The translations under genes were made by a program, and so were the position numbers. Positions 1 through 44,020 of a stretch of 44,020 nt of DNA are shown in pieces. Every line of letters starts with the position of its first letter. Within the stretch, counting starts at the first letter, position 1. Below the pieces are notes generated by a model that did not search any database, was not told where the DNA came from, and worked only from the letters and a program-made list of their open reading frames with translations. This DNA comes from Synechococcaceae cyanobacterium SM2_3_1. GTDB lineage: Bacteria; Cyanobacteriota; Cyanobacteriia; Thermostichales; Thermostichaceae. The stretch lies in assembly GCA_012030715.1 (NCBI GenBank), contig JAAUUJ010000012.1, forward strand, positions 1 to 44,020. The letters run 5' to 3'.

Positions 1-4
1 GAAT

Positions 5-259
5 TCAAGCTTTGAGCAGGCAGGTTCCGATCTGGGAGACGGTGACAGGGTTGCGGTAGGGTTCCAGCAGGCATGGAGTCTGAGCCATCCGGCCTAATAA
101 TCCCAGAGGACTCGGATCTTGTTGAGGGTTGGGTTGAAAATAGAGATCAATGGAGCGGGGTTCATCACTGACTTCACGGCTGATTTCAACATCGCCCCAG
201 GGCGAGAGGACCTCACTGAGGAGACTTTTAGCAAATTGGTCATGGGGTTGACGGGTCAC
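5..259 (-). CDS. Rpn/DUF4351-type protein, N-terminal fragment
   Basis: This 84-residue product begins with a GTG that overlaps the cheA stop codon, so it is probably translationally coupled to cheA. Its N-terminus (DQFAKSLLSE, then SREVSDEPRSIDLYF and LGLLGRMA) resembles the start of the Rpn-like PD-(D/E)XK proteins common in cyanobacteria, which usually run to about 250-300 residues. Here the frame stops after CLLKA, just where those proteins normally continue. The stop codon lies in a joined AAGCTT/GAATTC motif at the very edge of the window, so the truncation may be a contig-end or cloning artefact. The family assignment is from memory of sequence pattern; function is not shown by the fragment. 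Confidence 0.5.
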   Translation of the reverse strand: MTRQPHDQFAKSLLSEVLSPWGDVEISREVSDEPRSIDLYFQPNPQQDPSPLGLLGRMAQTPCLLEPYRNPVTVSQIGTCLLKA

Positions 260-3015
260 ATGCGTTGCAAAAGCAAACTTTGCGGGACGGGCGAACCACT
301 GGGGCGGATTTCGGCAGACAGCAGCGTTCCCACTTCTTCTACTAGGCTTTTGGGATCCACGGGTTTATTAAAGTAAGTGGTGGCCCCCAGGCTGAGGGCT
401 TTTTCTCGGTGGCGTTCCCCGGTGCGAGAGGTAAGAAAAGCAACAGGTAACGCAAACCACTCAGAATGAGCACGAATCGTTTGCAGCAGCTCAAAGCCTG
501 TAAGACGGGGCATCTCAATATCACTGAGCACTAGATCCACCGCCCCCTGTCGCTGTCGCAGTTCATCTAGAGCCTCCTGACCGTCGCGGCAAGCAATGGT
601 GGTATAACCAGCTTCCTCCAGAATTCTTTCCAGGGCTCTGCGGGTGGCGACAGAATCTTCAGCAATTAAGATCGTGCGGCGGCTAGGCAGCATACCTCTG
701 GACGTGGAGGGTTTGGAGCTGTCAAGCAGAAAGCCAAAGTGGAAAGGTAGGACAACCGGCACCACATCCCCCGTTCCCAAAATCGTACACCCAGCCACAT
801 AGGGCGGCACTGAAATGGTCTCATCAAATGGTTTCAGGATCAGTTGTCGCTCTCCGATCAGGGTATCGATGGAAACCGCGACAGGTGTTTCTGCACTATT
901 GACAACGATCACGACCCTGGGTTGCCGGAGTTCGGTGTAGGTATCTGCGTAGGGGAGTAATCTGGCCAGGGGCAGGAGAGGAATGCGGCGATGACGCCAT
1001 TCAAACTGCTGGGGTGCGTGGGAAGCCTCCTGGGGCTGCAGTTGCTCAGCGATCTCACGATAGGGAAAAATCTCCAGCACACTGGTTGCGGGGAGGGCAA
1101 TCAGGTGCCGTTGCGACTGGCAGAGCATCAGAGGTAGCAGGTTGAGGCCTAAAGGCAGGCGAACCGTGAAAGTGGTACTCTGACCTGGCTGCGAATCCAC
1201 CTGTAAGGATCCCCGCAGTTGGGTTACCTGGCGATTGACGACATCCAGACCCACCCCTCGTCCAGAGATCTCACTTACCTGGGTTGCCGTGGAAAAACCA
1301 GATTGAAAAATAAATCCCAGGATCTGTTCCCGTCGCAGCTGACTCATGGAGATGGAAGCAGAGCAGAGACCTGCCGCCACTGCCTTGTGATAGACCCGCT
1401 CCAGATCAATGCCACGGCCATCATCACGGAAAGTGATCACCACCTGATTCCCCTCCAGTTCTGCTTTCAGGAGGATCTGGGCCGTGGGGGGTTTATCCAG
1501 TCGTTTGCGCTCTTCGGGCGGCTCGATCCCATGATCCAGGGCGTTATTTAGCAAATGGGTGAGCGGGGTTTGCAACTGTTCCAGGATCACCTGGTCCACC
1601 AGGGTGTCTCCCCCTTCAATCTCCAACCCTGTCTGCTTACCAAAGCGCTGGGCCAACCGCTGCACCTGGAGTAAGAACCGCTGCGCCAGCGTCTGGAATG
1701 GGATGAGTCGGGAGCGGGTGACGTTATTGTACAGAGAATCTAGCTCTTGGCGCCCCAGTTCCAGATCTTCCGTCAATTCTCGCGTCACCAGGTCTACGTC
1801 TGCACGGGTTTCTTGAATGCGGGTGATCAGTTCCTCAAAGTTTTGCAGGCTGGTGTGTAGAGCCGTGTAGCGATCCAGTTCTAGGGGATCAAAGTCGGCT
1901 TCAGAGGGGGCCGAGCCATCCTCAGCCGTCGGTTGTGTGGAAAACTGATCGTAGAGGAGCTGTACCTGATCCCGCAGAGGTTGAAACTGCAAGGATAGCC
2001 GCTGTAACTCCTGGCTGGACTGACGTAACTGTTGTTGCTGCAGGGAAAACCGCTCAAAGCGGACAATTAACTCTCCCACCTGATCCGCCATGCTATCCAC
2101 ACGACTGAGGGGAATCCGCACATGGGGAATCTGAGTGCGCAGAGAACCACTGGTTGGACCGGGCTCAGTCACCCCCTCCCCAGTTTCCGGATCAGGACTA
2201 ACAGAGACCTCGGGCTGGGAGTCCACCTGAATCTCGAGGTGAGATTCTCCGGATCTGGATTCCTCTCCTCCCTCTAGAAACAGCTGTCGTTGCTGACGAA
2301 TGTGCTGGATGACCTCCAGGGCCAGATCGGTCAGAGGCTGTTGCGGAGTACGAGTTTCCAGAAGCAATCCCAGCGCATTGGCCGATGCCTGCAACCAGGG
2401 GAGAGCAAGGGTTTCCCCCAGGAGGGAACATTCCTCCACCAATGTCTCCAGAGTCGAGACCTGTTGGTCCCGAGAATGCTTTTGCAAACTGGTCGTTGCC
2501 CGCTGTAGGCAATCCTCCAGATCGATAGAGAGAGCAGAGCGGACCATGGCTGCAGGAGCCTTGAAGGCGGTGGTCTCCCTCTGCAAGTTCGGGTCTGCGG
2601 TAACCACTTTTGGGTGAGTCAAAACCTCTTGTAAATCCCGAAGTAACTGGCGATCCACTGCCGGATTGGTCTCACCCGCTGCCTGGTCAAGCACCAGCTC
2701 AATTTCTGCTAATCCCTGCTGGATCAGTTGCCATGCCTGGGTCTGACCGGAGGGACTCAGTAACTTATCGCGGTAGGCCTGGAGAACATCCTCCAGTTTG
2801 TGGGCCAGCTCACTGAGATGGGGCATTTGGGCCAACCCTGCTCCTCCTTTCAGGGAATGGGCCGCCCGTAAAACCAGGGGATAGTCGATCGCCACCTCGG
2901 TCTGCAGCTGTTCCTGTAAGGTGGCCAGATAGCCAGGTGCATCTTCTTCCAGAAAACACTGACGTGCTTCTTGGGCAATAGACTGCAGCAACTCGGGATC
3001 GATGTGAATGCTCAT
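256..3015 (-). CDS. cheA: Hybrid chemotaxis histidine kinase CheA (Hpt-HATPase-CheW-REC)
   Basis: This is a 919-residue CheA/PilL-type kinase that receives signals from the receptor encoded just upstream. The N-terminal Hpt domain carries the phospho-accepting His53 (AAHSLKGGAG). A second, His-less Hpt-like helical stretch lies near residues 160-250. It is followed by a dimerisation helix, a GHKL ATPase with N-box LLNNALDHG and G-boxes DDGRGID and GRGVGLDVV, a CheW-like domain, and a C-terminal receiver (residues 779-905) with E786/D787, phospho-acceptor D832 and K884. The receiver may act as a phosphate sink. The ATG start lies 4 nt after the receptor stop codon, which indicates one operon. 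No separate cheW, cheR or cheB is nearby. Fusion of CheA with CheW and REC is usual for the cyanobacterial Pil/Tax systems that control twitching phototaxis. Confidence 0.93.
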   Translation of the reverse strand: MSIHIDPELLQSIAQEARQCFLEEDAPGYLATLQEQLQTEVAIDYPLVLRAAHSLKGGAGLAQMPHLSELAHKLEDVLQAYRDKLLSPSGQTQAWQLIQQGLAEIELVLDQAAGETNPAVDRQLLRDLQEVLTHPKVVTADPNLQRETTAFKAPAAMVRSALSIDLEDCLQRATTSLQKHSRDQQVSTLETLVEECSLLGETLALPWLQASANALGLLLETRTPQQPLTDLALEVIQHIRQQRQLFLEGGEESRSGESHLEIQVDSQPEVSVSPDPETGEGVTEPGPTSGSLRTQIPHVRIPLSRVDSMADQVGELIVRFERFSLQQQQLRQSSQELQRLSLQFQPLRDQVQLLYDQFSTQPTAEDGSAPSEADFDPLELDRYTALHTSLQNFEELITRIQETRADVDLVTRELTEDLELGRQELDSLYNNVTRSRLIPFQTLAQRFLLQVQRLAQRFGKQTGLEIEGGDTLVDQVILEQLQTPLTHLLNNALDHGIEPPEERKRLDKPPTAQILLKAELEGNQVVITFRDDGRGIDLERVYHKAVAAGLCSASISMSQLRREQILGFIFQSGFSTATQVSEISGRGVGLDVVNRQVTQLRGSLQVDSQPGQSTTFTVRLPLGLNLLPLMLCQSQRHLIALPATSVLEIFPYREIAEQLQPQEASHAPQQFEWRHRRIPLLPLARLLPYADTYTELRQPRVVIVVNSAETPVAVSIDTLIGERQLILKPFDETISVPPYVAGCTILGTGDVVPVVLPFHFGFLLDSSKPSTSRGMLPSRRTILIAEDSVATRRALERILEEAGYTTIACRDGQEALDELRQRQGAVDLVLSDIEMPRLTGFELLQTIRAHSEWFALPVAFLTSRTGERHREKALSLGATTYFNKPVDPKSLVEEVGTLLSAEIRPSGSPVPQSLLLQRM

Positions 3016-3019
3016 AGGT

Positions 3020-5727
3020 TCAGGAGGTTAGATCAAGGCGGAACCGGGACATGGAAGACTGTAAAGCTTCTACCTCCGTGGTGAGCTGTTGCAGGGTAGC
3101 CGCGACGGTCTGGGCCGATTCCGCAGTGTGCTGAGCCGTTTTTACCACCTGATGCATGGTTTGGTTGACCTGCTGTGAGGTGGTGATCTGGGCAGTGGTA
3201 CTGCTGGAGATCGTTCTCAGGTACTGATCGATCTGCTGACTGACAGAGGCTAGATCGCGAAGGATTGTCCGCACCTGACTCACCAGCAGCGTTCCCGTGC
3301 TCACTTCCTGGGTGCTCTCCACCATGGCCTGTTGGACCTCAAGGGTTTCTCGCTGAATGGTGGCCACCAGTTGCTCAATCGATTTAGTGGCTTCGGAAAC
3401 CTGTTGTGCCAGTCGTCGGACTTCATCTGCCACCACCCGGAAACCCTGTCCCTGTTGCCCTGCCCGCATAGCTTCTACTGAGGCGTTAAAGGCCAGCAGG
3501 TGCGTTTTCTCAGAGATGTTAGAGATCACGGTAGCGATCTTGGCGATCTCCTGGGATGAACGGGTGAGACGCTCAATCTTCGTCGCGGTGTCCTCGACTG
3601 CTGACCGGATCTTGTCCATACTGCTCACCGTTCGTTCAATGGACCGATCCCCTTCCTGGGCATCGAACGCAGCCTGCTGGGCAATGGTGGCTGCCTCCTG
3701 TGCCGACTGAGCCACATTCTGGATCGAGCTGTCCACCTTATCGACCGCCGCCAGGGCCATGGTGACCTCCTCCGACTGATCCAGAGCAGTACTGGACAAC
3801 TGCTGTACCGAACCGGCACCCGACTGAGCCAGGGAGTTCACCTGAATCGCCACCCCCCTGACCTGCAAGAGAAGTTGGCGCAGAGACACCATCGTGGCAT
3901 TGAAGGCATCGGCAATCGATCCGACTGCTCCTTGTGAGAAAGGGGCATAGACCGTCATATTCCCTTCGCGGGCTTCCTCGATCTTGAGCAACAGGTTGAT
4001 TACCCCTTCCTGCAAATCCTCTTTGGCCCGCCGTTGCGCTTCCGCCTCCTGTCCCTGTTCTTCCTCCTTGCGCCGCAGCTCTTCCAGACTGGTCTCAATT
4101 GCCCTACCATCTTGTTCATCTCAATGGCCAGGGTTCCGATCTCATCCTGCCGATCCCCCAGATCAACGCGGACTCCGGTTTGACCGGCTGCCACCCGTTG
4201 AGCAAAGAGGGCCAGATCGCGGATCGGACGAGAAAGCGTGTCTGCCACAATGCTGGCCACAACTAAGGTCACTCCAATCAGGGCAAAGCCCAAGATCCCG
4301 TTGAAGGCGATCTGCTGGAGAAAGCGCTGATTTAAGAGAGTTTGCGGCTCCCCAATGGCCACCATGCCCACCGGCTCCCCTTCTCCCCCTGTCATGGGTT
4401 CGGGATAGGCGTAGAGAGGGCTATAGCTGATTAAGTACTGTTCGCCACCTATCTCTGCAAAATCGATATAGTTCTCTTGGTTTTCTTCAAGCACGGCTGT
4501 GCGTACATCTGCGGGGACAGAAACCCCCAGGGCGCGGATCTCGCCGTTCTCTGCCGCAGCCGTGGTCGCAATCACCCGCTCACGATCATAAATCGAGACA
4601 ATCGGACTCTCGAAGACGCTGGCAAACTGATCGGTAATGGCAAAGTTGTTGTTAAGCAGGCTCCCAATCACCACAGCACCCACCACCTCTCCCTGCAGCT
4701 GAACTGGATAAACCCCCATGCTGATTAATCCGGTCAACTCCTGGGGAGTTTCTGTGGCAGCAGATGCGGGACTGGGGATCTGCGCTGCGGTTAGCAGACC
4801 TAATTTTTCTAGCGTACCCGGAGAAAGTTCATCCAATCCCAATAGCGGCTCAGCTGTTGTAATCGCATCCTGCACCATTGCAATCTCTGCAAGCGATTGG
4901 CTCGGAGGCAACACCAGACTTTCCAGGGCAAAGGTGATCTCCTCCCCCGGCAACTGGGTGGCATCATCTGCGAACAGGTTGATCGAATCGACGACCGTGA
5001 CCCCATCTGCATTGACCAGCAAACGAAAATGCTTGGTGATCTCGGGGTAGATCAGGTCAAAGGCTCCGAAAGAATCCTCCAATAAATTTTCCAGAACCTG
5101 ACGGTTATTCTCCACCGCAGCTGGATCGCTGAGATTAATCTGATTGCTCTCCAGAAATAGGCGGATGGCGTCGGCTTGTGTGAGGGCATCATCGGCATTG
5201 AAGACAATGTATTCTTCCACCAATGCAGCTTTGGTTTGAGAAATGGTGTCCTCAAACTGCTCCTGAACACTGCGCTGTGAAAACACAATGTTGATCGTGG
5301 TTAAGAGCAGGATAGGAACAGAAGCCACCCCCGCCAATAGCAAGGTTTGCTTGGTCCGTAGATCCAAACGTTCCCAAAATCCGGAGTTGGGACTTTGGCT
5401 AATCAGCAGTTTTTGGGCGGGAGCTGTAGACTCAGTATCATCAGGAGCAGGTGCCGAAGTTGAGATCTCTTCATTGAGAGCTGCTTCGATGCGGGCAGGC
5501 AGATCTTCTAAAGCTTTGCGGGCAATCATGCCATAACTACCCGTCGGATCCCTCTCCACCACATGTTCGTAGAGACGCCTGGCTGTGGCATAATCTTCTG
5601 ATTGCTCAGCGGCATTGGCCATCATGATGGTATCCATCAAGCTGGTGACAGATCCACTACCCCCAGTCGCTGAAGTGGTCTCTTCATCCGATGTAATATT
5701 AGGATCCTGGAGCGAGTGATCAAGCAT
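3020..5727 (-). CDS. Methyl-accepting chemotaxis receptor, PilJ-like (one frameshift)
   Basis: This membrane receptor is split by one missing base near 4095-4096. Restoring a C there joins the HAMP domain to the signalling domain. Domains in order: a cytoplasmic N-terminal region with a TPR-like stretch ([19 protein letters not shown]), a transmembrane helix ([22 protein letters not shown] region), a large periplasmic Cache-like sensor, a second membrane helix, HAMP, and a coiled-coil signalling domain whose tip reads [20 protein letters not shown] then [17 protein letters not shown]. From the ATG at 5727 the repaired protein is about 902 residues. A GTG at 5775 would add 16 residues but has no spaced ribosome site. 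It is the second gene of the chemotaxis operon. The indel is more likely a sequence error than decay, because both halves are well conserved. Confidence 0.9.
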
Positions 5728-5914
5728 GATGGAGATCCTGAGATTGGCTGATGGAACCCAGTTAGCACCCACCACTCCTTGGTAAGGAAGCAGTTCGCCG
5801 ACGCAAGAAGATTGCTACGTAAGCATTGATTAAAATTACTACAACTATATCGCCTCTAATCCATAAATCAAGGTAGCCAAGCTTACATCAGATGTTGTGA
5901 GGCATACATAATTT

Positions 5915-6283
5915 TCAATCCCCAAGATGTTTGGAGACTAACTCCAGTAACTCCTTGGGCGCATAGGGTTTGGTGATATAGGCTGTTCCCCCCTGACGGA
6001 GTGCCCAAAAACGATCAAACTGCTCTTTCTTAGAGCTACAAAAAATAATCGGGATCTCTGCCAGTTCTGGCTGGGCACGAATAGTACGGCAAAGCTCCAG
6101 GCCACTCTGTCCTGGCATGACAATATCCAACAGAATCAGATCTGGGGGAGGATTGCTTTGCAGCCATTCCCAGGCATCTTCGGCATTATCTGCTGCCTGT
6201 ACCGTAAACCCGGCTCGGGTCAAAAGCCCCACAGCTACCTGCAGTTCTACCTGCCCATCTTCCACCACCAGAATTTGCTTCAT
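5915..6283 (-). CDS. CheY/PilH-like single-domain response regulator
   Basis: This 122-residue protein is a bare receiver domain with no output domain. The acidic pocket E8/D9, the phospho-acceptor D53 (LLDIVMPG), the Ser pair at 83-84 and K105 (TKPYAP) are all present, so it should be phosphorylated by the CheA kinase two genes downstream. It lies 187 nt upstream of the receptor start and is probably the first gene of the chemotaxis operon. In the related Synechocystis pil cluster the order is regulator, CheW, receptor, CheA. Here no cheW fits between regulator and receptor. Confidence 0.92.
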   Translation of the reverse strand: MKQILVVEDGQVELQVAVGLLTRAGFTVQAADNAEDAWEWLQSNPPPDLILLDIVMPGQSGLELCRTIRAQPELAEIPIIFCSSKKEQFDRFWALRQGGTAYITKPYAPKELLELVSKHLGD

Positions 6284-6452
6284 ATGCCACCAGCACAGGC
6301 ATTTTATACGTCTATTAAGATACAGCTTTTTGATTTAGCCAGGGGAATTCTCGTTACATTCTCGATCTGTAAAGCGTTTCTCTGAAAAATGGTGCTCTCG
6401 ACGCGCAGATTGGAAAGCCAAAAAAAGCTGGCCCTTGATGCTACAGGTCAGC

Positions 6453-6472
6453 CCTTAGTCTTGAATCTAAGG
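6453..6472 (-). terminator. Hairpin after betaine-synthesis operon
   Basis: A 6-bp perfect inverted repeat, CCTTAG / CTAAGG with an 8-nt loop, starts 7 nt beyond the stop codon of the dimethylglycine methyltransferase gene. There is no T-run after it on the minus strand, so it may be a 3'-end stabilising hairpin rather than a true intrinsic terminator. Confidence 0.3.
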
Positions 6473-6479
6473 TCTGAGA

Positions 6480-7331
6480 TCAGCCTTCAGGCTTCTGGAA
6501 ATGGAAAAATCCCCAGGCCAGGTAGCCTTTCTCTCCCCCTTCGATCCAGTGACCCAGCCCTTTCTTCATTCGCTCCTGATAGGCATCCGAAACCAGACCC
6601 TGGATCTCTGCCGCGCGAGCCGTTGTTTCCTGGAGAACCCGTCGATAGTGCCGAACCAGTTGGTGGGTGTTGTCCTGGAATTCCAGGGGTTGTAACCCGA
6701 CGTCGGTGGCAGCCTGTTCATAAAACTGCGGGGATCCTAGGCTACCCAGATGAATACGATCAAGAATCGGTTGCAGCACCCCCTCCGGACAGGTATTGGC
6801 CTGCATAGGATCGGTGAAGACAAAATGGCCACCTGGGCGCAGGACCCTGGCCACTTCCTGGAGAACCCCCTGGCGATTGCTGCTGTGCAGAATGGCATCC
6901 TGGGACCAGACCACATCAAAGGATGGATCGGGAAAAGGAAGCTGCTCAAAGCTGCCATCCATCACCTCAACCAAGCTGTCAAGTCCCGCTGCAGCGGAGA
7001 GGGAACGATTGCGCTCATTCTCCACCTCACTCAGGTTGAGGGCGGTGACATGACAACCATAAGACTTGGCCAGATGCCGGGCAGCTCCTCCATAGCCAGC
7101 CCCAATATCCAGGATCCGCGTCTGGGGTGAGAGGGGAGGCAGGAGTGAGATCAGGTGCTCGACGGTGCGACGACTGGCTGCTGCAATCGATTCAGATGCA
7201 GAGTCGGTCTTGTAGAGGCCGATGTGGATATCCTCTCCCCCCCAAATTGTGAAGTAGAAGTTGTCCGCATCGGAGCTGTTGTAGTAGTCACGAGCAGTGC
7301 TAACTGCCCCAGTGTAAGCGGGTGATGTCAT
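6480..7331 (-). CDS. bsmB: Sarcosine/dimethylglycine N-methyltransferase
   Basis: This SAM-dependent class I methyltransferase should carry out the last methylations of glycine-to-glycine-betaine synthesis (sarcosine to dimethylglycine to betaine). The protein is 283 residues from the ATG at 7331; a TTG at 7358 that overlaps the upstream stop is the alternative start. The SAM-binding motif ILDIGAGYGGAARHLA is followed by the acidic motif II region and by the post-motif VLRPGGHFVFTDPMQ. The N-terminal YYNSSDADNFYFTIWGGEDI and the C-terminal WGFFHFQKP region fit the SDMT/DMT family. It lies directly behind the glycine/sarcosine methyltransferase gene, and the pair makes a complete three-step pathway. 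The product is a cytoplasmic compatible solute used against salt stress. Confidence 0.9.
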   Translation of the reverse strand: MTSPAYTGAVSTARDYYNSSDADNFYFTIWGGEDIHIGLYKTDSASESIAAASRRTVEHLISLLPPLSPQTRILDIGAGYGGAARHLAKSYGCHVTALNLSEVENERNRSLSAAAGLDSLVEVMDGSFEQLPFPDPSFDVVWSQDAILHSSNRQGVLQEVARVLRPGGHFVFTDPMQANTCPEGVLQPILDRIHLGSLGSPQFYEQAATDVGLQPLEFQDNTHQLVRHYRRVLQETTARAAEIQGLVSDAYQERMKKGLGHWIEGGEKGYLAWGFFHFQKPEG

Positions 7332-7354
7332 GAAATGTGCCTCGGTTACTTCTC

Positions 7355-8172
7355 TCAAACAGCTGTGCTGGGTTCGTCGTACTGTTTCTCAGCAACATGG
7401 ATGAAGAAGTCTGGGGTCTCTTCGCGGTAGGTTTCCTGGAAATCGCCATAGGTCTCAATTCTCTGGAAGCCCACCTCGAACATAAGGCGACGCAGATAGT
7501 TTTTGCGCAGAGGGAACATGTTCAGGTGGAAGGTGGATCCATCAGGAAAACGGTAGCCAAATCGAGCCAGGCCTTCGTCCACATGTTCGGGCTCCACTGT
7601 GACATTCTCGCCGCAGTAGTAGTAGATATGTTTGCTGGAATAGCCGTGATCCAGAATCGTGTCATAGTTGCGCTGATCGATGATCAACACCCCATCATGC
7701 TTGAGGGTGGCATAAAACTCTGCTAGGGCCTTGCGGCGATCCCGTTCCGCAAATAGGTGGGTAAACGAATTGCCCAGGCAAATCACGGCATCAAACTCCC
7801 CATGTACATCTTTGTTGAGCCAGCGCCAGTCGGCTTGCACCGTCCGCATGATGTGGCCATGCTTGCGGGCATTGAGAAAGGCTTTGGTCAGCATTTCTGG
7901 CGAGCCATCCGCACTGACAACATCAAACCCAGCATCTAGCAATCGCACTGAGTGAAATCCGGTCCCGGCAGCCACATCCAAAATGCGCTGGGCCCCGCGC
8001 TCCTTGAGAATGCGGATGAAGAAGTCTCCTTCACTGCTAGCCCGCTGCTCCCAGTCAATCAACTGATCCCATTTTCAACGAAGCTCTGAACATACTCAAA
8101 CTGGTAGTGGTCAGTGTCACGGATGGCAACCGGATTACTACCAAATGATTGAATTGTTGTGGAATGAACCAT
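7355..8172 (-). CDS. bsmA: Glycine/sarcosine N-methyltransferase (one frameshift)
   Basis: This is the first enzyme of betaine synthesis from glycine. The reading frame is broken at the T-run 8072-8075; adding one T (an A on the coding strand) joins an N-terminal segment (VHSTTIQSFG ... YVQSFVEKWDQLI) to the remaining 235 residues and gives a 272-residue protein, normal for the family. The ATG at 8172 is preceded by AAGGAG at good spacing. The SAM motif is ILDVAAGTGFHSVRLL, and the GSMT-type segments DADWRWL-like (QADWRWLNKD) and LGNSFTHLF are present. The gene is followed without a gap by the partner methyltransferase. The single homopolymer change and the strong Shine-Dalgarno site suggest that the gene is intact in the organism. 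Confidence 0.88.
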
Positions 8173-8815
8173 GATCTCTCCTTGTCAAGGTAAAAACGGA
8201 AACTTAGGATCTGACACACGAAGTGTTGGAGGTCCCAAAAAGGTCTAGGAGTGGTTGCATTTGTCTGGGGAACCAACGGCATATTGATCCCATCAGCAAG
8301 CAGACCGAGCCTAGAAAATAGATGCTGGAGCTGCAGATACCGGAGCAAAGAAAAAGCCCACAGGTGCTTCCACTTCAACCCCTGAGATTTTGATGGTTAA
8401 AGAATGCCTTCAGCGACGAGGAAAAGTGTATGGGAAGAAAACACAGGGGTAAGAGATAAATGCTTGCGGCCTGTGCTAATGGTGAAAAAATAAAGGGTTT
8501 AACCTAAAGTAAAAAATAGATAAAGACATGATTGTCACCATGAATATCTCGGCAGCGGATGCGCTATTTTTCTGTCAGCTATACTGACAATTTTACTTTT
8601 TTACCAGCAGTAGCGAACCCATAGTGCACCATAACAGAATGCATCACTAACATCAAGACTAAATCAATTAGGTGTAGTTTCTCTAGATCAACCCACTCAA
8701 ATAGAATCGGCGTTAAAGCATCCAGATCCAGGCCTGAGTCCTTGAATAAGCTGGGAAATCCTGGATCTCAGGTATGGTCTAGAATTGATTTGCTTGTGTT
8801 TGAGGCCACAGCCCG
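8173..8815. other. Gene-free stretch upstream of the betaine operon
   Basis: No coding frame here has family-like content or a convincing ribosome site. The region lies between the minus-strand betaine operon and a plus-strand DUF3119 gene, so it should hold two divergent promoters. It contains an A/T-rich section (8480-8600) and the inverted repeat at 8573-8589, described separately. I could not assign promoters with confidence. Confidence 0.5.
8573..8589. repeat. Inverted repeat TGTCAG-N5-CTGACA
   Basis: A perfect 6-bp inverted repeat with a 5-nt centre (CTATA), followed on the plus strand by ATTTTACTTTTTT. It could be an operator or a weak plus-strand terminator hairpin. It lies about 400 bp upstream of the glycine methyltransferase start and 227 bp upstream of the DUF3119 gene. 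Confidence 0.35.
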
Positions 8816-9241
8816 ATGTCCTTTCCAGATTCTTCAACAACCCTGAACCCTGACTATCGTCTACCCCTGGTCCTGATCCTGCTGGCTTTACCCCTAGGGT
8901 TTCTCTCCTTCTGGCTTACCGCTGGGGTCGCACTCTTTGGCCTCTTTCTGGCCATACAGGCAGCAACTTTACGCCTTGTCTTCACGGCATCTGCCCTGGA
9001 CATCTACCGCAGTGAAGAGCAGATCCGGCATTTCCCTTACGAAACGTGGTTGCACTGGCAGATCTACCTACCGGCACTTCCCATCCTGTTTTATTTTCGG
9101 GAAACCCGCAGTATTCACTTTCTGCCGATTATCTTTGCTCCCGATCAGCTGCAGCAGTGCTTGTGGGCTTATGTGGGGGATCCTGGGGATCTGAACCTGA
9201 AAAATGGCGTTGAATCAGATCCGGAACCTGAGCAGGGTTAA
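8816..9241 (+). CDS. DUF3119-like membrane protein
   Basis: This 141-residue protein has a hydrophobic N-terminal hairpin (residues 16-55, two membrane-spanning stretches) followed by a compact domain containing ALDIYRSEEQIRHFPYETWLHW and LPILFYFRETRSIHFLPIIF. That pattern recalls the cyanobacterial/plastid family DUF3119, which has a PH-like fold after a membrane anchor. The function is not known. The last 113 nt overlap the end of the convergent [2Fe-2S] gene; the overlapped tail (DPGDLNLKNGVESDPEPEQG) is polar and probably not part of the fold. Confidence 0.75.
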   Translation: MSFPDSSTTLNPDYRLPLVLILLALPLGFLSFWLTAGVALFGLFLAIQAATLRLVFTASALDIYRSEEQIRHFPYETWLHWQIYLPALPILFYFRETRSIHFLPIIFAPDQLQQCLWAYVGDPGDLNLKNGVESDPEPEQG

Positions 9242-9728
9242 TCTGGCAGTAACGGGCCTTGTCCGGCATCACCACAAGATTGGGCCCTGCCTTGCAATTT
9301 TTCATGCATCCGGTCACCTTCAGACGGACAGTGTCTGCCTCGGGATGATCCGCCAGCGCCTGCTCAAACGCCTCCAGCACCCGATCGCTGCCACGGCGGC
9401 GACAGTCAGACTTGCCACAGATCTGGACAGATCTCAGTCTCGGTTTGGGGGGTGACTGAGGTGGCTCCTGTAGAGAACCTCCCTCCTGCAGAATTCTGAC
9501 CCGCTCGGCAATCGTTTTCTCTTCTTTACCAGGCTTGAGCTTCGTGATCCCCTGCACCTCTAGAGACTGACCCGCTCGTAGGTAGGGCCCAACCACCCGT
9601 CGCAAGGGCTTATCTAGCTTGATCCGCAGCTCCCCCTCATCAGTCAACAGGATCATGGTCTTCAATTTGCCTTTGGGATGAGGTTCAAATCCCTGAAAGC
9701 ATCCTTGTAGTGAGAAGGGCTGGTACAT
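9129..9728 (-). CDS. Thioredoxin-like [2Fe-2S] ferredoxin-domain protein
   Basis: The protein has 199 residues. The C-terminal half is a thioredoxin-fold [2Fe-2S] domain with four cysteines spaced like the NuoE/TRX-ferredoxin family: C104 and C109 (CGKSDC), C141 and C145 (GCMKNCKAGPN). The N-terminal 85 residues form a small beta-rich region (LTDEGELRIKLDKPLRR ... LEVQGITKLKPGK), OB-like in pattern. It is probably a soluble electron carrier or redox sensor of unknown partner. It is the third gene of a minus-strand cluster behind dps and a hypothetical gene, so a role in iron or oxidative stress is a reasonable inference. The 3' end overlaps the DUF3119 gene on the other strand. Confidence 0.8.
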   Translation of the reverse strand: MYQPFSLQGCFQGFEPHPKGKLKTMILLTDEGELRIKLDKPLRRVVGPYLRAGQSLEVQGITKLKPGKEEKTIAERVRILQEGGSLQEPPQSPPKPRLRSVQICGKSDCRRRGSDRVLEAFEQALADHPEADTVRLKVTGCMKNCKAGPNLVVMPDKARYCQINPAQVPDLIQRHFSGSDPQDPPHKPTSTAAADREQR

Positions 9729-9758
9729 CGTTTCTGGGGAGAATGAGGGACAAGGAGG

Positions 9759-10248
9759 TTAATAGCGACTAGCGAGTCGGGCCTGCAGCTGTTGCCACAA
9801 TTGGGACGGAACTTCTGTAGGACACTCTAACTGGCGAATGCGGCCACTGTCCCGGTGCAGATAATGAATCGCAACCTTAGCGCTTGGATCCAAAATACTG
9901 TGACGGGCCTGAGGTTGCTCCTGAGCTGCCCCCAGGTAGACATCTCGCCAGGTTTTGCCCTGCTGGTGCTGGATCCGCAGGTGATCAGATTCAGGCACGT
10001 TCATCAGTTGAAAGCCGCCAACAGTGGTCCAGCCAAGACACCAGTTGGGCGCGAGTGGCCCTAAACTGAAGACCCACGCTCCAAAGTTGAATTGCTGCTC
10101 TACCATCTCTGATCTCCACATGCAAATGACCATCTGTACTGCAATGGGCTGGAATCGCTAGCTCCTGCAAACGATGTTGCATCTGGAAGCGCAGCCAGCG
10201 GGGAATCGCTACGGTGGTTGGAAACAGGGGTGCAGGTATTTCCATCAT
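9759..10248 (-). CDS. Conserved hypothetical between dps and [2Fe-2S] gene (one frameshift)
   Basis: Two partial frames belong to one protein. The first gives an N-terminus with PAPLFPTTVAIPRWLRFQMQ and HLHVEIRDG. The second continues with FNFGAWVFSLGPLAPNWCLG and later RIQHQQGKTWRDVYL and YLHRDSGRIRQLECP. Joining them needs one base removed (or two added) between about 10080 and 10125 and gives about 162 residues. I do not recognise a named family; it is probably soluble and mixed alpha/beta. The gene starts 2 nt after the dps stop codon, so it should be co-transcribed with dps and with the [2Fe-2S] gene 30 nt downstream. Confidence 0.6.
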
Positions 10249-10250
10249 GT

Positions 10251-10793
10251 TTATCCAGGAACCAGTCCAAGGGTGAGGCTGTCCTTGGCTAGGAAATGAT
10301 CCAGGTGATAGGCCCGCTCCTCCGTCTGCTGAAGAATCTGCTCATACAGATAGCGGCTGACTCGATCCCCTAAACTTTCTGCCTGGGAGGCCTGGGAGCG
10401 CAGCAGGGAGATCAGGGCCTGTTCCGCAGTTAGATCATGGCCAAGCATCGTGCGGGCGTTAAACGCTCCATCTTCCTCCTGCTGAAAACAGGACATTTCC
10501 GCCAGCTTAGTTAAGGTGGCTACAGGCACTCCCCCCAAACCGTTCAGCCGCTCTCCTAGATCATGAATGTGGGACTGCACCTGCTGATAATGCATCTGAA
10601 AGAATTCATGCAGCTGGTAAAACTCAGTGCCCTGCACCACAAAGTGATGCTTCTGGTACTGCAGCCCCAAGGCCTGAAAACTAGCCAGAGCGGCATTCAT
10701 CCCCTCACATACGGGTACAGCGATCTCCTGGCCCAATAGGACAGGGTTCTCAGACACCTGCAGGGTTTGCTGCAATCTTTGCGATTCGGTCAT
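10251..10793 (-). CDS. dps: Dps-family ferritin-like protein, His-type
   Basis: The protein has 180 residues from the ATG at 10793, the usual Dps length; longer starts at 10841 or 10961 have no ribosome site. Dps proteins form 12-subunit cages that oxidise and store Fe(II) and protect DNA from peroxide. The first helix ligands H50 and H62 (FYQLHEFFQ) and E81 (ERLNGLGG) are present. However, the canonical Asp ligands are replaced by Q66 and H77. This fits the His-type ferroxidase centre described for Nostoc punctiforme Dps4 and its cyanobacterial relatives (from memory). The gene leads a three-gene cluster with a hypothetical and a [2Fe-2S] protein, and is divergent from the radical SAM gene. 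Confidence 0.85.
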
Positions 10794-11014
10794 ATAATCC
10801 GCCAGCCTATTGATATTTATTGTCAGGAAGTCAGCTTTCATGACGTTAACAGATCTGGTACTCAGATGCAAACACTTCTCAAAAGTAAAGACTTGTTGAT
10901 AATAATCAGCGTTATTTAAGGCGGGTCCTGCAGCTTCAGGCCCTCGGCCCGGGGAAATCAAGGCTAGAGTGAAGATGTGTAACAGAATGCCACTGCGACA
11001 GCTTGAGCGGGATC

Positions 11015-12574
11015 ATGACCATTGCCAAAGTCCTTTATGTTCGCCTGCCTTGTAACCCGATCTTTCCCATTGGGGTGGTTTATCTGGCGGATCATGTGAA
11101 TAAGCTGTTTCCCCAGGTGCAACAACGCATCTTTGATATGGGCACAGTACCGCCGTTGGATGTGAGGCAGCGAATGCTGGCAGAGATTGATGCTTTTCAG
11201 CCAGATCTGCTTGTGTTTTCTTGGCGAGATATTCAGGTGTATGCCCCAGTGAATGGTCGGGCTGGCAACCTGCTACAACATTCTTTTGAGTTTCTCTACG
11301 CCCGCAATCCGCTGCGGCGCCTGCGGGGATCGTTGAATAGCCTGCGGCTTGTCCTCTCTTATTACGGGGAGCTCTGGCGCAACACCAATCTGGTAAAACA
11401 GGGACTGGCTCGGGCCCGTCGTTACCACCCAGAGGTGAAAGTGGTGCTGGGGGGTGGGGCGGTCAGCGTATTTTATGAGCAAATGGCCTCCTACTTACCC
11501 ACAGGAACGATCGTGTCAGTTGGGGAAGGGGAAGCCCTGCTGGAGAAGATCTTGCAGGATCAGAGTCTGGCCGCTGAGCGCTGTTATGTGGTTGGGGAAA
11601 CAGCCCCCCGCTCCGGCCTGATCCATGAGCCCCCCGCGCCTCTGCAAAAGACCGCCTGCAACTACGACTACATTGCTCAGATCTGGCCAGAGTGGGAATT
11701 CTACCTGGAGGGGGGCGATTTTTACATCGGGGTTCAAACTAAGCGAGGCTGTCCCCACAACTGTTGCTACTGCATCTATACCGTGATCGAAGGCAAGCAG
11801 GTGCGGATCAATCCTGCCGATGGAGTGGTGCAGGAAATGCAGCAACTGTATGACCGCGGGGTGCGCAACTTCTGGTTTACAGATGCCCAATTTATTCCGG
11901 CCCGGCGTTACATCGATGACGTGGTGGAACTGCTGCAAAAGATCCTGGATGCAGGCATGACAGATATTCATTGGGCTGCCTACATTCGGGCGGATAATCT
12001 CACCCCCAAGCTGGCGGATCTGATGGTGAAGACCGGGATGAATTATTTTGAAATTGGCATCACTAGCGGATCCCAGGAGCTGGTGCGCAAGATGCGGATG
12101 GGCTATAACCTGCGCACGGTTCTGGAAAGTTGTCGCTATCTCAAGAATGCTGGGTTTCAGGATCTGGTCTCTGTCAATTACTCCTTCAATGTGATTGATG
12201 AGCGCCCGGAAACCATCCGCCAGACCCTGCGCTACCATCGTGAGCTGGAGGCCATCTTTGGCCGCGAGAAGGTGGAGCCCGCGATCTTCTTCATCGGGTT
12301 GCAACCCCATACCCATCTGGAGGACTATGCCCTGAAGCACGAGATTGTGCAACCCGGCTGGGATCCTCTGGCCATGACGCCCTGGAATGCCCGCAAGCTG
12401 CTCTGGAATCCGGAACCGATGGGCAGTTTCTTTGGCGAGGTGTGTCTGCAAGCCTGGGATCAAAATCCCCATGACTTTGGCCGCGAAGTGCTGGATATTC
12501 TCGAGCAACGTTGGGGACAGGCGGAATTGGAGGAGGCCCTTTCGGCTCCCTTGGCGGGAGTGTATGTGTCTTGA
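11015..12574 (+). CDS. B12-binding-domain radical SAM protein
   Basis: The protein has 519 residues from the ATG at 11015, with GAGCGG just upstream; a TTG at 11003 is the alternative. The N-terminal 200 residues resemble a cobalamin-binding Rossmann domain (LPCNPIFPIGVVYLADHV ... VVLGGGAVSVFYEQMA ... VSVGEGEALL). The radical SAM core follows with CxxxCxxC as C246, C250, C253 (RGCPHNCCYC) and later strands WAAYIRADNLTPKLADLM and FEIGITSGSQELVRKMRMGY. The class includes BchE and methyltransferase-like enzymes. Cyanobacterial members of similar layout are labelled in databases as a photosystem II high-light acclimation radical SAM protein; I am not sure this one belongs there. The gene lies 101 nt upstream of glgA on the same strand. 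Confidence 0.82.
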   Translation: MTIAKVLYVRLPCNPIFPIGVVYLADHVNKLFPQVQQRIFDMGTVPPLDVRQRMLAEIDAFQPDLLVFSWRDIQVYAPVNGRAGNLLQHSFEFLYARNPLRRLRGSLNSLRLVLSYYGELWRNTNLVKQGLARARRYHPEVKVVLGGGAVSVFYEQMASYLPTGTIVSVGEGEALLEKILQDQSLAAERCYVVGETAPRSGLIHEPPAPLQKTACNYDYIAQIWPEWEFYLEGGDFYIGVQTKRGCPHNCCYCIYTVIEGKQVRINPADGVVQEMQQLYDRGVRNFWFTDAQFIPARRYIDDVVELLQKILDAGMTDIHWAAYIRADNLTPKLADLMVKTGMNYFEIGITSGSQELVRKMRMGYNLRTVLESCRYLKNAGFQDLVSVNYSFNVIDERPETIRQTLRYHRELEAIFGREKVEPAIFFIGLQPHTHLEDYALKHEIVQPGWDPLAMTPWNARKLLWNPEPMGSFFGEVCLQAWDQNPHDFGREVLDILEQRWGQAELEEALSAPLAGVYVS

Positions 12575-12634
12575 GGATCGCGGTTAATTCGTCATTGATG
12601 CGGGGGAAGAACGCTTCTGACATAGGATGAGGAG

Positions 12635-12649
12635 GGCTGCCGCGCAGCC
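12635..12649 (+). other. GC-rich hairpin in the glgA leader
   Basis: A perfect stem GGCTGC-CGC-GCAGCC ends 26 nt before the glgA GTG and 14 nt before its Shine-Dalgarno site. It has no T-run, so it is not a typical terminator. It may stabilise the 5' end of the glgA message or mark the intercistronic boundary. Confidence 0.4.
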
Positions 12650-12675
12650 ACGCTGTTCGTGAAAAGGAGCGCACC

Positions 12676-14127
12676 GTGGTCAGTGCACGCATTCTCTTTG
12701 CCTCTGCCGAAGCCGATCCTCTGGCCAAAGTGGGAGGGATGGCGGATGTGGTGGGCACCTTGCCGGTGATCTTGAAACAGTTGGGCCATGACATTCGTCT
12801 GATCATGCCCTTCTACGGCACCCTGGTGGATCGATTTCCCGATTTGATGACCCCCATCTATACCGCCTCGGTCATGTACCAGAGGGTGGAGGTCTATGCC
12901 GCAACCCTTCCCAACACTGATATTCCTGTGTATTTGGTGTCGCACCTGGCGTTTACCCCCAAGCGGGTGTATGGGGGAGAAGATGAGTACTGGCGCTTTG
13001 TTCTTTTCGCCAACGCAGTGGCCATGTTTGCCTGGCATCACTGGAAACCCAATATTATCCACTGCCACGACTGGCACACTGGCCTGATCCCCGCCTGGAT
13101 GGATCAATCTCAGGATATTGGCACGGTCTTTACGATCCACAACCTGGCCTATCAGGGGCCCTGGCGACAGCAGATTGAAGCCATGACCTGGCTACCCGAT
13201 ACTTTTCAAGCCAGCAATGCCATGGCTGCGGGGATCACCTACGCCGATCAGGTGAATACCGTTTCCCCCACCTACGCAAACGAGATTCGCACCCCCGTGC
13301 ATGGAGAAGGGTTGGAGGGGCTTCTGGCCTGGAAGGGCAAGCGAGTCCGGGGGATTCTCAATGGTATTGATCCCGCCCGGTTTGATCCGGCTACCGATCC
13401 GGCCCTCAAGCATCCCTTTTCAGCGAACACCCTCGAAAAGCGCATAGCCAATAAAACTGAGCTGCAGCAAGAGTCTGGTCTGCCGACAGAACCCGACGTG
13501 TTCTTGCTGAGCATGGTATCGCGGCTGGTGGAACAGAAAGGGATTGATCTGCTGTTACAAAGTGTGGTGCAATTTCTCAACTACAGCGATGGGCAGCTGG
13601 TGATCCTGGGCAGTGGAGATCCCCAATATGAGCAGCAATTGCGCGAGTTGCAACAGGGCTTTTCGGGTCGAGTTGCTTTTCAGCAGAAATTTGATGTCAC
13701 ACTGGCCCAGCGGATCTATGGGGGTGCGGATGCCTTTCTCATGCCCAGTCGTTTTGAGCCCTGTGGAATCAGCCAGATGATCGCGCTTCGCTATGGCTGT
13801 GTGCCGATTGTGCGCCGCACCGGAGGACTGGTGGATACGGTGGCCCATCACTATCCAGCAAAGGGAACGGGGACAGGCTACTGTTTTGATCGCTATGAGC
13901 CCCTCGATCTCTATACCTGTATGGTCAGGGCCTGGGAAGGATATCAGTACAAAGAAAGCTGGCGGCAGCTGCAATTGCGGGGCATGGCGGTGGATCACAG
14001 CTGGCGGCGATCGGCTCTGGACTACATTCGCATGTATGAAGAGATCATGCAGGTGCCTCTAGATCCCCACACCACCTTGAAGCAAAGCGACACCCCCAGC
14101 CAGACTGGATCCACCCTGAACCATTAA
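12676..14127 (+). CDS. glgA: Glycogen synthase (ADP-glucose type)
   Basis: The protein has 483 residues and is a GT5 glycogen synthase that transfers glucose from ADP-glucose to growing alpha-1,4-glucan. The substrate-binding KVGGMADV motif with K18 is at the N-terminus, the HDWHTGLIPAWM segment is in the first Rossmann domain, and the C-terminal domain has SMVSRLVEQKGIDLL and the catalytic MPSRFEPCGISQMIALRYG motif. The start is GTG, supported by AAGGAG six bases upstream (12664-12669). The motif MADVVGTLPVILKQLGHDIR looks closer to the second cyanobacterial isoform (GlgA2) than to GlgA1; this is a judgement by eye. It ends 4 nt inside a convergent small gene. Confidence 0.95.
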   Translation: MVSARILFASAEADPLAKVGGMADVVGTLPVILKQLGHDIRLIMPFYGTLVDRFPDLMTPIYTASVMYQRVEVYAATLPNTDIPVYLVSHLAFTPKRVYGGEDEYWRFVLFANAVAMFAWHHWKPNIIHCHDWHTGLIPAWMDQSQDIGTVFTIHNLAYQGPWRQQIEAMTWLPDTFQASNAMAAGITYADQVNTVSPTYANEIRTPVHGEGLEGLLAWKGKRVRGILNGIDPARFDPATDPALKHPFSANTLEKRIANKTELQQESGLPTEPDVFLLSMVSRLVEQKGIDLLLQSVVQFLNYSDGQLVILGSGDPQYEQQLRELQQGFSGRVAFQQKFDVTLAQRIYGGADAFLMPSRFEPCGISQMIALRYGCVPIVRRTGGLVDTVAHHYPAKGTGTGYCFDRYEPLDLYTCMVRAWEGYQYKESWRQLQLRGMAVDHSWRRSALDYIRMYEEIMQVPLDPHTTLKQSDTPSQTGSTLNH

Positions 14128-14246
14128 CGGTTGTGCAGCCAGAACTCCAGTTCTCGCCGGATCATTTCTCGCTCGGCAACGGTTGAGGCTAAGCGGAGCT
14201 GATGCTGAAGTTCGGTAATCACATGCTGGCGCTGAGAAGTCTGCAT
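14124..14246 (-). CDS. Small 40-aa protein under NtcA-type boxes
   Basis: This short frame encodes 40 residues starting MQTSQRQHVITELQHQ and ending RRELEFWLHNR. It has an ATG at 14246 preceded by AAAGGA at about 9 nt. The protein is predicted to be helical and amphipathic, with Leu/Ile spacing, no membrane segment and no Cys. I do not recognise a family. Its leader contains two perfect TGTA-N8-TACA sites, one ending 3 nt upstream of the ATG and one centred about 113 nt upstream. It lies 136 nt downstream of ureE and overlaps the glgA stop codon in convergent orientation. Small NtcA-controlled proteins in cyanobacteria often bind and tune enzymes of nitrogen or carbon metabolism; a similar role here is inference only. 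Confidence 0.55.
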   Translation of the reverse strand: MQTSQRQHVITELQHQLRLASTVAEREMIRRELEFWLHNR

Positions 14247-14249
14247 TTC

Positions 14250-14265
14250 TGTATGTCCTTTTACA
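14250..14265. promoter_or_regulatory. NtcA-type box (proximal): TGTA-N8-TACA
   Basis: A perfect match to the NtcA consensus with extended symmetry, TCTGTA-N8-TACAGA (even TTCTGTA/TACAGAA). It overlaps the Shine-Dalgarno region of the 40-aa gene, so binding there would block rather than activate transcription or act on a start site further upstream. Confidence 0.55.
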
Positions 14266-14351
14266 GAATTAATCTACTAGATCATGCTAACGAGACTCCT
14301 GAAGAGTTGTCGAGATACCCTAGGATACAGTTTTGCGAAAATTAATGTTTC

Positions 14352-14367
14352 TGTATTCAGATTTACA
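14352..14367. promoter_or_regulatory. NtcA-type box (distal): TGTA-N8-TACA
   Basis: A second perfect site with the same extended TCTGTA-N8-TACAGA symmetry, 102 bp from the proximal one. On the minus strand it is followed 24 nt later by TATCCT (14327-14322), which fits a TAN3T -10 element close to the spacing of class II NtcA-activated promoters (usually 20-24 nt). The likely target is the 40-aa gene. Confidence 0.6.
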
Positions 14368-14382
14368 GACAATTGCTTATCT

Positions 14383-14841
14383 TCATGGATGTGAGTGGTG
14401 ATGTCCAGTCAGGGTGGGCTCAAAAGGTAGGTGGGTGATGGCAAAGGGAATCTGGGCCAGACTTAACCAGGCTTGCAGCGGCTCATCCACCAGAGCCATC
14501 AGGGATCCGGACTCCGTCAGCTGGATCGGTCGGTGCCAGTTTCCCAGTTGGTGGGCCACTCGACAGAGCTGAGCGATGGGAATGCCGGAGATCAGGACCA
14601 CGGGCTCCAACTCCGCCACGACTTTGATCAAGCCTTCCTGATCCTGATAAAGGACATCCCCCTGCCGCAATGACCTACCCCGAGGAAGCGCCAGGAGAAC
14701 CTCAGTGCCCCGGTCCGTATGCACCCTTTGCCGCACCCGCTGCCGATCCGCCCAGGAAAGGGTGACCGTCTCCTGCCACGGAATAGATAGATCAGGAGCG
14801 GAGACTAAAGCATGGACCTGAACCCTTGATGGTATAGACAT
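14383..14841 (-). CDS. ureE: Urease accessory protein UreE
   Basis: The protein has 152 residues. UreE is a homodimeric nickel metallochaperone that delivers Ni to apo-urease together with UreDFG. The N-terminal domain has the LSWADRQRVRQRVHTDRGTE and LPRGRSLRQGDVLYQD segments, and the C-terminal ferredoxin-like domain has the AHQLGNWHRPIQL motif. The usual Ni-site motif GNRH appears as GNWH. The tail ends in HHHSHP, a short His-rich nickel-binding end. The start lies 3 nt after the stop of the upstream hypothetical gene. No other urease gene is in the window, so ureE is separated from ureABC, as is common in cyanobacteria. Confidence 0.9.
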   Translation of the reverse strand: MSIPSRVQVHALVSAPDLSIPWQETVTLSWADRQRVRQRVHTDRGTEVLLALPRGRSLRQGDVLYQDQEGLIKVVAELEPVVLISGIPIAQLCRVAHQLGNWHRPIQLTESGSLMALVDEPLQAWLSLAQIPFAITHLPFEPTLTGHHHSHP

Positions 14842-14844
14842 AGA

Positions 14845-15189
14845 CTAGAGGCTTTCCAGGTAATCACTCAGATCCTCTAGCAGGCGGGGCAGCTCTACTT
14901 CTGTAGAAACCCGCATTACGTCAGTTTTCACTGTAAACAGGACTTTAGCCGCATGGGGAGCAGGCCAGATGTTGGGGTTGCAGAAAAGATTGAGCAGCAG
15001 ACCCTCCTGTTGCAGGTTCACATCCACCGAGGGTTGAGGGGTCTTCTTGCCCTGAGTTCCTGCTCCCTGCAGGCGTTCCATGATCTGGCGCAGGGCATCG
15101 TTGAGGGCATGGGCACCAGCGGCAGCAAGCGGAAAACTGACGGATCCAGTTGCAATGTTCAGGACAAACTGAGGAGAATAGAGACTCAT
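14845..15189 (-). CDS. Conserved hypothetical upstream of ureE
   Basis: This 114-residue soluble protein starts at the ATG 15189 (a TTG two codons upstream is less likely). It has a beta-rich start (SLYSPQFVLNIATGSVSFPLA), a helix (AHALNDALRQIMERLQG), a Pro/Lys linker and a C-terminal beta/alpha segment (LFTVKTDVMRVSTEVELPRLLEDLSDYL). I do not recognise a named family. It is almost certainly co-transcribed with ureE (3 nt apart), but whether it acts in urease maturation cannot be told from sequence. Confidence 0.65.
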   Translation of the reverse strand: MSLYSPQFVLNIATGSVSFPLAAAGAHALNDALRQIMERLQGAGTQGKKTPQPSVDVNLQQEGLLLNLFCNPNIWPAPHAAKVLFTVKTDVMRVSTEVELPRLLEDLSDYLESL

Positions 15190-15265
15190 AGCCAATTTTA
15201 ATGGGGTTTATCCACGGACCTTACCGCATTCTGCATACTGCCCAGGTGTTGCCCGAGATTTCTTT

Positions 15266-15595
15266 ATGGACAATAACAGCTTATTACGACAACTACTGCT
15301 CATGGGAGTTGGCACTACAACTCTGGTGGTGGAACAACTCAAAAAGGCGGCTGATGATCTGGTTCAAAGCGGCAAGATGGATCAAGATCAGGCCAACGAT
15401 GTGGTGAACTCGCTGCTCAATCAGGTGAAGACCGAACAGGGCAACTTCGAGGGATATATGCATCGACAGATTCGCAACATTCTCCTCGATCTGGGGGTAC
15501 CGCGCCAGGCCGAGATGGACGAGTTACGAGGCCGCCTGGATCGACTGGAACGGCAGATTCGACAACTGGAGAATCATGTTTACCGCAATCGTTAA
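15266..15595 (+). CDS. Phasin-like small helical protein
   Basis: This 109-residue protein is nearly all helical and hydrophilic after a short hydrophobic start (LLRQLLLMGVGTTTLVVEQLK). The stretch LVQSGKMDQDQANDVVNSLL followed by a C-terminal coiled coil (ELRGRLDRLERQIRQLENHV) is typical of the small phasin-family proteins of cyanobacteria. These are annotated as polyhydroxyalkanoate granule-associated, although a role in granules is not shown for most. It is divergent from the ureE operon. Confidence 0.7.
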   Translation: MDNNSLLRQLLLMGVGTTTLVVEQLKKAADDLVQSGKMDQDQANDVVNSLLNQVKTEQGNFEGYMHRQIRNILLDLGVPRQAEMDELRGRLDRLERQIRQLENHVYRNR

Positions 15596-15632
15596 ACCCG
15601 AATCAGCAGATCATTCGGTTTGCTGAGCAAGA

Positions 15633-15647
15633 TTTACAAATTGTAAA
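15633..15647. promoter_or_regulatory. 15-bp palindrome overlapping a -35 element
   Basis: TTTACAA-A-TTGTAAA is a perfect 7-bp inverted repeat. Its right half (TTGTAA) is also the -35 of the promoter described at 15641-15669, so a protein binding here would be placed to control the NYN-domain RNase gene. Confidence 0.45.
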
Positions 15648-15669
15648 ACATCACAGGATCAGACATAAT
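15641..15669 (+). promoter_or_regulatory. Sigma-70-type promoter of the NYN gene
   Basis: TTGTAA, a 17-nt spacer and CATAAT form a good -35/-10 pair. Initiation would fall near 15676, leaving a leader of about 19 nt before the ATG at 15695. Confidence 0.5.
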
Positions 15670-15694
15670 TGAGTCACTCCTCCCTGGCTGATTT

Positions 15695-16252
15695 ATGTCT
15701 GCTGCAGCCCTCTCCCCCACCATCCTGCTTGTGGATGGGTACAATGTGATTGGGGCCTGGTCACACCTGCAGGAGCTTGCGCTGCAAGCCCAGATGGATC
15801 TAGCGCGGTTGCAGCTGGTGGAATCGCTGGCCAGTTACACCGCCTTCCGCAATTACCAGACCACAGTGGTGTTTGATGCCTATGGACAGGCGACACCGGT
15901 TACCCAGGAGTGCTCTCCTTCAGGCATCCAGATCGTTTACACCAGCTACGGAGAAACAGCCGATACCTGGATTGAACGCTGGTGTGCCCAGGGGTCTCGT
16001 CCGGCCCGTCGGGTGAGGGTGGCCACCTCTGATCGTGTACAACAACTGGTGGTGGGAGGATATGGAGCAGAATGGCTCTCAGCTCAGCAATTGCTGGAGG
16101 AAGTTACCACCACGGCCCGAGACATTCGTCGCACCCGTCCTCGCCAACAGCGCCCGATCCCACGCGGCATTCATGGCTATCTGGACAGCAGCACCCTGAA
16201 TCGCCTGGCCCAATGGCGGATCACCGGACAGGATCCCAGGCAGATCCCCTGA
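15695..16252 (+). CDS. NYN-domain endoribonuclease, YacP/Rae1-like
   Basis: The protein has 185 residues and is a PIN-like NYN domain. The first strand ILLVDGYNVIGAW carries the catalytic Asp of the motif VDGYN. VFDAYG and the TADTWIERW segment supply further acidic residues, and RVATSDRVQQLVVGGYGA matches the later TSD motif. Bacillus Rae1 of this family cuts mRNA inside the ribosomal A-site; the cyanobacterial/plastid homologues are less studied. The C-terminal tail is basic. It is a single gene with its own promoter and converges on the substrate-binding protein gene with a gap of 17 nt. Confidence 0.85.
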   Translation: MSAAALSPTILLVDGYNVIGAWSHLQELALQAQMDLARLQLVESLASYTAFRNYQTTVVFDAYGQATPVTQECSPSGIQIVYTSYGETADTWIERWCAQGSRPARRVRVATSDRVQQLVVGGYGAEWLSAQQLLEEVTTTARDIRRTRPRQQRPIPRGIHGYLDSSTLNRLAQWRITGQDPRQIP

Positions 16253-16269
16253 TTGAAGCAGGATCAACC

Positions 16270-17340
16270 TTAAGAAAGATAATAGTCAGCACCTTTATTC
16301 ACAAACTGCAGTGTAAAGGCTTGTGTATAGTCCACATCGGCTTCCACAATCCCTGCCGCCACCAGACTTTCAAATAGATCCTGCCAGCGGTCTGTATTCA
16401 TGCTTCCGATCCCCTGGGCCTCGGCATCACCAGAAACGACAATGCCATACTCCTGCATCTTGGCTAGGCCGTTAGCCAGCTTGTCATCCGTCATTTCTGG
16501 ATTGTCCTGCTTGATCAACTGGTTGCCGGGGCCTGGATCCTGGAAATAGTCATACCAGCCTTTGATCGAGGCATCCACAAACCGCTGGACCTGATCGGGA
16601 TCCTGCTGCACACGCTCCTGCAGGGTCTCAATGGTGGTGGCATAGGGGGTATAGCCAAAATCTGCCAGCAGCAACACCACGGGCTCAAACCCAGCTTCCT
16701 TTTGAATCGAAAAGGGCTCCGAGGTCAAGTAACCCTGCTGTACTGCCTGTTTGTCCTGAAGGAAGGGGCCCATATTAAAGTTGTAGGGTCGGACCTGATC
16801 ATCACTGAGACCAAACTTAGCCTTGAGAAAGGGCCAGTAGGTCTTTTGCGCTCCCGCTGAGATCAAGATCGGTCGATCAGTGAGATCTGCTGGCGATTCT
16901 ACCCCCGTGCCGGGATGGGCAATCAGGACCTGGGGATCCTTCTGGAAAATTGCAGCCACGGTGATTTTGGGTAGTCCTACCTGTATCGCCTGAATCGCAT
17001 CGGCGGCGGATCCCATGAAAAAATCAATCGCTCGACCCACCAGCAACTGGGTGCCGTTGATCTGGGGGCCACCCATTTTGATCGTGACCTGCAGTCCGTG
17101 ATCTTGGTAAATTCCCCTGGCGACCGCCTGATAAAATCCACCATGCTCTGCCTGAGCAAACCAGTTGGTGCCAAAGGTAAGGGATGTCATCTCATTTTGT
17201 ACCAATAAGGTAGGGCCCCGCCGCTGCAGGGACTGCGCCTGACCTGCCCAGCTGATGAAACTGGCTCCCAGTGTGAGGGCTCCCGACTGTAAGAGCTGGC
17301 GGCGGCTAAAGGATGAGGCGGTTGGAGGGGCAGAGTCCAT
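16270..17340 (-). CDS. Tat-exported NMT1/THI5-like ABC substrate-binding protein
   Basis: The protein has 356 residues from the ATG at 17340. The N-terminus has a twin-arginine signal (FSRRQLLQSGALTLGASF) followed by AQA-type cleavage context. The mature part is a periplasmic-binding fold of the nitrate/taurine/thiamine-precursor class: FGTNWFAQAEHGGFYQAVARG, LLVGRAIDFFMGSADAI-like and ISAGAQKTYWPFLKAKFGL. The ligand cannot be read from sequence; riboflavin- or pyrimidine-like and sulfonate ligands are known for relatives. No permease or ATPase gene is adjacent, so the transporter partners must be elsewhere. Confidence 0.82.
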   Translation of the reverse strand: MDSAPPTASSFSRRQLLQSGALTLGASFISWAGQAQSLQRRGPTLLVQNEMTSLTFGTNWFAQAEHGGFYQAVARGIYQDHGLQVTIKMGGPQINGTQLLVGRAIDFFMGSAADAIQAIQVGLPKITVAAIFQKDPQVLIAHPGTGVESPADLTDRPILISAGAQKTYWPFLKAKFGLSDDQVRPYNFNMGPFLQDKQAVQQGYLTSEPFSIQKEAGFEPVVLLLADFGYTPYATTIETLQERVQQDPDQVQRFVDASIKGWYDYFQDPGPGNQLIKQDNPEMTDDKLANGLAKMQEYGIVVSGDAEAQGIGSMNTDRWQDLFESLVAAGIVEADVDYTQAFTLQFVNKGADYYLS

Positions 17341-17370
17341 TGCAAATGTCCTTAGAGACAGACTTATCAA

Positions 17371-17674
17371 ACCAAGGTAAAAGAGACCTTCAGCAGATCA
17401 ACACTCACTCCCAGAGCAATTGGCCACGGCTTATGACATTCATTGAGTAGATTTTCTGGATCCGAAGCTGGGGGTCTAGGGTTGGCCGGGCATGAACTGG
17501 ATCGGGAAACGCTTTAGATACTGATAGACTAAAAGTTGATTGAGGTTGTTCCCAAAACGGTGGCCCGATTCCTCTAGAAGCCGCAGTGATTGAGCCTCTC
17601 TCCTGCATTCATGGTTCCGCTCCTCACCCTTGCATTCCTGTCTTGACTTGCTGCTCCTACCTGTTGTCTATTCT
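17371..17674. other. Intergenic region between binding protein and ilvN
   Basis: About 300 nt separate the divergent binding-protein and ilvN genes. I found no convincing RNA gene, riboswitch or ribosome-binding small frame. A minus-strand frame of 67 codons (17405-17608) has no family-like content and is left out. Confidence 0.4.
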
Positions 17675-18199
17675 ATGAAGCATACGCTCACTGCCCAAGT
17701 TCAGGATCAGCCGGGTGTCCTGACCCGGATTGCTGGTCTCTTTGCCCGCCGGGGGTACAACATTGATAGTCTGACTGTGGGACCGACTGAACGTCAGGGA
17801 ATCTCCCGGATCACCATGGTGATCGCTGGCGATGAACAGGTGGTCGAGCAAATCACCAAGCAACTTTACAAATTAATTGATGTCCTCAAAGTTACGGATA
17901 TCACCAATATCCCTTGTGTTGAACGGGAACTGATGTTGATCAAGGTCAATGCCAGTGCCGAAACTCGTTCCAACATTATGGATGTGGCCCAGATGTTTCG
18001 GGCTCGAATTGTCGATGTGGCTGAGGAATCCCTGACGCTGGAAGTCACTGGTGATCCAGGCAAAATGGTCGCCATCATTAAAATGCTGACCAACTTTGGC
18101 ATCCGCGAAATTGCCCGAACTGGCCTGGTCGCCATGGTCCGCGAATCGGGCGTCAACACCGAGTTTCTCAAGCAGCAACCGGCCCTGGCCTCGTTCTGA
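17675..18199 (+). CDS. ilvN: Acetolactate synthase small (regulatory) subunit
   Basis: The protein has 174 residues from the ATG at 17675, the usual length of about 172. The N-terminal ACT domain reads [26 protein letters not shown] with [12 protein letters not shown], the valine-feedback site. The C-terminal domain has [14 protein letters not shown] and [14 protein letters not shown]. It activates the catalytic subunit of acetohydroxyacid synthase and confers valine sensitivity in branched-chain amino acid synthesis. An upstream in-frame start at 17630 would add 15 residues not found in relatives. The catalytic gene is not in the window. Confidence 0.95.
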
Positions 18200-18249
18200 T
18201 CCTGCCAGGATTTGCAGGTACAGAAAGGTAGAAGCAGGGGGTGATAGAA

Positions 18250-18921
18250 ATGGTGCGCGATCGATGCAGACAATGGGTACGACATCCAGGACTACATCGC
18301 TGGTCAGGGATGATAACCTTGTTCATAATCCTGTCCGTTCTGATGACAGCCTGTGGCAGTGCAGTGCCCAAAGCGATCGTCAAGCAGGCCTTGACCTACC
18401 GCATCGCTCACCCCTCCTCTCGCCCTCTTGTGGGCTACGAACAGTTACAACAGCAGATCCAGCTGCTTGAGGTGCAGGTCCGCCGCGATCAAACTGAGGA
18501 CATCCTGCTCACTGATAACACTGCGCTCTCAGCTCACCACCTGCAGGGTACCTATGACGTCCAGATTCAGCCCTCACCTTCTCGGCACTACCAGCGCAAT
18601 CACCTGCCCTTTCAACTGACCCTGGCTGCTCCTGATCCAGAGGCAACGGAGTGGATCCTGTTAGAACCCGTTCCGCGCACCGATCCGCAACAATGGCGCT
18701 CAATTTTCTTCCTTCCCCCTGCTCCCCCACCCGAGCCTGAGGACACGCCTGTGCCAGAGGCCTCAGCAGAACCAGTGACAGATCAAGATGAAGAGCTGCC
18801 TCAGGATCTTGGGGAGAATGACGACCCCCCGGCAGCGATGTCTGCGCCTGCAGCCCCAGAGGAAATCCCGAGCCCCACTCCCAGCGAGCTCCCACCATCG
18901 CTCAGTGAAGGGAACGGGTAA
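18250..18921 (+). CDS. Putative lipoprotein with acidic Pro-rich tail
   Basis: This 223-residue protein starts at ATG 18250 (GGGGGTGAT upstream). The N-terminus has a basic segment, a hydrophobic helix (ITLFIILSVLM) and a lipobox-like LMTACGS, so it is probably a lipid-anchored envelope protein. A middle domain (residues about 40-150) contains the QLQQQIQLLEVQVRRDQ helix and beta segments. The last 70 residues are rich in Pro, Glu and Ala and probably disordered. I recognise no named family. It converges on mutY. Confidence 0.65.
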   Translation: MVRDRCRQWVRHPGLHRWSGMITLFIILSVLMTACGSAVPKAIVKQALTYRIAHPSSRPLVGYEQLQQQIQLLEVQVRRDQTEDILLTDNTALSAHHLQGTYDVQIQPSPSRHYQRNHLPFQLTLAAPDPEATEWILLEPVPRTDPQQWRSIFFLPPAPPPEPEDTPVPEASAEPVTDQDEELPQDLGENDDPPAAMSAPAAPEEIPSPTPSELPPSLSEGNG

Positions 18922-18931
18922 CGTTCTGGTC

Positions 18932-20035
18932 TTAGAGGGGATGGGTTGCTAACCAGGCATGCAGGTGAGGAAAGAGCTTTTGATTGGCCATGGGGAAAGC
19001 AAATTGAGGCAGATCCTGAGGTTGGATCCAGCGAACATCTGCACATTGAAGCGGTTGAATGGTTCCAGACTGATAGCGACAGATATAGGCGATCAGCGTA
19101 ATCGAAAAGTGAGTATATTCATGCTCTACGGTGGCCAGTTCCTGCTCCGCAACCACATCAATCCCTACCTCTTCTTTCACCTCTCGCACCGCACATTCTG
19201 CCGCCGTTTCCCCGGGTTCGATCTTTCCACCTGGAAACTCCCAAAGACCTCCCAACATGGAAGACTCAGGCCGTTGATCAATAAGCAATTCCTGGCCACG
19301 GAAAACAACGGCGACAGCAATAAGCTTGTGGGGACGGGTACGGATGGGCATCGCTAAAGGCAGATTAAACTGTCGCCCCTGATTGTACGCCCTACAGTCC
19401 TTTTGCCACGGGCAGAGGCAACATTGGGGGTGCTTGGGACGGCAAACCAGAGCCCCAAGATCCATGAGAGCCTGATTGAAGCAGCGGGGTTCGCATCGAT
19501 CTAGAAGGATGCCCGATAAGGTCCAGAGCCTTGACTGCGCTTTTGCGGGGGGAGTAGGGAGGGCCACCAGACGCGCCAGGACCCGCTTGACATTGCCATC
19601 CAGAATTGGGTGAGGCAAGTTAAAGGCGGCACTCAGGATCCCGCCCGCAGTGGTGCGACCAATCCCTGGCAAACTGAGGACGGTGGGCAGATCCGCAGGG
19701 AAGCCCCCCTGAAAGCGATCAACAATCTCTTGAGCCGCCTGATGGAGGTAGTGGGCGCGGCGGTAATATCCCAATCCCTCCCATTGCTTGAGTACGTGAT
19801 CCCGAGAGGCCCTAGCCAGATCATGAACTGTGGGAAATTCCTGCAGCCATCGTCGATAGTAAGGGAGGACTGTGTTTACCTGAGTTTGCTGCAGCATGAT
19901 CTCGGAGATCCAGATGGCGTAGGGATCTCGAATCGATCTCCAGGGCAGTGATCTTCCGTGGGATCTGTACCAGTCAAGTAAATGCAGGCGTAGCGAGGGA
20001 GCAATTTTTTCGAGCCAACGATGGGAGTTCCCCAT
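18932..20035 (-). CDS. mutY: A/G-specific adenine glycosylase MutY
   Basis: The protein has 367 residues. It removes adenine mispaired with 8-oxoguanine. The catalytic base E45 is in SEIMLQQTQV; the helix-hairpin-helix LPGIGRTTAGGIL is followed by D146 (ILDGNVKRV). The iron-sulfur cluster loop has C197, C204, C207 and C213 (C-X6-C-X2-C-X5-C). The C-terminal NUDIX-like domain has an intact Nudix box (GGKIEPGETAAECAVREVKE and EVG), whereas many MutY C-terminal domains have lost it. Start ATG at 20035. The 45-aa membrane protein gene ends just upstream. Confidence 0.96.
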   Translation of the reverse strand: MGNSHRWLEKIAPSLRLHLLDWYRSHGRSLPWRSIRDPYAIWISEIMLQQTQVNTVLPYYRRWLQEFPTVHDLARASRDHVLKQWEGLGYYRRAHYLHQAAQEIVDRFQGGFPADLPTVLSLPGIGRTTAGGILSAAFNLPHPILDGNVKRVLARLVALPTPPAKAQSRLWTLSGILLDRCEPRCFNQALMDLGALVCRPKHPQCCLCPWQKDCRAYNQGRQFNLPLAMPIRTRPHKLIAVAVVFRGQELLIDQRPESSMLGGLWEFPGGKIEPGETAAECAVREVKEEVGIDVVAEQELATVEHEYTHFSITLIAYICRYQSGTIQPLQCADVRWIQPQDLPQFAFPMANQKLFPHLHAWLATHPL

Positions 20036-20039
20036 GCCC

Positions 20040-20177
20040 TCACAAGGTGTAAGCGTGGCCCAGAGCCCACCAGAGCAGGGTTCCCACCACAGCTGCCAGG
20101 ATCAGTGTCGAAAGTGTCAGAGCAAGGGGGCTGTCTGCCCCTTTAAATTCCATAATGCCGCGATTGAAGTTAGCCAT
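20040..20177 (-). CDS. 45-aa single-pass membrane protein
   Basis: The frame encodes MANFNRGIMEFKGADSPLAL followed by a single membrane helix (LTLSTLILAAVVGTLLWWAL) and a short tail. The layout (about 15 polar residues, one helix, few tail residues) is like the very small photosynthetic-membrane proteins of cyanobacteria. It reminds me of the short proteins annotated as Psb35-related, but I cannot confirm this. It lies 4 nt upstream of mutY and 59 nt downstream of plsC on the same strand. No strong Shine-Dalgarno site is visible. Confidence 0.65.
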   Translation of the reverse strand: MANFNRGIMEFKGADSPLALTLSTLILAAVVGTLLWWALGHAYTL

Positions 20178-20236
20178 GGAAGCAACTCTAGATGATCAAG
20201 TGAAGTACCAGCTATCTATCATATAACTTTACATCC

Positions 20237-20923
20237 TCAAATTCCCTGCTGGAATTCTGCCTGGGTTTCGGAAGAAGGCATCGCCAGCTGATCCAGAAGG
20301 GCATGAATAGCCTCTACACAGGTGCTTGTGGTTACCAATAACTCTTCCCGCTTCCGACTAACAGGAGGAGGAATCGGATCTCCAATGGCAATGCGGAGGG
20401 GTGTGAAGAAACGCGGCCAGCGATGTCCCTTGGGCCAGGCCAGTTGGGTCCCTTGCAAAGCCACGGGTAGCAGGGGGACCTGAGTCCGGGCACTGATCAG
20501 AGCCGCCCCCAGATGGGGTCATAAATTCGCCCGTCCAGGGTCCGAGTCCCGTTGAGAAAAATGCCCACTGCCCACCCCTGCAAGAGGGCTTTTTCGGTCG
20601 CCTGCAACGCTTGACGGTCTGCTCCACCGCGTTTTACCGGATAGGCCCCGTAGAGACGGATCAGCTGGTTAAGGACCGGGATCTTAAATAATTCGGCTTT
20701 AGCCATAAATGCCACGGGACGGCAAAGAGCATTGGCCACCAGGGGGGGGATCGAGATGGCTGGCATGATTGCACACCACAATCAAAGGCTCCTGGACAGG
20801 AATAATGGCTGAGCAACTGACCTTTCCCCAAAAGCCCAGGCGAAAGAGGGGATTCACCACCAGCCACTTCAGCAGACGATAGCAAAGCCAGTGAAACCAG
20901 TGGAGGGTTTGACGTGAAGACAT
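20237..20923 (-). CDS. plsC: 1-acyl-glycerol-3-phosphate acyltransferase (two frameshifts)
   Basis: Three partial frames form one 228-residue PlsC-type membrane acyltransferase. The G-run at 20742-20749 (eight, seven expected) and the G-run at 20515-20518 (four, five expected) each shift the frame, and the two changes cancel. Motif I is NHASHLD (catalytic His and Asp). The central region FMAKAELFKIPVLNQLIRLYGAYPVKRG is typical, as is the DGRIYDPHLGAALISARTQV segment. Motif III is FLNGTR instead of FPEGTR, with the usual Glu replaced by Asn. Cyanobacterial relatives often vary here. It adds the second acyl chain in phosphatidate synthesis. A basic N-terminus and hydrophobic helix anchor it in the membrane. 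Confidence 0.85.
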
Positions 20924-21647
20924 AGTTCAGGGACCCTGGGTGGACAAGCATCCATCAGAACAACTAAAGCACAAAGCGACAGCCAGGAACAGCTATCGCT
21001 CGGGTTAAGGGAATTGATTACGCTAGCGTGCCAGTAGCACAACTGCGGGCATAAGGGACGTTTTGAGTGAACCTCCAGAAATGCAAGCTTTTTAGTCATA
21101 GTGGACACCTGCAGCAGGCACCTCATTCCTGACTTTTGCTCCGTTAAGCCTGGGAGGTAGAACTCTCAGCCACCGACGAGTTCCAGATCGCTCCCCTCAA
21201 GTTTGTGCTGCCAGAATGATTGCCTTTGTTAAGCGCAGATGCCACGTTACCGTTTTTCTGATTCAACCACCCAGGAATCGGAGAGGGCTTATCGTAGGGT
21301 TGGGGCAGGATGACTGTGGTGTTGAACCTTAGGACTCGGGACGTAAGGATTGTGGCTCCTTGGGTTGAACGCTCTATACCTTTAAGAATAGAGCACTGAA
21401 AGAGGGGAGAAGGCTTCTGTGGCTGGTTCTTATTATGTTTAGAGACTATCTCATGTTTCGATACGATCGTTGACAATTCAGGGCATAGATCCGCTTTCTC
21501 TTTTCTGAATAGGTTCATTTGTCAAGATCCTGTTCGTTTCTGTTGTCCTGGGATCAGTGGTTTGTATCAATAAGATCTTTTGGGAACAGAAAGGATCGAC
21601 TAGAGTGAAACAGTCAGATTTTCTACAGTTCCTTACCCCTAAACATT
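20924..21647. other. Long intergenic region without a clear gene
   Basis: Between plsC and the plus-strand 60-aa gene lie 724 nt. A 124-codon minus-strand frame (21144-21518) has AGGA before its ATG but low-complexity, non-family-like content, and I do not call it. The region holds a 7-bp hairpin (21371-21394). It might encode a small RNA. I looked for tmRNA, SRP RNA, RNase P and Yfr1 signatures and saw none. Confidence 0.4.
21371..21394. repeat. Hairpin GCTCTAT-N10-ATAGAGC
   Basis: A perfect 7-bp inverted repeat with a 10-nt loop (containing CCTTTAAG) in the middle of the long intergenic region. No T-run follows on either strand. It may be part of a structured RNA or an operator. Confidence 0.35.
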
Positions 21648-21830
21648 ATGGATATGACCTCCTCTCTCCAGGCAGATACAGCAATCTGGCATCCCCTTCG
21701 GCAGGCCATTGTAGAGAGTTCGGGTTTTCAGGGATGGCTGCAAGGGCGACCCTTACCTCAAGAAGATCATCTCCTGGATACCCTGGTGCATGAGTATCTG
21801 GAACAAACCCTTTCCACTTTGGCTTACTAG
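21648..21830 (+). CDS. Small 60-aa hypothetical protein
   Basis: The product is acidic and soluble, with WHPLRQAIVESSGFQGWLQG near the middle and LDTLVHEYLEQTLSTLAY at the end. The pattern (PLRQAI..SSGF..W then ..YL..TLETLAY) recalls a small conserved cyanobacterial family that I cannot name. The ATG at 21648 or the ATG at 21654 may be used; no strong ribosome site is seen. The stop overlaps the end of the convergent AEC transporter gene by 4 nt. Confidence 0.55.
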   Translation: MDMTSSLQADTAIWHPLRQAIVESSGFQGWLQGRPLPQEDHLLDTLVHEYLEQTLSTLAY

Positions 21831-22792
21831 AAACTCCCCCCAATCTGAAGACTCCAAAGTTGGGCCCATAGGGGTAAGCTAATCAGTGCTGCTAGGTATC
21901 CTGTTGTCATAGTGGCAATCGTCATCTCACGGTCCAGGCCATACTCCTCTGTCAAAACTAAGGTCGCGATGGCCGGGGGCATGCCAGCCTGTAAAGCCAG
22001 GATCAACTTACCCATGTCCGGAATTGGCAAGAGGAGTAGAAGCAAGCTCACCAAACCTGGAACCAGAATTAACTTGATCAATAGTGCTGTTCCGGCTCGG
22101 AAGGGATACTGCCATCTGCTGATCTGGGCTAACCTCATTCCCAGCAAAATCAAACTCAACCCCACCATCCCCCAGGCAAATCGTTGTAACCCCTGATCTA
22201 GCCAGTTGGGGAGGTCTAGCGGATTCAGCCATAGGCCCAGGACAAATGCGGCAATACTAGGATTGCGGAGCACGTTAAAGGCCAGGTTGCTCGGTCTTCC
22301 CGGCTTCCGACTGTAGTAATTGGCAATCCAGACCCCCAGTCCATAGCTACAAAGCAAATTGCCCAGATCATAGAAGACTGCCCAGCCAAAAAAATGGGTT
22401 CCCCCAACCGCTAAGCAAACCGGAAACCCGATGTAGCCAGTATTGCCTAGCATGGAGGTGAGGTGAAAGCTGCCCTGTTCTGGAGGCAACCACGATTCGG
22501 CGGGAATTTTTCCCTGGGGAGTCACCACCAGAACCCAGAAGAGTGCTAAAGCTGCGGCCAGTGCCACCGCTACCCAGCAGACCAGGGGGGCCAACCACTC
22601 CTGCCCGTTCAGATCCGCCTGCCGTAAAAAGCCCATGATGCTGAGGGGGACCCCTACCCAGTAGAGGAAACGGCCCAATTGATGCGGACCGACTTTGGTG
22701 AGAAGGGAAAGTGGCAAACCCTTCTGCAGCAGCAGCCCCAATCCAGCCCATCCCAAGAGTGGGAGATATACACCTATCAGTGTCTCGAACAC
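21827..22792 (-). CDS. AEC-family (auxin efflux carrier-like) permease
   Basis: This 321-residue integral membrane protein has about ten hydrophobic helices in two five-helix halves. The first half contains LLTKVGPHQLGRFLYWVGVPL and the broken-helix region FHLTSMLGNTGYIGFPVCLA; the second contains LRNPSIAAFVLGLWLNPL and LQAGMPPAIATLVLTEEYGLD, both typical of AEC transporters. Substrates of bacterial members include malate and other organic acids; plant relatives export auxin. The substrate here is unknown. The gene starts 39 nt after ispH on the same strand and may be co-transcribed with it. Confidence 0.87.
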   Translation of the reverse strand: MFETLIGVYLPLLGWAGLGLLLQKGLPLSLLTKVGPHQLGRFLYWVGVPLSIMGFLRQADLNGQEWLAPLVCWVAVALAAALALFWVLVVTPQGKIPAESWLPPEQGSFHLTSMLGNTGYIGFPVCLAVGGTHFFGWAVFYDLGNLLCSYGLGVWIANYYSRKPGRPSNLAFNVLRNPSIAAFVLGLWLNPLDLPNWLDQGLQRFAWGMVGLSLILLGMRLAQISRWQYPFRAGTALLIKLILVPGLVSLLLLLLPIPDMGKLILALQAGMPPAIATLVLTEEYGLDREMTIATMTTGYLAALISLPLWAQLWSLQIGGSF

Positions 22793-22831
22793 TGCGTTGC
22801 TCCGTTGCCTCTGCGCCAGGGGAGAGAATCT

Positions 22832-24076
22832 TTACTGCTTGCTGGCAAAGATCACCTCCACCACTTCTTCCACCATCCGATCTGGGGTTGAAGCCCCTGA
22901 GGTGATGCCAATGTGGACTGGCCCAGCAGGCAGCCACTGATCTGTCACCGTCACCTCCTGCCCCAGGGGCTTATGGCGAATCCGGTTCTGGGGTTGAATA
23001 CAGTCAGCACCATCGATGTGATAAGACACCAGTCCCTGTTCTACTGCAATCTCCTGCAGGTGAGTGGTGTTAGAAGAATTAAAGCCCCCGATCACCACCA
23101 TCCGATCCAGAGGTTGCCGCACCAGTTCGATCATGGCGTCCTGTCGCTCCTGGGTGGCATTGCAAATGGTGTTAAAGCTCATGAAGTGATCATTGAGGGC
23201 CTGAGGACCGTATTTGCGCAGCATGGTGGTTTCAAACAGTTTGGCGATGGCCCGAGTTTCCCCTTCTAGCATCGTGGTCTGATTGGCGATGCCAATTCGT
23301 TCCAGATCGCGGTCAGGATCAAAACCTGGAGAGATGGCCTTGCCAAACCGCTGCAGAAATTCCTGGCGATTTCCCCCATGCAAAATATAGTCGGCTACCC
23401 AGGTGGCTTCTGCCAGATTGAAGACAATCAGGTAGATCTGGGCAAAGGAGCTGGTGGCGATCGTCTCCTCATGGTTGTACTTACCGTGAATAATCGATGT
23501 GAATTGAGTCGCCCGGTGCTTATCGACCTGATTCCAGACCCGCGACACCCAGGGACAGGTGGTATCAACAATCTCGTTTCCTTGGCGTTGAAAGAATTCC
23601 ATTTCCTGGACACTGGCACCAAAGGCAGGCCAGATCACAACATCCTCCGGTTGAATCTGGGAGAAGTCTTTCTTTCCCTCGCGGTTTTCCACAAAGCGAA
23701 TGCCCATATCCAGGAGATGCTGGTTGACCTGCGGGTTGTGAATAATTTCATTGGTAATCCACAATTGCCGATCCGGAAAACGCCGACGGGCCTCATAGGC
23801 ATATTCCACTGCCCGTTCTACCCCCCAGCAGAAGCCAAACGCCTTGGCCAGAGAAATTGTCACCTCTCCCCGCTGGTAGGTGTGGAGATTCTGGCGAATT
23901 TCTTCCACCAGAGGACTCTGGTAGGTGGTCTGCAGCTGTCCCTGTACATGCGCTTTGTGTTCCTCAAATCCTTTAGCAAAATAGCTTTCCGACTTGCGCA
24001 AAGACTTGCGTAAATCCCGTGGGTTAGAAGCATCCTCTGGAGAGGTTGGGGAAGAAAAGGTCTGAGGATTAGTCAT
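22832..24076 (-). CDS. ispH: 4-hydroxy-3-methylbut-2-enyl diphosphate reductase
   Basis: The protein has 414 residues from the ATG at 24076; a start at 24100 would add eight. It is the last enzyme of the MEP isoprenoid pathway and converts HMBPP to IPP and DMAPP with an iron-sulfur cluster. The three cluster cysteines lie in [28 protein letters not shown] and [14 protein letters not shown]. Substrate-binding HGKYNHEET and [13 protein letters not shown] segments follow. The long form, about 400 residues with an N-terminal extension, is the cyanobacterial/plastid type. It feeds carotenoid, phytol and quinone synthesis. It lies between a DUF6737 gene and the AEC permease. Confidence 0.96.
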
Positions 24077-24149
24077 GACTGCCGAAAAACGCGCTACCAC
24101 CCTCAGCTTACGCCATCCTCACCCTGACCTAGCCCATTCACCGCCAGGA

Positions 24150-24368
24150 TCAACCTTGCTCGATGTCGGGTCCAGGGTTAGAGTCCGCCTGCATCACCCG
24201 GGGGTAGAGGAGGAGAAAAAATCCCATCCAGGTCAGGATCGGAACCGCCACTAGTCCACTGAACCAGAGTCGATGCACCAGGAACCAGCTACCAGTGATC
24301 AACGACACCCCAGTGAATAGGATCGACCAGGGTTGACACCACCAGGGCTTGTGCTGCCAGATGCTCAT
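24150..24368 (-). CDS. DUF6737-like small membrane protein
   Basis: The protein has 72 residues from the ATG at 24368. MSIWQHKPWWCQPWSILFTG is followed by two hydrophobic helices (VSLITGSWFLVHRLWF and LVAVPILTWMGFFLLLYP) and a polar tail. The conserved KPWWCQPWSI start marks a cyanobacterial family that I know as DUF6737; its function is unknown. It is 73 nt upstream of ispH on the same strand. Confidence 0.75.
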   Translation of the reverse strand: MSIWQHKPWWCQPWSILFTGVSLITGSWFLVHRLWFSGLVAVPILTWMGFFLLLYPRVMQADSNPGPDIEQG

Positions 24369-24472
24369 GGTTAGACGCAGAGAAAAGATACAGCAGTTCA
24401 TATTCTAAGCGGACTTTCAGACTAGAGGGGCCCCTTCTGTAAAATGGGAACGATCCTTGGGCAGGTAGAGTT

Positions 24473-24676
24473 ATGGATATTGCCAGTGTTCGGGCTATCG
24501 TAGACCGTGCTCTCGCGGATGGCAAATTGACTGCTGCCGAGCATGATGAAATTGAAGCGGCGATCCTTGCGGATGGAGTGGTGACTGTCGAGGAGATGGA
24601 ATTGCTGGAATCGATTGCAGAGCAGGTGCGTCAGGGTCAGATCGAACTGATCGGTCCGGATGGACGCCCGGTGTGA
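24473..24676 (+). CDS. Small acidic hypothetical upstream of murG
   Basis: This 67-residue acidic, fully helical protein contains two similar halves, VDRALADGKLTAAEHDEIE and AILADGVVTVEEMELLESIA. Each resembles a helix-loop-helix with a DGxLT..E pattern, as in EF-hand-like or TerB-like repeats, but without a full calcium loop. Its stop overlaps the alternative GTG start of murG and lies 3 nt before the murG ATG, so the two are co-transcribed. Function unknown. Confidence 0.7.
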   Translation: MDIASVRAIVDRALADGKLTAAEHDEIEAAILADGVVTVEEMELLESIAEQVRQGQIELIGPDGRPV

Positions 24677-24678
24677 TC

Positions 24679-25824
24679 ATGCACTCTCTGCCCACTGCAT
24701 CTGATGACGCCCCCCGACTCCTGATTGCTGCTAGTGGAACTGGAGGTCATGTCTATCCCGCCTGGGCCACGGCCCAGCAGCTATCCCACTGGCAGGTGGA
24801 ATGGTTAGGGGTCCCAGACCGCATGGAAGCAAAGCTGGTAGCAGGACAGTATCCTTTACACACCGTGTCCATGTCAGGGATCCAGGGGCCTAAAGTGCTG
24901 GCCTGGCCCCGCTCACTGGGACAACTGATCCAGGCGATGCTCCTGATTCGTCACCTGCTGATTCAGGGCAGCTTTCAGGGAGTACTCACCACGGGAGGAT
25001 ACATTGCGGCTCCGGCGATCCTGGCGGCCCGCTCCCTCAATCTGCCTGTAATCCTGCATGAATCCAATGCCATTCCTGGGAAAGTCACTCGCTGGTTGGG
25101 ATCTCTCTGCACAGAGGTGCTGGTAGGTATGCCAGAGGCGGCTGTACGGTTGTCTTTACCCCCATCTCAGGTGGTGGGAACCCCTGTTCGCCAGGAGTTT
25201 TTAGATCCTCATTGTCCCCTGCGACCTCAGCCGCGACTGGAAACTCTTCAGATCCCAGCAGAGGCCCCTCTGATTGCAGTCATTGGAGGCAGTCAGGGAG
25301 CCCGAGGGCTGAATCGCTGGGCTCTAGAGGCAGCCCCCTCCTGGCTGGAGGCTGGGGCCTGGATCGTTCATCTCACGGGCCAAACGGATGCAGATGAGGT
25401 TGCTAAACGCGCCCCTGATCATCCCCATTATTTATGGTTCCCTTTTTGGGCGGATATGGCAGGTTTGCTACAACGAGCCGATTTTGCCGTGAGTCGAGCG
25501 GGCGCGGTTACGTTGGCAGAACTGGCGGTTAGCGGCACCCCAGCCATCCTGGTTCCTTATCCTTATGCCGCCGAAGATCATCAATTTCATAATGCCCAGG
25601 TGGTAGTCCAGCAGGGAGCAGCGGTAGTGTTGCGGGAACAAAATCAGAATCTTGATCAATTCATCAAGACTGGCTTGCAGTGGATCCAGAACCAGAATCT
25701 CTTGCAACAGTATCAACAGCATGTGCAGGCTGATCTGCATCGGCAGGCGGCCCAGAGGTTGGCAATGCGGATCCAGACTCACCTTGACCCGTCATCTTCC
25801 CTCCCAGATGAGAAAAAGACGTAG
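24679..25824 (+). CDS. murG: UDP-GlcNAc:MurNAc-pentapeptide-undecaprenol transferase
   Basis: The protein has 381 residues from the ATG at 24679. MurG adds GlcNAc to lipid I to form lipid II on the inner face of the cytoplasmic membrane. The N-terminal Gly-rich loop is SGTGGHVYPAWA, followed by HESNAIPGKVTRWLG. The C-terminal domain begins with IGGSQGARGLNRW and carries SRAGAVTLAELAVSGTPAILVPYPYAAEDHQ, the UDP-sugar site. It is translated in an overlap with the small acidic gene. No other cell-wall gene is adjacent. Confidence 0.96.
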   Translation: MHSLPTASDDAPRLLIAASGTGGHVYPAWATAQQLSHWQVEWLGVPDRMEAKLVAGQYPLHTVSMSGIQGPKVLAWPRSLGQLIQAMLLIRHLLIQGSFQGVLTTGGYIAAPAILAARSLNLPVILHESNAIPGKVTRWLGSLCTEVLVGMPEAAVRLSLPPSQVVGTPVRQEFLDPHCPLRPQPRLETLQIPAEAPLIAVIGGSQGARGLNRWALEAAPSWLEAGAWIVHLTGQTDADEVAKRAPDHPHYLWFPFWADMAGLLQRADFAVSRAGAVTLAELAVSGTPAILVPYPYAAEDHQFHNAQVVVQQGAAVVLREQNQNLDQFIKTGLQWIQNQNLLQQYQQHVQADLHRQAAQRLAMRIQTHLDPSSSLPDEKKT

Positions 25825-25931
25825 TAGGGGGAACTCCACTGTAAATTCCTGGCGTTTTTGTTCATCTCGTTCTTGGTAGGCATACATTTTTTTATAGAGA
25901 AACCAAGCGGAAGGGAACTCTAGTTTACGTC

Positions 25932-27239
25932 CTATGTGCCCTGACTGTTGCTATAGCTCCCTAACCCCTCAGAAGCTAAAAGATCGGGGATTTTCCTCTC
26001 CAGCTGAGGGAGAAGCCGCACTAAAATCCCTGATCCCAGCAGACAAAACCCCCCACACAACCCTAAAGCAGCTGGAGCTCCCCAGTGCTCCCCCAAATAT
26101 CCCGTCCAGAGGGTGCCAAAGGGAATCATGCCCACAAAGGCCATCGTGTACAGGCTCATGATCCGGCCTCGTTTATCCTCCTCTACATAGGTTTGGAGCC
26201 AGGTGTTGCAGGCTGCGGTTTGCAGGATCAAGGTGGCTCCAATCCCGGCGGTGCTGAGCAGGGACAGCCACAGTATCTGAGAATAGGCAAAGGACAGCAG
26301 ACAGAGGCCCAACAGCCCCTGAGACCAGGCCATGACCGCCCCCAAGCCTGCCACCTGCCGCCGCGTGGCTAGATAGAAGGCTGCGAGCAGAGCGCCACTG
26401 CCGGAGGCAGACATCAACCAGCCCAGTGTCTCGGGACCTCCCCCCAGAACATCGTGAGCCATGATCGGGGCCAGGGTGAGATAAGGCATCCCCATAAAGC
26501 TGGATAACCCCAATCCAATGAACACCGCTCGCATCGGCAGCGATCCACTAGCGTATTGCAGTCCCGCAAGAAAGTCTTGCCAGGGGGTCTTCTGAGAAGG
26601 GAGTCGCGGCAGAGGCGTGAGCTGAATGGCGGCCATCGCTCCCAGGAGCGCCAGATAGCTAAGACAATCCAGGAGATAGCAGATGCCTGCCCCCAGATGG
26701 GCAATGAAGAGCCCGGCCAGGGCCGGACCGATCAGCCGCGCGGCACTGAACATCGAGGAATTGAGGGCAATGGCACTGCTGAGGTGTTCCGAGTCGTTCA
26801 CCAGCTCCACCAGCAGCGTATGGCGAGAGGGAATGTCCACGGCTACGATCAACCCCTGCAGCAAACTGATCAGCAGCAGGAGCGGGACCGTGATCTGTCC
26901 GGTAAGCACCAGCACCGCCAGGACCAGGGCCAGGAGCATTCGTAACAACTGAGTGGCCCAGACCAGCTGGTAACGGCTACAGCGATCCACCCACACCCCC
27001 ACGAACGGAGTCAAGCAAAAGGCCGGAATACGGGTTACAAATCCCACCAATCCCAGGAGCAAGGAGGAATGGGTAAGATCATAAACCACCCACATGGTGG
27101 CCACAAAACTCATCCATAACCCGATCACCGAAAAACTCTGCCCCAAAAAATAAAGCCGGTAATTGCGGCTGGAAAAAGCCCTCAGCCCCCAGCGCAGATC
27201 GGCATAAAGGGTGGAGGCAAACACACGAGGAGGGGTCAT
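25932..27239 (-). CDS. MFS transporter (MFS_3/enterobactin-exporter type)
   Basis: The protein has 435 residues and about twelve membrane helices. The N-terminus LRAFSSRNYRLYFLGQSFSVIGLWM is typical of the MFS_3/TMS group. The loop between helices 2 and 3 contains PFVGVWVDRCSRYQLVW (the D-R motif), and EEDKRGRIMSLYTMAF precedes helix 10. Members export small molecules, including siderophores; the substrate is unknown here. The start is 27 nt after the stop of the binding-protein gene on the same strand. Confidence 0.85.
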   Translation of the reverse strand: MTPPRVFASTLYADLRWGLRAFSSRNYRLYFLGQSFSVIGLWMSFVATMWVVYDLTHSSLLLGLVGFVTRIPAFCLTPFVGVWVDRCSRYQLVWATQLLRMLLALVLAVLVLTGQITVPLLLLISLLQGLIVAVDIPSRHTLLVELVNDSEHLSSAIALNSSMFSAARLIGPALAGLFIAHLGAGICYLLDCLSYLALLGAMAAIQLTPLPRLPSQKTPWQDFLAGLQYASGSLPMRAVFIGLGLSSFMGMPYLTLAPIMAHDVLGGGPETLGWLMSASGSGALLAAFYLATRRQVAGLGAVMAWSQGLLGLCLLSFAYSQILWLSLLSTAGIGATLILQTAACNTWLQTYVEEDKRGRIMSLYTMAFVGMIPFGTLWTGYLGEHWGAPAALGLCGGFCLLGSGILVRLLPQLERKIPDLLASEGLGSYSNSQGT

Positions 27240-27266
27240 AGCAAGTAGCGCAAATGGGGGGCAATG

Positions 27267-28652
27267 TCAGGGGAGGGGCACAAAATCATAGCCCGTACCC
27301 GACAGGGATCCGGGTTGCACCTGGACCAGCACATTCGCCCCATCTCGATCCCCAGAGGGCAAAAGGCGAATCGTACCCGAGGCCCCCGGCAGAGGAGTGA
27401 AACCTTGATTTAAAAACTCCAGTAGCTGTTGACGGCCTGGATCGGGGTTGTTCGTAAGTCCAGATAGCAGGACCTGGGTGGCATCATAGGCCAGGGCAGT
27501 TCGCCAGCTCACCTGTCCTCCCCACTCCTGGGCAGCCCGATTGGCAAAATCACGGTAGGCAGGCACCAGAGGGTGCCAGGGGATCGCCACCACCAGATCC
27601 TGAACGGCTGCTCCCTGTTGGAGAGTGGTAAAGCTGAAGAGGACATCACCTCCCACCATGGCTAGAGGGGAAGCGGCGGCCGCATTGGCACGGGCCACCT
27701 CATGAGCTTGGGGCAGCGGTGGCTCCATGGGGAGCCAGAACCACCACCTCAGCTCCCTGATCGCGCGCCTGCTGCAGGGCATGACTGGCCGAAAAATCAG
27801 CCGCCTCCAGATCCACTTCCGTGATCACCTCTCCCCCCTCAGTGGCCAGGGTGGTGGCAAAGGCGGTACGCAGGCTGGTGCTGTAGTTGCTGGCAGGGGC
27901 ATAGAAAATGGCGACCCGCTTCCGTTGCAGGGTATTGAGAATATAGCGAGCCAGTTGGTCCCTGCCACCTGATCGGTGGGAACCACTCGAAAGATGGCTT
28001 CCCCAAGCGGGCTTAAGGCTGTACTGGTGCTGGTGGAGGAGATCATGGCCACGCCAGCGGCCAGGTAGATGGGGGCAGCGGCCAGCGAGGCTCCACTGGA
28101 ATTGTGGCCAATCACGCCCAAAATCTCGGGTTGGTTGGCAATCGTCGTGGCTACGGCAGCTGCTTGCATAGGATCATCCCCGTCATCAAAGATAGCGATC
28201 TGCAGACGGTTTGCAGGCTGCTGAGCCATGGCCACCCCACGCAAGGTTTCCTGGGCCCGATCCGGATTGCTGGAAATAGGCACCACCACCGCCAGCGTGA
28301 AGGGATTCCCCTGCTGTTGAGCCCGAAGGTTTTGCAGATAGATGCGGCTTTCTGGATCATTGGGCTCGGTGAGCACAATCCCTTGCAGAACAGTTAGCGC
28401 TGCTGCACGGTTTCCGGTCTGGATCAGCGTGGCTGCTGCCTGCTTGGCATCTCTGGCAACGGTAGGGAAGAGCACAGTTTCTCCGCGGCTGGAGAGGATA
28501 TCCTGACGACCGCGAGCAGCTCCCGAGGAGGGAGAGACATCGGGCTGAGGAATCGGGAGCGGTAATCGTCCAGCGCGAAAAAGCTGATATCCGCCTCCAA
28601 TCAGCAGTAGACCCAGCAAAATGTAAACAATCGGTGGTGGTGATTTGGCCAT
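27267..28652 (-). CDS. Leu/Ile/Val-type ABC substrate-binding protein (two frameshifts)
   Basis: The reading frame is broken twice: a G is missing near 27957-27958 and the G-run at 27729-27732 is one too long. Correcting both gives about 461 residues from the ATG at 28652. An N-terminal membrane helix (IVYILLGLLLIGGGYQLF) anchors it outside the cytoplasm. A short TPR-like stretch (AATLIQTGNRAAALTVLQGI) precedes a type I periplasmic-binding domain: FTLAVVVPISSN, GVIGHNSSGASLAAAPIYLAA, MISSTSTSTAL, FRVVPTDQVAGTQLA, then MVGGDVLFSF and ALAYDATQVLL. The ligand is probably an amino acid or similar, by family only. It precedes the MFS gene. Confidence 0.8.
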
Positions 28653-28835
28653 AAAAAACAGGCAAAGCCCCCCAAATCTTATCAAGACTGTAGCGATTCT
28701 TTCCTGAACTGTCCTAAAGAACTTCGAGTTTCTTTTCCCGTCTTTGCCGAAAACTCAGCGACATAAAGTAGTATTGCTCTAATATTGCTTTAACAACGCG
28801 CTGTTGAGTTGGTGGAGCCCAGGAGTTTTATCCCC

Positions 28836-30617
28836 ATGCCTGGTTCAAACGAAAAATCCCGTCGGCCTAAACAAAGCCGCATTCGCCGCCAATTTGATCC
28901 CCGTTCTGTGTTCCCTGACCGCAAGTCAGATGCAACATCGTCTCCACTTTCTGATGCCGCTGAGATCGCCTCCCCCGAGGCATCTAACGCATCTGAAACC
29001 TCTGCTTCATTCGCTGCCGAATCTGCGGAATTAACCTCAAGCTTGAGCCCGCTAGAGAATCTCTCTATACTGCAAGAGTCTTTACCATTCACTGACACCC
29101 CCTCTCCTGCCGCTATGTCCACATCCTCGTCTCCGGATTCCGAGCAGAACAACCCCTCCTCTCAACAGGATGCTTTGCGCCTCAAGCTTGAGAAAGCGGT
29201 TCGGCAACGGCAAGACGTCGAGGCTCAGCTGATCAAGGCTGAAGCAGAATTAGAAACGCGGCAGCAGTCCAACGCTCAATTGCAGGGGGAGGTTGCTCAA
29301 CTGAAAACTCAACTGGCCAAAGCTGAACAACAGGCCAAGAAGCGCCACTCTGCAGTCAAGAAAGAGACCGCCAGCTCAGACGCAACCCTGCAGAAGGAGA
29401 AGCAATCCTGGGAAGCAGCTCTGGCGGAGAGAGAACAACGGATCGCGACTCTGCAGGCCCGTTTAGCCGAATGGGAAATGCAGCAAGATCAGGCCCTGAG
29501 TGCTGCCGAGTCTCCAGTGATTGAGGAGGTCAAGGCCACCAACCGGACGTTACAGGCTCGGGTTTCAGAACTGGAGGCCCAGGTGTCCGCCCGACAGAAA
29601 CTCAATGAGCGGCAACGGACAGATATTGAATCTCTTCAGGCTCAACTGGAACAACAGCAGCTTTCCCTGGCTCAAGAACGTCGGCAGTGGGAACAGCAGC
29701 AGCAGGAATGGCAGGCCCGTCTGCTAGAAGCCCAGGATCTGGCCCAGAAGCGGATTGATATGTTGCAGCGATTTAAGGCTGAGCTATCCCTGGCCCGCAC
29801 CCAGATTGCTGAAAGCCAGCAAGAACTCAGCCAGTTGAACAATCTTTACACCTCCCAGCAGGCGGCCTGGCAGGAGCAACGGGAGCATCTGGAAGCACGG
29901 CTGGCAGGGTATGCCGAAACGGAAGCGGAAACCGGACAGCGCTGGCAGGAGGAACGGCATCTCTACGAAGATCAAATTCAGGCCCTCAATGCCCAACTGC
30001 AAGACATCCACCACCACTATCAGCAGCAACAACATCAGGCTGAGCAACAACAACAAGAACAGCAGGCTCTGGTCCAGCAACTCAACCAGGCAGGAGAGCG
30101 TTGCCGACTGCTACAGCAAACTCAGGAGAATCTGGCTACGCAGTACAACCAAGCTCAAAGTCGAGTAGAGGAACTGCAACAGCTCACTGAAAATCTGCAG
30201 GTGAGGCTGCAGGAGTATGAAGATCTGCTGCCGGATCTGCTCACTGCCCAGGATCGACTTCGGGATCTGGAGGATCAGAAACAACTGTTGGAAGACACTC
30301 TAGCGGAACGGTCTCATGAGCTGCAATCCCAATCTGCCTTTGTGGCCGAGAAGAATGCAGAAATGCAGCTACTGAGGGACAAGATCAGTGAGCAGCAGCA
30401 GCACAATTTACGGTTGAAGGCAGCGCTCGAACGTAGCATCAATCGTGGTGAGACCCCCAAGGAAGAGGAATCCCATCTACCCCTCGCTCACTACGCCAGC
30501 ATTGGGGCTTCTGCGCAGGTGATCACCCCTGTTGCGGCTAACCATCGGCCCATTACTCCTCGGGCTCGAAAGAAAAAGCCGATTGATCTGCCCAACTTTT
30601 TACGTTCTCATGTTTGA
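28836..30617 (+). CDS. Long coiled-coil protein, Gln/Glu-rich
   Basis: The protein has 593 residues from the ATG at 28836, with AGGAG ten bases upstream; a GTG at 28809 is less likely. Residues 1-120 are basic then Ser/Ala/Pro-rich and probably disordered. Residues about 120-545 form an almost uninterrupted coiled coil rich in Gln, Glu, Leu and Ala. The C-terminus is basic and ends KKKPIDLPNFLRSHV, which may be a binding or targeting motif. The layout recalls the filament-forming coiled-coil-rich proteins of cyanobacteria (such as CypS or Slr1301, from memory). Identity is uncertain, since coiled coils look alike. The stop codon overlaps the region just before the carboxypeptidase gene. Confidence 0.8.
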   Translation: MPGSNEKSRRPKQSRIRRQFDPRSVFPDRKSDATSSPLSDAAEIASPEASNASETSASFAAESAELTSSLSPLENLSILQESLPFTDTPSPAAMSTSSSPDSEQNNPSSQQDALRLKLEKAVRQRQDVEAQLIKAEAELETRQQSNAQLQGEVAQLKTQLAKAEQQAKKRHSAVKKETASSDATLQKEKQSWEAALAEREQRIATLQARLAEWEMQQDQALSAAESPVIEEVKATNRTLQARVSELEAQVSARQKLNERQRTDIESLQAQLEQQQLSLAQERRQWEQQQQEWQARLLEAQDLAQKRIDMLQRFKAELSLARTQIAESQQELSQLNNLYTSQQAAWQEQREHLEARLAGYAETEAETGQRWQEERHLYEDQIQALNAQLQDIHHHYQQQQHQAEQQQQEQQALVQQLNQAGERCRLLQQTQENLATQYNQAQSRVEELQQLTENLQVRLQEYEDLLPDLLTAQDRLRDLEDQKQLLEDTLAERSHELQSQSAFVAEKNAEMQLLRDKISEQQQHNLRLKAALERSINRGETPKEEESHLPLAHYASIGASAQVITPVAANHRPITPRARKKKPIDLPNFLRSHV

Positions 30618-30634
30618 GGTTAGATGTTCCCTTC

Positions 30635-32157
30635 ATGGTCATGCTTGCATCCCCTGAGGCCACGCTTCAGGATCTGAAATCTCGTCTCCTCCAGGTTCAA
30701 GATCTTAAGGCTGCTGCCGCTGTCCTGGAGTGGGATCAGTCTACCTACATGCCCACTGAAGGGGCCCCTGCACGGGCTAGGCAACTGGCGACCCTCTGTC
30801 ACCTTTCCCACAGTCTGCTTATTGATCCAGAGCTTGGACACCACCTGGAGATCCTGGAGGCCCACCTGGAGCAGTTCACGCCTGAAGATGCCTGTCTGAT
30901 CCAGATCACTCGCCGTGATTATGAGCGGGCCATGCGGGTGCCTGCCGACTTCATGGCTCAATTTCGACAGCAGCAGGCCACCACCTATGCGATCTGGGTC
31001 GAGGCACGGGCGAAGCACAATTTTGCTCTCGTGCAACCTCACTTGCAAAAGATTCTGGAGATGAGTCGGCAGCTGGCCAGCTATCATCCTCAGCAGGAGA
31101 GCATTGCGGATCCCTTGATTGATATGTGGGATCCGGGCATGACCGCTAACCAAATTCGCACGCTATTTCAACAGTTGCGTCAGGAACTGGTCCCTCTCGT
31201 TCAGAAGGTGGTGGCCCAGCCCTTCATTGATGACCGTTGCCTGAAGCAGGATTTTCCTGAGGCTGATCAACTGAGCTTTGCCCTGCAGGTGGCCCAGGAT
31301 TACGGTTACGATCTGGATCGAGGTCGCCAGGATCTCACCCATCATCCCTTCATGATCAAGTTTTCTCAGGGGGATGTACGCATTACTACTCGTGTGCAGC
31401 GACAGGATCTGGGGGAAGCACTTTTCTGTACGCTACATGAAACCGGACATGCCCTTTACGAACTGGGAATCGCCCCCTCTTTAGAAGGAACGCCGCTGAA
31501 CGAAGGCATTTCCGCCGGAGTGCATGAGAGTCAGTCTCGCCTCTGGGAAAACCTGGTGGGGCGCAGCCGTCCTTTTTGGCAGCACTACTATCCCAAGCTG
31601 CAGTCTGTTTTCCCTACCCAGCTGCGATCGGTACCTCTGGAGACGTTTTATCGCGCCATTAACAAAGTTCAGCCCTCCCTGATCCGCACGGATGCGGATG
31701 AGCTCACCTACAACCTGCATGTGATGGTCCGCTTTGATCTGGAGCTGGATCTGTTGGAGGGACGACTGGAGGTGAAAGATTTACCAGAGGCCTGGAATGC
31801 TCGCTATCAAGCGGACTTTGGTCTGGCACCTGCCCATGATGGGGTGGGAGTCCTGCAGGATGTTCACTGGTATACCAGCCAGATCGGGGGCGTGTTTCAG
31901 GGCTATACCCTCGGGAATCTGATGGCAGCTCAGTTTTTTGAAGCCGCCCAGTGGTCACATCCTGAAATTCCTGAAGAGATCCAGCAGGGCTATTTCGGTA
32001 CACTGCACCAGTGGCTGAAAATAATCTCTATCAACATGGACGCAAGTATACCGCCAACGAGATCCTGGAACAAGCGACAGGCATGCCGCTCAGTATTAAG
32101 CCTTATCTGCACTACATCCGTCGCAAGTTTGGGGAGTTATACGATCTGGGGGAGTGA
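30635..32157 (+). CDS. M32 (Taq-type) metallocarboxypeptidase (one frameshift)
   Basis: The zinc motif HETGH (LHETGHALYELGI) with the downstream Glu (GISAGVHESQSRLWENLVGR) marks family M32. DPLIDMWDPGMTANQIRTLF and VQPSLIRTDADELTYNLHVM are also typical. The A-run at 32018-32021 is one base short; adding an A restores the standard C-terminus (NNLYQHGRKYTANEILEQA then HYIRRKFGELYDLG) and ends the gene at 32157 with about 507 residues, the family length. Without the repair the frame runs on to 32188 with unrelated residues. The ATG at 30635 or 30641 is the start. It is a cytoplasmic peptidase of broad specificity, 17 nt after the coiled-coil gene. Confidence 0.9.
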
Positions 32158-32171
32158 GATCTTGCTCTTCT

Positions 32172-32639
32172 CTACAAGGTTTTTATAAACCTGATCTGTC
32201 CATCTTCAAGATAACCATCTTCAATCCAGCCCAGATGCTTATAAAACCCAATCGCCCGCAGGTGAGGTTCTGATCCAGTCGATAACCAAGCCTGCTGCGC
32301 TCCAGCCTGACGCAAGCCCTCCTCTGCCGCCTGCATCAATGCCCTGCCGATCCCCTGCCCTACAAATTCAGGTTTGACGAAACAGGCAAAAATATAGCCC
32401 TCCGAGATCTGAGCCATGGTGAATCCTACAGGCTTCCCAGACACCTCCGCCAGAGTGGTCATGTAATCTCCGCATTGGATCATATCCACCACCGTCTCCG
32501 GGGTGATCCCTAGCTCCGCTAGTTCCTCACGGGATTGGTGGTTTTCGATCACCGAGCAACGGATCTCAAACAAAGACTCGACATCGGCGATCTCTGCCGG
32601 ACGTAGCTTCCAGATCCAGGGATCCTGAACCTTGATCAC
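32172..32639 (-). CDS. GNAT-family N-acetyltransferase
   Basis: The protein has 155 residues with a GTG start that overlaps the stop codon of the upstream Uma2 gene. The acetyl-CoA pyrophosphate loop is FVGQGIGRALMQAAEEGL, preceded by the strand GYIFACFVKPEF and followed by LSTGSEPHLRAIGFYKHLGW. The acceptor is unknown. It is translationally coupled to the Uma2 nuclease gene. Confidence 0.88.
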   Translation of the reverse strand: MIKVQDPWIWKLRPAEIADVESLFEIRCSVIENHQSREELAELGITPETVVDMIQCGDYMTTLAEVSGKPVGFTMAQISEGYIFACFVKPEFVGQGIGRALMQAAEEGLRQAGAQQAWLSTGSEPHLRAIGFYKHLGWIEDGYLEDGQIRFIKTL

Positions 32640-33229
32640 TGTTGAGACTCGGTCGACTGAAATTCAATATTTTCATAAAGATCACGAATGTCGATCTGAA
32701 TACCCAGCCCTTTCAAGGATAAAGTGACTTCCGGATCTTCATACTCAGAAAATAACCACTGGGATGAGCTTGTTCTGACGTAGTGCTCTACATGGATACG
32801 ATACTGATCGATGAGAAGATAATCATAAAAATGAGCAATGGTGCGGTAGGCCGTGAATTTCTCCCCTCGATCATAATCCTGGGTGGATCGGGACAACACC
32901 TCAGCCAGTAAACAGGGATTGGTCAGGGTATCGGTGCGTCCTGACTGCAACTGTAAAGGTTTTTCCACAACCATTACATCGGGATAGGTGTAGAGATTGC
33001 GCTGAGGAATCCAGAGTCGTTGATCAGCCGCAAGCACTCGGTAGGTCTGACCCCGCAAAGCTGATTTGAGAAGCGAGGCTAGATTGAGCACAATTTCATT
33101 ATGATCAGGTGTGCCACCCGTCATGGGAACAATAGTTCCATCACGATATTCGTTACGAACCTCAGAATTCAACTCTAATTCAAGATAGTTTTCAGGAGTC
33201 CAGATGGCTGGATCAAGGGCTCGTGTCAT
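32636..33229 (-). CDS. Uma2-family (DUF820) PD-(D/E)XK nuclease-like protein
   Basis: The protein has 197 residues from the ATG at 33229. The sequence WTPENYLELELNSEVRNEYRDG, then TGGTPDHNEIVLNLASLL, YPDVMVV and LLAEVLSRSTQDYDRGEK, matches the Uma2 family, which is greatly expanded in cyanobacteria. The Asp of YPDVMVV and the Glu of AEVLS form the predicted restriction-like active site. The cellular role of the family is not known. Confidence 0.9.
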   Translation of the reverse strand: MTRALDPAIWTPENYLELELNSEVRNEYRDGTIVPMTGGTPDHNEIVLNLASLLKSALRGQTYRVLAADQRLWIPQRNLYTYPDVMVVEKPLQLQSGRTDTLTNPCLLAEVLSRSTQDYDRGEKFTAYRTIAHFYDYLLIDQYRIHVEHYVRTSSSQWLFSEYEDPEVTLSLKGLGIQIDIRDLYENIEFQSTESQQ

Positions 33230-33269
33230 GGTCAGAGAAGCAGAAAAGGGGCCTGATCGTGAACCCAAG

Positions 33270-34466
33270 CTACCACAGGATGCCCGTACGGATATCCCGC
33301 ATCGCTCCCAGGTAGTCAGCCACCTGCTGCAACGTCGCCGTCACCTCAGTCACCAGCTGATCACAGTCCAGGGCAAGCGTTCCCTCCATGGCTTGCTTGA
33401 GGGTGGGATCCGCACCTGCCAGTTCTGGGAGTTTCAATCCCTGTTCATACAGCTCCCGTTCTAACCGGAACCGATTTTCACGGTCACGGGTTTTGGATAA
33501 ATCCTGAGTCAACTTCACAAACTTGCGCAGTCCTACCGCCAGTGGTTCCCCTACAGTGGGACACACCGGAGCTGCATAGCCCCCTGCCGCTGATCCCCCA
33601 CCAGAGGGTGCTGATAAACTTGCGCCAAGTTCAGATGACTGAGAGCGACTGTCCAGGGTCGAAAGACTGCGGGAAAGCCTTGTCACACCCCTGACCGACA
33701 GATCAGCAATTTGACTTCCCTCGATCACGGAGATGAACAGGACCTCAGGAGTATCCATCGGCTCCAGAGAAAAAGTCGGTCGATCCCCCTCACCCGCTCC
33801 CGAACTTGGCCGTGAAATAGCCAGACGATCAGGAAGATCCATGGACTGGATGGCAGCGGTTGGCCGTGCAGACCTGTTGTCCATCAAACCCTGGATGAGG
33901 GGATTGGGCAAATTCGCCGGTTGCAGGGGTAAAGCGGTACCCAGATCTTCAAAACCTCCGGAAGGATTGGATCGCTGACTTGCCCCAATCGAGAGAATGG
34001 CATCGATCTGATTAGCAATGGAGGGAGATTCTACCGTTGATCCTGGAAGGATCTCACTGGGAATCGGTAAGGACTCCAACCCACCTGAGGTAAAGTGATC
34101 TACCGCGTTGAGAACGCCCGTAATGGTCGCCGGATCGATTCCAGAAGGAAACAGTTCTGAAGGAATACTGACCGGGGGAGGCAGAGTAGACATATCTCCA
34201 GTCAGGTTCCCTCCGCTACCCGAATCAAGAGTTGCGGGCATGCTCATGGGGGGAGGCACAGCAGCAGGAGCATCTCCATTGATCGCGTGACCCGACTCAG
34301 ATGAAGATCCATGACCAGGTAACTGGGGTCCTGACAAAGTTGACTGCGGTCTTGAGAGGTCCATCCGTTGAGCCAGTAAAACCGAACTCTGAGCCGGAGC
34401 AATAGCCGTTGAACCCATGTCTGCGATTGCCAAGGTCAGCGCTAAAGGCAGAACACCCTCAACCAT
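33270..34466 (-). CDS. Secreted low-complexity protein with helical C-terminus
   Basis: The protein has 398 residues. A signal peptide (VEGVLPLALTLAIADMGSTA ... APAQS) suggests export. Residues about 30-290 are rich in Pro, Ser, Gly and Leu with irregular repeats of PPPMSMPAT/PPPVSIPSE type. The last 95 residues form a helical domain (VGLRKFVKLTQDLSKTRDRE, FRLERELYEQGLKL, LDCDQLVTEVTATLQQVADY). It contains two Cys (CPTVGEP and ALDCDQ), possibly a disulfide. I recognise no family. It ends 40 nt upstream of the Uma2 start and is divergent from the DUF309 gene. Confidence 0.65.
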   Translation of the reverse strand: MVEGVLPLALTLAIADMGSTAIAPAQSSVLLAQRMDLSRPQSTLSGPQLPGHGSSSESGHAINGDAPAAVPPPMSMPATLDSGSGGNLTGDMSTLPPPVSIPSELFPSGIDPATITGVLNAVDHFTSGGLESLPIPSEILPGSTVESPSIANQIDAILSIGASQRSNPSGGFEDLGTALPLQPANLPNPLIQGLMDNRSARPTAAIQSMDLPDRLAISRPSSGAGEGDRPTFSLEPMDTPEVLFISVIEGSQIADLSVRGVTRLSRSLSTLDSRSQSSELGASLSAPSGGGSAAGGYAAPVCPTVGEPLAVGLRKFVKLTQDLSKTRDRENRFRLERELYEQGLKLPELAGADPTLKQAMEGTLALDCDQLVTEVTATLQQVADYLGAMRDIRTGILW

Positions 34467-34584
34467 GATCCGAATCCTGTATTCTTACGAAGATACAATA
34501 TTTCGAGTCTACAGCAGTCAGGGAAGCAACCTTGGTAACTTATGATCTGGATAGTGTGATCATGTCAGGGTTCGGTGACAGGTG

Positions 34585-34965
34585 ATGCAAGACTCTGACT
34601 TCCTCAAATGTGCTGTGGATCAGTTTAATGCTGCTGAATACTACGCCTGCCACGATACGCTGGAAGCCTTGTGGACCGAAGCATTGGATCCGGAACGTCG
34701 GTTTTATCAGGGCCTGTTGCAGGCCGCAGTCGCCTATTATCATCTGGAGCGGGGAAACTGGCGCGGAGCCGTTCTTTTGCTGGGGGAGAGCATTGCCAAG
34801 TTAGAGGATTACTGCCCCACCTTTGCCCACCTTAATGTGGAAGCTCTGGTGGAGGAGAATCAGCAAAATCTTACCCAATTGCAGAATCTGGGACCCGATC
34901 AGCTGTCTGCTTTAACAGAATCCCCTCGCCCCCTTTGGCACTGGAGACCCCATGAATCAGACTGA
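34585..34965 (+). CDS. DUF309-family protein
   Basis: The protein has 126 residues from the ATG at 34585 (a GTG one codon earlier is possible). FNAAEYYACHDTLEALWTEA and RRFYQGLLQAAVAYYHLERG are the diagnostic segments of DUF309, a small helical family with a conserved H-x-x-x-E-x-x-W motif, found in cyanobacteria and other bacteria. Function unknown. Confidence 0.92.
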   Translation: MQDSDFLKCAVDQFNAAEYYACHDTLEALWTEALDPERRFYQGLLQAAVAYYHLERGNWRGAVLLLGESIAKLEDYCPTFAHLNVEALVEENQQNLTQLQNLGPDQLSALTESPRPLWHWRPHESD

Positions 34966-35112
34966 ACGGGAAGCAGCTGCCAATCAGTCGTTTCGTTTTA
35001 GCGCGCCTTCAAAAAACGAGATCTGGAGGCCATGTCTGCCCTCTGGTCTCAGGAGGTGGCCAGCCTCTGCATTCATGAAATTGACGTGGTATCTTCTTCA
35101 CCATCACGATAG
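34952..35112 (+). pseudogene. Relic of a SnoaL/NTF2-like gene
   Basis: An ATG inside the DUF309 3' end opens a frame (MNQTEREAAANQSF) that continues, after a shift and past an in-frame TAG, as RAFKKRDLEAMSALWSQEVA and SLCIH. That is the start of a SnoaL-like (NTF2-fold) domain, which should run to about 130 residues. Here it stops after about 50 (EIDVVSSSPSR). With a shift, a stop and a lost C-terminus it is probably a true relic, not just a sequencing error. Confidence 0.5.
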
Positions 35113-35121
35113 TCCCCTGCT

Positions 35122-36005
35122 GTGCTGAAGGGATGGGCTCCTGACTTGACCGCTCCAGAGATGATCACCACCGGGGATGGCTCCCTGACCTTTTTTTCTC
35201 AAGAGTTCCGCCAGGCTTATCACAACACCAGTGGAGCTCGCCAGGAAGCCCTGGAAAAATTTGTGCGTCCCTGTCTTCTGCAGGAGAAACTGCATCTGGG
35301 GGTGCCGATCCGTCTGCTCGATGTCTGCTTTGGCCTGGGATATAACGCCGGAGTGGCTTTGGAGTGGCTCTGGGAGCAGGATCCTGAATGCAGGATCCAT
35401 TTGATGGGCTTGGAGCGTTCTCCCGAGGTTCCTCGTTTTGCTTGCCAGCAGGGGATAAACTTTGGCACAAAACAACAGCTTGCCTGGCAGCAGCTGGTGG
35501 AAACTGGCTTGCTCCAAACCGCAAACCTGGAGGCCCAACTGATCTGGGGGGATGCACGGCAAACTTTAAATCAGATCCCGCTGGGCTGGGCGGATGCAGT
35601 TTTTTTGATCCCTTTTCCCCTTCCGCTTGTCCAGAACTGTGGACGGTAGAGCTGTTCAGCGCCATTCGTCAGCGCATGCACCCCCAGGGAAAACTGACTA
35701 CCTACTCCTGTGCTGCTGCCGTACGAGCTGCTTTACTGGAGGCAGGATTTAACATCGGCTCAACACCGCCAGTGGGACGTCCCTGGCCGGGAACTGTAGC
35801 CTCCCCCAGTCCAGATCCGCTGCCTCCCCTCTCTCCAGCCGAAAAAGAACACCTGCACACCCGCGCTGCTGTCCCTTACCGCGATCCCTCCCTTTCCTCA
35901 CCGCGTGAACTGATCCAGCGCCGCCGCCAACAAGAGCAACAGCAGTCTTCACTAGAATCGACTTCTGCCTGGAAAGCCCGCTGGGCAGACAACCTGACTG
36001 TCTGA
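35122..36005 (+). CDS. MnmC/MnmD-type tRNA methyltransferase, DUF752 (one frameshift)
   Basis: The T-run 35600-35606 is one base short; adding a T joins the two parts into one protein of about 294 residues with the diagnostic DPFSP motif (AVFFDPFSPSACPELWT). The N-terminus has TTGDGSLTFFSQEFRQAYHN and EALEKFVRPCLL, and the SAM-binding strand is LLDVCFGLGYNAGVAL. Family members methylate the aminomethyl group at U34 of certain tRNAs; this protein lacks the MnmC oxidase domain, as in MnmD. The tail (PRELIQRRRQQEQQQSSLES) is basic and Gln-rich. The start is GTG 35122 or ATG 35161. Confidence 0.85.
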
Positions 36006-36103
36006 ACATAATCCTTGAGAGAGCTTAGGTAGCTTTACGCATGTGAAATCAATTATATAAAGCTAGCATAAATTGTGAATCTGGCCTGTTTGGGAGTCTC
36101 GAC

Positions 36104-36766
36104 ATGCCGTCAACACTGACTGACCGACCACTGCTGGCTCTCTGTCGGAGTCAACAATTTACAGTGCTGGAGTTGCTGCATCGCTTGATCGAGCTAGGGA
36201 ACGCTTCCGAGCAGGCTGATGTGCGTCGGCAGATTGTGCAACAGTTGCGGCATCGGCTCTCTCGCCATGTCCAGCTGATGCGGCATGGGTTCTTCCCGCC
36301 TCTGCGAGCGCAAGCAGAAGGTGACGATGCTCTGGCTTTGCGCATCAAGCAATTTGAAGATTCCCTTGCGGATCTGGTGCCCCAGGCAACTGCATTCCTG
36401 CATGAGGCAGAACGAAACCCCAAACAACCCTGTCAGGCCGGAGCTCGAGAGCTTTATGCTCAGCTCAAGCAGCAGTTTGAATTGCAGCAAAGACAACTGC
36501 ATGTCCTATTTATGCGGCATGTGCCTGAAGCTCTGGAACAGAAACAACTCAAGATCTTCCGCCGCCGCCTGCAGGCCACCGTTTCCCGTGATACTGCGGG
36601 GGGAGTTGCCGCTCCTCCTGAGCCAATTGTCCACACCCCACCTCCTGACCCCAACTGGGATGCACTGGATCGAGAGGCGATTACCCGTCCAGTTCGACCC
36701 GGTGAGACGTTTCACGACCTGGGACATTCCTCTAAAGCTTCGATGCAGGTGGCAGCCACGCGATAG
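36104..36766 (+). CDS. Hemerythrin-like four-helix protein lacking ligands
   Basis: This 220-residue soluble protein is predicted to be mostly helical for residues 10-150, with a disordered Pro-rich tail. The helix LRHRLSRHVQLMRHGFFPPL aligns with the second metal helix of HHE proteins (RHxxxEExxFxPxL). H55 is kept but the following Glu is Met59, and the other His/Glu ligands expected in the first and last helices are Gln17-18 and Gln124. Metal binding is therefore doubtful. The family assignment is by pattern only and could be wrong. Confidence 0.55.
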   Translation: MPSTLTDRPLLALCRSQQFTVLELLHRLIELGNASEQADVRRQIVQQLRHRLSRHVQLMRHGFFPPLRAQAEGDDALALRIKQFEDSLADLVPQATAFLHEAERNPKQPCQAGARELYAQLKQQFELQQRQLHVLFMRHVPEALEQKQLKIFRRRLQATVSRDTAGGVAAPPEPIVHTPPPDPNWDALDREAITRPVRPGETFHDLGHSSKASMQVAATR

Positions 36767-36797
36767 GTTCTCTACTGCTCAGCTTCACCGCTCAAAT

Positions 36798-37649
36798 TTA
36801 CCGAATGTCGTAAACCTGTCCCTCTTCAATCCGCAGGACACGGTGTTGAGTTCGCTCGATCAGATAAGGATCATGGCTGGTCATCAGAATAGTAACGCCA
36901 AAGGAGTTGAGGCGTTGCAGGATCTGGAGCACCAGCAAGGAGTTTTCTCGATCCAGGTTTCCTGTCGGCTCATCGGCGATCAGAACAACAGGGGTATTGA
37001 CAATGGCACGGGCTAAGCTGAGGCGCTGTTGCTCTCCCCCAGACAGTTCATGGGGAAAGCGATCGACTTTGTCCAGGAGACCGACCATCTTCAACGTGGG
37101 CCCAAGTCGGCGCTTGATCTCCCAGGGAGCCATTCCCTGAGCCCGCAGGACAAAGGCCACATTTTCACTGACGGTACGGTTGGCCAGCAGACGGTAGTCC
37201 TGGTAGACCACCCCTAAGCGCCGCCGCAGGAGCGCCAGAGAGCGGCTGGAGATGCGATTGAGGCAGACATCATTAACCATAACCATACCGGAGGTTACCT
37301 GCTCTGCTCCGTACAGTAGGCGCAAGAGGGTTGATTTTCCGGCCCCTGACACCCCTGTGATGTAAACAAACTCTCCCTGATGGATCTGAAGATTCACGTT
37401 ATCCAGGACACAGGTACCGTTAGGAAACAGTTTGGTCACCTGCTCCAACTCCACCACAGTGGGCATGGCGCGAACATAGCCTTTGCCAACCGGGTCCGAG
37501 AGCGGGCTCTCATCCACCTCCCACTCTTCCTGCACTGGCAGAGTGCTCTGCCGTTGGAGAGGCTGAAGATAACGACTCAGGGAGGATTCAGAATCTAACT
37601 CGAGGGTGGGAATGGCGTATTGACTAACCAAGGGCTTCTCCTTCTCCAA
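36798..37649 (-). CDS. ftsE: FtsE-like ABC ATPase with N-terminal extension
   Basis: The core from Met62 (MPTVVELEQVTKLFPNG) has 222 residues, the normal FtsE size. It contains Walker A (GVSGAGKSTLL), Q-loop (VVYQDYRLL), signature LSGGEQQRLSLARAIV, Walker B VVLIADEP and H-switch MTSHDP. FtsE with FtsX controls septal peptidoglycan hydrolases. The in-frame upstream region adds up to 61 acidic residues from a TTG at 37649, or 55 from a TTG six codons later that has AAGGAG at good spacing. No ftsX is adjacent. Confidence 0.88.
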   Translation of the reverse strand: MEKEKPLVSQYAIPTLELDSESSLSRYLQPLQRQSTLPVQEEWEVDESPLSDPVGKGYVRAMPTVVELEQVTKLFPNGTCVLDNVNLQIHQGEFVYITGVSGAGKSTLLRLLYGAEQVTSGMVMVNDVCLNRISSRSLALLRRRLGVVYQDYRLLANRTVSENVAFVLRAQGMAPWEIKRRLGPTLKMVGLLDKVDRFPHELSGGEQQRLSLARAIVNTPVVLIADEPTGNLDRENSLLVLQILQRLNSFGVTILMTSHDPYLIERTQHRVLRIEEGQVYDIR

Positions 37650-37708
37650 ACGGGATCAGGTTTATGTCAATTGCTAGGGTGACCACTGCCTTGCCGACAT
37701 CGCAGCAT

Positions 37709-37789
37709 TCACCCACCTGATGTTCCAGCTGGTATCCGCAGGAACCATAGAAATAGATACCATACTCCGGCAAAAAGGATCAGCAACAT
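37709..37789 (-). CDS. Putative 26-aa membrane peptide overlapping wecG stop
   Basis: An ATG formed with the A of the wecG stop codon (TGATG) opens a frame of 26 residues, MLLILFAGVWYLFLWFLRIP plus AGTSGG. It is one strongly hydrophobic helix with aromatic residues. TGATG overlap normally means translational coupling. The gene is very short and could be chance; I have no family for it. Confidence 0.35.
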   Translation of the reverse strand: MLLILFAGVWYLFLWFLRIPAGTSGG

Positions 37790-38559
37790 CAGGCATGGGA
37801 GTCGGGGTGAGGGTGATGGAAGGGAAGCGTTGAGTGTAACACCAGCCAGGCAAAATGGGGTAGAACCAACATTCGCTGCCATCGCCACGGCTCCTGGTAA
37901 AGACGATACATCCATTCCAGGTGAGATGCACGCCAGAGGTAGGGAGCTCGCTGTTTGACTCCTGCCCAGATGTCAAAACTACCCCCGACTCCGATCCAGA
38001 TGGCCTGAGGCAGAAGATGGCGATGACGCTGGATCCAGTATTCCTGGCGAGGGGATCCTAGCCCCACCAGCACCAGCTGAGGTTGGACGCTTTGCAGACG
38101 CTGCAGCCAGGTTTCTAACTCCGGTGGTGTGAGATATCCATGGTCGGCAATCAGTTGTAAATCAGGGCAACGGCTGCACCAGATCTGAGCAGCTTGGGCC
38201 GACACCTCTGGCTTTCCTCCATAAAAGGCCAGGGTCAGAGATTGGGAGGCAGCCCAGGGAATCAGGGTCTCCGCAATTTCGATCCCGGGAGAGCGCTGCA
38301 CCGAGATACCCTGTAACTGTAATGCCGCCACCACTCCGGCTCCGTCCGGGATCACCAGTTCAGCTGCACGCAGGATTGAGGCAAATTCGGGCTCGCGGCG
38401 GGCCAGCATGATCATTTCCGGATTGCAGGTGATCACCAGGGCTCCCTCAGCTTTCTGCAGACGATCCTGCAACCAGGCAACATAGGTTGCCAGTCCTGTG
38501 GGTTCAGAATCCGAAAATACATGGACGGGGAATCCGAGAACGTGACAGGTTTTGAGCAC
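37789..38559 (-). CDS. WecG/TagA/CpsF-family glycosyltransferase
   Basis: The protein has 256 residues with a GTG start preceded by GGAGAAGG. Diagnostic motifs are TCNPEMIMLARREPEF, LVIPDGAGVVAALQLQG, VGLGSPRQEYWIQRH and GVGGSFDIWAGVKQRAP (GT26). Relatives transfer ManNAcA or ManNAc to a lipid-linked sugar for surface polysaccharide or teichoic acid; in cyanobacteria it probably acts in envelope or exopolysaccharide synthesis. It lies 75 nt downstream of the rqcH-like gene. Confidence 0.92.
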   Translation of the reverse strand: MLKTCHVLGFPVHVFSDSEPTGLATYVAWLQDRLQKAEGALVITCNPEMIMLARREPEFASILRAAELVIPDGAGVVAALQLQGISVQRSPGIEIAETLIPWAASQSLTLAFYGGKPEVSAQAAQIWCSRCPDLQLIADHGYLTPPELETWLQRLQSVQPQLVLVGLGSPRQEYWIQRHRHLLPQAIWIGVGGSFDIWAGVKQRAPYLWRASHLEWMYRLYQEPWRWQRMLVLPHFAWLVLHSTLPFHHPHPDSHA

Positions 38560-38634
38560 GATTCCCTTCTCCGAAGGTTGTTCTCAGCCAATCAGGCTAT
38601 CGCTGCTGATGGCAGAGTGCAAGTGAGTTGCATG

Positions 38635-40393
38635 TCAGGCTTTGTTTTCCTCCCTGTGGCTTTCATGCTCTTGGGCGCGAGAGGCCGCTTGGGGCTGAGC
38701 CCAGATCACGGTTTCATGTTTATAGATCACCATGCCTGGGCGGGCTCCCTTAGGTTTATAGACATGTTTAGGATGGGTATAGATCACAGGCACCTGATCG
38801 CTGAGACGAGCACGACTGAAGTAGGCGGCCAAGTTTGCACTGGTTTGCAGATCACCCTCTTCCGGAACTCCGCCGGGGGGAAGACGTAGCAGGACGTGGC
38901 TACCTGGAATTTCCTGGGCATGAAACCAGAGATCCTGGTCCTGGGCCAGGCGGAAGGTGAGCTGATCATTTTGCCAGTTATTGCGGCCCACCCAGATACT
39001 GAGGCCATTGGGGGAAGTGTAACGACGAAAGTTGATCTCGATCTTGCTGTCTGGTTTCGCGGAGCCGGGATCGCTTAGATACTTCTCTTTAATCAACTCA
39101 GCTTCAATTTCTCGTAGGCTTTGTAGATCGCCATGATCCCGATAGGTTTCCAGTTGCTCCAGGGCGGCTTCCACCTGCTCCAGATAGTGGATCTCGGCCA
39201 TGGTGACCTGCCAGAGGGGCTGCAGGTGGTCTCGGGCCCGTTTTTGTTTGCGGTGCTGCTTGTAATAGGCCTGGGCATTCTGGGTGGCATTTTTTTCGGG
39301 ATCAAGGGGGATGGGCACAGGATCACCACTGACAAAATCGGGTAGCTGCATCTGCTCAAGTCCGGGCTGCCAGAAGTGCAGATAGGCCATCAATAAATCT
39401 GCCTTGAGCTTGGCCTGATCGGCTTGATCGGATCGGCGCAGACTCGCCTCAAACTGCTGACGACGCTGATCAAGTTTGCTCAGCAAGGCTCTTAACTTCT
39501 GTTGCAGCCGATGCCGTTCCTGCTGAAACCGTTCCCGATGGAGTTGGTGATGGTAGTACTGATCCAGCAGCTGATGAACACCAGGAACTGGCTGCTGCAT
39601 CGACCATCCCAATACGGTGTAGCCACTGGCGGTCCAGCCCGGTTGATAGGGCCCCTGTTGGCAGCGCCGCATCCACTCCTGCCAGTAGGCATAGAGAGCC
39701 TGCCATTGCCCTGAACTTAGCTCAGTTGTAGGTACACCCCAGTCGATTCCTGCCTGCTGGAGCAGGGTCTGGAGCACACTGGTACTGAGGCCGCGATAGG
39801 TCTGCAGCAGCCGTTGATGTAAGGGACCAGGGATGACGGTGAGCTGAGCTTGCCATTGCTCCCAGGACTCTGATACTGAAGGGATCAGCCCCGTGAGCGC
39901 GGGAGGGGGTTGATAGATCAGTCCTGGCTGGACAGGCCGCACTCGCGACTGCCGTTCACTGACCCCATGACCACAGGCAACAATATTGTCAGCTGCATTA
40001 ACCAGGACGATGTTACTGTAACGACCCATGATCTCCAGATAAACTCGCCAGAGGGCGGACTCCCCGGGACGGCGGGCAAAATGCCAGACCAGAACCCGCT
40101 CCCAGGGATCGAGAAACTCAAGCTGAGCGAGGGCCAGACCCCGTAGATGCCGCTGCACCACCTGTCCGAAGGCAAAGGGTTCTGCTCCTTTGGGGGGGAG
40201 GTGGACAGAGATGCACACGAGCCGCTTGGGGATGCCAGGAGAGTAGCACCCATTCACGAGTCTGGAGGGTGCGCAGACAGAGACAGAGGGTCCATAGATC
40301 AAGCTGCTGCAGGGTTTCCACTCGGGCAGGCAGCCAGTGCTCGACCAGATCCTGCTGGACTGCTCTTAAGGTGGTGAGATCAACAGGTTGCAC
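38635..40393 (-). CDS. rqcH: RqcH/NFACT (Rqc2) ribosome quality-control protein (one frameshift)
   Basis: The G-run 40192-40198 is one base too long; removing a base joins the N-terminal part (MQPVDLTTLRAVQQDLVE) to the rest and gives 585 residues. The start GTG at 40393 has GGAGG upstream. NFACT-N, a helix-hairpin-helix region, a long coiled coil (about residues 280-420) and NFACT-R with SIWVGRNNWQNDQLTFRLAQ and DLWFHAQEIPGSHVLLR are present. In Bacillus, RqcH adds C-terminal alanine tails to nascent chains on obstructed 50S subunits. The same family was earlier annotated as fibronectin-binding FbpA. Confidence 0.92.
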
Positions 40394-40489
40394 AATCGTG
40401 CCCTCCAGGTGAATATCCCTCCGCCAAAGGGAGACAGATGGTCAGGGTACATTCCCAGGGCCTGGAGGTGTCATGCCCCTATTTTCTCA

Positions 40490-40700
40490 TTGACGCTCTC
40501 CCGCTGACCTTTGGTTGGTACAGAGAGGAGATTCTTAGGTTGTTGGGGAAGCTACCTTTAACCCCTCGCTAAGCATCTTGACGGTGCATCCCACCGCTGC
40601 AAGACCTCGTTGCTTCACCACCTGTGCGGCTGCCACGTCCCGATGGGTTTGATATCCACACTCCCGACAGTGATGCACTCGATCTGACAAGTCTTTTTTA
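40490..40700 (-). ncRNA. Putative omega RNA of TnpB (3' boundary seen, 5' end approximate)
   Basis: TnpB elements make a guide RNA from the 3' end of tnpB and the element's right end. Here a stem-loop (40497-40531) lies 3 nt past the tnpB stop codon. It is followed on the minus strand by GCGTCAA, like the GGGAG..TCAA ends I recall for cyanobacterial IS605-type elements. If the right end is at 40490, the guide would read TGAGAAAATAGGGGCA from 40489 leftwards. The 5' limit is only a guess. Confidence 0.4.
40497..40531 (-). repeat. Right-end stem-loop of the tnpB element
   Basis: On the minus strand TCTCC pairs with GGAGA, enclosing CTG-T-ACC pairing with GGT-CAG around a 7-nt loop (AACCAAA). 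This bulged hairpin adjoining the tnpB stop is the expected subterminal structure of an IS605-family right end. Confidence 0.55.
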
Positions 40701-41731
40701 CCCGTGACTGTTTGACAGTTAGGACAGATCTGGCTGGTGAAATTGGCATCCACCTCCAAATACAAGACGCCTCGTTTCCAGCACACCCACTTAAGGATCC
40801 GAAGAAACTCGCCATGAGCTGCGTCCAGTGTGTGCTTAGAGAACATACCCTTAGCCCATGCCTTGAAGTTCAGCTGCTCAGCAAAGACCATGCCAATGCC
40901 TTCGCAAAGACGATGGGCCAGCTTATAAAACCAGTCCTGCCGACAATTGCGGATGTGTTCATGCAGCTTAGCGACCTGCTTCTGTGCCTTGTACCAGTTA
41001 GCCGATCCCTTGACTTTGTGACTAGCTCGTTGTTGCAGCAATCGCAGCTTGCGTTGGAGATTCACAAAGAACTTAGGGGCTTTAACTAGCTTGCCATCAG
41101 AGGTAGCAAGATAGCTCTCTAGACCAACATCAATGCCCAGTGCCCTGCCGTGCGGTTGTGCTTGTGGCACTTCCACCTCAGCTTGCAGGGTCAACATCAC
41201 ATACCAGCCAGATGCCCGTTTGACCACTTGGGCTTGTTTGATCTCAAAGTCATCTGGAATAGGACGCGACATTCGCATCCGCACCCAGCCGATACCTGGC
41301 AGCTTTAGCCGGTCCCCTTGGAGTGGATTTTTACCCAGCTGTGGAAATAACAGCGATCTCATCCTGCCCACTTTCTTAAAGCGAGGGAAGCCGTGACCTT
41401 GTTCCCACATAGACACAAACGCCTTTTCCAGACGCCGCAACACCTGTTGAAGCATCTGAGCATGGGCCGCTTGCAGTTCAGGGAAGAATTTACGGGCTTG
41501 GGTGAGTGCTTTGCACTGGCTGGCAAAGGTGGGTCTAGGCGCAGCGGCGGGGATGATGTACTCACCCCGCAGAGAACATCTGTCTAGCTGACATGACCTG
41601 GACAGATACCAATCTTTGCGCTCAGCCAAGGCATAGTTCCATACCTTGCGAGAGGCTTCAAGCCATTCCTCGTAAAGCTGGATCTGTTGCTGATTGGGCC
41701 GCAGTCGATAGGTGTAAGTCAGGTTGAGCAT
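40535..41731 (-). CDS. tnpB: TnpB RNA-guided nuclease (IS605 OrfB)
   Basis: The protein has 398 residues. The N-terminal wedge-like region begins LTYTYRLRPNQQQIQLYEEW, the OrfB helix-turn-helix. The RuvC residues are D201 (GIDVGLE), E285 (FAEQLNFK) and D365 (THRDVAAAQVV), all present. The zinc ribbon is C336/C339 and C355/C358. The nuclease may thus be active. TnpB cuts DNA next to a short target-adjacent motif under an omega RNA and helps the element persist at its site. It is alone, without TnpA. Confidence 0.93.
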   Translation of the reverse strand: MLNLTYTYRLRPNQQQIQLYEEWLEASRKVWNYALAERKDWYLSRSCQLDRCSLRGEYIIPAAAPRPTFASQCKALTQARKFFPELQAAHAQMLQQVLRRLEKAFVSMWEQGHGFPRFKKVGRMRSLLFPQLGKNPLQGDRLKLPGIGWVRMRMSRPIPDDFEIKQAQVVKRASGWYVMLTLQAEVEVPQAQPHGRALGIDVGLESYLATSDGKLVKAPKFFVNLQRKLRLLQQRASHKVKGSANWYKAQKQVAKLHEHIRNCRQDWFYKLAHRLCEGIGMVFAEQLNFKAWAKGMFSKHTLDAAHGEFLRILKWVCWKRGVLYLEVDANFTSQICPNCQTVTGKKDLSDRVHHCRECGYQTHRDVAAAQVVKQRGLAAVGCTVKMLSEGLKVASPTT

Positions 41732-41821
41732 TTTCCCAAGATAGCGAATCTACAGATCGAGTCAACGGTTATTAGGCTCGCATACTCGCTGAGTTGCTTC
41801 ACCATCACCCCCCAAGTCTAT

Positions 41822-41834
41822 GCCTGAGGCAGGC
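41822..41834. repeat. Palindromic repeat GCCTG-AGG-CAGGC
   Basis: A perfect 5-bp stem with a 3-nt loop followed by TTCGCCAACGGC. The composition recalls the short dispersed palindromes common in cyanobacteria that contain GGCGAAGCCTGCC-like words. It lies upstream of remA and may mark the left end of the tnpB element or be an independent repeat. Confidence 0.4.
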
Positions 41835-41932
41835 TTCGCCAACGGCTATGGGCGGAGCACTGCAAATCATTCTTGGTAAGGTGGAGAAATAGGATTAATG
41901 CAGAGGCAGCAGGCTGCGAGGAGCAGCTCCCT

Positions 41933-42199
41933 ATGGATGTCCGACTCATTAACATTGGATTTGGCAATATCGTGGCTGCAGCACGGGTGGTGGCGATTGT
42001 CAGCCCGGACTCTGCCCCCATCAAACGGATCGTGGCAGATGCGCGCGAGCGGGGACAACTGGTGGATGCCACCTATGGGCGGCGGCAGCGCTCTGTGATC
42101 ATTATGGACTCCGGACATGTGGTGCTGTCAGCCATTCAACCGGAGACGGTGGCCCACCGCTTTATGACCAGCCGATTAGGTGTATCCGATGAAGATTGA
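41933..42199 (+). CDS. remA: RemA-like DUF370 DNA-binding regulator
   Basis: The protein has 88 residues from the ATG at 41933 with GAGGAG upstream. [40 protein letters not shown] and [20 protein letters not shown] are the family signature. In Bacillus RemA activates matrix and osmoprotection genes and forms DNA-wrapping rings; the cyanobacterial role is not established. It is 64 nt upstream of gmk, an order common in many bacteria. Confidence 0.95.
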
Positions 42200-42263
42200 G
42201 GTATTCTAGGAAGAACTTTTTCACCCACAGTCTGGTGCTGAGCTGAAACAGCCCTCCGAGCTT

Positions 42264-42887
42264 ATGTCTGATTCGCTTACCCTTCCTGAACCTGGCACCG
42301 ATCGAGTTACCGGATCGGCTCAGCCAGAGCGGGGAAGGCTGCTGGTTCTGACCGGACCTAGTGGGGTAGGGAAAGGAACCCTGATCGAGCGCTTACTGAA
42401 GCAGCATCCCAATTTGCATTATTCCGTCTCGGTGACCACCCGATCGCCCCGTCCCGGAGAAGCAGAGGGCATTCACTATTACTTCTGCTCCCGTGAAGAG
42501 TTTATCGCCCTGCGGGAATCCGGGGGACTGCTGGAGTGGGCTGAATATGCCAATAACTTTTATGGAACTCCGCTCAGGCCTCTGCAGAACCAATTAGAAC
42601 AGGGGTATGACGTGCTTCTAGAGATTGAATTGGCGGGCTCGCGCCAGGTGGTCAAGGTGTGGCCAGAAGCGATCCGCATCTTTCTTAAACCCCCCTCTCT
42701 ACAGGAGTTAGAACGCCGTCTGCGTGAACGGGCCCAGGATTCTGAAGCGAGTATTCAGCAGCGGTTAGATCAGGCGAGTGCTGAGCTGCAGGCGATCCAG
42801 GAATTTGACTATGTGATTGTTAACGACAATATCGAGCGTGCCCTTAAGGAACTGGAGCTTTATCTTTACGACTCTCCCGCCGAGTAA
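42264..42887 (+). CDS. gmk: Guanylate kinase
   Basis: The protein has 207 residues. It phosphorylates GMP to GDP. The P-loop is [17 protein letters not shown]. The GMP-binding part has [19 protein letters not shown] and [31 protein letters not shown]. The lid and C-terminus read [20 protein letters not shown] and FDYVIVNDN. The N-terminus has about 25 extra residues before the P-loop strand. It is co-oriented with remA and converges on clpC. Confidence 0.97.
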
Positions 42888-42895
42888 ACTGACTT

Positions 42896-42931
42896 GCCAA
42901 ACAAAAGGAGGCCAGTCTGGACCAACCTCCT
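42896..42931 (-). terminator. Intrinsic terminator of the clpC-type gene
   Basis: AGGAGG and CCTCCT form a 6-bp stem (42906-42911 with 42926-42931) with an inner CCAG-T-CTGG hairpin. On the minus strand the stem is followed by TTTTGTTT. It lies between the convergent gmk and clpC genes and may work in both directions. Confidence 0.6.
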
Positions 42932-42957
42932 CTGATGTATGGATGGATCCCTCGGCG

Positions 42958-44020
42958 CTATAAGGTCGCTGCCACCAGTTGAGGACTACGTTCACTGCGC
43001 ACCACCAGGCCTTTCTCCGCTTCTAGATCAAGGGTGACCTGCTCACCGGACTGGATATCGCCTCGTAGCAAGGCTTCTGCCAGCGGATCTTCCACCAGAC
43101 GCACGATGGTGCGGCGCAGCGGTCGTGCCCCATAGGTGGGGTCGTAACCCTGACTGACCAGATAATCCTTGCCTGCCGGGGTAACCGTGAGATGGATCTG
43201 TTGCTGGACCTCCAAACGATCAGTAATCTCCTGGAGAAGCAGGTCGGCCACCTGCCGCAGTTCCTCACGGTTGAGGGCACGGAAGACGATAATATCGTCC
43301 AAGCGATTCAGGAATTCAGGCCGAAACACCTGCTGTAGCTCCTCTCGAACCCGTTCCCGCACCGCCTTGTACTGGGACTGGGGGTCTTGATCCGCGAGGG
43401 TGTCAAAGCCAAACCCAGCCGAACCTTTCTCCAGAAGCCGCGCCCCCACATTGGACGTGAGGATGATCAGCGTATTTTTGAAGCTGACCCTGCGCCCTTG
43501 AGCATCCGTGAGATGGCCATCCTCCAGCAGCTGCAACAACAGGTTGAAGACATCGGGGTGAGCCTTCTCGATCTCATCCAGGAGAACGACGGTGTAAGGA
43601 CGACGGCGCACAGCTTCTGTAAATTTGCCGCCCTCACCGTAGCCCACATAGCCCGGAGGAGAACCGATCAGCTTAGAGACAGTGTGGGGTTCCATATACT
43701 CCGACATATCCAGCCGGATCATGGATTCTTCAGAACCGAAGAGGCTGCTGGCCAGAGCTTTGGCCAATTCAGTTTTGCCCACGCCCGTGGGTCCCATGAA
43801 GATAAAGCTGCCCAATGGGCGGTCAGGATCCCGCAGATCAATGCGAGCGCGGCGAATCGCACGGGCCACAGCAGAAACAGCTTCATCCTGACCGATCACC
43901 CGCTGATGCAGGGTTTCCTCCAGGTGGATGAGCATCCGGGATTCTGTTTCTGTCAGCTGATTCACCGGGATGCTGTCCAGGCTTCCACCACCTGGGCAAT
44001 GTCTTCCACCTGCACGGTTG
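42958..44020 (-). CDS. clpC: ClpC-type AAA+ chaperone, C-terminal part (one frameshift, partial)
   Basis: The visible part, about 354 residues, covers the end of the middle region ([20 protein letters not shown]) and the second AAA+ module. Walker A is [15 protein letters not shown], Walker [16 protein letters not shown], sensor 1 IILTSNVGA, and the arginine-finger region [15 protein letters not shown]; the C-terminal domain has [15 protein letters not shown]. One C is missing near 43973, so the frame breaks between WT and GIPVNQ. The rest of the gene lies beyond the window. ClpC unfolds substrates for ClpP. The [14 protein letters not shown] pore loop is typical. Confidence 0.9.

What the first reader, a model, noticed from the sequence alone, without database searches (positions are those of the whole stretch)
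14124..14380. Hidden 40-codon gene beside ureE with nitrogen-control sites
Between glgA and ureE a minus-strand frame encodes 40 residues with an ATG, an AAAGGA ribosome site, and a composition fitting a compact helical protein. Two perfect TGTA-N8-TACA sites lie in its leader. NtcA-controlled small proteins in cyanobacteria (for example the glutamine-synthetase inactivating factors) bind metabolic enzymes. A small gene in a ureE neighbourhood and opposite glycogen synthase could tie nitrogen status to urea or carbon storage. Sequence, sites and overlap are seen directly; the role is inferred.
Basis: partly seen in the sequence, partly recalled or inferred. Interest (0 to 1): 0.75.

Follow-up and report, generated by a model that had tools for sequence, protein, structure and literature searches.

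The report
Nitrogen-regulated cyanobacterial small-protein gene
A 40-residue gene that sits between two unrelated genes belongs to an undescribed family of nitrogen-rich cyanobacterial mini-proteins whose leaders carry conserved binding sites of the same type as those that let the nitrogen regulator NtcA switch off the known glutamine-synthetase inhibitors, so it is probably a new small regulator of nitrogen metabolism.

Summary
The 40-codon minus-strand frame (14124-14246) is a real gene. Homologs occur in 48 of 390 sampled genomes of the class and in named Nodosilinea/Leptolyngbya-type cyanobacteria. They share the core R..xVIxELRHQLRYA...ER..IRxEL.FW and are under purifying selection (pN/pS about 0.13). 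No Pfam, NCBIfam or PDB family matches. AlphaFold2 gives a two-helix hairpin (pLDDT 89).

The two TGTA-N8-TACA sites are not accidental. GTA-N8-TAC lies within 150 nt upstream in 8 of 15 sequence clusters of the family (0.25 expected), while surrounding genes differ. Both window sites read ATACAGAA in the direction of transcription, like the NtcA operators of gifA/gifB (IF7/IF17), including the gifB genes of this genome. NtcA is encoded. The proteins hold 0.86 side-chain nitrogens per residue against 0.39 for other genes here, which suits a protein made only in nitrogen excess.

Best reading: an NtcA-controlled, probably NtcA-repressed, small protein that works like IF7, PirA or NirP1 but is unrelated in sequence to IF7 and different from NirP1 (PirA could not be compared directly). 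The proposed tie to ureE or glgA is not supported: the neighbours are not conserved. Target and polarity are inferred, not shown.

The parts
14124..14246 (-). 40-codon gene of a new cyanobacterial small-protein family (two-helix hairpin, Arg/His/Gln-rich); stop codon shares TTAA with the glgA stop
   Evidence: homologs; fold; pN/pS about 0.13
14256..14261 (-). Shine-Dalgarno-like AAAGGA, 9 nt before the ATG, inside the proximal operator
   Evidence: sequence
14247..14268 (-). Proximal NtcA-type operator TTCTGTA-N8-TACAGAA (core 14250-14265), centre -11 from the ATG; gif-type
14349..14370 (-). Distal NtcA-type operator GTCTGTA-N8-TACAGAA (core 14352-14367), centre -113 from the ATG; gif-type
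14284..14313 (-). Weak sigma-70-like promoter (TCGACA-N18-TAGCAT) between the two operators; would put the proximal operator just downstream of the start of transcription (tentative)
   Evidence: 1 found, 0.3 expected by chance

Best explanation
The locus is a stand-alone gene for a 40-residue helical-hairpin protein of a so far undescribed cyanobacterial family, under control of the global nitrogen regulator NtcA. Shown here: the family, its conservation as protein, and conserved gif-type GTA-N8-TAC operators in many leaders. Inferred: in nitrogen limitation (high 2-oxoglutarate) NtcA sits on the operators and blocks transcription at the promoter or just downstream of it; in nitrogen excess it leaves, and the very nitrogen-rich mini-protein is made and binds a protein partner (an enzyme of nitrogen assimilation, or a hub such as PII) to dampen or redirect nitrogen assimilation, as IF7/IF17, PirA and NirP1 do. 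Component likelihoods: real gene 0.97; NtcA control 0.85; mainly repression 0.65; dampening regulator acting by protein contact 0.4. The confidence given is for the gene plus NtcA control, mainly repressive.
For: Homologs in 41 of 390 genomes with the single sequence, 48 of 390 with the profile, and 30 named loci; invariant R, E, L, L, R, L, W positions; pN/pS 0.128 over 436 pairs; confident hairpin. GTA-N8-TAC in 34 of 47 leaders; 8 of 15 clusters against 0.25 expected. Double sites recur in three lineages (window -113/-11, L095 -66/-26, L068 -104/-30), as in Anabaena gifA (-28.5 and -77.5, PMC6316151) and pirA (PMC8092223). gif operators end in TACAGAA in 26 of 36 cases, and both window sites do too. 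The ChIP-identified Anabaena gifA site is GTAGCATAAGATACAGAA (PMC3898017). ntcA is encoded in the genome. Nitrogen content 0.86 per residue against 0.39. Other copies of the extended motif in Nodosilinea lie upstream of a NarK/NrtP-like transporter (name from sequence recall) and of a glutamine riboswitch.
Against: No expression or binding data. About half of the clusters lack a perfect site. TGTA-N8-TACA is not enriched genome-wide. The promoter is only weakly predicted, so repression against activation is not decided by geometry. No partner is known. The family is patchy and is absent from the seven other genomes of the host's family that were searched. The clusters are not phylogenetically independent, so the enrichment P value is optimistic. 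Which protein binds the sites was not tested.
Confidence: 0.6

Rival explanations
1. Same gene and same NtcA control, but NtcA activates it, so the protein acts during nitrogen starvation (or is both activated and repressed from the two sites).
For: Some family sites lie farther upstream (-66 to -113). After the distal window site a TAN3T-like TATCCT follows at N25, near the canonical activation spacing (sequence). Other copies of the extended motif in Nodosilinea lie upstream of a NarK/NrtP-like gene, which is normally NtcA-activated.
Against: The commonest site is 24-29 nt from the ATG, too close for a class II activator promoter. The operators match gif (repressed) sites. The product is extremely nitrogen-rich.
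Confidence: 0.25
2. The palindromes act as RNA hairpins that hide the ribosome site, not as NtcA operators.
For: The proximal palindrome folds with AAAGGA in the loop (-5.4 kcal/mol, z -3.5).
Against: Across 16 leaders no covariation above shuffles; the four TGTA/TACA pairs never vary and the pair next to them is broken in 10 of 16. The invariant core is exactly the NtcA consensus. In most homologs the ribosome site lies outside the palindrome.
Confidence: 0.05
3. The sites belong to a dedicated regulator other than NtcA that recognises CTGTA-N8-TACAG.
For: Extended arms (AAACTGTAG...CTACAGTTT) are unusually well conserved in Nodosilinea.
Against: CTGTA-N8-TACAG is not enriched in five Nodosilinea genomes, so no separate regulon shows. 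Outer bases vary while TGTA/TACA does not. gif genes carry the same extended form.
Confidence: 0.08
4. Chance ORF with chance motifs.
For: Two motif copies in a 44-kb window arise in 2% of shuffles.
Against: Homologs, purifying selection and conserved leader sites in unrelated neighbourhoods.
Confidence: 0.01

Closest known systems
IF7/IF17 (GifA/GifB), glutamine synthetase inactivating factors
   Same: Small, basic, nitrogen-rich; gif-type operator TTCTGTA-N8-TACAGAA; double-site layout known for Anabaena gifA (PMC6316151)
   Different: No sequence relation (hhalign probability 0.2%); shorter; lacks the YDRS tail; all 32 family-positive genomes tested also hold IFs, so it is no replacement
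[quoted passage not shown]
   Same: About 50 aa, nitrogen-rich, positively charged, two NtcA sites in the promoter, NtcA-repressed (PMC8092223)
   Different: PirA is described as frequent and highly conserved across cyanobacteria; this family occurs in 16 of 160 sampled genera, nearly all in a few families. Direct sequence comparison was not possible (no PirA sequence at hand)
NirP1, nitrite reductase regulator
   Same: Small NtcA-repressed protein with a conserved NtcA site over the transcription start (PMC10907346)
   Different: 81 aa, beta fold, conserved Cys and Trp residues; this family is an all-helical hairpin without conserved Cys

Membership tests
IF7/IF17 | Sequence match to the IF7 family (NF052599) or its profile | tested here: not met
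   No NCBIfam hit to IF7A in 17 members; hhalign probability 0.2%
IF7/IF17 | NtcA operator of gif type in the leader | tested here: met
   Both window sites read ATACAGAA, as most gif sites do
PirA | Sequence homology to Ssr0692/Asr1328 | not testable with these tools
   No PirA sequence available; only the distribution was compared (PMC8092223)
PirA | Broad occurrence across cyanobacteria | tested here: not met
   16 of 160 genera
NirP1 | About 80 aa, beta fold, conserved Cys and three Trp | tested here: not met
   Mostly 39-48 aa, two helices, one conserved Trp
NtcA-controlled genes | GTA-N8-TAC site conserved in the leader | tested here: met
   8 of 15 clusters against 0.25 expected
NtcA-controlled genes | NtcA binds and expression depends on NtcA | not testable with these tools
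   ntcA is present; no binding data
NtcA-repressed small regulators of nitrogen metabolism | Repressor-like site position over or just after the promoter | tested here: inconclusive
   Commonest site 24-29 nt before the ATG; transcription start unknown

The most novel reading that the evidence does not exclude
A previously undescribed family of NtcA-repressed mini-proteins inhibits or redirects a nitrogen-assimilation enzyme or PII in Nodosilinea/Leptolyngbya-type cyanobacteria, alongside the glutamine synthetase inactivating factors that all tested carriers also have: a third or fourth independent origin of this mode of control.
Probability: 0.4. Interest if true: 0.75.

Novelty: new member of a known kind. 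Interest (0 to 1): 0.62.

Why it matters
Cyanobacteria steer nitrogen metabolism with tiny proteins released from NtcA repression (IF7/IF17, PirA, NirP1). A further family, unrelated in sequence to IF7 and easily overlooked at 40-48 residues, would widen that principle. It comes with a ready promoter test and a small protein suited to pull-downs. It also shows that conserved operators can find such genes where length cut-offs miss them.

Tried and rejected
Link to ureE/glgA: neighbours not conserved. Homology to IF7: none. Replacement of IF7 in these genomes: rejected, all 32 carriers tested have IFs. Known domain or solved relative: none; weak S21, HAAS and other hits are chance-level. Fold search: only generic hairpins, no E below 0.001. 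RNA hairpin: no covariation. Dedicated CTGTA-N8-TACAG regulon: not enriched. Phage origin: no relatives in viral contigs. Rfam in the window: none. Literature search for the peptide core: nothing. Direct comparison with PirA: no sequence obtainable.

Full report
What is in the sequence. The minus-strand frame at 14124-14246 encodes 40 residues from an ATG with AAAGGA nine bases before it. Its stop shares the bases TTAA with the stop of glgA, with which it is convergent; ureE lies upstream on the same strand and ends at 14383. TGTA-N8-TACA occurs twice in the window, at 14250-14265 and 14352-14367, both in this leader. In the whole genome the bare motif is no commoner than its reversed control (34 against 33). 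The extended form CTGTA-N8-TACAG occurs five times against two for the control, two of the five here. Motif counts alone would therefore not carry the case.

It is a gene. The 40 residues find relatives in 41 of 390 genomes of the class; a profile finds 48, in 16 of 160 genera. Named relatives are Nodosilinea, Leptolyngbya, Phormidium tenue, Tildeniella, Halomicronema and Leptolyngbyaceae MAGs. Members are mostly 39-48 residues long and share R..xVIxELRHQLRYA...ER..IRxEL.FW with seven invariant positions. Pooled pN/pS among close members is 0.13. No Pfam, NCBIfam or PDB family matches. AlphaFold2 on the family alignment gives a two-helix hairpin, pLDDT 89, without a significant fold match. One metagenome-assembled genome has five copies, three in a row. 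Viral contigs hold none.

The leader sites are conserved, the neighbours are not. GTA-N8-TAC is found within 200 nt upstream in 34 of 47 distinct members. After clustering at 75% identity, 8 of 15 representatives have it within 150 nt, against 0.25 expected from shuffles (clusters share ancestry, so the nominal P of 9e-12 is optimistic). In Nodosilinea the site is AAACTGTAG-N6-CTACAGTTT, about 25 nt before the ATG, with TGTA and TACA invariant and the outer bases variable. Two sites, distal and proximal, recur in the window, in L095/L051 and in L068. Neighbouring genes differ between lineages. In the host's own family ureE and a 116-aa upstream neighbour stay together, but neither glgA nor the small gene is next to them. 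The gene is therefore an independent unit, and the suggested tie to urea or glycogen metabolism has no support from synteny.

Which regulator. NtcA is encoded in this genome, and GTA-N8-TAC is its consensus (PMC3898017). As an internal control, IF7/IF17 genes of related cyanobacteria were examined: 35 of 38 loci (a few genes were fetched twice) have a site, and its right half is TACAGAA in 26 of 36 sites. Both gifB genes of this genome have a GTA-N8-TACAGA site too, followed by a glutamine riboswitch. The Anabaena gifA site found by ChIP reads GTAGCATAAGATACAGAA. Both window sites read ATACAGAA in the direction of transcription. In five Nodosilinea genomes the extended motif is rare and not enriched; besides this gene it lies upstream of a NarK/NrtP-like gene and of a glutamine riboswitch. 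This points to NtcA and not to a separate regulon.

Polarity and role (inferred). NtcA-repressed promoters carry the site over the core promoter: gifA/gifB at -30.5/-7.5 in Synechocystis and -28.5 with a second site at -77.5 in Anabaena (PMC6316151); pirA at -33.5 and -48.5 (PMC8092223); nirP1 over the transcription start (PMC10907346). The family's commonest site, 24-29 nt from the ATG, leaves no room for a class II activated promoter. The proteins contain 0.86 side-chain nitrogens per residue on average (window member 0.78), against 0.39 for other genes of the window and 0.56 for an IF7, as expected for something made only when nitrogen is plentiful. The likeliest role is a small protein that damps or redirects nitrogen assimilation by binding a partner. 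The partner is unknown. All 32 carriers tested also have IFs, so it does not replace IF7, and it is not homologous to IF7.

Alternatives. An RNA hairpin that hides the ribosome site is possible in the window but shows no covariation in relatives. Activation by NtcA cannot be excluded because no transcription start is known and the predicted promoter is weak. Direct comparison with PirA could not be made; only the distribution argues against identity.

Verdict. It is a new family of a known kind of regulator, with mechanism inferred.

Noticed in passing
L042 (tandem copies around 5663-6148) and L044, L050; MAG M33_DOE_097: One Leptolyngbyaceae genome carries five copies of the small gene, three in tandem; the three tandem copies and the L044 copy lack the NtcA-type site, the L050 copy keeps it.
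   Followed up: partly
L150 and L151 (own genome, contigs C38 and C263): Two IF17-type gif genes, each with a GTA-N8-TAC site (overlapping TATAAT in one) followed by a glutamine riboswitch (RF01739).
   Followed up: yes
L141, L145 (Nodosilinea): Extended operator CTGTAG-N6-ATACAG about 390 nt upstream of a NarK/NrtP-like transporter gene.
   Followed up: partly
L148 1500-1631 (Nodosilinea): Extended operator directly before a glutamine riboswitch upstream of a very short reading frame.
   Followed up: partly
window 14845-15195 (minus): 116-aa reading frame that stays next to ureE in the host's relatives (41-57% identity); function not examined.
   Followed up: no
L003, L069: Diverged relatives (ELRHQLRYANDYRERDYI...) lacking the FW motif, with GTA-N8-TAC at about -135; possibly a second subfamily.
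   Followed up: no
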